This document shows, piece by piece, positions 1 to 64,000 of a DNA stretch of 64,000 nucleotides; positions within the stretch are counted from its first letter, which is position 1; each line of letters begins with the position of its first letter. The stretch spans positions 62,001-126,000 of the forward strand of contig CACLQI010000001.1 in NCBI GenBank assembly GCA_902608975.1, in the 5' to 3' direction. Below the pieces are notes generated by a model. It saw only the letters and a list, made by a program, of their open reading frames with translations. It did not search any database and was not told the origin of the DNA. A program made the position numbers and the translations under genes. The DNA is from an uncultured Pelagibacteraceae bacterium (GTDB lineage: Bacteria > Pseudomonadota > Alphaproteobacteria > Pelagibacterales > Pelagibacteraceae).

Positions 1-414
1 AGTATAGCAAGATTGCAAGAAATAAAATCAGGAAAACTAAAAAATATAATTAAAAAAAACAAAATTTTTGTTGATGGCTCTCATAATGCCCTTGGCGCCA
101 AGGTATTAACAAATTACCTGGACACAATTCATTCAAATAAACATGTTATTATTGGAATGATGGCAAATAAAGATCATGAAAAATATATTAGTTTTTTCAA
201 AAATAAAATACAATCAATAACAACAGTAGATATACCAAATCAACCTAATGCAATAAACGGAGAAAAACTAAAAAATAAAATTAGCGGGTTTGATAATGTT
301 AATTATAAAAAAACTATATTGGAAGCATTAAAATCATTAAAGCTTCAAGAAAAGGATATAGTTTTAATCACTGGCTCACTATACCTTGCTGGAGAAGTTT
401 TAAATTTAAATTAG
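1..414 (+). CDS. folC: Folylpolyglutamate synthase / dihydrofolate synthase, C-terminal part (5' end outside window)
   Basis: The frame is open from base 1, so the gene begins upstream and only about 137 C-terminal residues are seen. The segment VDGSHNALGA matches the conserved D-x-(A/G/S)-H-N element at the start of the Mur ligase-like C-terminal domain of FolC, and the tail ITGSLYLAGEV matches the family's closing V-x-G-S-L-Y-L-x-(A/G) motif. FolC adds glutamate to dihydropteroate and folates in the cytoplasm. The TTG at 13 is internal and not the true start. The TAG stop interlocks with the stop of convergent trxA in the tetranucleotide TTAG (411-414). Confidence 0.9.
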   Translation, partial: SIARLQEIKSGKLKNIIKKNKIFVDGSHNALGAKVLTNYLDTIHSNKHVIIGMMANKDHEKYISFFKNKIQSITTVDIPNQPNAINGEKLKNKISGFDNVNYKKTILEALKSLKLQEKDIVLITGSLYLAGEVLNLN

Positions 415-731
415 AGATTTTCTTTTAAAAAATCTCTCATCTGTTGTTCTGGAAGACCGCCCACTTTTCTTGCAATTTCTTGGCCTTTTTTATACACGAC
501 TACCGTTGGTACTCCCCTGACATTAGCTATACTGGTTGCAGTATTAATCGCATTTTCATCAATATCTGCATAATAAAAATTACCTTTGTCCTTAAATTCG
601 TCTGATAATTTTTCCATAATTGGTTTTAATACCTTACAAGGACCACACCAGCTTGCGCTAAATTGTAAAATAGAAACATCTTCATTTTTAATTTTTGCAT
701 CAAAATCTTCATCTTTAAAATCATTTATCAT
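411..731 (-). CDS. trxA: Thioredoxin
   Basis: This 106-residue protein is the usual length for a single-domain thioredoxin. It carries the WCGPC active site (C29 and C32) and the conserved cis-proline segment GVPTVVV near residue 75. It is a cytoplasmic dithiol-disulfide oxidoreductase that passes electrons from thioredoxin reductase to ribonucleotide reductase, peroxiredoxins and other targets. Its stop overlaps the folC stop by 4 nt, and exonuclease I follows upstream on the same strand after a 35-nt gap. No signal peptide is seen. Confidence 0.96.
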   Translation of the reverse strand: MINDFKDEDFDAKIKNEDVSILQFSASWCGPCKVLKPIMEKLSDEFKDKGNFYYADIDENAINTATSIANVRGVPTVVVYKKGQEIARKVGGLPEQQMRDFLKENL

Positions 732-766
732 ATATACTTATGTATTTAGTTAATTAAAAAAGTCAA

Positions 767-2197
767 CTAAACATTTTGATATTTTTTTTCAATTGACATT
801 ACAAAATTATTTAACTGATCAAGAAATTTTAATTTATCTTTGTCATTATCGTTAGAATATTTTTCCCTCAAATTGTCGCACTCATAATAAAATTCTTTAC
901 ATGTCCACCATTTTTCTTTCTTTTCACTCAGTATTCTATTTGCTATTTCTCTTTTAATACTTTTTAACATTCCTTCAGGTAGAATTTCTGGTGATTCTTG
1001 AAATATAATTTTTTTTCCAAAACCAACAAGTCTTTCATCTTCAAATTTATCTAATAAACTTAATTTTTCTTTCCAAGGTGCTGCATGCCATTTTGGAAAA
1101 AGTGCTGTATCTTTATTTGAAGTAAATCGATTATATATACTTTCTTCAGCTAAAATGTCTTCTTGTGATTTTGATTGTTCTTTTTCTTCAGCAATATCTC
1201 TTAGTGCAATCATGATATTTTGAGAAAATTTTTCATTACTTCTAACTATTTCTGCTCTTTTTTTAATAATATTTATGTCCATAGCATTATAAGGTTCTTC
1301 TTTCATTCCATAGGTTGAGTCTAAAATAATTGGAGCTTTATTTGACCTTATAGTTCGTAAAAACTTTGGAGATTTTTTCATTTCTAATTTAAGGTCATTA
1401 ATTGATAAATTTAGTAATGGCTCAACATCTACTCTAAGATCAACTGCTTGCCCCCATTGGTAAATTGGATGAATACAATGTTTAGGATGAAGTGGAGCAC
1501 ATAGATATAGTCTTGATTTTCCATAAAAATATTCATTTAATGTAAAGATCTTTTCTTTTTTAAATATTGTTTCAGTATCTAGCCTATTTGAAGTTTTAAG
1601 AAATGAGCCCCATGTTTCAGGTTGTTTTTTCTTAATTAATGACAATATTTTCATTGTTAATTCAGCATCAAATAAAGCCGAATGAGCTCCCGAAGCCTCA
1701 AATCCATTCATTCTAGATAGAGACTCTAACTTCATAACTGCGTTGCCTTTTTCATTTATCTCTGTTTTTAGAATATTTTTATCTACTGCATATGCTGCTC
1801 TTGCAATATTAAGGCCATCATGTCTTTTATTTGGTGAGGCATTAGTAATATAAGGATATCTAATTCCTTTAAAAAACTCTTTTCTTATCATTTCATCATC
1901 AAAACCAATATTTGACCAACCTAAAAAAATTGCAGGACTCCATTTTTTAAATATTTTTTCAACTTCACCCAACATTTGATAGTGGCTTAAATTGGCTTTT
2001 GTTAGTAAATCCACTCCTGTCTTATTGACAATCAAGGCCATAGCTTGAGGTATTTCGCCCTCTGGTAATCTACATCTAAAATTAAATCGATCTTTTTCTA
2101 CAAAATTTTCATCAACTAGAATTCCACCTATTTCGATTATACTTCCAAAGGAAGTTGATGATGACGAGCTTTCCACGTCCCAAATAGCTAAGTTCAA
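767..2197 (-). CDS. sbcB: Exodeoxyribonuclease I
   Basis: The 476-residue protein has the length and layout of ExoI, a 3'-5' single-strand DNA exonuclease of recombination and mismatch repair. The DEDDh catalytic residues are visible: D7 and E9 in the first motif (IWDVES), D100/D101 in NIGFDDEMIRKEFF, and H172 plus D177 in GAHSALFDAE. The SH3-like and C-terminal helical parts follow, with recognisable alignment to E. coli ExoI (for example YLCAPLHPKH and the IYNRF segment). It is the 5'-most gene of a run with a PD-(D/E)XK nuclease and RmuC on the same strand, suggesting a DNA-end processing neighbourhood. Confidence 0.93.
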   Translation of the reverse strand: MNLAIWDVESSSSSTSFGSIIEIGGILVDENFVEKDRFNFRCRLPEGEIPQAMALIVNKTGVDLLTKANLSHYQMLGEVEKIFKKWSPAIFLGWSNIGFDDEMIRKEFFKGIRYPYITNASPNKRHDGLNIARAAYAVDKNILKTEINEKGNAVMKLESLSRMNGFEASGAHSALFDAELTMKILSLIKKKQPETWGSFLKTSNRLDTETIFKKEKIFTLNEYFYGKSRLYLCAPLHPKHCIHPIYQWGQAVDLRVDVEPLLNLSINDLKLEMKKSPKFLRTIRSNKAPIILDSTYGMKEEPYNAMDINIIKKRAEIVRSNEKFSQNIMIALRDIAEEKEQSKSQEDILAEESIYNRFTSNKDTALFPKWHAAPWKEKLSLLDKFEDERLVGFGKKIIFQESPEILPEGMLKSIKREIANRILSEKKEKWWTCKEFYYECDNLREKYSNDNDKDKLKFLDQLNNFVMSIEKKYQNV

Positions 2198-2310
2198 AAT
2201 TACTCCTTATATTTTATGCTATCTGTTTGGGGAATTTTTTTAAGAAACTCGCATCTAAACAAGTAGCAAAGTTGTTTTGTTAATATATTAATTTTTGTTA
2301 AAGTCAAATT

Positions 2311-2994
2311 CTATCTTCCAATTATTTGATAAAATTGTTCTACTTTTTCAAGAAATTTATTTTGATAATTTTTAAGTTCATTTTCTTCAATTTTAAAATC
2401 TTGGAACAGTCTATCAACAGTGCAGATCAATATTACCCCTTGTGTTATTTTAGAATTATACACGGTGTTATGTGCTAAAGAATAAGCCCCGATTTGCAAA
2501 AAATAATCTTCAATATATTCTTCCTTTTTAGGCTTGTTACTTTGTTTGAAATCTAAAATAGTCTCTTTTCCTTCATAAACTCCAATACAGTCTGCGGTAC
2601 CAGCGTATTTTCCTGGATAATATACGGTCGCTTCAGCTCCCCAAATTTCTGTAAGTTTATTTTTTAATCCATTATCAATAATTTCAACTGCCATTTTTTT
2701 TGATTTATTTTCTTCGTCTAATAGGTCTAAATTAAATTTACCTAATAAAAATTGCTCTATATAAGAATGCATGGAACTTCCTCTGCTTGATGCTTCATTC
2801 TTGATCTTCTCGGCCTCTTTGTGACCTACTCTCTCTTTCCACGCTTCTATTGCAGCTTTATCTTCTTCACTTTGAGTTGCTTTAAGAATACTTGTAACAC
2901 TGGGTAAATTTGAACCATCCAAGTTATAATGTCTTGATCCATTAACAATAGAACGAGTTGACTTTGGGTACGTAAATTTATTATTCCATTCCAT
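2311..2994 (-). CDS. PD-(D/E)XK (RecB/MGME1-like) exonuclease
   Basis: The protein shows PD-(D/E)XK nuclease elements: a RGSSMH motif (H76 from the chosen start), a Glu in AEATVY near residue 122, an acidic residue in YAGTADCIG (D135), and the D-x-K motif in ILDFKQ (D148, K150). The order and spacing resemble the single-strand exonuclease MGME1 and phage RecB-like nucleases. The open frame reaches 3075, but that would overlap rmuC by 44 nt; the ATG at 2994 is preferred because it sits just before the family-like segment RHYNLDG..LPSVTSIL. The substrate is inferred to be DNA; the specific role is unknown. Confidence 0.72.
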   Translation of the reverse strand: MEWNNKFTYPKSTRSIVNGSRHYNLDGSNLPSVTSILKATQSEEDKAAIEAWKERVGHKEAEKIKNEASSRGSSMHSYIEQFLLGKFNLDLLDEENKSKKMAVEIIDNGLKNKLTEIWGAEATVYYPGKYAGTADCIGVYEGKETILDFKQSNKPKKEEYIEDYFLQIGAYSLAHNTVYNSKITQGVILICTVDRLFQDFKIEENELKNYQNKFLEKVEQFYQIIGR

Positions 2995-3031
2995 ACACTT
3001 GTTTATAAAAGTATTTGGATTAAATTTAAAA

Positions 3032-4096
3032 TTAATTTTTAAGCTGTTTTGAACGTTCTGCAAATTTCTCCACATTTTCTGTCTTAGCAGCTATTTCAAC
3101 TTGCTCGGGATCTTTTATACTTTCTAAAGTTCTAGTAATCGATCTAGCGTCTGTGCCAAATGTATCTACAACTTTCATAGCCTCTTCTAATTTTTTTCGA
3201 AGCACAATTACATTGTCAAAATGTTTTGAAAATCTTGTACTGATTGTTTTTAGGTGATTATAAATTTCTGTTGCGCCCTTTTGGACTTTTAATGACTGAA
3301 ATCCCATATGTAATGATTGCAAATAAGCTGAAAGAGTATTTGGACCCATGATTACAATTTTGTATTTTTTCATCAATTCTTGAGTTAATAATTCTTTGCT
3401 ACTTGGATCTTGATAGTCAGTTAATTCTTTGTATAAACTCTCAGTTGGAGCATATACAATTCCAAAATCTGTAGTTTTTGGTGGAACGATATATTTTTCA
3501 TTCACGCTTTTAGCTTTTTCTTTAAAGGCCTTAGCTAATTTTGTTCTAGCATCTGCCATTGCTTTTTTATCATCTGCCTGATGAGCGTCATCTATTGCTT
3601 TAAATCTTTCTACTGGAAAATGACTATCTACCGGAACCAATACGTCTCCCTGAAGCTTGATGGCAAACTCTACATTTTCTGAAGTATCCTCTTTCATCTT
3701 AGCATTTGAAATGAATTGAGAAGCAGGTAATAAATCTTTTAACAAAGATGCCAAACTAAACTCGGCCAAGGTTCCATATTTTTTAACCCCGGCTAAAATC
3801 TTAGTAATCCCCTCTTGGCTTTTATTTAAATTTTCAACTTGTGTATTAAAAGCGGAAACTTTTTCATTAACTGATGTTAAAGTTTGAGTCATGTCTCTTG
3901 TCACGTCTTTGGATAAACTATTAAAAGAAGTAGACATACTATTAAATGAATTGTTGATACTTTCTTTTAAAATATTAAGTTCTTGAGTGTTATCTTTTGG
4001 TTCTTCTTTGTTTTTACGCTGAACAAGCAATAAGTAAATAACAACACCTATTAGTATTAAAATTATGTACGATAACGAATCTTGCATAAGTGACAA
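3032..4096 (-). CDS. rmuC: RmuC family DNA recombination protein
   Basis: One N-terminal membrane segment (about residues 9-24) is followed by a coiled-coil stretch (about 35-95) and the conserved RmuC domain, including GDVLVPVDSHFPVERF, FGIVYAPTESLYKEL and VIMGPNTLSAYLQSL. Members of this family are thought to be nuclease-like (restriction endonuclease fold) proteins that limit DNA rearrangements; biochemistry is thin. The 354-residue length is a little short compared with the 475 of E. coli, mainly in the coiled coil. It lies directly upstream of the PD-(D/E)XK nuclease and 14 nt downstream of the hisG stop codon on the same strand. Confidence 0.88.
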   Translation of the reverse strand: MSLMQDSLSYIILILIGVVIYLLLVQRKNKEEPKDNTQELNILKESINNSFNSMSTSFNSLSKDVTRDMTQTLTSVNEKVSAFNTQVENLNKSQEGITKILAGVKKYGTLAEFSLASLLKDLLPASQFISNAKMKEDTSENVEFAIKLQGDVLVPVDSHFPVERFKAIDDAHQADDKKAMADARTKLAKAFKEKAKSVNEKYIVPPKTTDFGIVYAPTESLYKELTDYQDPSSKELLTQELMKKYKIVIMGPNTLSAYLQSLHMGFQSLKVQKGATEIYNHLKTISTRFSKHFDNVIVLRKKLEEAMKVVDTFGTDARSITRTLESIKDPEQVEIAAKTENVEKFAERSKQLKN

Positions 4097-4110
4097 GATA
4101 GTAAAATAAA

Positions 4111-4800
4111 TTACTTGCTTAGCAAGTTTATAATTTTTTTTATTCCTGTTTTTTTTAAACTAAGCTTTGATAACATTAAACAGGCTTGTGATTTTAGAAT
4201 TTCACCGTCTTTTAACGCTCTTAAATTATTTGCTTTTAGTGTTGCTCCTGTGCTGGTTATGTCTGAAATTGCTTCTGCTGTGCCTGTAAATGGAGCAACT
4301 TCTGTACTTCCTAAACTTTTAACTAGTTGAAATTGTGTTACTCCTTTTGAATATAAAAATTGCCTAGTTAAATTTGGATATTTTGTTGCAATTCTTAAAA
4401 GTTTTTTTTTTTTCTTTTTAAATTCATCAGCCACCTCATCTAAATCTAATAAAGTTTGAACATCTATCCATAAATCTGGAATTGCTAAAACTAAATTTGC
4501 ATTACCAAAATTATATCGTTTATTTATCAAAATTTTATTTTGCGTATTAATTTCACTTTCTTTAAATAAATCGTATCCTGAAAAACCAATATCAATGTTA
4601 CCAAATGATAATTGTTCAATACACTCTCTCGCATGTAAATAAATGATTTTAACATTGGGAAGTTTTTTAATATATCCAAACAAATCTCTCTCACCTCTTT
4701 CAGAGTGAATTTTTAATTTATTTTTTTTAAATATATTAATTGTGTCATGCTTTAATCTTCCCTTAGATGGAAGTCCGATATTAATAATATTTTTAGTCAT
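4111..4800 (-). CDS. hisG: ATP phosphoribosyltransferase, short-form catalytic subunit
   Basis: First enzyme of histidine synthesis, joining ATP and PRPP. The 229 residues correspond to the short HisG form, which lacks the C-terminal histidine-binding regulatory domain and needs HisZ. Family segments are clear: GLPSKGRL at the N-terminus, IDIGFSGYDL, and the PRPP-binding region around residues 170-180 (APFTGTAEAISDITSTG). It overlaps hisZ by 8 nt, so the two subunits are likely translationally coupled. Confidence 0.96.
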   Translation of the reverse strand: MTKNIINIGLPSKGRLKHDTINIFKKNKLKIHSERGERDLFGYIKKLPNVKIIYLHARECIEQLSFGNIDIGFSGYDLFKESEINTQNKILINKRYNFGNANLVLAIPDLWIDVQTLLDLDEVADEFKKKKKKLLRIATKYPNLTRQFLYSKGVTQFQLVKSLGSTEVAPFTGTAEAISDITSTGATLKANNLRALKDGEILKSQACLMLSKLSLKKTGIKKIINLLSK

Positions 4801-5848
4801 ATAAATTCATGTTTACTGCAGCGCCTACTGCAGAAACTTTTCTAAATCCTAAATTAGTAGTTAATTGATCATATCTTCCACCTGATATAAAAGTTTTAAA
4901 CTTTGATTTAATTTTAATATCTATGGAAAAAATCATTGAACTATAAAACTCAACTTCTCTACCATTAGAGGCTGAAAATTCTATTTTTAAATTCTTATTA
5001 TTATTTTTACTTAAAGGAAAAAAATCTTTTCCAACAACAATATTAATTCTATTTTTTTTAAAAAATGAATTTAAAATTTTTGGAGCTTTTTCTAATGGAC
5101 ATTTTATTTTTAAAAATTGTCTTATAATATTTGTATTCTTTTTTCCTGTTGAAGATTTTCTTGGATCATTAACCTTCATGTTGAACCTTTCCAATACTTC
5201 CTTATAGGTTCTTCCAGCAATAACTTTATTTTGATTTTCTTTTCTCATTTTCTTATTTCTTGATTTATCTACTTCAACAAATATTGGATCAATGTCCAAA
5301 TTTGTTTCTAATCTTTTTAATAATTCGTTAAAATAATTTTCATTCCAATAGTATCTTTTAAGTCTATTTTTCCATCTTCTTGGAATATCTAATTTATCAA
5401 TTATTAAATTAAATAATTCAACATTTCCAATTTTCAAAATTGACTTTTTTGTATCAACATTTTTTAAAATTTTTAAAGAAGTATCTATAATTTCTTTATC
5501 GTCTTTTTGTTTATTTTTTGATCCTAAAATTTCATAACCAATTTGGTTTTTTATTATACTGTCTTTTTTTTTATAGGTTTTTCTGAAAGCTTCGCCGCTA
5601 TAAAAAACTTTTTCTCTATAATCTTTTTTATTTTGTATAAACCTTATTACTGAAGAAATTGTTAGATCGGGTCGCAAGCAAAGTTCCTTGCCATTTAAAT
5701 CATAAAATGAAAATAGAAATTTTTTAAAACTCTCACCTGATCTTTGAAGGATATATTTTGTTTCAAGAACCGGATCTAATATAATATTATTAAAACCCTT
5801 AGATTTAATTGATCTAAGAATTTTTTCAGATAATTTTTTTGATTTCAT
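4793..5848 (-). CDS. hisZ: ATP phosphoribosyltransferase regulatory subunit
   Basis: A paralogue of the class II HisRS catalytic domain that has lost tRNA charging and forms the regulatory partner of short HisG. Class II-type segments remain: the motif 2-like stretch ELCLRPDLTISSVIRFI and the FISGGRYDQL segment near the C-terminus. The 351-residue length fits the family. It sits between hisS (23-nt overlap) and hisG (8-nt overlap), giving the order tRNA-His, hisS, hisZ, hisG. Several charged insertions (for example a lysine/asparagine-rich stretch near residue 190-220) look lineage-specific. Confidence 0.9.
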   Translation of the reverse strand: MKSKKLSEKILRSIKSKGFNNIILDPVLETKYILQRSGESFKKFLFSFYDLNGKELCLRPDLTISSVIRFIQNKKDYREKVFYSGEAFRKTYKKKDSIIKNQIGYEILGSKNKQKDDKEIIDTSLKILKNVDTKKSILKIGNVELFNLIIDKLDIPRRWKNRLKRYYWNENYFNELLKRLETNLDIDPIFVEVDKSRNKKMRKENQNKVIAGRTYKEVLERFNMKVNDPRKSSTGKKNTNIIRQFLKIKCPLEKAPKILNSFFKKNRINIVVGKDFFPLSKNNNKNLKIEFSASNGREVEFYSSMIFSIDIKIKSKFKTFISGGRYDQLTTNLGFRKVSAVGAAVNMNLYD

Positions 5849-7160
5849 CAGCTAAATTTTCAATTTTTATAGACGACTCATTCCCAGTTTTAAGATTTCT
5901 TAATTTTACTTCACTTTTTTTTATTTCATCTTCGCCGTAGAAAATTACAAATGGAGATTCTATTTTATTTGCATATTCCATTTGCTTTTTTAAATTACCC
6001 TCGCCTGGATAAATCTCTGAACTAATATTGGCCTCTCGAAGCTTATTTAAAATTTCAACATATCCTTTCGTTTTACTTTTATCAAAAACACATATAACCC
6101 CGGGTCTAATGGGTTTTATATTGAAATCTTTTTTTTGCATTAAAGCAAAAACAAGCCTATCAAGACCAATTGATATTCCGGTTGCAGGACAGTCAATATT
6201 CCCAAAATTACTTACAAGATTGTCATACCTACCTCCTCCACCTATTGATCCAAATTGAATTATTTGCCCTTTCAAATTTTTTACTTCAAAATTTAAATTA
6301 ACTTCAAAAATAGGTCCTGTGTAATATTCAAGGCCTCTTATAACTGACGGATCAAATTTATAATTTTTAAATTTGTAGGCTTCAAATATTTTTATGATCT
6401 CTAAAACATCCTCACTATCTGATGTTTTGCTATCTAAAGCTTTTTCAATTATTTTGATTTGATCACTGTTAAGATTTGCACCCTTTGTATAATCTCCTGA
6501 TTTATCTTTTCTACCTTGTTCAAGAAGTTTTTTCGCTTCATCCCATCCAAGTCTATCAATTTTATCAAGAGCACGAAGTGTAATTGATATTTGATCTTTC
6601 GACTCAATTTTTAATTTTTCAAACAATTTGTCTGTAAATTTTCTAGAAGAAATTTTAACTATATAGTCAGCTTTACTAAGTCCACATCTTTCTAATACTT
6701 CAGATATTAATATACAAAGTTCAGCGTCAGCTTGTAAATTTTTTGTTCCCACATAATCTGCATCGAATTGAAGAAATTCTCTATACCTTCCAGGTCCAGG
6801 CTTTTCGTTTCTCCAGACGGTTCCTAATTGATAGCGTTTAAAGGGTTTTGGAATTTCATTAAAATTTTTTGCGACATATCTTGCTAAAGGAGCTGTTAGA
6901 TCATATCGAAGAGACAACCATTTATTTTCATCTTGAAAAGAAAAAACTCCATCACCTGGTCTATCTTTATCTGGCAAAAACTTTCCAATACTATCCGTAT
7001 ACTCAAAACTTGGAGTTTCGAGATACTGAAATCCATACTTAATCATTACCTCTTTAATATTAGAAATTACAAAATCTCTAATTAGCAGTTCTTTTTCTTG
7101 TCTATCTTCAAAACCTGAGGGTAATTCCTTCGAAGGTTTTAATTTTTTTTCTTTTTTCAT
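5826..7160 (-). CDS. hisS: Histidyl-tRNA synthetase (eukaryote/archaea-like type)
   Basis: Class II synthetase charging tRNA-His. The frame is open to 7226, but that part lies inside tRNA-His; the ATG at 7160 gives a 444-residue protein and begins 4 nt after the tRNA's CCA. Motifs seen: LSLRYDLTAPLARYVA, motif 2 with R-x-E around GPGRYREFLQFDADYVG, the HisA-type RGLEYYTGPIFEV, and IGGGGRYDNL. The LRYDLT form, rather than the LRPEGT of common bacterial HisRS, is the eukaryote/archaea-like version known from most alphaproteobacteria, where it goes with a tRNA-His lacking encoded G-1. An anticodon-binding domain closes the protein. Confidence 0.95.
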   Translation of the reverse strand: MKKEKKLKPSKELPSGFEDRQEKELLIRDFVISNIKEVMIKYGFQYLETPSFEYTDSIGKFLPDKDRPGDGVFSFQDENKWLSLRYDLTAPLARYVAKNFNEIPKPFKRYQLGTVWRNEKPGPGRYREFLQFDADYVGTKNLQADAELCILISEVLERCGLSKADYIVKISSRKFTDKLFEKLKIESKDQISITLRALDKIDRLGWDEAKKLLEQGRKDKSGDYTKGANLNSDQIKIIEKALDSKTSDSEDVLEIIKIFEAYKFKNYKFDPSVIRGLEYYTGPIFEVNLNFEVKNLKGQIIQFGSIGGGGRYDNLVSNFGNIDCPATGISIGLDRLVFALMQKKDFNIKPIRPGVICVFDKSKTKGYVEILNKLREANISSEIYPGEGNLKKQMEYANKIESPFVIFYGEDEIKKSEVKLRNLKTGNESSIKIENLADEIKKII

Positions 7161-7164
7161 TTTT

Positions 7165-7241
7165 TGGTACACGGGGACAGATTCGAACTGTCGACCTTCG
7201 GTTCCACAAACCGCTGCTCTAACCAACTGAGCTACCCGTGC
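7165..7241 (-). tRNA. tRNA-His (GTG), no encoded G-1
   Basis: A 77-nt cloverleaf with encoded CCA (7165-7167). Arms: acceptor GCACGGG with CCCGTGT, D-stem GCTC/GAGC, anticodon loop TTGTGGA with anticodon GTG, T-loop TTCGAAT. The base before G1 is A, the discriminator is A73 and pair 1-72 is G-U, so the near-universal G-1:C73 of bacterial tRNA-His is absent. The foot of the anticodon stem is a G-A mismatch. It lies immediately upstream of hisS and is probably co-transcribed with it. Confidence 0.95.
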
Positions 7242-7420
7242 TCCTTTTATTGTTTTATACTAATTGTGGATAAAATTAAATTTATTATATAGTTAAATAG
7301 CTAGCTTGCAGCCAGCATGAAAATGATGTCTGTGTGAATTGAATGATATTTGTATTTTTTTAATCATCGCCTTTTAAATAACACTTATTTTCATAAATGC
7401 AAGTAAGAGTTTGCATAGGA

Positions 7421-7450
7421 ATAAAAAAGCTTTTTTAAAGCTTTTAAAAT
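7421..7450 (-). terminator. Probable terminator hairpin downstream of cspA
   Basis: Read on the minus strand, AAAAGCTTT and AAAGCTTTT form a 9-bp stem around a 3-nt loop and are followed by TTAT. The whole is enclosed by a second perfect inverted repeat, ATAGGAAT/ATTCCTAT (7415-7422 and 7449-7456). It starts about 29 nt after the cspA stop. The stem is AT-rich and the U-run is short, so function is an inference. Confidence 0.5.
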
Positions 7451-7478
7451 TCCTATACAATAATTTAGTGAAATAATA

Positions 7479-7691
7479 TTAGTCGATTTTTTTTAGATTA
7501 ACTGCAGATGGACCTTTTTCTCCATCTTCTACTGAAAATTCCAAAGAATCTCCTTCATTCAAAAAACGTAGCCCTGCATCACGTACTGCGCTTGCATGAA
7601 CAAAAACATCTTTTTCTTTATCTTCTCTTTCAATAAACCCGTAGCCCTTCTTGCCGTTGAACCACTTTACTTTTCCTTTTAGTGTACTCAT
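7479..7691 (-). CDS. cspA: Cold-shock domain protein
   Basis: This 70-residue protein is one cold-shock (OB-fold) domain with RNP1 KGYGFI (residues 15-20) and RNP2 VFVH (29-32) plus the leading [10 protein letters not shown] aromatic patch. It binds single-stranded RNA and DNA and acts as an RNA chaperone. It is monocistronic here: a hairpin follows at 7415-7456 and an inverted repeat lies in its upstream leader at 7727-7743. Which paralogue of the csp family it is cannot be decided from sequence alone. Confidence 0.95.
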
Positions 7692-7726
7692 ACTTTTTAT
7701 TTACTCTTTCTTTTGTTGTTTAACTT

Positions 7727-7743
7727 AAGCTAAAATTTAGCTT
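7727..7743. promoter_or_regulatory. Inverted repeat in the cspA upstream region
   Basis: AAGCTAAA and TTTAGCTT form a perfect 8-bp inverted repeat around one central A, 36 nt upstream of the cspA start. It could be a hairpin in the cspA leader RNA or a small operator. Only the symmetry is seen; no function is shown. Confidence 0.3.
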
Positions 7744-7810
7744 GCCAGTAAGTATTAGATTTTACAATTGATTGCAAGATTAATTAAATCTATATTTTTT
7801 GTTAAAACAG

Positions 7811-7885
7811 TGGTGCCTCGGGAAGGATTCGCACCTCCGACACAAGCCTTTTCAGGGCTCTGCTCTACTCCTGAGCTACCGAGGC
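7811..7885 (-). tRNA. tRNA-Phe (GAA)
   Basis: A 75-nt cloverleaf with encoded CCA (7811-7813). Acceptor GCCTCGG pairs with CCGAGGC, discriminator is A, the anticodon stem is GAGCC/GGCTT and the loop CTGAAAA gives anticodon GAA. T-loop is TGCGAAT, so position 54 is T and 55 is G, slightly off the usual TTC. It sits 5 nt downstream of the infA stop. Confidence 0.93.
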
Positions 7886-7890
7886 ATTTA

Positions 7891-8106
7891 TTAAAATCTA
7901 AAAATAATTCTACCTTTTGTGAGATCATAGGGTGTTACTTCTACAGTAACATTGTCGCCTTGCAGTACACGAATTCTATTTTTTCTTAACTTTCCTGCTG
8001 TGTGTGCTGTTACAATATGATTATTTTCTAATTGTACCCTAAACATAGCATTAGGTAGCAAATCAATAACCTTGCCTTTAAACTCCAATAAGTCTTGTTT
8101 TGACAA
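7891..8106 (-). CDS. infA: Translation initiation factor IF-1
   Basis: The 71-residue OB-fold protein has the full IF-1 signature, from [21 protein letters not shown] through [19 protein letters not shown] to [13 protein letters not shown]. It binds the ribosomal A site during initiation. It is 2 nt downstream of hisD on the same strand and is followed by tRNA-Phe, so hisD, infA and the tRNA may share a transcript. Confidence 0.97.
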
Positions 8107-8108
8107 AA

Positions 8109-9386
8109 CTAATTTCTCCTTATTCTAGATTTTATACTTTGAGTATGACCATGTAAATTTTCAAACTCGGAAAGAGTTATAGCGTGATTTGCAGTTTTTT
8201 CTAGTCCTTTTTTACTAAGAGTTACAACAGAAATTCTTTTAACAAATTCATTAAGATTTAATCCTGAGCTATATTTTGCTGAGCCATGAGTGGGTAAAAT
8301 ATGATTTGGTCCAACAACACCAAAATCTGTGAGGACCATAGCTGAGTTCTCACCGTTACAAATACTTCCTGCATTAAATATAAATTTAGAATATTTTTTA
8401 TAATTTTTAACATTTATTTCTAAGTGTTCAGGTCCAATTAGATTTACTGAGTTAATTACATCTTTGTCGCTAATAGCTTTAATCATGATACAATTATTTT
8501 GTATTGATTTAATTGCAATTTTTTTTCTTGGTAGTCTCTTCAAAGCTATCGGTAACTGTATTCTAACTTTATTTAAAACTTCTTGATATTTTGTAATCAA
8601 AATTGATTGACTATTAGGATCATGTTCAGCTTGTGAGACTAATGAGGTAACAATTTGATCAATATTAGTATTATTGTCGGCAATTACACAAATTTCAGAT
8701 TCTCCTGCGTACATTGACTCGGTCCCTATAATTTTACCCGATAGTTGTCTTTTAGCTTCTGCAACCCAAGCATTTCCAGGGCCAACAATTTTGTCAACTT
8801 TGTTAATATAAGCAAGGCTAGCTATCGCTTGAGCTCCACCGCAATTCATTATTAATTTTATACCGGTTTTCTTAGCAACATACATAATTGCGGCGTTAAG
8901 CTCACCATTATTTTTTGGTGTCGCCAAAATTATTTTTTTAACCTTTGCGAGTCTTGCAGCTATCGCTGTCATTAAAAGTGATGTTGGCAGTCCACTTGGT
9001 GTATAAATTCCAATTTTTTCTATTGGCACAACTCTATATTCTAATTTATTTTTCAATTTATCAATGTAAGAAATATTTTTAAAATTTTTTAATTGTTTTT
9101 TGTGGAAATTTAAAATTTTATTATATGAAAAATCTATAGCCTTTTTGACTTTTGGATTTAACATTCTAATAGCTTTATTTATTTCTTTTTTTGAGGATTT
9201 AATATTATTATTTTTACTAAATTTCCTTTCATATTTTAATAAGGCTTTGAAACCACTTTTTTTTATATCTTTTATTATTTTTGAAACTTTTTTTGATACA
9301 TTTTTTTTTTGGAATCTTCTTAATTCCAAATAAACTTGTAATTTTTCCAAATAATTTTTATTAGTGCAATTAATTATTTTTATCAT
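8109..9386 (-). CDS. hisD: Histidinol dehydrogenase
   Basis: Catalyses the last two oxidations of histidine synthesis, histidinol to histidine, with NAD and zinc. The 425 residues carry the family blocks: [36 protein letters not shown], the zinc/base region [18 protein letters not shown] and [13 protein letters not shown]. It overlaps the DUF2948 gene by 17 nt. In many alphaproteobacteria the same order murA-DUF2948-hisD is found. It is separated from the hisGZ cluster by about 3.3 kb. Confidence 0.96.
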
Positions 9387-9777
9387 CTATTTTTACTTGA
9401 TCGGTTAGCTCAACATCTACCACTTCTGCGTTGAGAGTTATAAATCTATTATTTGAAAATAAAAGTATTATTTCATAATTATGGTCTTTTTTTAATAGGT
9501 CTATTGCTAAAATTTCAAGTATCATCTCTTTATCTGAAAATTTAAAGTTTTTAGACTTAGTAGAAAGTATATGTTCAAATTTAATTATTGAGCTAATTTT
9601 TTTTTTACTTTTTTTATCCTCTTTATTAAATCTTTCAATTGATAATAAAAATATTTTGCTTTTTGGTAGGTACTTCATTTCACCCAATTTTATTTTTCCC
9701 TCGGAAATAAGGGCAGATATATAGGATAAATCCTCGGGCGATTGACAAGTGATTTTTTTTAAAAACTGTCTATCCAT
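9370..9777 (-). CDS. DUF2948 family protein
   Basis: About 135 residues from the ATG at 9777, which overlaps the murA stop as TGATG; a TTG one codon upstream is less likely. The opening (SPEDLSYISALISEGKIKLGEM followed by YLPKSKIFLLSIERF) matches the alphaproteobacterial DUF2948 pattern of an L-x-x-I-S-A segment, a K-x-G-(D/E) segment and a YLP-x-x-R/K-F segment. The function is unknown. Its fixed place between murA and hisD is the main support beyond these segments. No membrane segment or signal is seen. Confidence 0.7.
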   Translation of the reverse strand: MDRQFLKKITCQSPEDLSYISALISEGKIKLGEMKYLPKSKIFLLSIERFNKEDKKSKKKISSIIKFEHILSTKSKNFKFSDKEMILEILAIDLLKKDHNYEIILLFSNNRFITLNAEVVDVELTDQVKIDDKNN

Positions 9778-11045
9778 CAAGATTTTCTCTTAATATTTAC
9801 TCCAATTTTTTTTAAATTATTATATAGATTACTGTAACCTCTTAATCCATGATATACACGGCGAATACAACTTGTGCCTTCAGCTGCCATAGCAGCCAAT
9901 ATAATTGCAAAAGTACTTCTTAAGTCTGATGATATACAATCGGCTCCATTTAGTTTGGTCTTTCCAATAATCGTTGCTTTTGAACCTTTTATATTTATTG
10001 TCGCCCCCATTCTAACTAATTCTGGTGCAGCCATGTAGCGGTTAGTAAATATTTTTTCTTCAATTACACTTTTACCATTTGATTTTGTTAAAACGGCCAT
10101 TAGCATGGGCATACAATCTGTTGCAAATCCTGGAAAAGGAGATGTTTTAATTTTTGCTTGTTTTAATTTTTTTTTTCTACTTAATTCTATTGAATATTTA
10201 CTAACTTTTATATTGCAGCCAATATTTTTTAAAACTTTTAACTCAGCTTCTAAATATTTTGAATTTATTTTATCGACCTTTATTTTTCCTTTTGTTATTG
10301 CTGCAGTACATAAATAAGAAAATGCTTCTATTCTATCTCCAATGACTTCATGTGAATGACCCTCTAGGTTTTTTACACCATATATTTTTATAGTTCTTTT
10401 GCCTATAAAATTAATTTTTGCTCCACCACCTTTTAAAAATTTTATTAAGTCTAATACCTCTGGCTCTATTGAAATGTTTTTTAAAATAGTTTTTCCATTT
10501 GCTAAAACAGATGCCATGATTAAATTTGATGTTCCAGTTACACTTACTTTTGGAAAACTATATAGACCACCTTTAATTCCATTTTTTGCTAATATATTTA
10601 TATAACCTTGCTTTAAATAGTATTTACAATTTAATTTTTTAAAGCCTGTCAAATGAAATCCAATTGGTCGTGGACCTAAACTACAACCACCCGATAAAGC
10701 TGTTATACACTTATTATATTTTCCAAGTAAAGCTCCCATTACAAGTACTCCTGCTCTCATAGTGGAAATATACTTATATTTAACTAATAATTTATGCTTT
10801 TTTTTATTTGTTATTTTTAATATTTTTTTTTTTTTAATTATCTGTACTTTTGATCCTAAGGATTTTAATAAAACGACCATTGTTTTAACGTCATTTGTAC
10901 CTAAAGGAACATTTTTTAATGTTATTGTATCATTAAACAAAATTGAAGAAGCCATTAAAGGAAGAACAGCATTCTTTGCTCCACTACAGTTTATTTTTCC
11001 CCTAACTCCTTTTGAGTCAAAACCTTTGATCAAAAATCTTTCCAT
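9777..11045 (-). CDS. murA: UDP-N-acetylglucosamine 1-carboxyvinyltransferase
   Basis: First committed step of peptidoglycan synthesis, transferring enolpyruvate from PEP to UDP-GlcNAc. The 422 residues show the EPSP synthase-like double barrel: GAKNAVLPLMASSIL near residue 23, the active-site cysteine loop GGCSLGPRPIGFHL, and the C-terminal DLRSTFAIILAAMAAEG. The catalytic Cys in GGCSLGPRP is kept, so the fosfomycin-sensitive Cys type is expected. It begins 4 nt after dcd ends and overlaps the DUF2948 gene. Confidence 0.96.
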   Translation of the reverse strand: MERFLIKGFDSKGVRGKINCSGAKNAVLPLMASSILFNDTITLKNVPLGTNDVKTMVVLLKSLGSKVQIIKKKKILKITNKKKHKLLVKYKYISTMRAGVLVMGALLGKYNKCITALSGGCSLGPRPIGFHLTGFKKLNCKYYLKQGYINILAKNGIKGGLYSFPKVSVTGTSNLIMASVLANGKTILKNISIEPEVLDLIKFLKGGGAKINFIGKRTIKIYGVKNLEGHSHEVIGDRIEAFSYLCTAAITKGKIKVDKINSKYLEAELKVLKNIGCNIKVSKYSIELSRKKKLKQAKIKTSPFPGFATDCMPMLMAVLTKSNGKSVIEEKIFTNRYMAAPELVRMGATINIKGSKATIIGKTKLNGADCISSDLRSTFAIILAAMAAEGTSCIRRVYHGLRGYSNLYNNLKKIGVNIKRKS

Positions 11046-11049
11046 AAAA

Positions 11050-11601
11050 TTATTTTGACTTAGCGAGAGTTATGCCACGCTGATCTTGATACTTTCTTGA
11101 GCCCTCTGCGTAAGATGTTTTTGGTTCTTCGCCTTCAAAAAAAAGTATTTGGGCTGCACCAGAATTTGCATAGAGTCTTATTGGAAGATTTGTATGATTG
11201 GCAAACTCCATAACTAAGTTACCTCTCCATCCACCTTCGAGGACACTTGAGGGTGTTCCAAGTCCAGTTCTAGCATAAGTACTTTTTGCTGTCACCAAAC
11301 CAGTAATACGTCTGGGCATCTTAAAATACTCTATACTAGCAGCTAAAGCAAAAGAGTTAGGTGGTACTAAAACTGATTCTTCACCTTTTACAGTTACAAA
11401 GCTATCTTCGGTAAAATTTTTAGGATCACAAATTGCACCTTTGGCATTGCTAAAAATTTTAAATTCATCTCCACAGCGAATATCATAACCAAAAGTTCCA
11501 AGTCCATGGCTTATTCCATTATGCACCAATTTATCAACAAAAGGATCAATCATATTTTCTTCTTCTGCTAATTTTTTTATTTGTTTGTCATTCAAAATCA
11601 T
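11050..11601 (-). CDS. dcd: dCTP deaminase
   Basis: Converts dCTP to dUTP, feeding thymidylate synthesis. The 183 residues fit the alphaproteobacterial Dcd form. Seen: the N-terminal pocket FGYDIRCGDEFKIF, AKSTYARTGLG, the catalytic block GGWRGNLVMEFAN with the conserved Glu, and the nucleotide-binding C-terminal YQDQRGITLAKSK. It starts 1 nt after a tiny basic ORF and ends 4 nt before murA, so the group is likely one operon. Confidence 0.94.
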   Translation of the reverse strand: MILNDKQIKKLAEEENMIDPFVDKLVHNGISHGLGTFGYDIRCGDEFKIFSNAKGAICDPKNFTEDSFVTVKGEESVLVPPNSFALAASIEYFKMPRRITGLVTAKSTYARTGLGTPSSVLEGGWRGNLVMEFANHTNLPIRLYANSGAAQILFFEGEEPKTSYAEGSRKYQDQRGITLAKSK

Positions 11602-11602
11602 C

Positions 11603-11716
11603 TTATTTACTTTTTTTATCTTTTAACTTTTTTTGAAAACTCTTTCTTTTTTTTAAATTTTTTCTTAATGCAAGCTCAAGCTTAGAAAGCTTATCTTTTT
11701 TATAATTAACATTCAT
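11603..11716 (-). CDS. Small basic protein, 37 residues, unknown
   Basis: The ORF starts with the ATG that overlaps the upstream gene's TGA (ATGA) and its TAA ends 1 nt before the dcd ATG, so it fills the gap exactly. The product is lysine-rich with a pattern L-x-x-A-L-R-x-N-L-x-x-R-K that resembles small basic proteins often found in alphaproteobacterial genomes; that similarity is recalled and not verified. There is no membrane segment or cysteine. Tight coupling on both sides is the best evidence that it is real. Confidence 0.5.
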   Translation of the reverse strand: MNVNYKKDKLSKLELALRKNLKKRKSFQKKLKDKKSK

Positions 11717-12003
11717 TTATCTTTGTTTGGATTGGTTATAAAATCTAATGAAAGTGGTTCATCAACTTTGATCTTGTTTAAATTTTCTTCATCTTTTTTA
11801 TTTCCAAATTTTGCCTGTCTTTTTGCTCTTCTTTCAGCTAATTTTTTCTCTCTTTTGGCTTTTTTTTCCATTGCTTTGGCACCACGTGTAGATTTAAAAT
11901 CATAATGTATGCCAAGGTAAGACCAGACTCCTTCATACTCGTAAGAGTCTTCATAAATTACTTTATTATTCTTATCTAAAATTATTTTTTTATAAACTTT
12001 CAT
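11713..12003 (-). CDS. Conserved-looking small protein, function unknown
   Basis: A 96-residue soluble protein. The N-terminal half is a beta-like segment with many aromatics (YKKIILDKNNKVIYEDSYEY, then WSYLGIHYDF), followed by a strongly basic helix (about residues 45-66, AKREKKLAERRAKRQAKFG) and an acidic tail. The basic helix suggests RNA or ribosome contact, which is only an inference. It heads the run that continues through the 37-residue ORF, dcd, murA, DUF2948 and hisD. I do not recognise the family. Confidence 0.6.
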   Translation of the reverse strand: MKVYKKIILDKNNKVIYEDSYEYEGVWSYLGIHYDFKSTRGAKAMEKKAKREKKLAERRAKRQAKFGNKKDEENLNKIKVDEPLSLDFITNPNKDK

Positions 12004-12102
12004 GATTTATACCAATTAGCACTAATATATTATAAAATTCGTAAAAAATAAGGCAATAATTTGAAAAATTAGAAATTATACACTAATCTTGCATTATCTG
12101 AG

Positions 12103-12176
12103 GCTCTCATAGTGAAATGGTATCACAAAAGCATGGTAAGCTTTTATTGCCTGGTCAGTACAGGCTGAGAGCACCA
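12103..12176 (+). tRNA. tRNA-Thr (GGT) with non-canonical T-loop
   Basis: A 74-nt cloverleaf with encoded CCA. Acceptor GCTCTCA pairs fully with TGAGAGC, discriminator A; D-stem GTGA/TCAC with loop AATGGTA (A14, G18G19 and A21 present); anticodon stem AAAGC/GCTTT with loop ATGGTAA, anticodon GGT; T-stem GCCTG/CAGGC. The T-loop reads GTCAGTA instead of TTCRANY: T54 and A58 are both G, while T55 and C56 are kept. G1-C72, C2-G71 and anticodon GGU fit threonine identity. TTGAAA at 12061 and TAATCT at 12084, 17 nt apart, could be a weak promoter. It may be functional or decaying. Confidence 0.75.
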
Positions 12177-12179
12177 GGT

Positions 12180-12902
12180 TTACTTTTTGAAAAAAAAATT
12201 TCTTAAAAATAAAGTTAGAAGGAACAATATTATAAAACACAAAATAGGAATATAAATTTCTGGTGATGATAATAGATCAATAAAAGATGGAGGTTCTGAA
12301 TTTTTTTTAATTTGTTTTTCCAAACCAGCTCCCAAAGAAACAACAATCCAAGCTTGGGGAAAAATACCTAAAAAAGTACCAAAAAAATAATACCTTAGTT
12401 TGATATTAAACAAAATAGGTATTAAATTTTGTATTTGAATTGGAATACCACCTATAAATCGAAGTATCGCAACAGCAAAAAATTGATGTTTTTGAATTTT
12501 TTCATTTAGAGATTGATAATTATTTTTAATTTTTTCTTTAATAAAATCTTTAAAAAAAAAATTAGCAACTATATACGTAAAACTTGCTCCTATTGTAAAA
12601 GTTATAGTTAATATTATAGTCCCCAAATAAGAACCAAACAAAAATCCAGCTATGAGACCAAGCGGAGAACCAAAACCTTGTAGTACTGAAATCCAAAATA
12701 TTCCCAATAAAATAAAGCCAACTGAAATAAAAAATAAATTAGATTGCTTGTAGTTTGACAAATATTCAATATTCGATTTTATAAAATCGTAGCTAGTTAT
12801 TTCTTGAATGCTAAATTTTGAAAAAAAAAAATATAAAAAAACTGAAAGTAGTAATAAATAGGTTGTTCCAATCAAAATTTTAATACTTTTCATTCTTTGC
12901 AT
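12180..12902 (-). CDS. TVP38/TMEM64 (VTT domain) membrane protein
   Basis: A 240-residue integral membrane protein with an N-terminal transmembrane segment, a central VTT (SNARE-associated, DedA-superfamily) core and a C-terminal membrane segment ending in basic residues. The family hallmark G-x(n)-R-x(n)-P is seen as AILRFIGGIPIQIQNLIP (about residues 147-163) and the glycine-rich loop GFGSPLGLIAGFLFGSYLGT precedes it. DedA/VTT proteins include lipid scramblases and undecaprenyl-phosphate flippases; the substrate here cannot be assigned. ATG at 12902 or 12893 are both possible starts. The stop is 3 nt from the 3' end of convergent tRNA-Thr. Confidence 0.85.
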   Translation of the reverse strand: MQRMKSIKILIGTTYLLLLSVFLYFFFSKFSIQEITSYDFIKSNIEYLSNYKQSNLFFISVGFILLGIFWISVLQGFGSPLGLIAGFLFGSYLGTIILTITFTIGASFTYIVANFFFKDFIKEKIKNNYQSLNEKIQKHQFFAVAILRFIGGIPIQIQNLIPILFNIKLRYYFFGTFLGIFPQAWIVVSLGAGLEKQIKKNSEPPSFIDLLSSPEIYIPILCFIILFLLTLFLRNFFFKK

Positions 12903-12961
12903 AATTCTAGTTTATACACTATAAATACCGAAAATTTTAACAATACAAAAACAAAAGATAT

Positions 12962-13096
12962 ATGAAAAGAACTTGGGCTCCAAAAAGAAAAAAAAGACGA
13001 AGAAAATTAGGTTTTAGAAAAAAAATGTCAACTTTGAAAGGTCGCAAGACTCTATCAAGAAGAAGAAAAAAAGGTCGTAAAAAACTCATTCCTTAA
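12962..13096 (+). CDS. rpmH: 50S ribosomal protein L34
   Basis: A 44-residue, very basic protein opening MKRTW and carrying LGFRKKM-STLKGRKTLSRRRKKGRKKL, which is the L34 pattern GFR-x-RM...GR-x-(V/T)L-x-RRR-x-KGRK-x-L. The usual QPS after MKRT is replaced by a lysine/arginine run, a divergent N-terminus. It starts the rpmH-rnpA-yidD-yidC run, with rnpA 8 nt downstream. Confidence 0.95.
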   Translation: MKRTWAPKRKKRRRKLGFRKKMSTLKGRKTLSRRRKKGRKKLIP

Positions 13097-13104
13097 CTAA
13101 GTCA

Positions 13105-13452
13105 ATGAAAATTAAAATTGTTGCTTTAAAAAAAGATAAAGATTTTAAGGCATTGTTAAAAGGACAAAAAATATCGAATAAATATTTCGTTATGTTTTAT
13201 AAAAAAATACTTAATAAAAAATCTAATAGTTTAAATTTAAGTATCGTTGCTAAGAAAAAAATATTTCCTAAAGCTGTTGATAGAAATTTTGGTAAAAGAC
13301 GGTTTAAAAATGTGTTAAATCAAGCAATAAAAAAAATTGCATTAAACTTTAATTATTCATATTTAATATTGGCTAAAGAAAATGTTTTAAAAAAAAATTG
13401 TTTTGAAGATTTAAAAAAAACAATGTTTAAGGAATTAAATAAAATTGTATAA
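13105..13452 (+). CDS. rnpA: Ribonuclease P protein component
   Basis: The 115-residue basic protein contains the RNR-type signature as AVDRNFGKRRFKNVLNQA (about residues 56-73), which binds the catalytic RNA, and has the expected length. It helps RNase P RNA mature tRNA 5' ends. It lies directly after rpmH, as in most bacteria, and its TAA overlaps the yidD ATG by one base. Confidence 0.92.
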   Translation: MKIKIVALKKDKDFKALLKGQKISNKYFVMFYKKILNKKSNSLNLSIVAKKKIFPKAVDRNFGKRRFKNVLNQAIKKIALNFNYSYLILAKENVLKKNCFEDLKKTMFKELNKIV

Positions 13453-13688
13453 TGAAAATTATAACTTATATATTAATTGGCATAATAAAATTATATAAAC
13501 TGTTTATAAGTCCTTTTTTTATAAACTCTTGTAAGTTTGAACCAACTTGTAGCTCTTATTGTATTGATAGCTTAAAAGCACATGGACCAATTAAAGGAAT
13601 CTACAAATCAATTTTAAGAATAATAAGATGTAATCCTTGGTTTGGACATGGAGGATATGATCCTGTTAAAAACAAGGAGATAAAATAA
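13452..13688 (+). CDS. yidD: Membrane protein insertion efficiency factor YidD
   Basis: A 78-residue protein with an amphipathic N-terminus and the cysteine motif CKFEPTCSSYCIDSLKAHG followed by RIIRCNPWFGHGGYDPV, diagnostic of YidD. It is a peripheral inner-membrane protein that assists YidC-mediated insertion. It sits between rnpA and yidC with a 1-nt overlap and a 1-nt gap. Confidence 0.96.
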   Translation: MKIITYILIGIIKLYKLFISPFFINSCKFEPTCSSYCIDSLKAHGPIKGIYKSILRIIRCNPWFGHGGYDPVKNKEIK

Positions 13689-13689
13689 A

Positions 13690-15372
13690 ATGGAAATAAA
13701 AAATTTAATTGCAGCAGTAACATTATCATTAGCTATAATTATATTGTACTCTTTGTTTTTTCAACCCTCGCCAGAAGAAATGAAAAAGTTGAAAACAGAA
13801 AAGGAAAAGAAAGAATTAATTAAAAATTCTGATGCTCCTAGTTTGGATGAAACTAAAATTTCTTCTAAAATATCAAGAAAAGATGCTTTGAATGAAAATA
13901 ATAGAATAATTTTTGAAAACGAAAACATTATTGGTTCAATTTCTCTCAGAGGAGCTACAATCGATGATTTAACTTTTAAAAACTATAAAATAAGCTTAGA
14001 TAAAAGAGAAAAGGTAATTCTTTTAAATCCTAGAAATTTAAAAAATGGTTATTCAGTTGAAAGTGGTTTTATTACAAATTCAAAAAACATTAAAATTCCA
14101 AATTCTAAAACTGAATGGAAGGTTTTAGGAAATAAAAAATTAACTAATAATAACCCTGTAAAATTAGTCTGGGACAATAATCAAGGAATTACATTTGAAA
14201 AAAATATTAGTCTTGATGATCAATTTTTGTTTACAGTAAAAGAAAAAGTTATCAACTCATCAGATAAAACTTATAATTTTTATTCTTACGGTCAAATAAT
14301 TCGTAACCAAAAACCACAAATTTCTGGTTTTTATATTTTACATGAGGGTCCTATCGCAACACTTGATGATGAATTAATTGAGGAAGATTATGATGATATT
14401 AGAGACGAAAAATTTTCAAGAACTTCGTCTAAAGGATGGCTTGGAATTAGTGACAAATATTGGATTACAAGTATCGTTCCCCCAAGAAATAAAGATTTTA
14501 AAACAACTTTTGATTATAAAAATAAATTCAGAATAAATTATATATCTTCAGAAGGATTTGAGGCTGGACCTAATGATACTATTGAAGAAGAAATTCAAAT
14601 TATTGTTGCGGCTAAAAGAGTTGAAACAATTGATGGTTATGCGAAAAATTTGAACATTGATAAATTTGACTTAGTAATAGATTGGGGAGTAATGTATTTT
14701 TTAACGAAACCATTATTCTTTGCAATTGACTACTTCTTTAAATTGCTAGGTAATTATGGTTTAGCAATTATAGCAGTTACAATTTGTATTAGGTTAATAT
14801 TTTTTCCGCTCGCTAATTTTTCCTTCAAGTCGATGGGAAAAATGAAGCTACTGCAGCCAGAAATGACAAGATTAAAAGAACTTCATAAGGATGATAAAAT
14901 GAAGTTACAACAAGAAATGATGGCACTATACAAAAGAGAAGGTGTTAATCCTATGAGTGGTTGTTTACCAATACTAGTTCAGATCCCTGTGTTTTTCGCT
15001 TTATATAAAGTATTGTTTGTAACAATTGAGATGAGGCATATGCCCTTTTATGGTTGGATTAAAGATTTATCTGATAAGGATCCAACTTCTTTATTTAATC
15101 TTTTTGGTTTAATTCCTTGGGATCCACCATCATTTTTAATTATAGGTGCTTGGCCTGTAGCAATGGGAATTTCCATGTGGATACAGCAAAAACTAAATCC
15201 CGCTCCACCAGATCCTGTGCAAGCAAAAATCTTCATGTTTTTTCCAATTTTTTTAACAATAATACTTGCGCCCTTTCCAGCTGGTCTAGTGATCTATTGG
15301 ACTTTTAATAATATTTTTACGCTAATTCAGCAGTATTATATTCAAAGAAAAACGACAGTTAAAACAAAGTAG
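13690..15372 (+). CDS. yidC: Membrane protein insertase YidC
   Basis: The 560-residue protein has an N-terminal membrane anchor (about residues 5-23), a large periplasmic beta domain (about 50-320), then the conserved five-helix insertase core starting near residue 335 (DWGVMYFLTKPLFFAID) and including GCLPILVQIPVFFALYKVL and GLVIYWTFNNIFTLIQQYYI. The length is that of the Gram-negative form. An AAGGAG sits 12 nt upstream of the ATG. The engB GTPase gene that often follows yidC in alphaproteobacteria is not present; argB follows with no gap. Confidence 0.96.
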   Translation: MEIKNLIAAVTLSLAIIILYSLFFQPSPEEMKKLKTEKEKKELIKNSDAPSLDETKISSKISRKDALNENNRIIFENENIIGSISLRGATIDDLTFKNYKISLDKREKVILLNPRNLKNGYSVESGFITNSKNIKIPNSKTEWKVLGNKKLTNNNPVKLVWDNNQGITFEKNISLDDQFLFTVKEKVINSSDKTYNFYSYGQIIRNQKPQISGFYILHEGPIATLDDELIEEDYDDIRDEKFSRTSSKGWLGISDKYWITSIVPPRNKDFKTTFDYKNKFRINYISSEGFEAGPNDTIEEEIQIIVAAKRVETIDGYAKNLNIDKFDLVIDWGVMYFLTKPLFFAIDYFFKLLGNYGLAIIAVTICIRLIFFPLANFSFKSMGKMKLLQPEMTRLKELHKDDKMKLQQEMMALYKREGVNPMSGCLPILVQIPVFFALYKVLFVTIEMRHMPFYGWIKDLSDKDPTSLFNLFGLIPWDPPSFLIIGAWPVAMGISMWIQQKLNPAPPDPVQAKIFMFFPIFLTIILAPFPAGLVIYWTFNNIFTLIQQYYIQRKTTVKTK

Positions 15373-16239
15373 ATGTCGTTAAATAAAGAAGAAGATTTAA
15401 AAAAGATATTACCTGAAAACGGACCACCAAAAAAAGAGGTATTTAAATACATCGAAAAATATAAAAACGATTTAATAGTTATTAAATATGGAGGAAACGT
15501 TTTTATTGATAGAAATATATTTAATAATTTTATCTCAGATATAAGTATATTAAAAAAATTAGGACTTTCGATTGTAGTTGTTCATGGAGGTGGACCAAGA
15601 ATAAAAAGAGAATTGGAAAAGTCCAATATTCAAACTAAATTCATTAAAGGTTTAAGAGTAACAGATGAAAAGGTTATAAATATAGTTGAGGATGTACTAA
15701 TTGATTTTAATAATGATATTGTAGAATCTCTTAAAAAAAAAGGCATAGAAGCAATTTCAATAAATACTAAAAAAAACAATGTTATTGAAGTTACTCCTGA
15801 ATCCGAGGAGCTTGGTTTTGTAGGAAAACCTAATAAAATTAATATTAATATTATAAAAAATATAGTAGAAAAAAATGTGATACCTATTATTTCACCTTTA
15901 GGCTTAGGGAAAAATAATCAAACATATAATATAAATGGAGATACAGCTGCAGGTGCCATTGCAAAATCTTTAAAATCAAGAAGATTACTTTTAATGACAA
16001 ACATAGATGGTGTTTTAAATAAAGAAAAAAAACTAATAGAGGAAATCACTTCATCTGAAATCTTACAAATGATTAGAGATGAGACTATAACTGAAGGTAT
16101 GATTCCTAAAATTAATACTTGTCTAGATGCTGTAAATAATGGTGTTACTGCTGTAGGGATAATTGATGGAAGAAAAAAGCACTCAATATTATTTGAAATT
16201 TTTTCTGATAAAGGTTCAGGAACTTTAATAAGAAAATGA
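15373..16239 (+). CDS. argB: Acetylglutamate kinase
   Basis: Second step of arginine synthesis, phosphorylating N-acetylglutamate. The 288 residues show the amino-acid kinase fold: IVIKYGGNVF, VVVHGGGPRIKRELE, the GLRVTD segment, INGDTAAGAIAKSL and LMTNIDGVL. Its ATG directly follows the yidC TAG, and its TGA overlaps the next ATG as ATGA. The N-terminal extension (about 25 residues before the first strand) is typical of arginine-sensitive alphaproteobacterial ArgB. Confidence 0.95.
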   Translation: MSLNKEEDLKKILPENGPPKKEVFKYIEKYKNDLIVIKYGGNVFIDRNIFNNFISDISILKKLGLSIVVVHGGGPRIKRELEKSNIQTKFIKGLRVTDEKVINIVEDVLIDFNNDIVESLKKKGIEAISINTKKNNVIEVTPESEELGFVGKPNKININIIKNIVEKNVIPIISPLGLGKNNQTYNINGDTAAGAIAKSLKSRRLLLMTNIDGVLNKEKKLIEEITSSEILQMIRDETITEGMIPKINTCLDAVNNGVTAVGIIDGRKKHSILFEIFSDKGSGTLIRK

Positions 16240-16928
16240 AAAGTTTAAAAGAAATGAAATATCTTCTTTTAGACCTTGATGGAGTTTGTTATGGCAAACA
16301 TAACAACTACTCATTGGAAAAAGTATTCGGACAAGTATCCAATCGTATGACAAAATTTATATCTGAAAGATTAAAAATAGACTTAAAAGAAGCAAAAAAA
16401 TTACAGACAGATTATTTTTACAAATATAATACAAGCTTAAATGGTCTTATGATACACCACAATATACCACCACAAGAATTCCTAAAATATGTGCACTCAA
16501 TAGATCTATCTTTTATGAAAGAAGATAAGATTATGAGAAATGAACTTGAAAAATTAGATATGGAGAAATTTATTTTTACTAATGGTAGCGCCGAGCATGC
16601 AGAAAATATTTTAACACACCTAGGCATATATGACCTTTTTGGAAGAGAGAAAATTTTTGATATTCAAGACAGTGGCTATATACCCAAACCAGAATCTAAA
16701 ACTTTTGATTTAATGCTTAGTAAATTTGGCATTAACCCTAGAGAAACTATTTACATAGAAGATATAGCCAAAAATTTGAGTATTGGGTACGAGAGAGGTT
16801 GTACTACAGTATGGTTAATTAACGATGAACATTTTGGCAAAATGGACTCTAATAAAGATTATATTTTACATAAAATTGAAAATCTATCTTTATTTCTTAA
16901 AGAAATAAGGCTATTAAAAAGTAAATAA
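16236..16928 (+). CDS. HAD-superfamily hydrolase, pyrimidine 5'-nucleotidase type
   Basis: The protein has the HAD motifs in order: LLLDLDGVCY (nucleophile Asp and acid/base Asp), IFTNGSAEHA (motif II), a Lys in YIPKPESKTF (motif III) and YIEDIAKNL (motif IV acidic pair). Segments such as ILTHLGIYDLFG.. IFDIQD resemble the SDT1-like pyrimidine 5'-nucleotidase group. In alphaproteobacteria this gene type commonly lies between argB and dapD, as here. The physiological substrate is not determined. Confidence 0.85.
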   Translation: MKSLKEMKYLLLDLDGVCYGKHNNYSLEKVFGQVSNRMTKFISERLKIDLKEAKKLQTDYFYKYNTSLNGLMIHHNIPPQEFLKYVHSIDLSFMKEDKIMRNELEKLDMEKFIFTNGSAEHAENILTHLGIYDLFGREKIFDIQDSGYIPKPESKTFDLMLSKFGINPRETIYIEDIAKNLSIGYERGCTTVWLINDEHFGKMDSNKDYILHKIENLSLFLKEIRLLKSK

Positions 16929-16931
16929 ATC

Positions 16932-17759
16932 ATGTCTATAGAAAAAATTATAAATGATGCTTGGGAAAATAAAAGCCAAGTAAGTCAAAATTCTGATCAA
17001 AAACTTAAAGATGCAATTAATCAAATCATTGCTGATCTGGACAGTGGAAAAGTAAGAGTAGCAGAAAAAATTAAAGGTGAATGGATAACTCATCAACATA
17101 TTAAAAAAGCAATCATGTTAAGTTTTAGAATTCATGGAATGGAAGCTTTGAGTGGCCCATATAGTAGCTGGTATGATAAAGCTCATTTACTAAAAGGCAA
17201 AACAGCTGGTTGGACAAAAGAAGATCACGAAAAAGCTGGTTTTAGAAATCCACCTAACTCACCAATTCGAAAAGGATCTTTTATTGGTAAAAATGCAGTG
17301 CTTATGCCGTGCTATGTAAATATTGGAGCTTATATAGATGAAGGAACTATGATTGATACATTTGCAAGAGCAGGTAGTTGTTGTCAAATAGGAAAAAATT
17401 GTCATATCTCTGCAGGTTCAGGAATTGGAGGTGTCCTGGAGCCTGCTCAAGCATTGCCAACAATAATTGAAGATAATGTATTTGTTGGCGCTATGTCAGA
17501 AGTTGTTGAAGGAGTAATAGTAGGTGAAGGATCAGTTTTAAGTATGGGTATGTATATTGGACAATCAACTAAGATTGTAAATCGAAAAACTGGTGAAATA
17601 ACTTACGGCAAAATTCCGCCATACTCAGTTGTTGTCCCAGGTTCACTACCAGACAAAAATAATCCTTCTGCACCATCATTGTATTGTGCAGTAATAATTA
17701 AACAAGTTGATGAAAAAACAAGATCTAAAACATCAGTTAACGATCTTTTGAGAGAATAA
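16932..17759 (+). CDS. dapD: 2,3,4,5-tetrahydropyridine-2,6-dicarboxylate N-succinyltransferase
   Basis: Lysine/diaminopimelate pathway enzyme using succinyl-CoA. The 275 residues match DapD in length and in the left-handed beta-helix with hexapeptide repeats (VLMPCYVNIGAYIDEGTMID, CQIGKNCHISAGSGIGG, VFVGAMSEVVEG). The N-terminal helical domain (ESINDAW-like opening IEKIINDAWENKS) is present. It is followed by dapE after 4 nt, giving two consecutive steps of the succinylase branch. Confidence 0.97.
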   Translation: MSIEKIINDAWENKSQVSQNSDQKLKDAINQIIADLDSGKVRVAEKIKGEWITHQHIKKAIMLSFRIHGMEALSGPYSSWYDKAHLLKGKTAGWTKEDHEKAGFRNPPNSPIRKGSFIGKNAVLMPCYVNIGAYIDEGTMIDTFARAGSCCQIGKNCHISAGSGIGGVLEPAQALPTIIEDNVFVGAMSEVVEGVIVGEGSVLSMGMYIGQSTKIVNRKTGEITYGKIPPYSVVVPGSLPDKNNPSAPSLYCAVIIKQVDEKTRSKTSVNDLLRE

Positions 17760-17763
17760 AACC

Positions 17764-18921
17764 ATGTCAATTTTAAATGAAGTTAAATTAGCTAAGGAGC
17801 TAATCAAATTTCCATCTATAACTCCGGTTGATGCCGGAGTAATGAAATTTTTAGAAAAAAAATTAAAAAAATTAGGTTTCAAAACAAAAATAATTGAATT
17901 TAAAGAGAAAAATTTTAAACCTGTTAAAAATTTATATGCAAGAATAGGAAATAAAGGTCCTAACTTTTGTTATGCGGGACATTTAGATGTGGTGCCTCCT
18001 GGTAATATAAAAGATTGGACAATTAACCCTTTTAAGCCATCTATTAAGAAAGGTCATTTAATAGGTAGAGGTGCCAATGATATGAAAAGTTCAATTGCAG
18101 CTTTTGTTTCGGCTGTTAGTGTTTTTATAAATAAAAATAATAAATTCAATGGATCAATTAGTTTATTAATAACTGGAGACGAGGAAGGTGATGCAATTAA
18201 TGGTACAAAAAAGGTTGTTGATTATTTAAAAAAGAAAAAAGAAAAAATTAATTTCTGCTTAGTTGGTGAACCCACAAATCCAAATAAGTTAGGAGAAATG
18301 ATAAAAATAGGCCGAAGAGGAAGTTTGACTGGAAAACTCACAATAAATGGTGTTCAAGGTCATGTTGCTTATCCACATAGAGCAAAAAATCCTTCAACAA
18401 TTATTGTTAATGTTTTGAAAGAACTGAAGGATATTAAATTTGATAAAGGTACAAAGGATTTTCAACCAACAAATTTAGAAGTTACTAGGATAAATATTAA
18501 TAATAGTGCTGATAATGTAATTCCAGGATCTGCAGAAGCAACTTTTAATATTAGGTTTAATAATATTCATTCATCAAATTCAATAAAAAAGAGACTTAAT
18601 AAAATTTTTAGAAAAATAAGTAAAAAAAGTAAGTCTAACTACAATGTAGAATATAGAGTTTCTGGAGAGGCTTTTTTAACTAAGCCAAATACTACGACTT
18701 TTATGATTCAAAATATCATAAAAAAAATTACAAAAATAAAGCCAAAACTATCTACAACTGGAGGAACCTCAGATTTAAGGTTTATTCGAAAATTATCGCC
18801 TGGCTTAGAATTTGGACTGGTAGGAAAAACTATGCATAAAGTTGATGAGGCTGTTTCTATTTCAGATTTAAAAAAATTAACAAAAATATACTCTGAAATT
18901 CTTATAAATTATTTTAAATGA
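17764..18921 (+). CDS. dapE: Succinyl-diaminopimelate desuccinylase
   Basis: A zinc metallopeptidase (M20 family) that releases succinate from succinyl-diaminopimelate. The 385 residues carry FCYAGHLDVVPPG (first metal ligand H and D), GRGANDMKSSIAAFVSA (bridging D), LITGDEEGDAINGT (catalytic Glu pair), GEPTNPNKLGEMIKIGRRGS and GTSDLRFI near the C-terminus. It comes directly after dapD and its TGA overlaps the start of the deacetylase gene as ATGA. Confidence 0.96.
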   Translation: MSILNEVKLAKELIKFPSITPVDAGVMKFLEKKLKKLGFKTKIIEFKEKNFKPVKNLYARIGNKGPNFCYAGHLDVVPPGNIKDWTINPFKPSIKKGHLIGRGANDMKSSIAAFVSAVSVFINKNNKFNGSISLLITGDEEGDAINGTKKVVDYLKKKKEKINFCLVGEPTNPNKLGEMIKIGRRGSLTGKLTINGVQGHVAYPHRAKNPSTIIVNVLKELKDIKFDKGTKDFQPTNLEVTRININNSADNVIPGSAEATFNIRFNNIHSSNSIKKRLNKIFRKISKKSKSNYNVEYRVSGEAFLTKPNTTTFMIQNIIKKITKIKPKLSTTGGTSDLRFIRKLSPGLEFGLVGKTMHKVDEAVSISDLKKLTKIYSEILINYFK

Positions 18922-19847
18922 AGACTGGATTAATAACTTCTAATACTTATCAAAATCATAATACTGGAGATGGTCATCCAGAAAAAATAGATAGGGTAAC
19001 AGCTGTAATAGAAAATTTTAAAAAGATAGATAGCAAAAATCTTACTTGGAAAAAACCTATTAAGTTTGATAAATCAATTCTAAAAAATACTCATAATTTG
19101 GATTATATAAATTTTGTAGAAAAATCTTTTCCAAAGCAAGGATTATCATTTTTAGACGGGGATACAGTTATATCGCCTGGCAGTAAAGATGCTATAATAG
19201 ACGCCGTTGGATCAATTATTGTCGCCATTGATGGAGTTCAAAATAATGAATTCAAAAACGCATTTTGTGCAGTTAGACCTCCGGGACACCATGCGGAAAA
19301 AAATAAAGCTATGGGATTTTGTATTTATAATAATGTGGCTGTTGGAGCACATTATTTAATAAATAATTATAATTACAAAAAAATAGCAATTATTGACTTT
19401 GACGTTCATCATGGAAATGGAACGCAGGATATATTTTATGATAATGAAAAAGTTCTATATATTTCAACTCACCAATACCCTTATTATCCAGGATCTGGAT
19501 CTGAAAAAGAAAAAGGTAAATTTAATAATATTTATAACATTCCTTTACCAGCAGGCACTAACTCTGAAAAATACTTGAATGCTTACGATTTTGTACTAAA
19601 AAAACTAAAAGATTTTAGGCCAGAGTTTATTTTATTTTCTGCAGGATTTGATGCTCACAAAGATGATCCATTAGCCCAATTTGAATTATCATCAAAAGAT
19701 TTTTATGAACTAACTAAAAGAACTTTAAAATTAGCAAAAGTTTATTGTAATGGAAAAGTAGTATCTATTTTGGAAGGTGGATATGATCTCATAGCTCTCC
19801 AAGAGAGCACTGAGATGCATGTTAACGCACTTCTTGAATTTAATTGA
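18918..19847 (+). CDS. Histone deacetylase-family (HDAC/AcuC/Aph-like) amidohydrolase
   Basis: The 309-residue single-domain protein has all expected zinc and catalytic elements: HPEKIDR near the start, RPPGHHAEKNKAMGFC (H124/H125), IDFDVHHGNGTQDIFY (D162 and H164 zinc ligands), FSAGFDAHKDDPL (D245 zinc ligand) and LEGGYDL at the end. It resembles the class II HDAC-like bacterial group, whose members deacetylate acetyl-lysine or acetylpolyamines. It is coupled to dapE by ATGA and followed 30 nt later by a SET-domain gene. The substrate is unknown. Confidence 0.88.
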   Translation: MKTGLITSNTYQNHNTGDGHPEKIDRVTAVIENFKKIDSKNLTWKKPIKFDKSILKNTHNLDYINFVEKSFPKQGLSFLDGDTVISPGSKDAIIDAVGSIIVAIDGVQNNEFKNAFCAVRPPGHHAEKNKAMGFCIYNNVAVGAHYLINNYNYKKIAIIDFDVHHGNGTQDIFYDNEKVLYISTHQYPYYPGSGSEKEKGKFNNIYNIPLPAGTNSEKYLNAYDFVLKKLKDFRPEFILFSAGFDAHKDDPLAQFELSSKDFYELTKRTLKLAKVYCNGKVVSILEGGYDLIALQESTEMHVNALLEFN

Positions 19848-19877
19848 TAATTCTTAAATAAATATTATAAAAAATTT

Positions 19878-20354
19878 ATGAAACCTTATCGAATTAAAAA
19901 ATCCAATATTGATAAAAATGGAAAAGGCTTATATGCAACAATGGATATTAAAGAGGGAACTAGAATTATTAACTATATTGGAAATATAATCACAAGAAGA
20001 GAAAGTGATACAAACCCAAAATTTGACAATACAAAACCAATCTATCTTTTTAATTTAAATAGCAGATATGACTTAGATGGTGATGTTTCTTGGAACATAG
20101 CTCGTTTAATAAATCACTCTTGTTCAAACAATTGCGATTATGAAGGTACTGGATTAAAAATTTGGGTGACTGCTATAAAAGATATTAAAAAAGGTGAAGA
20201 ATTGACATGTGACTACGGCTTCAGCTATGACTCCGACTACAAACAATTTCCATGCAAATGCAAATCAAAAAATTGTGTGGGTTATATTGTTAGAGAGGGA
20301 TCTAGGTGGAGAATAAGCAAAAAATTTAAAAAAGATAATAGAGCTAATAGATAA
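19878..20354 (+). CDS. SET-domain protein (putative protein-lysine methyltransferase)
   Basis: The 158 residues are essentially one SET domain: GKGLYATMDIKEGTRI opening, ARLINHSCSNNCDY with the NHSC pseudoknot motif (79-82), GEELTCDYGF with the catalytic Tyr (Y113), and a post-SET cysteine cluster C126-x-C128-x4-C133 (PCKCKSKNCVGYI) which with C82 could hold zinc. SET proteins methylate lysines using S-adenosylmethionine; bacterial targets are mostly unknown. It lies next to an HDAC-family gene. The stop overlaps convergent truA by 11 nt. Confidence 0.88.
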   Translation: MKPYRIKKSNIDKNGKGLYATMDIKEGTRIINYIGNIITRRESDTNPKFDNTKPIYLFNLNSRYDLDGDVSWNIARLINHSCSNNCDYEGTGLKIWVTAIKDIKKGEELTCDYGFSYDSDYKQFPCKCKSKNCVGYIVREGSRWRISKKFKKDNRANR

Positions 20355-21084
20355 TTTTTTCTAAAAATAAACCATGAGAAGGTGCAGGAGGTGCACATAA
20401 ATTTCTTTTTTTAGATTTAAATACTTTTTCAAATTTTTTTAAATCCCATTTTTTTTCAGCTAAATATTTTAGGCAACCAACCATCGATCTTACTTGTTTT
20501 TGTAAAAAAGATTGCGACATAAATTTTATTTCTATTTTATCTTTAACTTTTTTAATTTTTACAAATTTAATTGTTCTTATAGGAGATTTTGCGTTGCAGC
20601 TAGAAGCCCTAAATGTTGAAAAGTCATGTTTCCCCAAAAGTTTTGTAGAGCCTTTTTTCATTAATTTTAAATCTAATTTTTTACTGATATGCCAACCTCT
20701 ATCCTTTTCGATTGATGGAACACTTAGCCTATTAAATATTATATATTTATAAATTCTTTTTTTTGCAGAAAATCTTGCATGAAAAGTTAATTTTCTCTTT
20801 TTTATTTTTTTTATTGAAACTAATGCCGAGTTTAAAAAAAAATTAATTGATTTTAAAAATCTATTCAAATTTTCAATTTCATTTTTTGTATCAAAATGTG
20901 CTGACTGTTCCACAGCATGAACTCCTGTGTCTGTTCTTCCAGAGCCTACTAATTTTATTTTTTCTTTCAGTAGTTTTGATAATTTTAATTGAATTAATTT
21001 TTGGACTGATTTACCTTTGGGTTGGCTCTGCCAACCAATAAATCCTGTACCAACATATTCAATTAAAATTTGATATCTATTCAT
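20344..21084 (-). CDS. truA: tRNA pseudouridine(38-40) synthase
   Basis: The 246-residue enzyme modifies uridines 38-40 in the anticodon stem-loop. The catalytic aspartate lies in the conserved GSGRTDTGVHA (near residue 52), and other family segments are GFIGWQSQPKG, RIYKYIIFN, HDFSTFRA and FLQKQVRSMVG. It overlaps fmt by 8 nt; truA, fmt and def form a minus-strand translation-related run. Confidence 0.95.
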   Translation of the reverse strand: MNRYQILIEYVGTGFIGWQSQPKGKSVQKLIQLKLSKLLKEKIKLVGSGRTDTGVHAVEQSAHFDTKNEIENLNRFLKSINFFLNSALVSIKKIKKRKLTFHARFSAKKRIYKYIIFNRLSVPSIEKDRGWHISKKLDLKLMKKGSTKLLGKHDFSTFRASSCNAKSPIRTIKFVKIKKVKDKIEIKFMSQSFLQKQVRSMVGCLKYLAEKKWDLKKFEKVFKSKKRNLCAPPAPSHGLFLEKIIY

Positions 21085-22006
21085 TTTGTAGAATGGATCC
21101 TTTTTTTATCTTTGATCCAAGCATAAATTCACTTATCTTTTGTGGTTGTTTTCCTTCTCTTTGAATTTCTAAAACTTTTATAGATGTATCGGAACAACCG
21201 ACTTCTAAATTTTCACTTAAAACTTCGCCAATTTGGCCTTTTTTGTCAGAAACTTTCGCACTTAATATTTTATATCTTGCACCTCGGAAATTAAACCAAC
21301 CTCCTGGACTAGGATGTAAACCATTAATAATGCCAACTATTTTTTTTGCAGTATTATTCCAATTTATTTGTCCCTCTATTTTTTTAATCTTATTTGCGTA
21401 TGTTGCGTTTGAATGAACCTGCTCTTCAAATTTTATATTATCATCCATAATATCATCAAGGACATTTAAGATTTTTTCTGCTGCCAATAAAGACAATCTA
21501 TCTGATAAAGTTGTAGCATTATCGTTTTCATTAATTTCTGTCTTAAATGAACTACATACTGGTCCTGAGTCTAACTTATCATTAATTTTCATTATACTTA
21601 TGCCGGTTTCTTTATCTAAGCTCATGATGGACCTTTGTATAGGCGCTGCACCTCTCCATTTTGGAAGTAGTGAAGCGTGAATATTTATAAAACCTTTTTT
21701 CGCCAAACCCAATATTTCTTTAGGAATAATTTGTCCATAAGCAACAACTACGGCTATATCAGGATTTAATTTTTTTAAAAATTCATATTCTTCTTTGTTA
21801 TCTTTAAGAGATGAAGGCATTCTAAAATCTATATTCAATGTTTCCGAAAAACCTTGTATAGGGGACTTATTTATTTTTTGACCTCTTTTAGATTTTTTTG
21901 GTGGCTGAGTATAAACTGAACAAATATTATAACCATTTTGGTATAAAGATTTTAAAATTGGCACAGCAAAATATGGTGTACCCATAAAAACAATTTTTTT
22001 TAACAT
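21077..22006 (-). CDS. fmt: Methionyl-tRNA formyltransferase
   Basis: Formylates initiator Met-tRNA using 10-formyl-THF. The 309 residues contain VVVAYGQIIPKEIL, the active-site segment INIHASLLPKWRGAAPIQ, and the SIMKINDKLDSGPV segment; the C-terminal OB-like domain includes NGLHPSPGGWFNF. It lies 3 nt after def, the deformylase that acts later on the same N-terminus, so the pair is probably co-expressed. Confidence 0.97.
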   Translation of the reverse strand: MLKKIVFMGTPYFAVPILKSLYQNGYNICSVYTQPPKKSKRGQKINKSPIQGFSETLNIDFRMPSSLKDNKEEYEFLKKLNPDIAVVVAYGQIIPKEILGLAKKGFINIHASLLPKWRGAAPIQRSIMSLDKETGISIMKINDKLDSGPVCSSFKTEINENDNATTLSDRLSLLAAEKILNVLDDIMDDNIKFEEQVHSNATYANKIKKIEGQINWNNTAKKIVGIINGLHPSPGGWFNFRGARYKILSAKVSDKKGQIGEVLSENLEVGCSDTSIKVLEIQREGKQPQKISEFMLGSKIKKGSILQNE

Positions 22007-22009
22007 TAA

Positions 22010-22528
22010 TTAAACTACTATTCTATCTGGTCTATTTTTAAGAAGTTTTTTAATGATCATGCTTTTTTTTAATTTTGATAAATAGTCAATAAATAAAATA
22101 CCTTCTAAATGATCCATCTCATGTTGAATGCACGTTGCTAGTAGACCCTCGGCTTTTAATAATTCTTTTTTTCCATCATAATTTATATATTCTACTTCAC
22201 AATTTCTTGGTCTTTCTACCTCGGCAAACTGATTTGGTACAGACAAACAACCTTCTTCATAAATTGATTTTTCTTTATCCTTTTCTCGGATTATAGGATT
22301 TACAAAATACATTGGTTTTTTTTCTGCTTTATGCCAACTTATATCCATTACAATAATTCTCTTTGGTATTCCAATTTGTATAGCTGCCAGACCTATGCCA
22401 TCTGCAGCATACATAGTGTCAAGCATATCATCCATCAAATTTTGTTCGTATTTTCCAACCTTTTCCACTGGCTTTGATATCTGTCTCAGTATTTTATTCG
22501 GTTCTGTTAAAATTTTCTTTATAGACAT
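22010..22528 (-). CDS. def: Peptide deformylase
   Basis: The 172-residue iron/zinc hydrolase removes formyl from nascent N-termini. The three family motifs are present: GIGLAAIQIG, EEGCLSVP with the Cys ligand, and QHEMDHLEG with the two His ligands and catalytic Glu. It is the first gene of the def-fmt-truA run, with a 25-nt gap to the upstream hypothetical gene on the same strand. Confidence 0.97.
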   Translation of the reverse strand: MSIKKILTEPNKILRQISKPVEKVGKYEQNLMDDMLDTMYAADGIGLAAIQIGIPKRIIVMDISWHKAEKKPMYFVNPIIREKDKEKSIYEEGCLSVPNQFAEVERPRNCEVEYINYDGKKELLKAEGLLATCIQHEMDHLEGILFIDYLSKLKKSMIIKKLLKNRPDRIVV

Positions 22529-22553
22529 GATAGAATCTATTTTATTATAATTT

Positions 22554-24335
22554 CTATACTTTTAAAGGAAGAATTTTTAGTAAAATTTTGTTTCTTAGCT
22601 GGTCTATATCTAATTGGTTTAATGCACTTACAATAAAAAACAATGTTTCTGATCCAAGATCTTTAAAATTATCTTGTCCAAGTATCTGGACTAATCTTAA
22701 TAATACAAGACCAGACTCATTATTCTCAATCAAATCTTCAATATCTGAGGGTATATTGGCATCATCAACTGTATATAGAGAATCATATTTTTTCATAAAT
22801 TTAAATCCATCAGATTTCATTGACTCTAATAAAATTATGTCTTTTGTGGAAATAAAATATTTTTTGTTTTTTTTTGTTTTTTTTAGTATGTCATTTAAAT
22901 CTTTTTGAGCATTTTCTTTATCAACCTCTCCCTTAAAATAATTAATCAATTTCGACTGGTGTATAATTTTGTTATTTATTTTTATTTTTTTTAAAACTGA
23001 TTTTTCACTTTTAACAAACCTATTATAGAAATCTGTATGATTTGAAGGCACTTCATCTTCATTTATTTTTGTCAAAATGCTAGCTAATTCATTATTAAAC
23101 GCTTTTCCTTTTTCATCATTTTCAAAAGAATCTTTTAAAATTTTGACTAATTCTAACTTTCTTCCAATATCAGAAGTAATTAGAATGCCTTGATATAAAA
23201 GAGCTCTGCTTTCAGAATTTGAAAGAAGTTTATAAGACTGCTCAACACTTAAAAGTTGGTTAATATTAAATTGAAACCTTTTATATAAATTAAATAATTC
23301 TTTTTCTTTATAATTTCCTTCATGCGTAGCTTTTTCTATGGAATCAATTTTTTTCTTGTCTTCTAAATCAATACTTTCAATATTTGCTAATAAATTAGAC
23401 GTTGATAAATATTTCCAAATACTTTTTTTTGTAGAATCGCTTGGTTCAAATTTAAAATTAGGATTAGTTCTATGAGATAAATGAAAGTTTAAAATATTTT
23501 CCTCTGATATAGTTTCGTCAATTGATAGATCATAATCCATTAAATAATTAAATTTTTTTTCAAAAAAAATATCTTCAAATCCTTGTTCTTTTTTTAGATC
23601 AAATAGTAACTGGGCTTCTTCTTTTTTACTATTATTAATTAAACAATAAATGTTAAATTTAGATAAATAGTCGTCAGTTATTAAATAATTTATTTTTGAA
23701 AATATTTCGCAAGATTTTTCAATTTCTGAATTAGAGAGATATTCATTAATTAAAAATTTTACCAATTCACTGCTGCCAGAATTTTTTTTATTTTTAATTA
23801 AATACTCTTCTATTAAATTTAAATCAGAATTTTCTAATAACCATCCTTGTTTTAATTTTAAGAAATCTTCATTTGTAATATTTTTTGATGGAAAATAAGA
23901 ATTGGTTAAAAGTGCTATTTTTAAAATTTCTTTTGAATCTTCCGATAAGTCAATTTTTTTAGTTTTGTTGTACAAATCTAAAACTCTATTGCCATCTGAA
24001 TTCTTCCACATATCTATTGTAAGACCATTTTCGGAAGGATCATACAAACCAACGATTTCTATTTTTTTTGAAATTAAAGTTTCATCTTCTTCTATATTTA
24101 ATTTTTTTTCTTTTTCGATTTGCATTTCATAAATTGCATTTGTAGAAGTAATATTTTTTTCAGTATCATTATTTGAAGAACTTACATTGGGATCATCTTG
24201 ATTTTCTAAATTCCAAATATCTACTGGTTCATTAGAAAAAGATTCAAAACTTTGCAAAAATAAAAAGCAAAAAAAAATTGATAAATATTTCTTATTTAAC
24301 AATTTTAAGTTTTTCATTTGATATATTTTTTTCAA
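22554..24335 (-). CDS. Large exported protein of unknown function
   Basis: A 593-residue protein with a basic N-terminus and a hydrophobic segment (about residues 18-32, FFCFLFLQSF) that ends like a signal peptide before SNEPVD, so it is probably periplasmic or anchored. The rest is acidic and leucine/asparagine-rich with many predicted helices and resembles a helical-repeat (TPR/SEL1-like) scaffold, although no repeat consensus is clear. The beginning overlaps a small membrane-protein gene by 44 nt (26 nt if the ATG at 24317 is used). I do not recognise the family; a role in the envelope is inferred. Confidence 0.65.
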   Translation of the reverse strand: MKKIYQMKNLKLLNKKYLSIFFCFLFLQSFESFSNEPVDIWNLENQDDPNVSSSNNDTEKNITSTNAIYEMQIEKEKKLNIEEDETLISKKIEIVGLYDPSENGLTIDMWKNSDGNRVLDLYNKTKKIDLSEDSKEILKIALLTNSYFPSKNITNEDFLKLKQGWLLENSDLNLIEEYLIKNKKNSGSSELVKFLINEYLSNSEIEKSCEIFSKINYLITDDYLSKFNIYCLINNSKKEEAQLLFDLKKEQGFEDIFFEKKFNYLMDYDLSIDETISEENILNFHLSHRTNPNFKFEPSDSTKKSIWKYLSTSNLLANIESIDLEDKKKIDSIEKATHEGNYKEKELFNLYKRFQFNINQLLSVEQSYKLLSNSESRALLYQGILITSDIGRKLELVKILKDSFENDEKGKAFNNELASILTKINEDEVPSNHTDFYNRFVKSEKSVLKKIKINNKIIHQSKLINYFKGEVDKENAQKDLNDILKKTKKNKKYFISTKDIILLESMKSDGFKFMKKYDSLYTVDDANIPSDIEDLIENNESGLVLLRLVQILGQDNFKDLGSETLFFIVSALNQLDIDQLRNKILLKILPLKV

Positions 24336-24477
24336 TTTTTTTATTTGGGGCAGGAAAATCGATTTTATCGACTAATATAACCACTATAAATAACAATAGA
24401 AAAACTAAAGCTGCCTTAATCAAAATATTTATAAGAACACCATAACTTCCACTACTTGTTTTTTTTCTAAATTGCAT
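24292..24477 (-). CDS. Small single-pass membrane protein, unknown
   Basis: The 61 residues comprise a polar, Ser/Gly-rich basic N-terminus, one strong membrane helix (about residues 15-40, ending VVILVDKI) and a polar lysine-rich tail. It is translationally coupled to the large exported protein, whose start lies inside its 3' end, suggesting that the two proteins act together at the membrane. It reads away from aroK, leaving a 57-bp divergent gap. Confidence 0.55.
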   Translation of the reverse strand: MQFRKKTSSGSYGVLINILIKAALVFLLLFIVVILVDKIDFPAPNKKIEKNISNEKLKIVK

Positions 24478-24534
24478 ATATCGTTTATTAATTTCAAATT
24501 AAGACATATTTGTGTTTTTTCAATAAAGAAACTT

Positions 24535-25047
24535 ATGAACTCAAAAAAAAACCTAGTATTACTGGGTATGATGGCATCAGGAAAATCTACTATAGGAGCA
24601 TTGCTCTCAAAAAAATTAGGATTAAAGTTTTTTGATATTGATAAAATCATAGAAAAGGAAATGCAGATGACTATTGCTCAAATATTTGATAAAAAAAGTG
24701 AAGTTTTTTTCAGAAATTTAGAAGAAAATACAATTTTAAAAACTCTTCAAAATAACAATAGTATTATATCTCTAGGCGGTGGGGCTTTCTTTAACGACAA
24801 AGTTAGAAAAGAAGTAATTATGAATCATGTTTCTTTTTGGCTAGACTGTAGTGATAAAACATTGTTAAAAAGAATAAGAAATAACACGAAAAGACCGATT
24901 GCTAATAAATTGACTGATAAAGAACTTATAGAATTAATTAAGAAAAGAAAAAAAATCTACGTAAAAGCAAAATTTAAAATAAACTGTGATAAATTGTCTA
25001 AACAACAAATAGCTGCAAACATAATGAAATCATATGAGACAATTTAA
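24535..25047 (+). CDS. aroK: Shikimate kinase
   Basis: Phosphorylates shikimate in aromatic amino acid synthesis. The open frame reaches back to 24472, but the ATG at 24535 puts the P-loop GMMASGKST at the normal place near the N-terminus and gives a 170-residue protein, the usual length. Also seen: FFDIDKIIEKEM (shikimate-binding Asp), FFRNLEE, ISLGGGAF and the lid KRPIAN. It overlaps aroB by 14 nt, the common alphaproteobacterial aroK-aroB pair. Confidence 0.94.
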   Translation: MNSKKNLVLLGMMASGKSTIGALLSKKLGLKFFDIDKIIEKEMQMTIAQIFDKKSEVFFRNLEENTILKTLQNNNSIISLGGGAFFNDKVRKEVIMNHVSFWLDCSDKTLLKRIRNNTKRPIANKLTDKELIELIKKRKKIYVKAKFKINCDKLSKQQIAANIMKSYETI

Positions 25048-26140
25048 ATTAATTATAAATACTAAAAGTAAAAAATATCCAATAATTATTGGTAAAGGGC
25101 TGCATAATAATTTGCCAAAGTTATTATCTAAAAATTCTATATCATTTAGAAAGTGTTTAATTGTAATTGATAACAAAATAAAAAAAAAAATAATAAGAAA
25201 AATTTTAAATAAATTTAAAAAAAAAAATAGAGTTGTTTATTTTTTTAGCGCAAATGAAAAAAACAAAAATCAAAAAAGTGTAGATAAAATATTAAACATC
25301 TTGTTAAAAAATAATTTTCAAAGAAATGATTGTTTAATATCTATTGGTGGTGGTATCACTGGAGACGTATCTAGTTTTTCTTCTAGTATTTATAAAAGAG
25401 GCATGAAATTTGTTAATGTTCCTACTACTTTGCTTGCTCAAGTTGACTCTTCAATAGGAGGTAAAACAGGTGTGAACACCATTCATGGGAAAAATTTAAT
25501 AGGATCTTTTTATCAACCAAATTTAGTTCTATCTGATACTGATTTTTTAAAGACACTTCCAAAAAGAGAAATGATCTGTGGATATGCTGAAATACTCAAA
25601 CATTCATTGATATTAGAAAAAAAAAATTTTACTTTTTTAAACAGAAATGCATCAAAAATATTAAAAATACAAAGTCCTTTCATAGAAAAGTCAATAATCC
25701 AAAGCTGTAAAATTAAAAAAAAAATTGTCGAGCTTGATGAATATGAAAAAAATCTTAGAAAAATTTTGAATTTTGGTCATACATTTGCTCATGCATACGA
25801 AGCAACTTTAAATTACTCAAAAAAACTTAACCATGGAGAAGCTGTACTTTTAGGCATAATAAGTGCAATAACTTTTAGCTTAAAAATTAAATTATTGTCA
25901 AAAGTAGATTATTTAAAAATAAAAAATCATTTTATCAAATATAATTTACCAGATAATATCAATAATTATTTTGCTCAAAAAGATTTGAAAAAATTAATAT
26001 TATTTATGAAAAAGGATAAAAAAAATACTAGCAATCTTATAAATTTAATTTTGCTTAAAAAAATTGGAAAAATTAGATTAAATTTAAATTTCAAAGATAG
26101 AAAAATATATGATTTTCTTAAAAAACAATTAATGAATTAA
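25034..26140 (+). CDS. aroB: 3-dehydroquinate synthase
   Basis: Converts DAHP to 3-dehydroquinate with NAD and a divalent metal. The 368 residues contain the NAD/metal region CLISIGGGITGDVSSF, VPTTLLAQVDSSIGGKTGVN, HGKNLIGSFYQP, and the metal His motifs in LNFGHTFAHAYEA and LNHGEAVLLGI. The protein is very lysine-rich, as is usual here. Its TAA overlaps the stop of convergent bolA by 12 nt. Confidence 0.96.
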   Translation: MRQFKLIINTKSKKYPIIIGKGLHNNLPKLLSKNSISFRKCLIVIDNKIKKKIIRKILNKFKKKNRVVYFFSANEKNKNQKSVDKILNILLKNNFQRNDCLISIGGGITGDVSSFSSSIYKRGMKFVNVPTTLLAQVDSSIGGKTGVNTIHGKNLIGSFYQPNLVLSDTDFLKTLPKREMICGYAEILKHSLILEKKNFTFLNRNASKILKIQSPFIEKSIIQSCKIKKKIVELDEYEKNLRKILNFGHTFAHAYEATLNYSKKLNHGEAVLLGIISAITFSLKIKLLSKVDYLKIKNHFIKYNLPDNINNYFAQKDLKKLILFMKKDKKNTSNLINLILLKKIGKIRLNLNFKDRKIYDFLKKQLMN

Positions 26141-26389
26141 TATTTGTATTGAATGAATATAAAGGTCAAGTTCTTCTTTTAAAATAGCATAAATTTTTCT
26201 AGTTGATTGAATTTTTTGCATTTTCTTTAATTCAGAAGATTTAATAATTAATTTAAGGTGAAATTTTTTTTCATCATGAGTTTTATGGCTTTTATGAAGA
26301 AAAGTTTTATCCTCTATATCAATATTTTCTATTGATATGCTTTCATTAATTTTTTTTTTTACGATTAAAATTAGATCATTTATATTCAT
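26129..26389 (-). CDS. bolA: BolA family protein
   Basis: An 86-residue protein with the BolA fold: a variable N-terminal helix followed by KFHLKLIIKSSELKKMQKIQSTRKIYAILKEEL, the conserved helix-turn-helix-like region carrying the R-x-x-Y/A-x-L pattern, and the closing short strand HSIQILIH. BolA proteins partner with monothiol glutaredoxins in iron-sulfur cluster handling. In alphaproteobacteria a BolA gene is commonly divergent from the J-domain-cobS-cobT group, exactly as here (23-nt gap). Confidence 0.85.
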   Translation of the reverse strand: MNINDLILIVKKKINESISIENIDIEDKTFLHKSHKTHDEKKFHLKLIIKSSELKKMQKIQSTRKIYAILKEELDLYIHSIQILIH

Positions 26390-26412
26390 AAATATTAATA
26401 TTATAATATATC

Positions 26413-26940
26413 ATGAAAAATATTTGTGACTGGAATAATTGTATGGAAATTGGTGAATTTAAAGCGCCAATAGAAAAGGACAATAGCAAAAATTTTAGAT
26501 TACTTTGCTTAAATCATATTAAAGAATTTAATAAAAATTGGAATTATTTTGCTGGAATGAACGATAAGCAAATTTACGAATTTTTAAAATCAGACATGAC
26601 TTGGCACAAACCTACACAAAGCTTTAGCTCATCTGATAATTTTTTTAAAGTTTTATGGAATAATGCTTTAAAAGACGAGCTTGATAAATCTAAACTTAAA
26701 AGTCAATTTAACCATATGAGTCAATTTAAGTTTAACTATAATGATATTAAGGCTTTTGGAATACTGGGTATTTCTGTAGGTTTAAAATGGGAAAAAATAC
26801 AAAATAAATTTAAAAGTCTTGTCAAAAAATTTCACCCTGATATGAATTCAGGAAATAAAAAATACGAAGAAAAACTAAAGCTGATAACATTGGCTTATAC
26901 ACAACTAAAAAATACATATAGGGAAAAAATTGACAAATAA
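26413..26940 (+). CDS. J-domain protein, CobS/CobT-associated
   Basis: The 175-residue protein has an N-terminal cysteine-containing region ([15 protein letters not shown], then [19 protein letters not shown]) typical of the alphaproteobacterial family found next to cobS, and a C-terminal DnaJ domain (about residues 112-170) with the HPD triplet in [12 protein letters not shown]-domains stimulate DnaK. The gene overlaps cobS by 11 nt. The N-terminal Cys/His residues could bind a metal. The function of the association is not known. Confidence 0.85.
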
Positions 26941-27904
26941 TCTAAACATTGAACCTGATATAAAATTATCAGTAAAACAAACTTTTGGCATCGAAAGTGA
27001 AATGGAAGTAGATGCGTTTTCAAAAAAAAATGAATTTGTTCCTGAAGTAGATAAAGATTATAAATTTGACAGGGATACAACTTTGGCCATATTGAGTGGA
27101 TTTAATTATAATAAAAGAGTGATTGTTCACGGTTATCATGGAACTGGAAAAAGTACTCATATAACTCAAGTAGCTGCAAGACTAAATTGGCCTTGCATAA
27201 GAGTTAATTTGGACTCTCACATCAGTAGAATTGATTTAATTGGAAAAGATGCAATTGTTATTAAAGATGGAAAACAAGTTACAGAATTTAAAGAAGGTGT
27301 ACTTCCTTGGTCTATTCAAAATCCTATAGCTCTAGTATTTGACGAATATGATGCTGGTAGACCAGATGTTATGTTTGTTATTCAAAGAGTTTTAGAATCA
27401 GAGGGAAGCTTTACTCTTTTAGATAAAAATAAAGTAATAAAGCAAAATGATTATTTTAGACTATTTGCTACAGCTAACACTATTGGTCTAGGTGATACAA
27501 CAGGGCTGTACACTGGAACACAACAAATAAATCAAGCACAAATGGATAGATGGAATATAGTGACAACTTTAAACTATTTAAGTTTGGAAAAAGAAATGGA
27601 AATTGTATTAGCAAAAAATAAAAATTTGAATAACTCAAAAGGTAAAGAAAAAGTTTCAAACATGATAAAAGTAGCATCTTTAACTAGAAAAGGTTTTATC
27701 GCAGGCGACATATCTACCGTAATGAGTCCTAGAACAGTATTACACTGGGCTGAAAATGCAGAAATATTTAAAGATATTGGTTATGCGTTTAGAGTTACAT
27801 TTTTAAATAAATGTGATGAAGTAGAAAAAAGTATAATTGCTGAATATTATCAAAGATGTTTTGGTGAAGATCTTCCAGAGTCTATGGTTAATATTCAAAT
27901 TTAA
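26930..27904 (+). CDS. cobS: AAA+ ATPase, CobS (cobaltochelatase small-subunit family)
   Basis: The 324-residue AAA+ protein has Walker [10 protein letters not shown] (68-76) and Walker [15 protein letters not shown] (136-149), and matches CobS over its whole length (for example INCLUDING the [18 protein letters not shown] and [19 protein letters not shown] segments). The start is TTG at 26930, overlapping the J-domain gene; no ATG is near the family N-terminus. CobS with CobT forms the ATP-driven motor of aerobic CobN cobaltochelatase. No cobN or other cobalamin gene is in the window, so another role is possible. Confidence 0.93.
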
Positions 27905-29716
27905 ATGAATAAAAAAGAAGATAACTTTAAAGAAAAATTTAAGCAGGCTTTAATATCTACAGCAAAAGTAATATCGGATGATTATCTAATAAATGTTAAA
28001 AATAATAATAAAAATTTAAGTTCAAAAAAACTTAATTTTTTTGAACTAGATAATTTAACTAATAAGCACGACTTTATAAGACTGAGAGCAGAAACAGACT
28101 CGGAAGCACTAAAAAAAAAATTTTCTGATAATGAAATATATAAAAAAAATACTCCCACGAAAAAATCTTGTAAAATGTTATATGATATATCCGAAAAAAT
28201 AAGATATGAGGTTTTAGGAACCAAGATACTTAAAGGCATTTCGAAAAATTTTAGAGAAAACTATGCTCAGAAATTAAATCTTAAAAGAAAAGACCAGTTG
28301 AAAAGTAAGGAAGATGTTACTGTTTCAGAGGCCTTTGAGCTTTACATGCTAAAAAATTTTTTGGGTATAGAGCTTAATCAATTAACAAGCAAAATGCTCA
28401 GTTTTTGGGAAAAAGATTTTAATTCATCTATTGGAAAACACTTAAATTTTTTAAATAAAAATTTTGAAAATCAAGAAATATATAACTCGAAGTTTTCTGA
28501 AATCCTTTCAGAAATGGATATTTTTGATTCAAATGATAATGACGAAAAAAATGAAGATACGGAGAAAAATAGTGAACAAAATGATATTAAGAATGAAGAA
28601 AATACAGATGAATCATCTAAAAATCAGGAAAAAATAAAACAGGATGAAAACCAGAATGGAGTAGATGGCGATTATGATTTTGACCAATTTCAGATGGATG
28701 AACAATTATTCGATACAGAATCGAATAAACAAAGCTCTGAAAAAGTTTTTCAAAAACTAAATGCAAATATTAGTGATAAAGATTATAAAGTTTTTACAAA
28801 ACAATTTGATGAAATAGAAAAAGCAGAACTTTTAGAGACAAACGAAGAAATAACAAAGCTTAGAAAAAATTTAGATCAACAACTAATAACATTTCAAGAT
28901 TTAATAACAAAGCTTGCTAATAAACTGCAAAGACAACTTCTTGCAAAACAAAATAGATCTTGGGAATTTGATTTAGAAGAAGGACTTTTGGACAGTTCAA
29001 AATTACCAAGAATTATCATGGATCCATATAATTCACTCTCCTTTAAAAAAGAAAAGGATTTAGACTTTAAAGATACAATTGTTACATTGTTAATAGATAA
29101 CTCTGGTTCAATGAGGGGTAGACCTATTACCATTGCTGCGCTTTGCGCTGATATATTGTCGAGAACTCTCGAAAGATGCGATGTTAAAGTTGAAATTTTA
29201 GGCTTTACTACAAAAAACTGGAAAGGGGGGAAAAGTAGAGAGGAATGGAATAAAAATAATAAGCCAAAAAACCCTGGTCGCTTAAATGATCTAAGACATA
29301 TAGTTTACAAAAGTGCAGATAGTCATTGGAGACAATCAAAAAAAAATCTTGGATTAATGCTTAAAGAAGGTTTGCTTAAAGAAAATATAGACGGCGAAGC
29401 AATTTCTTGGGCATTTAATAGACTAAAAAAAAGAAAAGAAGAAAGAAAAATTTTAATGGTAATTTCAGATGGAGCGCCAGTAGATGACTCAACTTTATCA
29501 GTAAATTCTGGTGACTTTTTAGAAAAACATTTAAAGAAAACAGTAAAATTTATAGAAAATAAGTCAGATATAGAAATACTTGCAATTGGAATTGGACACG
29601 ATGTATCAAGATATTATAGCAAAGCAATAAAAATTTCAGATGTTCAAGAGCTAGGAGATGTAATGATAAAACAGTTAAGTGGTTTGTTTGAGAATAAAAA
29701 AAATAAACTTAATTAA
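27905..29716 (+). CDS. cobT: CobT, vWA-domain partner of CobS
   Basis: The 603-residue protein starts directly after the cobS TAA. It has an N-terminal helical domain (1-200), an acidic Asp/Glu/Asn-rich linker (205-270), a coiled region, and a C-terminal von Willebrand factor A domain from about residue 390 with the MIDAS motif DNSGS (398-402), [10 protein letters not shown], and a later ISDGAPVDD. This is the CobT layout. The C-terminal segment [19 protein letters not shown] is highly conserved in the family. Its stop interlocks with the kinase gene stop in TTAA. Confidence 0.93.
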
Positions 29717-30996
29717 ATTCTTTTTAAATCAATATTTTTCCATTTAATTGAAACTTGTGCACCAAAATTTTTAGAGTTTTTAAATATTATACTTGCATAA
29801 TTCTTTTCTAAAAGAGTTTTACCTATGAACGTACCCAATCCTAGCCCATACTTGGAAAAATGTTTGTGATCATTTGTTCTTATGTATGGTTCACCCAATT
29901 TTTCTTTATATATCAAATCTTTTGGAAAACCTGGCCCATCATCTATTATAAGAATCTCACTACTTTTATTATCGCTTGATAAAAATATTTCTATTTTTTT
30001 TTTGCAAAATTTATTAGCATTACCTATAAAATTTCTTAATCCATAAACAATTTCTGGTGACTTACGAGATTTAATTTTATTTTTAAATTCGTCAAAATTA
30101 ATTATAAATTTTTTATTACTAATTTCTTCGTAGGATCTAACAATTTCTTTTATATAGGAATCTAAAGATATTTCATTATCTAAAAATTCATCCTCGATAA
30201 CTGGATTTAAAGTTAGTTTTTTAATTATTTCACTGCATCTATTGCTTTGGCTTACTAATAATTCAAGATCATTTTTAATTTTATTATTATTGCTAAATTC
30301 TTTTTTTAATTCATTAGCAGTAAGCAAAATAGTTGAAAGTGGAGTTCCTAAAGAATGTGCTGCTGCGGCTGCCTGACCGCCTAAAGAAACAAGTTCATTT
30401 TCTTTTGCCATGATCTCTTGCATTTTATCATAAGCTTTTTTTCTAATTCTATTCTCTTCACCAAATTTAGCAGCAAAATATGATAAAAAAATTAAGCCTG
30501 TGACTATTGCAATTGGAATACTATAAAAATAATAGTCTGGTGCATGAAAATGTAAAACATCTGGATGTGGAAGATCATAATAAAAAAAAGTTAAAAATAT
30601 CAATAATGATATTGTCAAAAATACTAAAAAAATAGAACTTTTTATTTTTAAATATTGAGATGAAAAAACTACAGGAACTATAATGAGAAATATAAAAGGA
30701 TTTGTAATTCCTCCAGTAAAATAAAATAAAATTGAAAGTTGTAAAGTATCATAGGTTAAAAAAGCTGTTGAATATATATTTCCAAGTTGTTTTTTTTTTA
30801 TTTGAAAATTTAAAAATAGATTGGATAAAACACTTAAAAATACTACAAAAAGACATATTAAATAATTAAATTGAAATTTAAATAAAAATTGAACTACTAC
30901 TATAGTTATAAATTGGCCTGAACATGCAATCCATCTCAAATTAACATATGTAGATTTATTAAGAGAGTAAAGATCTGAAGTCTCACTAAACTTCAT
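29713..30996 (-). CDS. regB: RegB/PrrB-type redox sensor histidine kinase
   Basis: The 427 residues show about six membrane helices (residues 20-175), a quinone-site motif GGITNPF (95-101), a dimerisation box with the phospho-acceptor His (H214) and a HATPase domain (NANKF N box, DDGPGFP, GLGLGTF). The cysteine in SNRCSEII (C254) is exactly 40 residues after H214, the spacing of H225 and redox-active C265 in Rhodobacter RegB. The H box reads [10 protein letters not shown] where HELGTPL is usual. No regA lies next to it, so the response regulator must be elsewhere or shared. Confidence 0.88.
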
Positions 30997-30999
30997 TAT

Positions 31000-33090
<2,091 letters not shown>

Positions 33091-33155
33091 TTAAATATAT
33101 ATGTTTAAATTAAATCTTGGTAGAGATGACTATTTAGAGTAATTTAAAAATTTTA

Positions 33156-34016
33156 ATGATAAAAAAAGGCATAATATTAGCGGGTGGATATGGCACTAGA
33201 TTAAGCCCATTGACTAAAGCTGTAAATAAACAGCTTCTACCAATTTATGATAAGCCATTAATATTTTATCCATTATCAGTTTTGATGCTAGCAAATATAA
33301 AAAATATTTTATTAATAGTGAATCCTGGACAAATCGAGAGCTTTAAAAGCCTTTTGGGCAATGGAAAAAAATATGGAATTAAAATTACATACAAAATTCA
33401 AAAAAGACCAAAAGGTTTACCGGAAGCGTTTATATTGGGGAAAAATTTTATTAAAAATGACAATGTTGCTTTAATATTAGGAGATAATTTTTTTTATGGT
33501 CAGAGTTTAACAAGTAAGCTTGAAAAATCTTTATTTCACAAAAATGGAGCTAGAATTTTTTTAAAAAAAGTAAGTCAGCCGAAAAATTTTGGAGTTGCAA
33601 AAATTTCAAAAAATACGATCGAAAAAATAGTGGAAAAACCAAAAAAAAATATTTCTAATCAAGCAATTACAGGTCTTTATTTTTTTGATAATAAAGTTTG
33701 CAAATATGCTAAAACATTAAAACCTTCTAGAAGAGGTGAATTAGAAATAACTGATTTGCTAAACATTTACAAAAAAAATAAAAATCTAAAATTTGAGTTT
33801 ATTGGAAGAGGTGCCATATGGTCCGATGCTGGAAAAATAGATGATATGACCAATGTTTCAAATTTTGTTGAGTCTGTAGAAAAAGTTCAAGGTATAAAAA
33901 TAGCTTGTTTAGAGGAAATTGCCTTATTTAAAAAATGGATTACAAAAAAAACACTTTTAAAAAATATCAAATTTTATGGGAATTGTGAATATAGTAATTA
34001 TTTAAAAAGTTTATAA
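33156..34016 (+). CDS. rmlA: Glucose-1-phosphate thymidylyltransferase
   Basis: The 286 residues have the nucleotidyltransferase signature GIILAGGYGTRLSPLT at the start, PIYDKPLIFYPLSVLM, LILGDNFFYG and EKPKKNISNQAITGLYFFD. It makes dTDP-glucose from glucose 1-phosphate and dTTP, the entry to dTDP-deoxysugars for surface polysaccharide. It is the first gene of a sugar run with an SDR and rmlC, and is divergent from gyrB. No rmlB (4,6-dehydratase) is present in the window. Confidence 0.95.
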   Translation: MIKKGIILAGGYGTRLSPLTKAVNKQLLPIYDKPLIFYPLSVLMLANIKNILLIVNPGQIESFKSLLGNGKKYGIKITYKIQKRPKGLPEAFILGKNFIKNDNVALILGDNFFYGQSLTSKLEKSLFHKNGARIFLKKVSQPKNFGVAKISKNTIEKIVEKPKKNISNQAITGLYFFDNKVCKYAKTLKPSRRGELEITDLLNIYKKNKNLKFEFIGRGAIWSDAGKIDDMTNVSNFVESVEKVQGIKIACLEEIALFKKWITKKTLLKNIKFYGNCEYSNYLKSL

Positions 34017-34018
34017 AA

Positions 34019-34909
34019 TTGAAAAGAAAAAATTTACTACTTACCGGAACATCTGGATTTGTCGGATATGCATTTTTAAAATATGCACTTTCGCAAAAAT
34101 TTAGTGTTGTAGATGTACTTAGATCAAAGAATAAAAAAAATATTAGAATTAAAAAATTAAAAATAAAATATAAAAAAAATTACAAAACAATTTTTTTTTC
34201 TAATTATAGACAATTAAGTAAAAAAATAAGCAAAATTAAGATTGATTGTTTTGTAAATTTTGCAACTTTGTACAAAAATAATCATAATCACGAAGATATT
34301 TTTAGATTTGTTGAATCAAATATACTTTTCCCATCTTTAATTTATGATTTAGTTAATAAAAGGACAAATCTTACTATTAATTTTGGTACTATGATGCAGC
34401 ATACTGATGGCAAAAATTATAGTCCAAAAAACTTTTATGCATCAACAAAAAATGCATTTGAAGTAATTGGAAATTTTTATTCATTAAATAATAAAAAAAA
34501 TAAGATATATAACCTAAAATTATATGAAAGTTATGGTAAAAATGATAAAAGAAAAAAACTCATTCCAACTTTATTAAAAAATTACAAAAAAAATAAAATA
34601 ACTAAAATTTTATCAAAAAATTTAGAATTAAATGTTATTCATGTAAACGATATTATTAAAGCTATAATGATTTTATTAAATAACAATATAAAACCAGGTT
34701 CCTACTGTTTGAGGCAAAATAAAAATTTAAAAGTTTCTAACCTAATAAAAATTCTCAATAAAGATTTAAGTAGAAAAATTAAAGTTAAATATTATAATAA
34801 TTTTATTCCAAGAATTAAAAAATCTAAAATAAAAAAATTGCCAATGTGGAAACCAAATAATCATTTAATAAAAAAAATTAAATCAGAATTTATTAATGAA
34901 ACTAATTAA
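34019..34909 (+). CDS. NAD-dependent sugar epimerase/reductase (extended SDR)
   Basis: The protein begins with a TTG and has the Rossmann motif TGTSGFVG (residues 8-15) and the active-site YASTK (Y-x3-K). It lies between rmlA and rmlC, overlapping rmlC by 14 nt, so it probably acts on a dTDP-4-keto sugar as reductase or epimerase. Its sequence is not close to RmlB or RmlD, as the substrate segment after YASTK diverges. The gene is exceptionally lysine/asparagine-rich, even compared with its neighbours. Confidence 0.72.
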   Translation: MKRKNLLLTGTSGFVGYAFLKYALSQKFSVVDVLRSKNKKNIRIKKLKIKYKKNYKTIFFSNYRQLSKKISKIKIDCFVNFATLYKNNHNHEDIFRFVESNILFPSLIYDLVNKRTNLTINFGTMMQHTDGKNYSPKNFYASTKNAFEVIGNFYSLNNKKNKIYNLKLYESYGKNDKRKKLIPTLLKNYKKNKITKILSKNLELNVIHVNDIIKAIMILLNNNIKPGSYCLRQNKNLKVSNLIKILNKDLSRKIKVKYYNNFIPRIKKSKIKKLPMWKPNNHLIKKIKSEFINETN

Positions 34910-35408
34910 AACAAAATTAAAAGATTTACTTATATTGCAAAGCAATATATTTAAAGACAGTAGAGGTTTTTTTAAAGAAGTTGAGAGAAAAAAAATATTA
35001 AAAAAAAGATTTGTATTTGATTGTTTTTCTTTTTCTAAAAAAAATACCTTAAGAGGTTTGCATTTACAAAGGAAAAAATCTCAAGCTAAATTACTTACTG
35101 TTGTTCAAGGAAAAATACTAGATGTTGTTGTGGACTTAAGAAAAAAATCAAAAACATATGGAAAACATTTTTCAATAGAAATATCACAGAATTCAAACTT
35201 TTCATTATTCATTCCCGAAGGATTTGCACACGGTTTTTTGTGCTTAACAAAATTTTGTGCAGTTTATTATAAATGTACAAATTATAGAGATAAAGAAAGT
35301 GAAACTACTATAAAATGGAACGACAAAAATTTGAATATTAAATGGCCTATCAAAAAACCAATACTTTCAAAAAAAGATAAGGAAGGAATTAAATTTTTAG
35401 ATTTTTAA
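34896..35408 (+). CDS. rmlC: dTDP-4-dehydrorhamnose 3,5-epimerase-like
   Basis: The 170-residue cupin has the RmlC blocks: DSRGFFKEVE, the catalytic His in NTLRGLHLQRK, VVQGKILDVVVDLRK, IPEGFAHGFLCL and VYYKCTNYRDKESE. It epimerises C3 and C5 of dTDP-4-keto-6-deoxyglucose. It ends in a TTAA shared with the stop of the convergent methyltransferase gene. The 4,6-dehydratase supplying its substrate is not in the window. Confidence 0.92.
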   Translation: MKLIKTKLKDLLILQSNIFKDSRGFFKEVERKKILKKRFVFDCFSFSKKNTLRGLHLQRKKSQAKLLTVVQGKILDVVVDLRKKSKTYGKHFSIEISQNSNFSLFIPEGFAHGFLCLTKFCAVYYKCTNYRDKESETTIKWNDKNLNIKWPIKKPILSKKDKEGIKFLDF

Positions 35409-36583
35409 ATTACTTTTGGATAAGGTACATGTGTTATAAATTTTCCACCTTTTTTTATGAATAACTTTTCTTTTTTAAATATTTCTTCTCTAAAATTCCA
35501 AGCACCTAAAAAAACCAGTTGAGCTTCACTTTTTTTTAATTTTTTATATTTTTTAATTTTAATTTTGCTACCAGGAAGATACTTATTAATTTTAAAAGAT
35601 GTTGTATCGTAAAAATAATCGATATATTCCCTTCCAATTCCACAATAATTTAGAACGGTGCATGATTTTGCGGTAGCTCCATATCCTATAATTTTGAAAT
35701 TTTTGTTTTTTGACTCCTTAAAAATATTAACTAGTTTTTCTTTTGATTTTTTAACTTTTAGAGCAAAATTTTTATACGTTGAAAATTTATTTAAGCCAAA
35801 ATTTAATTCCTTAATAATTTCTTTTTTAACTTTATTTTTTACTTTATAATATTTATTAGATTGCCTCTTAATAAAATACCTATTTGATCCTCCATGCGTC
35901 TTGGTATTTTCAATATCAAAAATTTCTAATTTAAATTTATCTAAAACTTTTTTTAGAGCTATTGTTGAAAAAACATATATATGTTCACAATAAAATTGAT
36001 CGTATGCAACTTTTTTTAGACATTCTAATAATGATGGATCTTCTAATATTAAAATTCCTTTTTCTGATAAAGCACCTGTAATACCTTTAAATATTCCATT
36101 AAAATTTTTAATATGACTTAATGTATTGGCTGAATAGATTAAATCAGCTTTCTTTTTTTTTGTTATTTTTTTGGCAAGATTTAAACTCCAATATTCTGCA
36201 TAAGTTTTATAATTTATTTTTTTAGTAATTGAAGCTAAATTTTTACATGGCTCAACACCAACTATATGATTTCTATTAAAATTTTTAATAAAAGCCCCAT
36301 CATTACTTCCAATTTCTAAAATAAATTTTGGGTTAAAAGATTTTTTAATTTTGTGGGATAAATCCCTAAAAGATTTCTGCATAGTCTTGGATTCCGATGA
36401 TTTATAGGGATAGTTATTATTAAACATTTTTTCTTTAGGAACAGTATTCAAGATTGAAACTAAATAATTTTTAGGATTAAATCCTATAGTGAGTTTAAAT
36501 TTTTTTTCCTTGAGTTGAAGATTTCTCTTTTTAATATAGGAGTTTGCTAAAGGTTGAAGTCCTAAGTCTAGAAATTTTTTCAT
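35405..36583 (-). CDS. NDP-sugar C-methyltransferase-like protein, zinc site lost
   Basis: The protein has the class I methyltransferase core (ILEIGSNDGAFIKNF, GVEPCKNLA) and the C-terminal domain of sugar C-methyltransferases (KIIGYGATAKSCTVLN, DYFYDTTSFKINKYLPGS). The family normally starts with a small domain with four zinc cysteines; here it begins near LDLGLQPLANSYI, with no CxxC before and KLTIGFNPKNYLV where the second CxxC would stand. An in-frame stop lies just upstream of 36595, so the shortened N-terminus is real. TTG at 36595 is an alternative start. It probably methylates a keto-sugar from the rml route. Confidence 0.78.
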   Translation of the reverse strand: MKKFLDLGLQPLANSYIKKRNLQLKEKKFKLTIGFNPKNYLVSILNTVPKEKMFNNNYPYKSSESKTMQKSFRDLSHKIKKSFNPKFILEIGSNDGAFIKNFNRNHIVGVEPCKNLASITKKINYKTYAEYWSLNLAKKITKKKKADLIYSANTLSHIKNFNGIFKGITGALSEKGILILEDPSLLECLKKVAYDQFYCEHIYVFSTIALKKVLDKFKLEIFDIENTKTHGGSNRYFIKRQSNKYYKVKNKVKKEIIKELNFGLNKFSTYKNFALKVKKSKEKLVNIFKESKNKNFKIIGYGATAKSCTVLNYCGIGREYIDYFYDTTSFKINKYLPGSKIKIKKYKKLKKSEAQLVFLGAWNFREEIFKKEKLFIKKGGKFITHVPYPKVI

Positions 36584-36657
36584 ATATAAATCCAATAATT
36601 TAAATTATCATTATGCAACGATATGGTTTATAGTTTTGATTAAACTATTTCACAAAA

Positions 36658-37461
36658 ATGAAAATTTTTTGTCTATCAATATATAACGAAAATTATAAAT
36701 TATTTAAAGAACTTAATCTTATTCCTGTGGGATTGGGTAATCAAAATTTCGGAGATGAATGGTTAAATGACAAGGGTACTTTTAATATTTCTAAAAAAAA
36801 TATAAACTTTGGAGAATACACTTTTCACTACAATTTATGGAAAAATAAGTTTAATAATGAAAAATATGATGATTGGATCGGTTTTTGTTCCTATAGAAGA
36901 TTCTGGATAAAAAATGATACATTAAAACCAAAAAATATTTTAGAATTAAAAAAATCAATTATACAAAAACCAGATGATAGTTGGAATGATAATGAAGTGA
37001 TTTTAGTAGAACCACTTATTTTCAACAAAATTAAAAATATTAAATTAGTAAAAAGAAGTTTTTTTGAAGTTTTAAAAAAACCTTCTGTTCTATATAAAAA
37101 AACATCAATCAAAGATCAATTTAATATATTTCATGGTTCTTATTTTTTAAAAAACGCAATTAGTTTTTTAAATAAGAGTGATCAATTAGAATTTTCAAAA
37201 TTTTTAGATGGATATGAATACAATCCATATAACATGTTTATATGTAAAAATTCTGATATTCTTATTAAATTCTATGACGAAATTTTTCCTTGGCTATTTA
37301 AATGCGAAGATCTCTTTAAAAATAAAAATTTAATTGGTTATGACAAAATTAGAATTTATGGTTTTTTAGCGGAAAGATATATGCCTTATTGGTTTAGGAA
37401 AAATTTCAAAACATTAAATTGGCCAATCTCATTTTTTGATACTCATAAAATAAATTTTTAA
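36658..37461 (+). CDS. DUF4422-type putative glycosyltransferase
   Basis: The 267 residues contain GEYTFHYNLWKNKF followed by GFCSYRRFW, and later YNMFICKNSDILIKFYDEIFPWLF and IYGFLAERYMPYWF, all typical of DUF4422 proteins found in capsule and exopolysaccharide loci. No donor-sugar specificity can be read from this. It is divergent from the methyltransferase gene and 10 nt before another methyltransferase gene, so it belongs to the surface-sugar group. Confidence 0.75.
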   Translation: MKIFCLSIYNENYKLFKELNLIPVGLGNQNFGDEWLNDKGTFNISKKNINFGEYTFHYNLWKNKFNNEKYDDWIGFCSYRRFWIKNDTLKPKNILELKKSIIQKPDDSWNDNEVILVEPLIFNKIKNIKLVKRSFFEVLKKPSVLYKKTSIKDQFNIFHGSYFLKNAISFLNKSDQLEFSKFLDGYEYNPYNMFICKNSDILIKFYDEIFPWLFKCEDLFKNKNLIGYDKIRIYGFLAERYMPYWFRKNFKTLNWPISFFDTHKINF

Positions 37462-37471
37462 ATAAATAAAA

Positions 37472-38191
37472 ATGTCTAACATTTATAAAAAAATAAATAA
37501 TTTTTTTAGAAATATAAGATATTCTATATATATTTTTTTTATAAAAAAAAATAAAACTAAAATTAATTTATCACCTTTAAAAAATAACTCTTTAACAAAC
37601 TTAATGAATAAATATGGGAGTGATAAAGGAAATATTAACAATAAACATAATTACACTAAATTTTATGAGTCCATATTTTCAGATATAAAAAATAAAAAAA
37701 TGAATTTTATGGAAGTAGGAATTGGTTCAATTGATAAAAATATTTCTTTTCATATGAAATTCATGGGCAACAATTATAAACCACTTGCTTCATTATATGC
37801 TTGGCAAGAGTATTTCAAAAATTCAAATATATATGGTGCAGATATAGACAAAAATTTAGTAAAAAAAGTTGATCGAATTAAAACATTTTACGTGGATATG
37901 TTTGATGAAAAGTCAATAATTGAGATGTGGAAAAAGATTAATCTTAAAATGGATGTTATAATCGACGATGGCTTTCACAGCTATGAAGCTAATATTAATT
38001 TATTTAAAAATTCTTTTAAACATTTAAATACATCAGGATATTACATTATTGAAGATGTTCACAGAAAACCCTCAAATATAAAAAAATTTAATAATTTTTT
38101 TATTGAAAAAAAAGTTAATTTTCAAATAATTGATATACCTCATACAAATAATGTTAATGATAACTGTTTGATTTTTATAAAAAAAAATTAA
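37472..38191 (+). CDS. Class I SAM methyltransferase (MycE/TylF-like sugar O-methyltransferase)
   Basis: The 239-residue protein has a short basic N-terminus, then LMNKYGSDKGNIN, HNYTKFYESIF, the SAM loop FMEVGIGSIDKNIS, ASLYAWQEYFKNSNIYGADID and DVIIDDGFHSYEAN with the acidic DDG-x-H metal/catalytic motif. This combination is seen in macrocin/mycinamicin-type O-methyltransferases and related polysaccharide methylases. The acceptor is unknown. It ends 1 nt before the 3' end of tRNA-Ser on the other strand. Confidence 0.72.
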   Translation: MSNIYKKINNFFRNIRYSIYIFFIKKNKTKINLSPLKNNSLTNLMNKYGSDKGNINNKHNYTKFYESIFSDIKNKKMNFMEVGIGSIDKNISFHMKFMGNNYKPLASLYAWQEYFKNSNIYGADIDKNLVKKVDRIKTFYVDMFDEKSIIEMWKKINLKMDVIIDDGFHSYEANINLFKNSFKHLNTSGYYIIEDVHRKPSNIKKFNNFFIEKKVNFQIIDIPHTNNVNDNCLIFIKKN

Positions 38192-38192
38192 A

Positions 38193-38282
38193 TGGCGGAG
38201 AGAGTGGGATTCGAACCCACGGTACCTGTGAGGGTACACACACTTTCCAAGCGTGCGCCTTAAACCACTCGGCCATCTCTCC
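38193..38282 (-). tRNA. tRNA-Ser (GGA)
   Basis: A 90-nt class II tRNA with long variable arm and encoded CCA (38193-38195). Acceptor GGAGAGA pairs with TCTCTCC, discriminator G73, anticodon stem CACGC/GTGTG with loop TTGGAAA giving anticodon GGA, T-loop TTCGAAT. It sits inside the surface-sugar region, between a methyltransferase gene and GT17. Confidence 0.96.
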
Positions 38283-38300
38283 AATTAAAATAATATAGTA

Positions 38301-39104
38301 CTAAATAATAAACTTATTAAACTTATTTTGATTTTTTTTTAAGTAATTTGGAAAAGTATTATCAATTTCTACTTTTGCATATCGATGTCCTCTTTCAAAT
38401 AAGTCAATACATTTATTTATTTTTTTTTTTATTACAGAGGTTGAAGAAAATTTTTCGTCTGCAAATTCTGAATGAGCAAAAGTTTTAAGTTTTAAGGAAA
38501 TTTCTTCAGGGCTTAAAATATTATTAAAATGCCACCCGGCTTCTTTAAAAATTTCAATACTTTTTTCTTTATCAAATCTCAGGAAATTATATTTCAAGTT
38601 TTTTGATTTCACTTTTTGCCTCATAAAATCTATTGATTTAAGATTTTTTTTTTTACAAACTCTAGTTCCTTCCCAAGGGCTTTCGTATTTATTAAATAAA
38701 TTAAATTTATAATTAAAACATTTTTGCATAAATATTCCGTATTTTTTTTTTAGTTGAAAATTAACTAGTAACTCTGGTTTTGGTATTTCATCGGGATCAG
38801 AAAAAAAAATAAAATCCTCACTATCAGCAAAATCTGTGCATTTAAGTAAAAACTCTCTTTGAATAGCTTGATTTTCCCAAATAGAAGTATTCGATGGAAA
38901 TGCAGAATCTAAAATAAAATATTTTATTTTTTTACTATCAAAATAATCTTTTTTGATGAAGTTTTTTTTTTTCGGTTTTCCTCTGTGATCATAAACTGAT
39001 TCGCAGATTATAAAATGATCTACGTATTCTTTGAGGATATTATACCTAAAATCAAACATGTAATTTTCATCAAAAAAAGTTATACAGTCTATTATTTTAC
39101 TCAT
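38301..39104 (-). CDS. GT17-family glycosyltransferase
   Basis: The 267 residues resemble the beta-1,4-mannosyl-glycoprotein GlcNAc-transferase family (GT17): IDCITFFDENYMFDFRYNIL opening, FIICESVYDHRGKPK, ENQAIQREFLLKCTDFA, FSDPDEIPKPE with the donor-binding acidic motif, and GWHFNNILSPEEISLKLKTFAHSEF. Bacterial members occur in polysaccharide loci; the acceptor here is unknown. It is 3 nt upstream of nothing in its own operon other than lepA, which it follows on the minus strand. Confidence 0.78.
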   Translation of the reverse strand: MSKIIDCITFFDENYMFDFRYNILKEYVDHFIICESVYDHRGKPKKKNFIKKDYFDSKKIKYFILDSAFPSNTSIWENQAIQREFLLKCTDFADSEDFIFFSDPDEIPKPELLVNFQLKKKYGIFMQKCFNYKFNLFNKYESPWEGTRVCKKKNLKSIDFMRQKVKSKNLKYNFLRFDKEKSIEIFKEAGWHFNNILSPEEISLKLKTFAHSEFADEKFSSTSVIKKKINKCIDLFERGHRYAKVEIDNTFPNYLKKNQNKFNKFII

Positions 39105-39107
39105 GTT

Positions 39108-40916
39108 TCATTTGTCCTTATTAATTTTTAAAACTCCTATGAATGCTTCTTGAGGTATTTCAACTCTGCCAAATTGTTTTGCTCGGGTTTTTCCTTTTTT
39201 TTGTTTATCTAATAATTTTCTTTTTCTATCTCTAGCTCCTCCACCATGAATCTTGGTTAATACATCTTTTTTAAAGCCTTTAATTGTTTCTCTTGCAATA
39301 ATTTTACCTCCAATCGCTGCTTGAACAGGAATCATAAAGTTATGTCTGGGTATTAAATCTTTTAATTTTTCACAAACTTCTCTTCCAATTGATTGAGCAA
39401 AATCTTTATGCACCATCATCGCAAGAGCATCGACTGGTTCAGAATTAACCAAAATACCTAACTTAACTAAATTACCTTCTCTATGACCAATAATTTCATA
39501 ATCAAAACTTGCATAGCCGCTGGTCATTGATTTTAATCTATCATTAAAATCAAAAACAACCTCATTAAGAGGTATTTCATAATTTAATACGGCTCTATTA
39601 CCCGAGTAGCTTAAATTTGTTTGCACTCCTCTTTTGTCCTGACATAACTTTATTATAGAACCAAGATACTCATCTGGTGTTATTATTGTTGCTTTTATCC
39701 AAGGTTCCTCAATAAATTTAATAAAAGTAGGATCTGGTAAGTTTGAGGGATTTTGTAATTCCAATGTATCTCCTTTGTTTAAATGGACTTTATAAACAAC
39801 TCCTGGAGTTGTTGTTAATAAATTGATGTCAAATTCTCTCTCTAACCTTTCTGTAATAATTTCAAGATGCAATAAACCCAAAAAACCGCATCTAAATCCT
39901 AAACCAAGTGCTGACGAAGATTCTGCCTCATAGGAAAAACTAGAGTCATTTAATTGTAACTTAGCTAAACCATCTTTTAATTTTTGATATTCAGAGCTGT
40001 CCACTGGAAACAATCCACAAAATACAACAGGTTTACTTGGTTTAAAGCCTGGTAAAGCTTCTTTTAATGGTTTGCTAGCATCGCATATGGTATCGCCTAC
40101 CTTTGTATCAGATAAATTTTTAATTCCAGTTATTATAAAACCTATTTCCCCTGAGTTAAGTTGATCAATATCTTTTGGTTTAGGAGTAAAAACACCTACT
40201 TTTTCAACAATATATTCTTGATTGTTAGACATCATTTTGATTTTCATATTTTTTTTAATTTTACCATCAATTACTCGGACTAAAATCATCACTCCTAAAT
40301 ATGAATCGTACCAACTATCTACCAATAAACATTTTAGCAATTCATCTTTTAAGCCTTTGGGAGGTGGCAGTTCTTTAATGATCTGTTCTAAAATTTCATC
40401 AATACCTTCGCCTGTTTTTCCTGAACATGGAACTGCATTACTAGTGTCAATACCAATAACATCCTCTATTTGTTTTTTTGTTCTTTCATTATCAGAAGCA
40501 GGAAGGTCAATCTTGTTAAGAACTGGTATAATTTCATGATTAATATCTAGAGCTTGATATACATTTGCAAGTGTTTGTGCCTCAACTCCTTGAGTACTAT
40601 CAACAATTAAAATAGATCCTTCACAGGCATATAAAGATCTACTTACTTCATAACTAAAATCAACATGACCAGGGGTATCAATGATGTTTAGTATATAATT
40701 TTTTCCATCTCGTGATTTATAGTTTAATTTTACTGTTTGCGCCTTGATTGTAATTCCTCTTTCTCTTTCAATATCCATTGAGTCTAAAACTTGCTCTTTC
40801 ATTTCTCTATCAGTAAGTCCACCACATTTATGAATTATCCTATCAGCTATAGTTGACTTGCCGTGATCTATATGTGCAATAATTGCAAAATTTCTAATAT
40901 GATCAATTTCGCTCAT
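39108..40916 (-). CDS. lepA: Elongation factor 4 (LepA)
   Basis: The 602-residue translational GTPase has G1 [14 protein letters not shown]2 region [15 protein letters not shown]3 [14 protein letters not shown] and G4 NKIDLP, then the unique LepA C-terminal domain with [22 protein letters not shown]. It back-translocates or remodels stalled ribosomes, and in some species aids 30S assembly. It overlaps pheT by 1 nt and leads into the pheTS group. Confidence 0.97.
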
Positions 40917-43264
40917 TAAGATCTTAGTTTTGCACTAGCTTTTTCTTCAACGTTTGAGATAATTTTCTGAGAAATTTCATTTAAATCTTTTTCATTCAAA
41001 GTTTTAAAATCAGACTGAATAGTAACTTTTAAAGCTATAGATTTTTTGTCTGATGGTATATTTTCACCTTCATAAACATCAAAAATTTTAACATTTTTTA
41101 TTAACGAATTATCAATATCAGAAATAATGTCTATTAAATCTTGAGCTTTAAAATCTTTTTTAACTACAAATGCAAAATCTCTATCCGATTTTTGATAATC
41201 TGAAAAAATTAGAGTTTGTTTATTTTTTTTATTATGATTTTTATATTTAACTAAATTTTCTAAGAAAATCTCAAATCCATATGTGACATCAATTATTTTT
41301 GGATGAATTTCACCAAAATATCCTAATAATTGTTTATCTTTTTTTGTTGTTATTGAGCCTGATTTTCCTGGATGATAATAGCTTGGAGTTTTGGTATCTA
41401 TACTAATCTCATTTTTATTTATACCCATTTCAACCAAAGTTTGAACAATATCTTTTTTAATTCCAAATACATTTAAATTATTTTCTTTTCTTACACCACA
41501 AATAACTGTGATTTGTTGGCCTGGCTTACTTCCTATAAAAGTAGGTCCAATTTCAAATAATGATTGATCGTTAAAGCCTCTATCAATATTTTTTTTTAGA
41601 AAATAAATTAAATTTGGATAAAGAGAGCTTCTTAAAACATTTAAATCAGAGCTTATTGGGTTAACAATTTTAATTTCTTTAATATTTTCTCTAAAATTTT
41701 TATTAATTTTTTCATCCGTAAACGACCACGTAATTGTCTCTAGATATCCCTTCGAAGCAACTGATCGTTGGGCTAAATGGAAATGTCTTTGAAAAAAATC
41801 TAAAGTTGGTTTTAATCTTTTTTTTTCAGGTTCAACAGATTGAATTTTATCAAATCCTTTAATTCTTATTATTTCTTCGATCAAGTCAATTTGACCGTGT
41901 ATATCCGGTCGCCAACTAGGGATTTTTACTTTTAGAATTTTTCTTTTATTTTCAATATTAAATCCTAAATTTTCTAAAATTTTAATTATTTCATTTATTT
42001 TTATTTGTATACCAATTATTTTAGAAGCTAAATCTGGATCAAATGATAATATTTTAGGTAATATTTTTTTTTTATTTTGGAAATCAAATTTTGTAACTGT
42101 CCCCCCGCAAATTTTAATTATCATTTCAGCTGCTTTTTCAAGTCCTGCAGAAATAGAGTTTGGATCAATTCCTCTTTCAAACCTAAATTTAGCATCACTA
42201 TTCAATTGTAATTTTTTTGCAGTTTTTCTTGTAATTATTGGATCAAAATAAGCTGATTCCAATAAAATATTTTTTGTATTTAGCTCAGTTCCTGATCGCG
42301 TACCTCCTATGATTCCTCCTAATCCTAATACTCCCTCATCATCTGAAATAACACACATACCATCATCTAACTTATATTCTTTGTTGTCTAATGCTTTAAA
42401 ACTTTCACCTTTTTTAGAATTTCTTACAGTAATTCCCTTCTTTATTTTGTCTGAATCATAAGCGTGAAGTGGTCTATTCAAATCAAACATCACATAATTT
42501 GTTATATCTACAACTGCTGAAATTGGTCTTAAACCTAAAGAAAGTATTCGTTTTTTTAACCATTCTGGACTTTCTTTATTTTGTATATTTCTTATAAGAC
42601 AACTTCCAAATATTGTACATGCTTGATTTTTATTTTTTTCTAAATTTATCTTAATAGGTTGTTTACCTATTTTTTTAATTTTTATATTTTTGTTCTCTAT
42701 TAATTTTCCAAATCCACTTGCAGAAAGGTCTCGTGCAATTCCTCTTATTCCTAAACAGTCTGGTCTATTCGGAGTTACAGATAGTTCAATCACATTTCCT
42801 GAATTGTTTTTAAAATAATTCATTCCAATTTTTTTTTTAAAACTTTGATTTAATTCAATTATACCTTCACTTTCATCCGATAAATTAAGTTCTGACTCAG
42901 AACAAAGCATTCCATAAGATTTCTCTCCTCTTATTTTTGTAACTTCTAATTTCATCTTATTTTTTGGTATTATGGACCCTGGTGGTGCATAGACGGTTAA
43001 TAAATTATCTTTTGCATTTGGTCCACCACAAACAACTTTAGTCAATTCTTTTTGGCCAATATCAACATAACATAATTTTAATCTATCAGCATTTGGATGT
43101 TTTTCAGCTCTAACAATTTTTGCAATAATAAATTCGCTTAATTCATTTTTTACAGGTTCAACTTTTTCAACCTCAAGCCCCGTGCTGTTCAATTTTTCGA
43201 TAATTTGTGCTTCAGTTTTGTTTGTCTTTAGATGGTCTTTAAGCCAATCTTTTGTAAATCTCAT
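40916..43264 (-). CDS. pheT: Phenylalanyl-tRNA synthetase beta subunit
   Basis: The 782 residues have the bacterial PheT domain order: N-terminal OB tRNA-binding domain (about 40-150, with [13 protein letters not shown]), B3/B4 editing domain ([22 protein letters not shown] and [15 protein letters not shown]), B5, the catalytic-like domain, and the C-terminal ferredoxin-fold anticodon domain ([12 protein letters not shown]). It is the beta half of the heterotetramer with PheS. It overlaps pheS by 4 nt. Confidence 0.96.
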
Positions 43265-44328
43265 TTACTTAAACCTCGATAATTTGTTGGAACATCTAAA
43301 GGATCAAAACCATAATAATTTAACCATCTATAGTCACACTCAAAGAAAGACCTAAGATCATTAATGCCATATTTTAACATAGCTAATCTATCGATGCCTA
43401 TTCCAAATGCAAAACCTTGATATTTATTTGGATCTACTTTTGAATTTTTTAAAACATTTGGATGGACCATTCCGCAACCAAGGATTTCTAACCACTTGTC
43501 TCCCTCTCCGATTATAATTTTATCGTTTTCAATTTTATATCCAATATCAACCTCTGCTGAAGGCTCTGTAAATGGAAAGTGACTTGGGCGAAATCTCATC
43601 TTAATCTTATCAACTTCAAAAAATTCTTTTATAAAATAATTTAAACATCCTTTTAAATGTCCCATGGTAATATTTTTATCAATATGAAGTCCTTCCAGTT
43701 GGTGAAACATAGGAGTATGAGTTTGATCACTATCACTTCTGTATGTTCTACCAGGCGCTATAATTTTAAATGGTGGCTTTCCTTTTAACATCGTTCTTAC
43801 TTGGACTGGAGAAGTATGTGTTCTTAATAAAGTTTTCATATTTTCTTCAAGATAAAAAGTATCATGCATGTCTCTTGCGGGATGATTTTCTGGTGTGTTA
43901 AGAGCAGTAAAATTATAATATTCAGTTTCAATATCTGGACCTTCTTCAACGCTAAAACCAATTTCTGAAAATATAGATGAAATTTCATCAATTACCTGTG
44001 ATATGGGATGTATTTTTCCAATCCTAAAATCTTTTTCTGGTAGTGTTACATCTACTTTTTCTTTTTTAACTCTCTCATCTATTTCTGTATTCGAAAACTC
44101 TCCAATTTTATCATTAAATATTTTTGTGAGGTCTTGTTTTGCTATATTTATTTCTGATGCTTGCCTTTTTTTTTCATCTGCAGATAATTTTCCAAGTTTT
44201 TTAAATTCAGAATTTATTAACCCATTTTTTCCAAATATCTCAGTTCTAATAACATCTACTTCTTTAGAATTTTGAGCTTTCGAAAGTTTATCTTTCAATT
44301 CGTTTTTTAATTTTGCAAAATCAGACAT
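43261..44328 (-). CDS. pheS: Phenylalanyl-tRNA synthetase alpha subunit
   Basis: The 355-residue catalytic subunit has an N-terminal coiled coil (1-85), [14 protein letters not shown], motif 2 around [23 protein letters not shown], and motif 3 [20 protein letters not shown]. It forms Phe-AMP and charges tRNA-Phe; the phenylalanine pocket segment [10 protein letters not shown] keeps the usual alanine. The gene follows rplT after 43 nt. Confidence 0.97.
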
Positions 44329-44371
44329 TTTTACAGATTATTTCTTAACTTAAGAAAAACAATAGAGAAGA

Positions 44372-44728
44372 TTAGCTAAGTGCAGCTTGTGCTTTTTTAA
44401 CTATAGTCTTAAAAGCTTCTGGATTATCATATGCAATTTCAGCAAGTATTTTTCTATCTAATTTAATTCCTGATTTGTTAAGCCCATTTATAAATTTTGA
44501 ATAAGTTAAACCCTCAGCTCTTACACCTGCATTGATTCTTTGTATCCAAAGTGATTTAAAATCTCTTTTTTTATTTCTACGGTCTCTATAAGCATACTGC
44601 ATAGCTTTTTCCATTGCTTGTCTTGCAATTCTAATAGTGTTTTTTCTTCTACCCCATTGGCCTTTAACAGCTTTTAATACTTTTTTATGCTTTGCATGAC
44701 TTGTTACTCCTCTTTTTACTCTAGCCAT
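44372..44728 (-). CDS. rplT: 50S ribosomal protein L20
   Basis: A 118-residue basic protein with [38 protein letters not shown] and [19 protein letters not shown], all L20 hallmarks. L20 binds 23S rRNA early in 50S assembly and in many bacteria represses its own operon. It is 1 nt after rpmI in the infC-rpmI-rplT group. Confidence 0.98.
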
Positions 44729-44729
44729 T

Positions 44730-44936
44730 TTATCCTCTTAAACTATAGGGCATGTACGATTTTACAATTTTGCCATCTTGTTTTGACAAAGTCGTAGTAC
44801 CTCTTTGTTTTCTTATTTGTGAATTTGATCTTTTTATCATACCGTGTCTCTTCCCAGCTTGAGCTGAAATAACTTTTCCTCTTGCTGAAATCTTAAATCT
44901 TTTTTTTGCTGAACTTTTTGTTTTTAACTTGGGCAT
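44730..44936 (-). CDS. rpmI: 50S ribosomal protein L35
   Basis: The 68-residue protein begins [22 protein letters not shown] and continues with [20 protein letters not shown], the L35 pattern. It lies between infC (52-nt gap) and rplT (1-nt gap). The gap upstream shows no clear regulatory hairpin. Confidence 0.98.
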
Positions 44937-44988
44937 AATAGATGGCTTTATACAAATATTGTCTGAAATTTACAACCTCTATTATCTC

Positions 44989-45534
44989 TTATAAAGGTTG
45001 AATAACCATTGTCATTTGCTTTCCTTCAAACTTCGGATCCATCTCTACTTTTCCAACGTCCTTCATATCTTCTTTAATTTTGTTCATTAACTCGTTACCT
45101 AGATGTGAATGTTGTAATTCTCTGCCTTTGAATTTAATTGTAAATTTAACTTTATCACCCTTTGTTATAAATTTTTTTGCATTTTTAACCTTAAAATCAT
45201 AATCATGAGTTTCAGTAACTGGTCTTAATTTAATTTCTTTAAGCAAAACAATTTTTTGCTTCTTTTTTGCTTTATTAGCTTTTTTTTGAGCATCATATTT
45301 AAATTTTCCCATATCGATAATTTTGCAAACTGGAGGTTTTGCATTAGGAGCGATTTCAATTAAATCCAAACCTTCTTCTTTCGCCATAGCTATTGCCTCA
45401 TTTGTATTAAGAATTCCCAAGTTTTCACCATTACTTGAAATAACCTGAACTTCTGGTGAATTTATTCTATTGTTATACTTGGGGCCTTTGTCTCTATTTC
45501 TTTTCTGAAAATAATTTTGTTTAAATACTGCCAC
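44989..45534 (-). CDS. infC: Translation initiation factor IF-3
   Basis: The 181 residues have the N-terminal domain RINSPEVQVISSNGENLGIL, a linker with VCKIIDMGKFKYDAQKKANKAKKKQK, and the C-terminal domain KEIKLRPVTETHDYDFKVKNAKKFI. The start is a GTG immediately after the thrS TAA, with no intervening base; infC often uses a weak start codon that serves autoregulation, though ATT is the classic form. It prevents premature subunit joining. Confidence 0.95.
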   Translation of the reverse strand: MAVFKQNYFQKRNRDKGPKYNNRINSPEVQVISSNGENLGILNTNEAIAMAKEEGLDLIEIAPNAKPPVCKIIDMGKFKYDAQKKANKAKKKQKIVLLKEIKLRPVTETHDYDFKVKNAKKFITKGDKVKFTIKFKGRELQHSHLGNELMNKIKEDMKDVGKVEMDPKFEGKQMTMVIQPL

Positions 45535-47451
45535 TTAGTTTGTGTATTTTTTATTTAAAGCGGCAAATGTTTTAAGAAATGTTTTTAATTCCATATTTTC
45601 TTGTTTTTTAGAATCCAATTTTCTAATAGTTACACTGTTACTGTCAACTTCTTTTTTACCACAAATTAGCAAAAGTGGTATTTTTGATAGGGAATGTTCC
45701 CTTATTTTGTAATTTAAGTTGTGATTTTTTAGATCTATTTCACAATTTATGCCCGAACTTTTAATTTTTTCATTTATCTCCTTAGCATAATCATCGAATT
45801 CATCTGACACAGGAATAATCATAGCTTGGATTGGAGAAATCCAAAAAGGAAGTTTACCAGCATAATGTTCAATCAAAATTCCAATAAATCTTTCTAAGGA
45901 ACCAAAAAGAGCTCTGTGCAACATTACTGGTACTTTCTTACTTCCATCTTTTTCAACATACGATGCACCTAATCTCCCTGGCAAATTTAAATCAACTTGT
46001 AAAGTTCCACACTGCCAGTCCCTACCTATTGCATCTCTTAAAACAAATTCAATCTTTGGTCCATAAAATGCTCCTTCTCCTTTATTAATTGTGTATTTAA
46101 GTTTTGATGCAGTAACTGCTTTGAGCAATGCGGCTTCAGCTTTGTCCCAAACTTTATCATCGCCAACTCTTATATCTGGTCTATCTGAATATTTTAAAAT
46201 AACATTTTCAAAACCTAGATCTTTATAAATATTTAATATTAAATTAGTTACTGAAAGACATTCTTGAGTTATTTGATCTTCAGTACAAAAAATATGCGCA
46301 TCATCTTGTGTAAATGCTCTAACTCTTAGCAATCCATGCAAAGCACCTGATGGTTCGTACCTATGAACTTTTCCAAACTCAGACATTTTTAAAGGAAGAT
46401 CTCTATAACTTTTCAAACCTTGATTAAATACTTGAACACAACCAGGACAATTCATTGGCTTTATTGCAAATATTTTGTCATCTGGAGTTGTTGATGTATA
46501 CATGTTAGCTCCAAACTTTTCCCAATGTCCTGATTTTTCCCAAAGAGACCTATCTAAAACCTCAGGTGTATTTATTTCTTTATAGCCCGCTTCGTTCTGT
46601 TTATTTCTCATATAATCGATTAGTTTTTGAAAAAGTGTCCATCCTCTTTCATGCCAGAAAACTGAACCTGGACTTTCTTCTCTAAAGTGAAACAAGTTCA
46701 TTTCTTTGCCTAGTTTTCTGTGATCTCTTTTTTCGGCTTCTTCGATTCTTTTTAGATATTCATCAAGTTCTTTTTGTGAAGTCCAAGAAGTGCCATATAT
46801 TCTTTGAAGCATCTCATTATTTGAATCTCCTCTCCAATAAGCTCCTGATACTTTAGTCAATTTAAAAAATTTTCCGATTTTTCCTGTAGAAGTTAAATGG
46901 GGTCCTCTACACAAATCATGCCACTTTCCATGAAAATAAACTGATACTTCTTCTTCCTTTGGAATATCTTTAATTATTTCTGCCTTATAAATTTCTCCTG
47001 CTTTCTTAAAATGTTCAATTGCTTTATCACGTTTCCAAACTTCTCTATGAGTTGGCTCGTCTCTTTCAACAATTTCCAACATTTTTTTTTCTATTTTACG
47101 TAAATCTTCTTCAGTAAATGGATCTTTCCTGGCAAAGTCATAGTAGAATCCATTATCAATTACTGGTCCAATTGTTACTTGAGTTTTAGGAAAAAGTTCT
47201 TGTACAGACATTGCTAATACATGAGCTGTGTCATGTCTTATTGTTTCTAATCCTTCTTTGTCTTTGGCGGTGTAAATCTTGACAGAGCAGTCATTATCTA
47301 TTTCATAATTTAAATCTTTTAAATTTCCATCAACGCTAATTATTAAAGCCTGCTTAGAGAGAGATTTGCTAATTTTTTCGGCTATTTGAAATCCACTAAC
47401 TTTTGTGTCAAATCTTAATGAATTCCCATCTGGTAGTTTTATATTTGGCAT
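45535..47451 (-). CDS. thrS: Threonyl-tRNA synthetase
   Basis: The 638 residues run from an N-terminal TGS domain through the editing domain with HDTAHVLAMSVQELFP (zinc-like His motif) to the class II core (FKIGAG-like GANMYTS, MNCPGCVQVF with the zinc Cys, motif 2 RYEPSGALHGLLRVRAFTQDDAHIF) and the C-terminal anticodon domain. It charges tRNA-Thr. The odd tRNA-Thr at 12103 would be one of its substrates if functional. Overlaps the GT4 gene stop by 1 nt. Confidence 0.97.
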   Translation of the reverse strand: MPNIKLPDGNSLRFDTKVSGFQIAEKISKSLSKQALIISVDGNLKDLNYEIDNDCSVKIYTAKDKEGLETIRHDTAHVLAMSVQELFPKTQVTIGPVIDNGFYYDFARKDPFTEEDLRKIEKKMLEIVERDEPTHREVWKRDKAIEHFKKAGEIYKAEIIKDIPKEEEVSVYFHGKWHDLCRGPHLTSTGKIGKFFKLTKVSGAYWRGDSNNEMLQRIYGTSWTSQKELDEYLKRIEEAEKRDHRKLGKEMNLFHFREESPGSVFWHERGWTLFQKLIDYMRNKQNEAGYKEINTPEVLDRSLWEKSGHWEKFGANMYTSTTPDDKIFAIKPMNCPGCVQVFNQGLKSYRDLPLKMSEFGKVHRYEPSGALHGLLRVRAFTQDDAHIFCTEDQITQECLSVTNLILNIYKDLGFENVILKYSDRPDIRVGDDKVWDKAEAALLKAVTASKLKYTINKGEGAFYGPKIEFVLRDAIGRDWQCGTLQVDLNLPGRLGASYVEKDGSKKVPVMLHRALFGSLERFIGILIEHYAGKLPFWISPIQAMIIPVSDEFDDYAKEINEKIKSSGINCEIDLKNHNLNYKIREHSLSKIPLLLICGKKEVDSNSVTIRKLDSKKQENMELKTFLKTFAALNKKYTN

Positions 47452-48605
47452 TAATTAATTAATTTTTTATATTCTGAATAAGTAGAAAAACACATTTTTT
47501 CAATATTAAATTTTTTTATTATATTTTTTCTACCTTCATTACCCATGGATTTCAATGTTGATTCGTCTAATTGTAATACTTCAATGATTTTTTTACTTAA
47601 AGATTCTGCGCTGCCAGATTCAAATAAAATTCCAGTTTTATTGTCTAAAATTGTCTCATTAGAACCACCGATATTGCTTGCAATAATAGGTTTCTCCATC
47701 GATTGGGCTTCAACAGATACTCTTCCAAAAGCTTCTGGTTCAATTGAAGCAGAAACTACAATATTTGCAATTTTATAAGCGGTAGGCATTTTTTTGCACT
47801 CATCTACAAATCTTAATTGGTTATTTAATCTATATTGCTCAACAAGTCGCATAAGTTTTTTTTTATAAATTTTTCTACCTTGATCACTTCCTAGTATTAC
47901 AGCATAGAATGCTTCATGTCCTAATTCTTTATTAACTAAATTTACAGCTTCAATAAATAGTTCTTGCCCTTTCCAGTCGGTTAATCTTCCGGGCATTAAT
48001 ATTAATTTTTTACCTCTATTTATCTCCCATTTTTTTAGCAACTTATCTTCATCAGACTCCAATATTGTTGAAGATTCAAAATAATCAGTATTAATTCCTC
48101 TAAATATAACCAAAAATTTTTTTTTAGGATCTAAGAATTTTGAATAATTATCATTTATATGTGAAAAAATAAAATTTGATCCAGCAATAATTAAATCTGA
48201 TCTTAACATAATTGAATTATAAAATTTTTTTATAGAGCTATTAAAATTATAAGTTCCATGAAAAGTAGTAACAAATTTCCTTCCAGTAATTTTTGTTGCA
48301 AATAAACATGACCACGCAGGAGCTCTACTTCTTGCATGAACAATTGAAATATTTAAAAATAAAATGATGAAAGTTAAAATTAACGCGTTAATAAATATTA
48401 GTATTGGATTTTTGCTATTTACTGGTAGCCTAATAACTTTAACTTTTTTTTTATTAACATATTTTAGTAGTTCTCCTCCACTCGTAACAATATAAGAATA
48501 GCATTTTTGTTCGTGCAAATAATGAGCCAGGTCATAGCACCCTGTTTCAGCTCCACCATATCCCAGTTTAGGAATTACTTGCAAAACTTTTAATTTTGAA
48601 GACAT
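47451..48605 (-). CDS. GT4-family glycosyltransferase
   Basis: The 384-residue GT-B protein has the N-terminal QVIPKLGYGGAETGCYDLA loop, VTTFHGTYN-like KFVTTFHGTYNF, the C-terminal domain LILMPGRLTDWKGQELFIEA, and the donor motif EPEAFGRVSVEAQSMEKPIIAS with the E-x7-E signature. It probably builds lipopolysaccharide or another envelope glycan. It is first in the minus-strand run leading to thrS; no other sugar gene is adjacent. Confidence 0.88.
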   Translation of the reverse strand: MSSKLKVLQVIPKLGYGGAETGCYDLAHYLHEQKCYSYIVTSGGELLKYVNKKKVKVIRLPVNSKNPILIFINALILTFIILFLNISIVHARSRAPAWSCLFATKITGRKFVTTFHGTYNFNSSIKKFYNSIMLRSDLIIAGSNFIFSHINDNYSKFLDPKKKFLVIFRGINTDYFESSTILESDEDKLLKKWEINRGKKLILMPGRLTDWKGQELFIEAVNLVNKELGHEAFYAVILGSDQGRKIYKKKLMRLVEQYRLNNQLRFVDECKKMPTAYKIANIVVSASIEPEAFGRVSVEAQSMEKPIIASNIGGSNETILDNKTGILFESGSAESLSKKIIEVLQLDESTLKSMGNEGRKNIIKKFNIEKMCFSTYSEYKKLIN

Positions 48606-48646
48606 TAGTACAATTATATATTAAGAAATTATTCTAATAAACTTTT

Positions 48647-49402
48647 ATGAGAGGGTTTAAATACATAAAATTATCAAAAAGCAAAAAAATTAGATATTTA
48701 ACTAATTATTATAAGAAAAACCTATACATAATATTTCTTCATGGTTTTATGTCAGATTTGGAAGGGGGAAAACCTGCAAATTTTCAAAAATTCTGTAAAA
48801 AAAAAAAATTAGGATTTTTGGCAATTGAATATTCTGGTCACGGCAAATCTTCAGGAAAGTTTACTAGTGGAAATATTAGTCAATGGACTAAAGAAGTTAA
48901 ATTAACAATTAAAAAAATTGTTAAAAAAAACGACTTTGTTTTAATAGGATCAAGTATGGGTGCTTGGTTAGGAATCAATCAATTTAGTTTCTTTAAAAAT
49001 CAAATTAAAGGTTTTTTAGGAATTGGATCTGCTCCAGAATTTTTAGAGAGGCTTATGTGGAAAAAATTCACAAAAGAAATGAAAAATGAAACAAAAAAAA
49101 ATGGAATATATAATCTGAAATATGGAGACTATGAATATCCTATAACATATCAATTAATAAAAGATGGAAGAAAAAATAAAGTTCTTAATAAAAAAATTAA
49201 ATCTAAAATTTATTTAACCATGTTACACGGAAAAAAAGATGAAGTGGTGCCTATAATTTATTCAAAAAAAATTCTTAAATTGTTTAAAAATGCAAAGAAA
49301 AAAATGATTATAATAAAAAATGGAGATCATAGTTTATCTAGTAAAAAAAATTTAAAGAAAATTAATAATGAATTAAGTAAGATTATCGCTAATATTATTT
49401 AA
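48647..49402 (+). CDS. Alpha/beta hydrolase
   Basis: The 251-residue single-domain hydrolase has IIFLHGFMSDLEGGKPANF (oxyanion HG), the nucleophile elbow GSSMGAW, an Asp in MLHGKKDEVVPI and a His in NGDHSLSS, forming the Ser-Asp-His triad. The layout resembles ABHD10/palmitoyl-esterase-like proteins seen in alphaproteobacteria. The substrate is unknown. Its 3' end overlaps the convergent SDR gene by 30 nt, the deepest convergent overlap here. Confidence 0.85.
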   Translation: MRGFKYIKLSKSKKIRYLTNYYKKNLYIIFLHGFMSDLEGGKPANFQKFCKKKKLGFLAIEYSGHGKSSGKFTSGNISQWTKEVKLTIKKIVKKNDFVLIGSSMGAWLGINQFSFFKNQIKGFLGIGSAPEFLERLMWKKFTKEMKNETKKNGIYNLKYGDYEYPITYQLIKDGRKNKVLNKKIKSKIYLTMLHGKKDEVVPIIYSKKILKLFKNAKKKMIIIKNGDHSLSSKKNLKKINNELSKIIANII

Positions 49403-50248
49403 ACCTTCGATATAAGTTGGAAATTTTAAGTTATAACCAAAAAATTTTTTCATTTTTTTATTACTGACTTTTTTAGAGTCTTTATAAAAATTTTTAAGCA
49501 TTTCACTTTCAATATCTTGCTCATCAATTATTTTAGGCAAATTAGTTTTTAAAATTTTTGCTGCATATAACATCACTTCCTCTGAAGATGCAGGTTTATC
49601 ATCAGAAATATTATAAATTTCATTTGATTTAAAATTTGTTAATGACTTTAGTAAAACATTAGCAATATCTTCAACATGTATTCTTGAAAAAAAATGGTTT
49701 GGTTTATTAATTATATTTGCATTACCTGATTTTATTCTTAGCAATGGATTATTTTTATTAGAATAGATTCCAGATAGTCTAAATATTTGAAGAGGTAGAT
49801 TGGTTTTTTTAGCAAATGATAACCATTTTTTTTCTACTTTTAATCTATTTATTCCAAGAGGTGAGGTCGGTTGAGTTTTACTAAGCTCATCAACCCATTC
49901 TCCTTTATGATTACCATAAACACTGGTGGCTGATAGATACGTAATCCATTTAATATTGGAGGTTTTTAACTTATCTGAAAAATTATTTATTACAATGTCG
50001 TTTCCATTTATTGGTGGAATAGAAATCAATACATGGTCAGAATTTTTTAACTGATCAATAATTTTTTCATCAAAGTTATTATTTTCAAATTTGTAACTTT
50101 TATATTCAATACTTCCTATTTTATTAAAGGTTGTCTCAGACCTATTAGTAGTTGAAAGTTGTACTTTAAAACCTTCTAAAGATAATCTATTTACAAAACT
50201 TTTTGCAACTTGACCAAAACCATAACAAAAAATATTTATACTTTTCAC
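49373..50248 (-). CDS. NAD(P)-dependent SDR / YeeZ-like epimerase
   Basis: The 291 residues have an atypical Rossmann start (FCYGFGQVAKSF, with a GxGxxA-type loop), TYLSATSVYGNHKGEWVDE, then GINRLKVEKKWL (the Y/K active pair is displaced or missing, the usual YxxxK reads as GINRLK), FRLSGIYS, and RIHVEDIANVLLKSL. It resembles the YeeZ-type putative sugar epimerases. It follows gltB with 1-nt spacing. Confidence 0.75.
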   Translation of the reverse strand: MKSINIFCYGFGQVAKSFVNRLSLEGFKVQLSTTNRSETTFNKIGSIEYKSYKFENNNFDEKIIDQLKNSDHVLISIPPINGNDIVINNFSDKLKTSNIKWITYLSATSVYGNHKGEWVDELSKTQPTSPLGINRLKVEKKWLSFAKKTNLPLQIFRLSGIYSNKNNPLLRIKSGNANIINKPNHFFSRIHVEDIANVLLKSLTNFKSNEIYNISDDKPASSEEVMLYAAKILKTNLPKIIDEQDIESEMLKNFYKDSKKVSNKKMKKFFGYNLKFPTYIEGLNNISDNLT

Positions 50249-50249
50249 G

Positions 50250-53200
50250 TTAAATTACTTTTTTAAATTTTGAGTATAAGCTTAAGGGATTTTTTAATTT
50301 TTCTATCATTTCCTTTGGGCAAACTTGTACAAAATTTTTAACTTCTGTATTAAAATTTTTAATAATTTTTTTTGAAAATAGTGAGTTAGTTTCCTTGAAA
50401 TGTTCATTAATTAAACTTTTTAAGTACTCGATCCAATATTTAGTTTCTACAGACTGCCAGATCACTGTTTCAGGATTTACTCTTTTTTCAAATTTTTTTA
50501 TTGGATCATAAACAAATGCCATTCCACCAGTCATACCTGCTGCAAAATTATCTCCAACTTCACCTAAAATAACAACCGTACCTCCGGTCATATATTCACA
50601 TCCATTTGAGTCACATCCTTCAATAACAGAAATTGCTCCAGAATTTCTTACTGCAAATCTTTCCCCTGCTTGACCTGCAGCATAAAGTTTTCCTGAAGTT
50701 GCGCCATATAAAACTGTATTTCCTATGATAGTATTTTCATTAGATATTAAATTACTTTCTTCAGGTAATTTTATTGAAATTGTTGCACCAGACAAACCTT
50801 TGCCCACATAATCATTTGCATCTCCTTCTACAATTAACTTTAAACCTTTAACACCAAATGCTCCAAAGGATTGACCTGCTGATCCTTTAAATAATAAAGT
50901 TAAAAAATTATCGTCCAAGTTGTTGTTACCATATTTTTTATATAAGTAGTGCGATAACCTAGTACCAACTGCTCTGTTAGTATTTTTAATTAAAAATTCA
51001 TTTTTTTTAATTTTATTTTCGTCTAAAGATTTTTCAATATCAGGCCATATTTTTTCATCTAATGTGTCTGGAACTTTATTTATTTCTTGGTCTTTACAGT
51101 ATCTATAGTTTTCACCGGGATCAGCTTGTACAAAAAGTGGATTAAGATCAAGATCATCAAGATTTGGTGAAGCTTTACTTACCTGTCTAAGTAAATCTGT
51201 TCTTCCAATTATATCATTCAAAGATTTGTATCCTATTGATGCTAGAATTTCTCTTACTTCCTGAGCAATAAAAGAAAAAAGATTAACGACTTTGTCTGGA
51301 GTGCCTGTAAATTTTTCTCTTAATTTTTCATCTTGAGTGCAAACGCCAACTGGACATGTATTAGAATGACACTGTCTCACCATAATACATCCCATAGCTA
51401 CTAAAGCAGTTGTAGCAACTCCAAACTCTTCCGCTCCCATCATCGCTGCGATAACTACATCTCTTCCAGTTTTAATTCCACCATCTGTCCTTAGTGTTAC
51501 TTGATGTCTCAAGTTATTTAAAGTTAACACTTGGTTTGCTTCAGTTAATCCCATCTCCCATGGAATTCCAACATACTTAACACTTGTTTGGGGTGTTGCT
51601 CCAGTCCCACCATTATGTCCTGAGATTAATATTATATCCGCCTTAGCCTTAGCAACTCCAGCGGCAATTGTTCCAATTCCAGATGAGGCTACTAACTTAA
51701 CTCCTACTCTAGCTTTTGGATTTATTTGTTTTAAATCATAAATTAGCTGAGCTAAATCTTCAATTGAATAAATATCGTGATGAGGTGGAGGAGAAATTAA
51801 TGTTACTCCAGGAGTTGAATGTCTTAATCTAGCTATTTCCTCTGTTACCTTAAAACCTGGAAGCTGTCCTCCTTCACCGGGTTTTGCCCCTTGTGCTATT
51901 TTAATTTCTATTTCGTTACAATTATTTAGATAATTTATTGTTACCCCAAATCTTGCTGAAGCAATTTGTTTTACTCTAGAATTTGCATTATCTCCATTAT
52001 TTAATTTTTTAAATCTCTTTTCATCTTCACCACCTTCACCGCTACATGAAGCTCCTTTAATTCTATTCATGCCAATAGCTAATGTTTCGTGAGCTTCTTT
52101 TGATAAAGCTCCATGTGACATACTTCCACTACCAAATCTTTTCATAATATTTTCAATTGTTTCAACTTCAGAAATATCAATTGGTGGATTTAAATATCTT
52201 TTTCTAAAATCAATTAGATCTCTTAAATTTATCGGTGGTAAATTATAAATACCTTCAGCATACTTTTTATAAGCTTCATATGAGTTTGAGGCTACTGCGC
52301 TTTGTAAAAGATGTATTAATCGACCTTGATATTGGTGAGTTTCTCCATTTTTTCTGTATCTATAAATTCCACCTATGGGTAAAACAGTATCACTACTATT
52401 AAATGCATCTTTATGAATGTCTCTAATTTTTTTTTCTATACCAACAAGTCCTATTCCTGAGATTTTAGAAGTAACACCTGAAAAATAATCTGAAACAATA
52501 GTTCTACTCAAGCCTACAGTTTCAAAATTACAACCACCTCTGTAGGAGCTTAGAACTGAAATGCCCATTTTTGACATAATTTTTAAAAGACCAGCATTTA
52601 CTGATTTTATGTATCTCTTTATACAGTCTTCAAAATCAAACTGACCAAATAATTTTTTTTCAAATCTTTGATGCAAACTATCAAGTGCTAAATATGGATT
52701 TACAGTTGTTGCTCCAACTCCCAATAATGTTGCAAACGAATGAGTATCAAGTGCCTCACCTGTTTGAACATGTATTGAAACGTAACCTCGCAATTTATTC
52801 TTTATTAAATGCGTGTTGATAGCACCTACACATAATAACATTGGAATAGGAAGTTTTGTTTCAGAAATATTTCTATCACTTAAAATTAACTGGTTAGAAC
52901 CTTGTCTTACGGCAATTTCAGCATCTTTTTGAATTTGTTTAATGGAGCTATCAATATTTTGTTCTTGTGCAAAAGTACAATCAATAGTCTTTGAGTTTTT
53001 TCCAAAAAAATTAGTTAATTTTTCAAATTGTGAATTTGATAAGACTGGACTATTCAATACAAAAATATTTTCTTTCGTGAGTTTATCAAAGTCTAAAATA
53101 TTACCCAAATTTCCAAATCTAGTTTTTAAACTCATCACTTTATTTTCTCTAAGGGAGTCTATTGGAGGGTTAGTAACTTGACTAAAATTTTGCCTGAAAA

Positions 53201-54758
53201 AATGATAAAGAGGTCTGTAACGATCTGAAAGTACGGCAAGCGGTGTATCATCCCCCATTGATCCTGTCGCCTCTTTTGCGTCTTCAGCCATAGGATGCAA
53301 AATCAGCTCTAAATCCTCTATACTTAATCCAAAAGCATGCTGTCTTCTTTTTAAATCTAAACCAGAGTAAAAATTTTTTTCATTAGTTATTGTTATTTTG
53401 TTATCTAAATCAATTATTTGAGAGTTGAAGTGTTTATATTCTTTTGCAAGAAAATTTTTTATTTCACTATTTTTATAAACTTTTCCTTTTTCTATTCTAA
53501 TTCCAATAATCTCACCCGGACCAAGCCTGCCTTTATGCTTAATTTGTTTTTCATTCAGCTCAATCATTCCCGTCTCTGATCCGGCAAATAAAAAATTATC
53601 TTTGGTAATTGTAAATCTTAAAGGTCTTAGTCCATTTCTATCACTTGCAGCTATAACCCATTCATTATCAGTTGCTGCTATTGCTGCAGGACCATCCCAT
53701 GGCTCCATTGTGCTATTTAGGAAATTAAATAGTTGTTGATGATTTTTTGGTAAAACTTTACTTTTTTTTGACCATGCATCGGGAATTAGCATTAATTTTG
53801 CTAAAGGTGCTGGCTGTCCCGAAATATTTAATAACTCAAAAACGTTATCTAATGCGGCTGAGTCTGAATTACCAGATGGAATGACTGGCTTTAGGTTTTC
53901 CATATTATCAAAAATTGGACTATACATTTCTTGCTCATGTACTTTCATCCAATTAATATTACCTTTTAATGTATTGATTTCTCCGTTATGAGCCAACGCT
54001 CTAAAAGGTTGAGCCAAGTCCCAGCTTGGCGCAGTGTTTGTTGAAAATCTTTGGTGAAAAATAGCGTATCTTGAAATAAATCTCTCATCCTTTAGATCCG
54101 TATAAAAATCAGATAAAGATTCTGCTAAGAACATTCCCTTATAAATAATGGATTTTGAACTGAATGAGCAAATATAAAAATCATTTAAATTAATTATGCT
54201 TGCCTCTTTTTCAATTTTCCTTCTAGACTCATAAAGTTTAACCTCTAAATTTTTATTAGAAAGTTTTTTGTCATTATGTTTAAATAAAACCTGAGTTATT
54301 TCTGGCCTTGTTCTTTCTGCTTTTTCACCTAAAACTTTTGGATTAACAGGGACCTGTCTCCATCCATAAATACTAAAATTACTTTTTGTGAGCTCTTTCT
54401 CCACCAAGGTTCTAGAATTTTCTTGAGCTGAATAGTTGTTTCTTGGTAAAAAAATCATTCCTATACAAATCTCAGAGTCGTCATAATTATGCCCGGTTAA
54501 CTCTATTTTTTCTGAAAAAAAATCCTTTGGAATTTCTAAATGAATGCCTGCACCATCCCCGGTTTTACCATCAGCATCAACTGCACCTCTGTGCCATACT
54601 GCTTTTAGAGCTTCAATGCCATACTCAACCACTTTTCTAGATTTTTTTCCCTCAGTAGAGGCTACTAATCCAACACCACACGCATCGTGCTCCATTTCTT
54701 TTGAATAAACATTTTCTTTTTCTAAAATTTTAATATTTTTTTTATACCTTGACATCAT
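50250..54758 (-). CDS. gltB: Glutamate synthase (NADPH) large subunit
   Basis: The 1502 residues hold a class II amidotransferase domain whose mature N-terminus is C27 in EHDACGVGLVAS (a propeptide of 26 residues), the FMN/glutamate synthase core, the 3Fe-4S cysteine cluster CIMVRQCHSNTCPVGVC, and the C-terminal beta-helix (GXXG repeats, GDANDYVGKGLSGATISI). It makes two glutamates from glutamine and 2-oxoglutarate. It overlaps gltD by 4 nt; ATG at 54755 is an alternative start one codon in. Confidence 0.97.
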   Translation of the reverse strand: MMSRYKKNIKILEKENVYSKEMEHDACGVGLVASTEGKKSRKVVEYGIEALKAVWHRGAVDADGKTGDGAGIHLEIPKDFFSEKIELTGHNYDDSEICIGMIFLPRNNYSAQENSRTLVEKELTKSNFSIYGWRQVPVNPKVLGEKAERTRPEITQVLFKHNDKKLSNKNLEVKLYESRRKIEKEASIINLNDFYICSFSSKSIIYKGMFLAESLSDFYTDLKDERFISRYAIFHQRFSTNTAPSWDLAQPFRALAHNGEINTLKGNINWMKVHEQEMYSPIFDNMENLKPVIPSGNSDSAALDNVFELLNISGQPAPLAKLMLIPDAWSKKSKVLPKNHQQLFNFLNSTMEPWDGPAAIAATDNEWVIAASDRNGLRPLRFTITKDNFLFAGSETGMIELNEKQIKHKGRLGPGEIIGIRIEKGKVYKNSEIKNFLAKEYKHFNSQIIDLDNKITITNEKNFYSGLDLKRRQHAFGLSIEDLELILHPMAEDAKEATGSMGDDTPLAVLSDRYRPLYHFFRQNFSQVTNPPIDSLRENKVMSLKTRFGNLGNILDFDKLTKENIFVLNSPVLSNSQFEKLTNFFGKNSKTIDCTFAQEQNIDSSIKQIQKDAEIAVRQGSNQLILSDRNISETKLPIPMLLCVGAINTHLIKNKLRGYVSIHVQTGEALDTHSFATLLGVGATTVNPYLALDSLHQRFEKKLFGQFDFEDCIKRYIKSVNAGLLKIMSKMGISVLSSYRGGCNFETVGLSRTIVSDYFSGVTSKISGIGLVGIEKKIRDIHKDAFNSSDTVLPIGGIYRYRKNGETHQYQGRLIHLLQSAVASNSYEAYKKYAEGIYNLPPINLRDLIDFRKRYLNPPIDISEVETIENIMKRFGSGSMSHGALSKEAHETLAIGMNRIKGASCSGEGGEDEKRFKKLNNGDNANSRVKQIASARFGVTINYLNNCNEIEIKIAQGAKPGEGGQLPGFKVTEEIARLRHSTPGVTLISPPPHHDIYSIEDLAQLIYDLKQINPKARVGVKLVASSGIGTIAAGVAKAKADIILISGHNGGTGATPQTSVKYVGIPWEMGLTEANQVLTLNNLRHQVTLRTDGGIKTGRDVVIAAMMGAEEFGVATTALVAMGCIMVRQCHSNTCPVGVCTQDEKLREKFTGTPDKVVNLFSFIAQEVREILASIGYKSLNDIIGRTDLLRQVSKASPNLDDLDLNPLFVQADPGENYRYCKDQEINKVPDTLDEKIWPDIEKSLDENKIKKNEFLIKNTNRAVGTRLSHYLYKKYGNNNLDDNFLTLLFKGSAGQSFGAFGVKGLKLIVEGDANDYVGKGLSGATISIKLPEESNLISNENTIIGNTVLYGATSGKLYAAGQAGERFAVRNSGAISVIEGCDSNGCEYMTGGTVVILGEVGDNFAAGMTGGMAFVYDPIKKFEKRVNPETVIWQSVETKYWIEYLKSLINEHFKETNSLFSKKIIKNFNTEVKNFVQVCPKEMIEKLKNPLSLYSKFKKVI

Positions 54759-56194
54759 GCTACTTTCTCACTTTTGAATTCTTGTCTTTCTAAATGTTTT
54801 TTTATCGACTCTGCTGCATCTCTTCCATCTTTAATTGCCCATACAACTAATGATGCCCCTCTTATAATATCTCCTGCTGCAAATACTCCAGGAAGATTTG
54901 TCTCCATGGTGTCAAAATTTGTTTTTAGTGTTCCCCATTTAGTAATACTAAGATTTTTAGATCCAAATAAATTAGGAAGATCTTCTGGATCAAAACCCAG
55001 AGCTTTGATTACCATATCAGCTTTAACTTCAAATTGATTATTTTTTTGAACTTCTGGTTTTCTTCTGCCACTTTCATCTGGCTTTCCTAATTTAATTTTA
55101 TTTACAATTAAACTTTCAACTTTATTTTTACCTACAAATTCTTTTGGGCTAGATAACCATACAAATTCTACACCTTCTTCTTCTGCATTTGATACCTCTC
55201 TTGAAGAACCTGGCATATTTTCTTTATCTCTTCTATAAATACACTTTACTGATTTTGCATTTTGTCTAATAGATGTTCTCACACAATCCATGGCTGTGTC
55301 ACCACCTCCAATTACAATTACATTCTTACCTTCGGCATTTAATGTTCCATTGTCAAACAATTCTACTTTATCACCTAAACCTTTTTTATTAGAAGCTGTT
55401 AAAAATTCCATAGCTGGGAATATATTATCTAAATCGTTTCCAGGTAATTCTATTTCTCTTGCTTTATAAACTCCTGTAGCTATTAAAATTGCATCGTGTT
55501 TTTTTCTTAATTCTTCAAGAGTTGCATCTTTACCAACTTCAAAATTATTTTTAAAATTAATACCACTTTTTTTAAGTAAATCTATTCTTCTGGTCACAAC
55601 AAATTTTTCTAATTTAAAATTTGGAATACCATAAATTAACAAGCCTCCGGCTCTATCATATCTATCATAAATCGTAATTTGATAGCCTGATTTTCTAAGC
55701 TGTTCAGCAGCAGCTAAACCGGCAGGACCGGACCCAATTATTCCAACGCTTAAACTTTTTTCATTTAATACCTTTATGGGATTTACCCATCCATTTTCCC
55801 AAGCATTGTCAGTTATATATTTTTCTACAGAACCAATTGTAACGGTGCCATGTCCTGATTGTTCAATAACACAATTTCCCTCACATAATCTATCTTGAGG
55901 ACAAATTCTGCCACAAACCTCTGGCATATTATTAGTGCTTTGAGCTAATTCGTAAGCATCTTTTAATCTTCCTTCAGCAGTTAATTTGAGCCAATCAGGT
56001 ATATTATTACTTAAAGGACAATGAATTTGGCAAAAAGGTACACCGCATTGAGAGCATCTGCTCGATTGTTCTTTAGCTTTCTCATTAATGAAATCTTTAT
56101 ATATTTCATTAAAGTCCTCTTTTCTCCTTCCAACTTCCCTTTTTGGTGGATTTTGTTGACCTATTTTTACAAATTTAAGCATTTTTTCAGACAT
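54755..56194 (-). CDS. gltD: Glutamate synthase small subunit
   Basis: The 479 residues show two N-terminal iron-sulfur cysteine clusters (CSQCGVPFCQIHCP and CGRICPQDRLCEGNC) and two FAD/NAD Rossmann folds (VGIIGSGPAGLAAAEQL and VIVIGGGDTAMDCVRTSI). It supplies electrons from NADPH to GltB. As first gene of gltD-gltB it faces uppP across a 184-bp gap holding a 21-bp palindrome. Confidence 0.97.
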   Translation of the reverse strand: MSEKMLKFVKIGQQNPPKREVGRRKEDFNEIYKDFINEKAKEQSSRCSQCGVPFCQIHCPLSNNIPDWLKLTAEGRLKDAYELAQSTNNMPEVCGRICPQDRLCEGNCVIEQSGHGTVTIGSVEKYITDNAWENGWVNPIKVLNEKSLSVGIIGSGPAGLAAAEQLRKSGYQITIYDRYDRAGGLLIYGIPNFKLEKFVVTRRIDLLKKSGINFKNNFEVGKDATLEELRKKHDAILIATGVYKAREIELPGNDLDNIFPAMEFLTASNKKGLGDKVELFDNGTLNAEGKNVIVIGGGDTAMDCVRTSIRQNAKSVKCIYRRDKENMPGSSREVSNAEEEGVEFVWLSSPKEFVGKNKVESLIVNKIKLGKPDESGRRKPEVQKNNQFEVKADMVIKALGFDPEDLPNLFGSKNLSITKWGTLKTNFDTMETNLPGVFAAGDIIRGASLVVWAIKDGRDAAESIKKHLERQEFKSEKVA

Positions 56195-56250
56195 ATTTAC
56201 CCTTTAAAAAAACTACATATAACAGCAATTTTTCATATTTGAAGAGAAAC

Positions 56251-56271
56251 AAGGTCAATAATATTGACCTT
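56251..56271. promoter_or_regulatory. 21-bp perfect palindrome between gltD and uppP
   Basis: AAGGTCAATA and TATTGACCTT form a perfect 10-bp inverted repeat around one central A, 57 nt upstream of the gltD ATG. It could be an operator for the gltDB operon or an RNA hairpin in its leader. It is not an NtrC-type site. The rest of the 56195-56378 gap shows no gene; a weaker inverted repeat GTTAC-TAG-GTAAC lies just before uppP. Confidence 0.4.
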
Positions 56272-56378
56272 TATTTGCAAATTTTTACTGTTAAATAAGG
56301 CTTTTTCTAAAAGTGCATAGCTCTTATTCCGCCATGGAATTGTTTAATTTGATCTTTACATGGGTTACTAGGTAACTA

Positions 56379-57146
56379 ATGTTTGCAAATTTCATTGAAG
56401 TTTTCTTGCTGTCTGTCGTTCAAGGGGTTTCCGAATTTATACCAGTTAGTTCTTCAGCTCATTTATTTTTAATATCTGAAATTTATCAATTTAAATCTCA
56501 GGCTTTGATGCTGGATATTAGCTTGCACTTAGGATCGTTATTAGCAATAATTTTTTACTTTCATAAAGATTTATCAAATATTCTAAATGATAAAAAATTA
56601 TTTCTTTTAATAGTACTTGGTTCCTTACCTTTAATAGTTTGTGGGTTTGTAGTTCTTAAAACTGGAATAATAAATAATTTTAGAAATATTGAAGTAATAG
56701 CTTGGATGACTTTTATTTTTGCTATACTCATATATGTAGCAGATAAAGTTGAAGTAAAAAAAAAATTAGAAAATAATATAAATATTAAATCAATTATTAT
56801 AATTGGATTATTTCAAGTCTTAGCTTTAATTCCTGGTGTAAGCAGATCAGGAATAGTAATAACAGCTGGAAGGTTTATTAAGTTTGATCGATATGACGCG
56901 ACAAAAATTTCTTTTTATTTATCTATACCCGCTATAGCTGGTGCAAGTTTTTTAGGTTTAAAAAGTATTACATACGAAAATTTTGATTTTAACATTATGA
57001 TTTTATTTTCTATACTATTATCCTTTTTATTTTCTTTTTTAACAATAAAGTATTTTTTAATATTTGTAAAAAAATTTTCTTTAAATCTATTTATCATCTA
57101 CAGAATAATTCTGTCATTTGTACTGTTTTATATAGTATACGCTTAA
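56379..57146 (+). CDS. uppP: Undecaprenyl-diphosphatase
   Basis: The 255-residue polytopic membrane protein recycles undecaprenyl carrier for peptidoglycan and O-antigen. It has the two active-site segments VQGVSEFIPVSSSAHLFL (residues 14-31) and LIPGVSRSGIVITAGR (about 151-167) and seven or eight membrane helices. Start ATG has an AGGT seven bases upstream. Its stop interlocks with the EamA gene in TTAA (57143-57146). Confidence 0.95.
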   Translation: MFANFIEVFLLSVVQGVSEFIPVSSSAHLFLISEIYQFKSQALMLDISLHLGSLLAIIFYFHKDLSNILNDKKLFLLIVLGSLPLIVCGFVVLKTGIINNFRNIEVIAWMTFIFAILIYVADKVEVKKKLENNINIKSIIIIGLFQVLALIPGVSRSGIVITAGRFIKFDRYDATKISFYLSIPAIAGASFLGLKSITYENFDFNIMILFSILLSFLFSFLTIKYFLIFVKKFSLNLFIIYRIILSFVLFYIVYA

Positions 57147-58030
57147 TTTTTTTTTATTTCTGGAACTAATTGTGAAATCAGAACACCAATTAAAATAAAA
57201 GTACACCCTAATATATTATTGAAATTTAAAATCTGACTTAAAATAATCCAAGCTGCAGCTGTTGCAAATACTCCTTCCAAAGAAAAAATTATTGCTGATG
57301 GAGCTGGTTGAATATTTTTTTGGGCATAAATTTGTAAGACAAAAGCTATGCCTCCAGACAAAACTCCAGCATATAATATTTGAATTTTTTGACTTAGAAT
57401 ATCAACCAATACAAATTCTTCAAAAATTAACCCAGGTATTAGAGAGCAAACCGAAACGACAAATGTTTGAATAAGACCTATTAATATTGGAGCATTAAAC
57501 TCTTCTATGATAATACCAATAAAGATTATGTGCAAACTCCAAAATAATGCACAAATAATTACAAGGGTATCTCCAAGTCTAACTGTAGTATCTTGAAAAT
57601 TGGTTAAAAAGTAACCACCAATTACACATAAAACAACTGATGGCCAAACGCTCCAATGGATTTTTTTTTTAAAAAGAAAGAAAACTATAATAGGGACCAT
57701 TGGAACGTAAAAAATGGTAAAGAAAGCTGCATTTGCAACGTCAGTGTAAAGAAGTGCTACTTGTTGAAATACAGATGCAAAAAATAAAAAGACTCCAATA
57801 GAAAATGATAGAATTAAAAATCTTTTCTTATCCTTTGTAATAATTTTAATTGTATTTTTTTTTTCTAAAAATAAATAAAAAGGTATTAATGCAATAAATC
57901 CAACAAAGAACCTAACTGAATTAAAAACATAAGGTCCAATATTCTGCATTCCAGTGTCTTGAGCAATGAAAGTAGTTCCCCATATAAATGTACATAATAA
58001 AGCACTGATTATAGATGCTGATTTTGACAT
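57143..58030 (-). CDS. EamA/DMT-family exporter
   Basis: A 295-residue protein with about ten membrane helices in two EamA repeats, the first opening CTFIWGTTFIAQDTGMQNIGP and the second about residue 150 onward, with GGIAFVLQIYAQKNIQPAPSAII conserved. DMT exporters move amino acids, metabolites or drugs; the substrate is not predictable. It follows the E2 gene with no gap. Confidence 0.87.
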   Translation of the reverse strand: MSKSASIISALLCTFIWGTTFIAQDTGMQNIGPYVFNSVRFFVGFIALIPFYLFLEKKNTIKIITKDKKRFLILSFSIGVFLFFASVFQQVALLYTDVANAAFFTIFYVPMVPIIVFFLFKKKIHWSVWPSVVLCVIGGYFLTNFQDTTVRLGDTLVIICALFWSLHIIFIGIIIEEFNAPILIGLIQTFVVSVCSLIPGLIFEEFVLVDILSQKIQILYAGVLSGGIAFVLQIYAQKNIQPAPSAIIFSLEGVFATAAAWIILSQILNFNNILGCTFILIGVLISQLVPEIKKN

Positions 58031-58945
58031 TTAGATTGCAAGCCTGTATGCAAAATTCTTGCCCAGATTTTCTTTAAGCTCATTATTAAATCTTGCAGCC
58101 TCAGCACCATCTATTATTCTATGATCATAGGATAAAGATAAAGGTAAAATGGTTCTAGTTTTAAATTCACCCTTAATAAATTTTTGTTTTTTCTCTAATT
58201 TTCCAATACCTAAAATCGCAACCTCAGGATAATTAATTATTGGTGTAAAATAATTACCTCCTATCCCACCTAAGCTTGTAATGGTCATAGAGCCTCCAAA
58301 AAATTCTTTTTTATCAATCTTTAATTTTCTACACTTATTACTAATTTCTTTAAGTTCATCGCTAATCTGATTTATGTTTTTTTTATTAACGTCTCTAATT
58401 TTGGGTACCATCAAACCATGTTCAGTATCTACAGCTATACCTATATGAAAATATTTTTTAAATGTCATTTTTCCTTGTTCTATTTCATCAATTGAGGAAT
58501 TAAATGATGGAAATTTTTTAATTGTTGCAACAAGTGCTTTTGTTATAAAAGCAAGTGGAGTAATTTTTTTTCTTTCACCTGTATATACATCTTTTAAGGA
58601 TGTTCTGAAGTTTTCCATTTCTGTTACGTCAGCTTCGTCATGATTTGTAACATGTGGAATTGTTGTCCATGAATAAGAAAGATGTTTAGCAGAAATTTTC
58701 TTTATTCTTGGAATTTCTTTTATTTCTATTTCACCAAAATCAGAATGAGGAAATTCATTTTTATAATTTATATTTTGTTCAATTGTTTTTTTTGAAGATT
58801 GGTCTTTTATAAATTTTTTAACATCACTTTCTATAACCCTTCCTTGTCTTTCACTGCCCGTGACTAAATTTATATCTAACCCTAGTTCTCTTGCAAATTT
58901 TCTCACATTAGGACTAGCAGGTATTCTTGTTTTTTTTTCACTCAT
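58031..58945 (-). CDS. aceF: Pyruvate dehydrogenase E2 (dihydrolipoamide acetyltransferase) lacking a lipoyl domain
   Basis: The 304-residue protein opens directly with a peripheral subunit-binding domain (about 9-46, SPNVRKFARELGLDINLVTGSERQGRV), then a short linker and the catalytic domain from about residue 75, ending in YDHRIIDGAEA with the catalytic His (H275) and the D-G pair. No lipoyl domain (no DKSS/DKA motif) precedes it, whereas E2p proteins usually carry one to three. The TAA of aceE is followed at once by its ATG, so no hidden lipoyl segment fits. The arm must come from the AceE fusion or elsewhere. Confidence 0.9.
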   Translation of the reverse strand: MSEKKTRIPASPNVRKFARELGLDINLVTGSERQGRVIESDVKKFIKDQSSKKTIEQNINYKNEFPHSDFGEIEIKEIPRIKKISAKHLSYSWTTIPHVTNHDEADVTEMENFRTSLKDVYTGERKKITPLAFITKALVATIKKFPSFNSSIDEIEQGKMTFKKYFHIGIAVDTEHGLMVPKIRDVNKKNINQISDELKEISNKCRKLKIDKKEFFGGSMTITSLGGIGGNYFTPIINYPEVAILGIGKLEKKQKFIKGEFKTRTILPLSLSYDHRIIDGAEAARFNNELKENLGKNFAYRLAI

Positions 58946-61900
58946 TTATATTTTGGTTGGAAATGGTTTTTCCACATCAATTTTATATTTTATCATTGCT
59001 TCTTTTGCATGTTTTGTTGGAATTAACTGCTCTTTTGAAAGAACGCTAAGAGAATATGCAACAATATGCTCTTTATCAACCTCAAAAAATTTTCTTAATT
59101 TTTTTCTAGTATCGCTTCTACCAAAACCATCGGTCCCTAAAGAATAAAAATTTTTTTTTGTATATGGTCTAATTTGGTCAGAATGACTTCTCATGTAGTC
59201 TGAGGCAGCTAAAATTGGTCCTTCTTTTTTTTTAAAACATTGCTCAACATAAGAAACTCTTTGGGGTTTATCTGGATTTAATAAATTGTATCTTTCAACC
59301 TCCATTCCGTCCCTACTCAATTCATTAAAGCTTGTAACGCTCCATATTTCACTGTCAATTTGATAATCTTTTTGTAATATTTCTGCTGCAGCCATAACTT
59401 CTCTTAAGATTGTTCCTGATCCCATTAACTGAATTTTTGTTTTTTTATATTTATCAAATTCTTTTATTTTATACATTCCTTTTAATATTCCTTCCTTGCA
59501 ATTTTTATCTTCTGGCATTGCAGGATGCGGATAATTTTCGTTCATTGTTGTAATATAATAAAAAACATTTTCATTTTTTTCGTGCATTCTTTTTAATCCT
59601 TCTCTAAAAATGACTGCAAGTTCATAAGCAAAAGTAGGATCATATGATTTACAATTTGGTATTGTAGATGCAAGCATATGGCTGTGGCCGTCTTGATGTT
59701 GTAATCCTTCCCCAGCAAGTGTCGTTCTTCCAGCTGTTGCACCTATTAAAAAGCCTCTAGCCTGGCTGTCACCAGCTGCCCAATTAAAATCTCCTGTTCT
59801 TTGAAATCCAAACATAGAATAAAAAAGATAAATTGGTATCATTTCAATATCATGATTAGAATATGCGGTTCCTGCCGCAATCCAAGATGACATTGAACCA
59901 GCTTCATTGATGCCTTCCTCTAAAACTTGCCCTTTTTTATCCTCTCTATATGAAAATAAATTTTCAGCATCTTCCGGTTCATATTTTTGACCTTCGTGAG
60001 CATAAATACCTATTTTTTTGAAAAAACCTTCCATTCCAAAAGTTCTTGCTTCATCAGGTATTATTGGAACAAGTCTTGGAGAAACATTCTTATCTCTTAA
60101 TAAATTTGTTAATAATCTTACTAATGCCATTGTAGTAGACATTTCTTTTTTTCCAGTAGACTCTTTTAAAAAATCAAAGATATCTTTAGGAGGTGCTTTT
60201 ATTGGTTTAGAATAACTTGTCCTTTCTGGAATAAAACCACCAAGTTTAATTCTTCTATCTTTAATATATTTAATTTCATCAGAATTTTCGTTTGGTCTAA
60301 AATATTGAATTTCTTGTACCTGCTTATCTGTTAAGGGAACATCAAATCTATCCCTATAATACATTAAATCATCTATATCTAATTTTTTTTGTTGATGACT
60401 TGTATTTACACTTTCTCCAGTTTTGCCCATTCCATAACCTTTTATTGTTTTTGCAATTATAACAGTTGGACTACCAGTATTTTTTATTGCTTCGTTGTAT
60501 GCTGAATAAACTTTATGTGGATCGTGACCTCCTCTATTTAGTCTCCAAATATCTTTGTCAGATAAAGAAGAAACTAATTTTTCAGTTTCAGGATATTTAC
60601 CAAAAAAATTCTTTCTTACATATAAGCCATTTCTTGCTTTATAGGCTTGATATTCTCCGTCGACAGTTTCATTCATTATCTTAACCAAATGCCCAGTTTT
60701 ATCCTTAGCTAATAATGAATCCCAATAAGATCCCCAAATAACTTTTATGACATTCCACCCTGCTCCTCTAAAAATTCCTTCGAGCTCCTGTATAATTTTT
60801 CCATTTCCTCTTACAGGTCCATCTAGTCTTTGAAGATTACAATTTATAACAAAAATTAAATTATCAAGTTGCTCTCTTGCTGCCAAACCGATGGCACCCA
60901 GAGATTCTGGCTCATCCATTTCACCATCGCCAAGAAATGCCCAAACTTTTCTATTTTGATCTTTTATTAAACCGCGATTAATTAAATATTTCATAAATCT
61001 TGCTTGATATATTGCAAGCATTGGACCAAGACCCATTGATACAGTGGGGAACTGCCAAAACTTTGGCATTAACCAGGGGTGTGGGTATGAGGATAAACCT
61101 CCAATCTCTACTTCTTGTCTGAAGCTGTCTAATTGTTTTTCACTTAATCTACCTTCAAGAAAAGCTCTAGCGTACATACCGGGTGCACTATGACCTTGAA
61201 AATAAATTAAATCCCCACCAAATTTATTATTTTTACCTCTCCAAAAATGATTCATTCCAACATCATAAAGAGTTGCTGCAGACGCAAATGTTCCAATGTG
61301 GCCACCAAGTTCTGGAAATTTTTTATTAGCTCTCACAACCATTGCTGCCGCATTCCATCTGATTAAAGATCTAATTTTTCTCTCAATATTTTGATCACCA
61401 GTAGACTTGACTTCTTTTTCTGGAGGTATTGTATTTATATAAGGAGTGTTTCTTGATAAAACTAAATCTGATCCTTGTTTGTAAGAATGCTCTATCAGTT
61501 GTTTTATTAAAAATTGGGCTCTTTTACTTCCATCATTTTCCAGAACTGAAGAAAGAGACTCTATCCATTCCTTCGTTTCAACTGGATCGATATCTCCTGC
61601 TGAATTTGCTAAATTATTTTTTTCTTCAGCAATTTTAATAGGCACATCAGGCACATATATATTTTCTTTTTCTGCAATTAATGTTTTTTCAGCTTGATTA
61701 ATTATACTTTCTGTATCTTTGGGTATATTTTCTTTTGCCTGAGCTTCCTTTTTTTGATCACTATTTTCATTTTCGACATTCACGGTCAAAACTAAATCAT
61801 CTTTTGAAATTTTATCTCCAATTCTAACATTAATAGATTCTATTTTTCCCTCTAAGGTTGACGGTATCTCAACACTTGATTTATCACTCTCTATTGTAAT

Positions 61901-62005
61901 AACTGGATCATTAACAGAAACCTTGTCACCTTTTTTAACTAAAATCTCTATGACCTCTACTTTTTCGAAGTCCCCAATATCTGGAACAAGTAATTTTTTA
62001 TTCAT
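58946..62005 (-). CDS. aceE: Pyruvate dehydrogenase E1, homodimeric type, with N-terminal lipoyl domain
   Basis: From the ATG at 62005 the 1019-residue protein begins with a complete lipoyl domain (about 1-78) whose lipoylation lysine is K42 in ESDKSSVEIPS. An approx. 58-residue charged linker leads to a full AceE (from about 137, DIDPVETKEWIESLSSVL), with the TPP motif GDGEMDEPESLGAIG...NCNLQRLDGPV and the C-terminal GTDGFGRSDTR. It decarboxylates pyruvate and reductively acetylates lipoamide, here possibly on its own arm. The frame extends to 62050, but ATG 62005 fits the lipoyl N-terminus. AceE and E2 are adjacent with no gap. Confidence 0.95.
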   Translation of the reverse strand: MNKKLLVPDIGDFEKVEVIEILVKKGDKVSVNDPVITIESDKSSVEIPSTLEGKIESINVRIGDKISKDDLVLTVNVENENSDQKKEAQAKENIPKDTESIINQAEKTLIAEKENIYVPDVPIKIAEEKNNLANSAGDIDPVETKEWIESLSSVLENDGSKRAQFLIKQLIEHSYKQGSDLVLSRNTPYINTIPPEKEVKSTGDQNIERKIRSLIRWNAAAMVVRANKKFPELGGHIGTFASAATLYDVGMNHFWRGKNNKFGGDLIYFQGHSAPGMYARAFLEGRLSEKQLDSFRQEVEIGGLSSYPHPWLMPKFWQFPTVSMGLGPMLAIYQARFMKYLINRGLIKDQNRKVWAFLGDGEMDEPESLGAIGLAAREQLDNLIFVINCNLQRLDGPVRGNGKIIQELEGIFRGAGWNVIKVIWGSYWDSLLAKDKTGHLVKIMNETVDGEYQAYKARNGLYVRKNFFGKYPETEKLVSSLSDKDIWRLNRGGHDPHKVYSAYNEAIKNTGSPTVIIAKTIKGYGMGKTGESVNTSHQQKKLDIDDLMYYRDRFDVPLTDKQVQEIQYFRPNENSDEIKYIKDRRIKLGGFIPERTSYSKPIKAPPKDIFDFLKESTGKKEMSTTMALVRLLTNLLRDKNVSPRLVPIIPDEARTFGMEGFFKKIGIYAHEGQKYEPEDAENLFSYREDKKGQVLEEGINEAGSMSSWIAAGTAYSNHDIEMIPIYLFYSMFGFQRTGDFNWAAGDSQARGFLIGATAGRTTLAGEGLQHQDGHSHMLASTIPNCKSYDPTFAYELAVIFREGLKRMHEKNENVFYYITTMNENYPHPAMPEDKNCKEGILKGMYKIKEFDKYKKTKIQLMGSGTILREVMAAAEILQKDYQIDSEIWSVTSFNELSRDGMEVERYNLLNPDKPQRVSYVEQCFKKKEGPILAASDYMRSHSDQIRPYTKKNFYSLGTDGFGRSDTRKKLRKFFEVDKEHIVAYSLSVLSKEQLIPTKHAKEAMIKYKIDVEKPFPTKI

Positions 62006-62072
62006 TTTAATAGTTATAATTTTACCACATTTGAAGCCTTTTTTGGACAAGCTTTAGTGTCATATTTAAATA

Positions 62073-62189
62073 ATGTTAATAAATTTGCTAAAAAAAATAA
62101 TTAAAGCTGAATACAACCAAGATCTAGATGCTAAAATTTGGATACAAAAAATATTATTAAAGAAAAATTTAAGTTCTTTAAAATATTAA
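62073..62189 (+). CDS. Possible 38-residue ORF, unknown
   Basis: An ATG-TAA frame between the divergent start of aceE and the end of the thiolase gene, overlapping the thiolase stop by 4 nt. The product has a hydrophobic/basic N-terminus (LLKKIIK) and DLDAKIWIQKILLKK. No ribosome site is visible and the sequence could be chance in AT-rich DNA. It matters because the gap otherwise contains only the aceE promoter region. Confidence 0.25.
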   Translation: MLINLLKKIIKAEYNQDLDAKIWIQKILLKKNLSSLKY

Positions 62190-63298
62190 TCCCTTTCAAC
62201 GCACATTGATATTCCCATACCACCCCCAATACACAAAGTCGTTAAACCTTTTTTTAAATCTCGTCTTATCATTTCGTGAACTAATGTAACTAGTATTCTT
62301 GCGCCCGATGCGCCAATAGGATGTCCTAAAGCAATAGCTCCTCCATTGACATTAACCTTTTCAATTGGAATTTTGAGTTCTTTGATTACTGCTATGCTTT
62401 GAGCTGCAAATGCTTCGTTCGACTCAATTAAATCTAAATCATTTATAGACCATCCTGCTTTTTTTAGAGCTTTATTAGTTGCAGGAATTGGTCCTGTTCC
62501 CATAAGAGCAGGTTCAACTCCACAAGTTGCCCAAGAAATAATTTTAGCTAAAGGTTTTATATTATTTTTTTCTGCCTCTGCTCTGTTCATTAAAAGAACT
62601 GCTGCCGCTCCATCATTTACTCCTGATGAATTACCGGCTGTAACAGTTCCATTTTCTTTAAAAGCAGTATTAAGCTTAGAAAGACTTTCCTCTGTAACAT
62701 TAGCTCTAGGATGCTCATCTAATAAATTATCTCCTTCAATTATTTCCTCTTTAAATTTTTTTTGCTTTATTGCTTCTTGCGCTTTTAATTGAGAAGCAAC
62801 AGCAAACTTGTCTTGTTCTTTTCTTGAAATTCCAAATTTCTCAGCTACATTTTCTGCTGTAATTCCCATATGATAATTTTTGTAAGCGTCTATTAAACCA
62901 TCTTTAAGCATAAATTTCTCATTTGAATTTGTCATACTTTCTTGTCCCCCAGCAATAACTATCTTTGCATCGTTAGAAATAATTGATTGATAGCCTGCTA
63001 CAACAGCTCTTAAACCTGAACCGCAAACTTGGTTAATAATGTAAGCAGTCTTATCAGTTGGTAAGCCAGCTTTTATCGCAGCCTGCCTTGCAGGGTTTTG
63101 ACCTGTATCACCAGTTAAAACTTGACCCATTATTACTTCATCAATGGCGTCAGTTTGAATTTTTGATTTCTTTAGAATACTTAATATGACATTAGCACCT
63201 AACTCATGAGCTTGGTAATTTGACCATATGCCTCTTAGTTTACCGATAGGTGTCCTTGCGGCAGATACAATTACTACATCTTTTAAATTTTTTACCAT
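62186..63298 (-). CDS. Acetyl-CoA C-acetyltransferase (thiolase)
   Basis: The 370-residue thiolase has the nucleophile Cys (C92 in NQVCGSGLRAVV), NEAFAAQ, the His loop GGAIALGHPIGASGAR and the second Cys in LCIGGGMG. It is shorter than the usual 390 or so: residues between GGQESM and MLKDGLIDAY and between KFKEEI and DEHPR are missing relative to PhaA/AtoB types, i.e. the loop domain is trimmed. It interconverts acetyl-CoA and acetoacetyl-CoA. A tRNA-Arg lies 68 nt upstream, facing away. Confidence 0.92.
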   Translation of the reverse strand: MVKNLKDVVIVSAARTPIGKLRGIWSNYQAHELGANVILSILKKSKIQTDAIDEVIMGQVLTGDTGQNPARQAAIKAGLPTDKTAYIINQVCGSGLRAVVAGYQSIISNDAKIVIAGGQESMTNSNEKFMLKDGLIDAYKNYHMGITAENVAEKFGISRKEQDKFAVASQLKAQEAIKQKKFKEEIIEGDNLLDEHPRANVTEESLSKLNTAFKENGTVTAGNSSGVNDGAAAVLLMNRAEAEKNNIKPLAKIISWATCGVEPALMGTGPIPATNKALKKAGWSINDLDLIESNEAFAAQSIAVIKELKIPIEKVNVNGGAIALGHPIGASGARILVTLVHEMIRRDLKKGLTTLCIGGGMGISMCVERD

Positions 63299-63366
63299 AT
63301 AAATACAATAATTCTTAAATAGTAAAATTTCATTAAAAATTATATATATAAGTAAAATTATTAATT

Positions 63367-63443
63367 GCGCCTGTAGCTCAACTGGATAGAGCGCTTGGCT
63401 ACGGACCAGGAGGTTCTGGGTTCGACTCCTAGCAGGCGCACCA
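63367..63443 (+). tRNA. tRNA-Arg (ACG)
   Basis: A 77-nt cloverleaf with encoded CCA (63441-63443). Acceptor GCGCCTG pairs with CAGGCGC, discriminator A, D-stem GCTC/GAGC, anticodon stem CTTGG/CCAGG with loop CTACGGA giving anticodon ACG (A34 would be inosine), T-loop TTCGACT. It reads into a small ORF that follows 14 nt later. Confidence 0.96.
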
Positions 63444-63457
63444 AACGAGGTGATAAA

Positions 63458-63556
63458 ATGCTAAATTTATTTTCTAAAATTTCACTAGAAAAATCAGTAA
63501 TATACTTTTTTATAATAGTTTTTATAATTTTATTAATTTTAACATTTATACTTTAA
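63458..63556 (+). CDS. Tiny membrane protein, 32 residues
   Basis: The ORF has a clear Shine-Dalgarno GAGGTGAT ending four bases before its ATG, unusual in this window where most genes lack one. The product has a polar start (MLNLFSKISLEKS) and one membrane helix (residues 14-32, all hydrophobic: VIYFFIIVFIILLILTFIL). Its stop is 4 nt before the thioesterase ATG, so it is probably co-transcribed with tRNA-Arg and the thioesterase. No family is recognised. Confidence 0.55.
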   Translation: MLNLFSKISLEKSVIYFFIIVFIILLILTFIL

Positions 63557-63560
63557 AAAT

Positions 63561-63986
63561 ATGCCAAAAGAATTTGAACAGATCAGTATCAAACCAGGTT
63601 TTATGAAGCACAATGGTGGACTTTTCTTTAGAGAAATTTCTGAGACTGAGTATGAATTTAAATGTTTAATTTCAGAAAATCATCTTAATGCTGCCGGTAT
63701 TACTCATGGAGGGTATGTGGCTGCTTTAATTGATGCTGGCTCTGGCACCGCTGCACATAGAGCTGCAGGAAATTCGCCATGTGTAACGATATCTTTGGAC
63801 TTGAAATTTATTGGGGCAACAAAAGTTGGAGATGAAATTGTTGGCTTTACTAAAATTCAAAAAAAAACAAAGTCATTAGTTTTTTTAATTTGTCATCTAA
63901 AGTGCAAAGATAAAATTATTGCATCAGCCTCGGGAGTGTGGAAAATATTAAATATTAAACCTTCTAACTTGGGCCCTGGGGGTTAA
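63561..63986 (+). CDS. PaaI-type hotdog thioesterase
   Basis: The 141 residues match the PaaI/ACOT13-like hotdog family: HLNAAGITHGGYVAALIDAGSG (the HGG segment with the following helix Asp), CVTISLDLKFIGATKVGDEI, and ASASGVWKIL as closing strand. It hydrolyses acyl-CoA thioesters; the substrate is unknown. The ATG follows the tiny membrane ORF by 4 nt. Complete, ending 14 nt before the window end. Confidence 0.87.
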   Translation: MPKEFEQISIKPGFMKHNGGLFFREISETEYEFKCLISENHLNAAGITHGGYVAALIDAGSGTAAHRAAGNSPCVTISLDLKFIGATKVGDEIVGFTKIQKKTKSLVFLICHLKCKDKIIASASGVWKILNIKPSNLGPGG

Positions 63987-64000
63987 TAATATTTTTTCTT

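Follow-up and report, generated by a model that had tools for sequence, protein, structure and literature searches.

Positions 54 and 58 of the tRNA T-loop are reportedly the subject of a paper by Zagryadskaya, Doyon and Steinberg (2003). According to passages of PMC7912444, U54 and A58 normally pair in trans Watson-Crick/Hoogsteen geometry, which is one of the key elbow contacts, and U54 is universally conserved apart from the eukaryotic initiator tRNA, which has A54-A58. For islands that reside in tRNA genes, passages of PMC4383910 name the anticodon loop as a known attachment subsite and state that the target is normally restored via an attP fragment. A natural tRNA with both G54 and G58 was found reported in none of the portions covered of PMC7912444, PMC4810234, PMC10872708, PMC4383910, and PMC13015707; subscription journals were mostly outside this coverage, and earlier reports may exist. 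Here, we describe such a tRNA, a tRNA-Thr(GGU) encoded by an uncultured SAR11 bacterium of the Pelagibacteraceae. The stretch of DNA analysed, 64,000 nucleotides in all, is called the window below.

Results

A tRNA-Thr(GGU) gene with a variant T-loop

At 12103..12176 of the plus strand, the window contains a gene for a tRNA-Thr(GGU) of 74 nt with encoded CCA, a 7-nt D-loop, and a 4-nt variable loop, which was recognized by ARAGORN (as a complete tRNA-Thr(ggt)), by the covariance model RF00005, and by its fold. All stems are paired (acceptor GCTCTCA/TGAGAGC, D-stem GTGA/TCAC, anticodon stem AAAGC/GCTTT, T-stem GCCTG/CAGGC), and the cloverleaf is the minimum-energy structure (-25.9 kcal/mol, z -3.76; equaled by 0 of 200 shuffles). 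Within the T-arm (12149..12165, plus strand; GCCTG-GTCAGTA-CAGGC by direct reading and fold), the loop was read directly at 12154..12160 (plus strand) as G54 (12154), U55, C56, A57, G58 (12158), U59, and A60. GTCAGTA does not conform to the T-loop consensus TTCRANY, which makes it a non-canonical variant. G18 and G19, with which U55 and C56 presumably make their D-loop contacts, lie at 12119..12120 (plus strand) by direct reading, and this assignment is consistent with the covariation of 18-55 and 19-56 in viral tRNAs (see below). The anticodon GGT (12135..12137, plus strand; ARAGORN) reads ACC and ACU. G1-C72, C2-G71, and the anticodon GGU, which we take to be the threonine identity bases, are all present, and both pairs are invariant in 33 distinct copies of this tRNA. 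A preliminary description of this DNA had claimed a tRNA-Thr(GGU) with G54 and G58 in its T-loop, which direct reading, ARAGORN, and RF00005 bear out; that stems, CCA, threonine identity bases, and G18, G19, T55, and C56 are kept was equally confirmed by direct reading. The weak upstream promoter claimed alongside did not hold up: 11950-12300 contains four promoter-like sites, one of them upstream of the tRNA on the plus strand, compared with 2.3 ± 1.4 in shuffled sequence, which is not above chance.

The covariance-model score, proposed in the same description as a check, was 50.2 bits (RF00005, genome search), the lowest above the cut-off in the organism's own genome, and 12103-12176 did not appear in a default cmscan of the window. 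ARAGORN, for its part, misses tRNAs with the loop AGCGTAA at loci L336, L337, and L278, as well as the complete tRNA of a mobile element treated below (L279 10385-10458). Because the tools used partly miss such variant-loop tRNAs, tRNA counts may be biased.

In the organism's own assembly (84.7% complete), 22 tRNA matches lay above the cut-off, and the window gene was the sole tRNA-Thr among them. A normal tRNA-Thr(GGU) elsewhere, which would have spoken against the preliminary description, was not found in this assembly, from which, given its completeness, a second Thr(GGU) gene could be missing. The related genome G063 (one contig, 99% complete) gave 32 tRNA matches, all of which were read, 31 by ARAGORN and one tRNA-His by eye. 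Its tRNA-Thr genes are two: one for UGU with an ordinary loop, and one for GGU with GTCAGTA, which is the sole GGU reader found among the 32 and has the lowest RF00005 score there (46.1 bits). Both codons are in use in the window (ACC 62 and ACU 326 times in 48 ORFs of ≥150 aa).

Conservation of the loop and compensation in the stems

The pattern TGGTAA-N12-15-GGTCAGTAC, that is, the GTCAGTA loop placed after the Thr(GGU) anticodon loop, matched 102 of 397 Pelagibacterales genomes, the organism's own among them, which come from 3 of 13 genera and both families (f1 and f2); the backward control matched 2 of 397. The comparison with related genomes proposed earlier thus revealed a loop common to many of them. 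Outside the order, a stricter tRNA pattern matched 0 of 286 sampled genomes of the class, and among 349 genomes of the phylum, an any-anticodon pattern (one D-loop length, one variable-loop length) matched that of the window's organism only. In named genomes, at least 120 stretches matched the tRNA pattern. Among the matches listed, titles read Pelagibacteraceae, Pelagibacterales, or Candidatus Pelagibacter except for two, one Rickettsiales MAG and one uncultured Alphaproteobacteria. Sequencing error as the source of GTCAGTA was ruled out, since the loop is present in many separate assemblies.

Many Pelagibacter copies are nearly identical. In a set of 33 distinct 74-nt copies (SAR11 plus two less exactly titled records, with viral loci, three 75-nt copies, and the 73-nt copies excluded), in which the loop was fixed by the filter and G-U counted as paired, 692 of 693 stem cells pair, and double changes have occurred at 16 of 21 stem pairs. 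The stems thus change in a compensated fashion while the loop is kept, which argues for selection on a working tRNA; the loss of pairing or selection expected of a pseudogene is not seen in these copies. The preliminary description had offered a functional variant or an early pseudogene and had leaned towards a selective change. This leaning agrees with the compensated stems around a conserved loop, and the functional variant is further supported by the sole GGU reader of G063 and by covariation of 54 and 58 in viral tRNAs, whereas the pseudogene is contradicted by the spread of the loop and the near-complete stem pairing.

Viral tRNAs with the same loop and covariation in the elbow

Scans of viral contigs yielded 8 and 11 stretches with the tRNA-Thr form of the loop, and 30 and 2 stretches (IMG/VR contigs) with GTCRGTA and any anticodon. 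ARAGORN confirmed GTCRGTA in 23 of 25 newly fetched viral loci (GC 0.30-0.68), with the identities His (9), Ile (6, one sequence), Glu (4), Gly, Asp, and Trp, and one left without assignment; the remaining two are tRNA-His-like by eye. Viral tRNAs of seven identities (Gly, Ile, His, Glu, Asp, Trp, and Thr) carry the loop, and the idea of a Thr-specific loop was rejected for this reason.

For covariation, 348 distinct viral tRNAs were retained from 520, after removal of 73 without CCA, 72 duplicates, 15 for the D-stem, and 12 for the T-stem. Positions 54-58 in the 327 without the seed loop are TA in 306, AT in 17, AA in 3, and CA in 1; G54 occurs in none. The two positions thus change together in non-seed viral tRNAs; the G-G copies come from the seeded search, and, because that search used GTCRGTA-fixed patterns, they could not vary at 54, 58, 59, and 60. 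In the 124 viral tRNAs with 7-nt D-loops, mutual information as high as observed was reached by 0 of 2,000 shuffles for 54-58 and 18-55, by 1 of 2,000 for 19-56 (0 of 2,000 in the 103 non-seed tRNAs), and by 311-362 of 2,000 for the control pairs 18-56 and 19-55, counts that are not probabilities since the shuffles keep relatedness. Few variants lie behind the signals of 18-55 (A-G, 6) and 19-56 (A-U, 2; U-A, 1; n = 124), and 7 of 124 tRNAs show an unexpected combination at one of these pairs, some perhaps from misplaced D-loops. A pyrimidine occupies position 60 in 298 of 306 U-A loops and in 4 of 20 A-U and A-A loops; GTCAGTA has A60. That positions 54 and 58 covary among U-A, A-U, and A-A points to a pairing of G54 with G58 as well, and such a pair in place of U54-A58 is probable on this comparative basis. 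As to the rare 54-58 pairing considered in the preliminary description, the covariation of the two positions supports it, while the G-G pair itself we infer.

The viral arrays of L237-L247 and L291-L315, read by eye, combine A18/G55, A19/U56, C19/G56, U19/A56, and G18/C55 with A-U or G-G at 54-58. An 18-nt stretch, TAGCACAATGGTAGTGCA, is common to a family f2 copy of tRNA-Thr(GGU) and the viral tRNA of L239, and the latter matches two Stenotrophomonas phages over 59%; in phage records, the best matches of the window tRNA cover ≤31% of it (E up to 10). L237, L238, and L243 are not clearly phage, several of ten tested proteins being of cellular type (HSP70, coproporphyrinogen oxidase), and some marine "viral" contigs may be bacterial rather than viral.

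Modification of U54

PF05958 (TrmA and kin) matched 0 of 11 SAR11 genomes compared with 12 of 14 control genomes, and the TrmFO cut-off (TIGR00137, 428.65 bits) was reached in 0 of 11 compared with 7 of 14. Weak TrmFO matches occur in all 11 SAR11 genomes (49.7-64.9 bits) and were read as MnmG because they are limited to positions 277-387, in ORFs of 622-640 aa; another match in G037 scores 18 bits. Judged from gene content, U54 is probably unmethylated in SAR11, and, with both known U54 methylase families apparently absent, the constraint on position 54 may be relaxed.

Turnover of elbow designs among relatives

With most of the T-loop left free and up to 3 mismatches allowed, a pattern found hits in 48 of 78 genomes, compared with 1 for its backward control. 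The Thr(GGU) loops obtained in addition to GTCAGTA are TTCAATT and TTCGATT with G18 G19, TTAGATT with U19 (U19-A56 in place of G19-C56), and AGCGTAA with A18, the last in family f2 and with A18 opposite G55 and A54 opposite U58. In 26 genomes, most of which the open-loop pattern had missed, a covariance model was used. Eight of them, from genera g5, g6, g7, g9, and g11, have the ordinary TTCRATT loop and a variable loop of 5 nt, G120 and G077 have TGCAAGT with A18, and G039 and G037 have AGCGTAA in tRNAs that ARAGORN does not call; for another 13 of the 26, Thr(GGU) was not among the loci read. The complete genome G012 has TGCAAGT with A18 and a CCA minus its final A. The Thr(GGU) locus is one where the elbow design turns over among relatives.

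This turnover is not confined to Thr, since tRNAs for Val, Phe, and His also have variant elbows. AGCGTAA with A18 is found in the tRNA-Val(GAC) of three Pelagibacter genomes, the organism's own (L002), G063 (L250), and G012, and the f2 genomes G048 and G084 have an ordinary loop there. The tRNA-Phe of the window (7811-7885) has the T-loop TGCGAAT (G55) with A18, as in G063 and G012. The tRNA-His of the window (7165-7241) has the ordinary loop TTCGAAT, whereas that of G063 (L278 1501-1571, minus strand; not called by ARAGORN) has AGCGTAA with A18, an elbow turnover at a second gene.

Locus and a presumed exchanged block

Upstream of the tRNA, the minus strand encodes a dCTP-deaminase-like protein (11050..11601; PF22769) and, just before the tRNA, a 96-aa ORF without Pfam match (11713..12003) that is syntenic in many Pelagibacter loci. 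On the other side, the tRNA is adjoined by a gene for a VTT-domain (DedA-like) membrane protein (12180..12902, minus strand; PF09335, E 1.8e-19), and a 560-aa ORF, which we take to be yidC, lies at 13690..15372 (plus strand). This gene order is common to many SAR11 loci with GTCAGTA; in Pelagibacter loci with both flanks, the neighbors of Thr(GGU) are mostly kept, and family f2 has other neighbors. Among the matches listed, the dCTP-deaminase-like gene falls into two Pelagibacter classes with ∼72-94% or ∼42-50% identity to that of the window, in the same gene order. Inserts between tRNA-Thr(GGU) and the VTT gene at L224, L233, and L287 mark an insertion spot and contain membrane-like ORFs of 412 and 422 aa; insert ORFs of L234 and L287 are presumably glycosyltransferase-like and sugar-epimerase-like.

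Judged by flanking genes, G073 (L289) is the closest relative found; its Thr(GGU) loop is TTCGATT. Identity to G073 is 94% for the dCTP-deaminase-like protein, 90% for the 96-aa ORF, 90% for yidC, and, for two neighbors presumed to be murA and rnpA, 86% (over 279 aa) and 75%, respectively. In a 60-column profile, nucleotide identity is 0.77-0.90 at 11061-12080, 0.53-0.72 at 12081-12850, and 0.80-0.97 at 12851-13264, the two outermost blocks of the aligned G073 piece having 0.72 and 0.52. The low-identity block (12081..12850, 53-72%, ends approximate), which we presume to be an exchanged cassette, covers the tRNA together with most of the VTT gene. The VTT protein is 52.6% identical to its counterpart in G073, and the best match among all loci reaches 53.0%.

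A yidC tree was built from 56 rows. Of the 69 rows with GTCAGTA, 36 were taken (alternate rows together with the window and G081), and the 20 rows with other loops were all kept. Window and G073 form a pair (support 100), and at least six switches between GTCAGTA and other loops are needed on this tree, in which 16 of 53 inner branches are poorly supported and four end branches are long. A single GTCAGTA clade was rejected, the group having been named from the loop and the tree being a quick one with long branches. Exchange of a cassette of tRNA and VTT gene by homologous recombination is the simplest reading, and arrival of the window copy by recombination is very likely; no donor of the block was found, and part of the signal could also come from rapid evolution of the VTT gene. 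Within the window, the 3′ end of the tRNA (≤3 mismatches) occurs in the gene itself only, and an integrative element inside the window was rejected for lack of a second such end.

A mobile element that carries the variant tRNA

Genome G054 of family f2 contains a 9.2-kb integrative element (L279 10136-19297) that splits the host's tRNA-Thr(GGU) at the anticodon loop. The two host parts, positions 1-37 and 30-74, are separated by 9.2 kb, and the 8 bp ATTGGTAA at the anticodon loop is present in both. The element carries a complete tRNA-Thr(GGU) of its own (L279 10385-10458) with the GTCAGTA loop and a T53-A61 pair. Beside this tRNA lies a gene for a tyrosine recombinase (PF13356, PF00589); an in-frame ATG of this gene overlaps the tRNA's CCA, and its longest ORF begins within the tRNA, at a TTG. 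The element also encodes a primase-like protein of 809 aa (PF22548). In G041, an unbroken tRNA sits between the two genes that flank the split tRNA of G054. Restoration of the target was not seen in G054, where, by eye, the sequence beyond the host 5′ part completes no tRNA, and pattern searches of this genome (85% complete) found no intact Thr(GGU) other than that of the element. A tRNA-Thr running into a recombinase gene was found, among 404 loci, only in four of the G054 place, and in viral contigs neither this arrangement nor relatives of the G054 recombinase were found. This element, the single case seen of a split tRNA-Thr(GGU) and from a family other than that of the window, shows that mobile DNA can carry a tRNA-Thr(GGU) with GTCAGTA; the window copy may have had such a source.

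Discussion

The gene of the window is likely to encode an elongator tRNA-Thr(GGU) that works with an alternative T-loop in its elbow, and we regard it as almost certain that the gene is functional. Since GTCAGTA is kept in many relatives and also found in tRNA genes of viruses, we see in it an alternative design that appears to work, not a sign of decay. G54 and G58 would replace the trans Watson-Crick/Hoogsteen U54-A58 pair, and U55-G18 and C56-G19 would dock the loop as usual, so that the tRNA would keep its L-shape, threonine charging, and the reading of ACC and ACU. The absence of both U54 methylase families would have relaxed the constraint on U54, and tRNA and VTT gene would have been exchanged as one block by homologous recombination. 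The loop type might ultimately stem from a pool of tRNAs borne by phages and integrative elements, a source that we favor by a narrow degree.

Were the gene an early pseudogene, its T-loop changes would represent decay of an unused gene, as might be suspected from RF00005 scores that are the lowest above the cut-off in its own genome (50.2 bits) and in G063 (46.1 bits) and from its omission by the default cmscan. Such decay is hardly compatible with a loop present in 102 of 397 genomes, with double changes at 16 of 21 stem pairs, or with a tRNA that is the sole GGU reader found in the near-complete G063 while ACC codons are in use, and we regard it as extremely improbable. Only slightly more credible, and still very unlikely, is a special, perhaps non-translational role for which the T-loop was tuned away from ordinary elongation. 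GTCAGTA does depart from the T-loop consensus met by translation factors, but no other GGU reader was found in G063 and the window uses ACC codons; moreover, G18, G19, U55, and C56 are kept, and the loop occurs on many viral tRNA identities.

A more serious competitor is ordinary drift within SAR11 after loss of U54 methylation, with vertical inheritance and no input from phages or elements. In its favor, both U54 methylase families are apparently absent from 11 of 11 genomes, and many Pelagibacter copies are nearly identical. Against this stand the rejection of one GTCAGTA clade on the yidC tree with its six or more switches, the position of the window copy in a diverged block, the viral tRNA arrays with the loop on several identities, and the 18 nt shared between the f2 copy and the viral tRNA of L239. 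Drift alone thus appears unlikely to us, and a working elongator tRNA that arrived by recombination remains the preferred reading.

More speculatively, the elbow might be a small recodable set of designs, with U-A, A-U, or G-G at 54-58, G-U or A-G at 18-55, and various Watson-Crick pairs at 19-56. Phages and elements would carry recoded tRNAs for their escape from host enzymes specific to the standard elbow and would replace essential host tRNAs with them, many SAR11 now being dependent on such a tRNA for ACC; we consider this extended scenario doubtful. With a conserved bacterial elongator tRNA that has G54/G58, nature provides a test of which elbow features are required for charging, EF-Tu binding, and translocation. 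Elbow turnover at one gene, together with an element that breaks the host tRNA and brings a copy along, suggests a route by which mobile DNA could replace a needed tRNA.

Compared with known tRNAs, the window tRNA has G1-C72, C2-G71, GGU, CCA, and G18/G19 with U55/C56 in common with the canonical tRNA-Thr(GGU) of bacteria, other SAR11 genera among them; in g5, g6, g7, g9, and g11, the canonical form combines TTCRATT with a 5-nt variable loop, whereas the window tRNA combines GTCAGTA with one of 4 nt. The eukaryotic initiator tRNA-Met likewise lacks U54 and has a purine-purine combination, A54-A58, as stated in passages of PMC7912444; the window tRNA differs in having G54/G58 and in being a bacterial elongator. 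Viral GTCRGTA tRNAs agree with the window tRNA in T-loop, D-loop length (7 nt), variable-loop length (4 nt), and G18/G19, features that the search pattern fixed, but they are of several identities and lie on viral contigs, whereas the window has one chromosomal gene, apparently the sole GGU reader.

Among mobile elements, islands in tRNA genes (Islander) resemble the G054 element in combining a tyrosine recombinase with a tRNA gene as site, and the crossover at the anticodon loop in G054 matches an attachment subsite known from the portion covered of PMC4383910. In G054, unlike in the islands described there, neither host part is made whole, and the complete tRNA-Thr found there is a different one. 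Tycheposons, treated in a paper on Methylophilaceae (PMC10872708), are a further type of element with which that of G054 can be compared. The window, unlike G054, is without any element of the Islander or tycheposon type.
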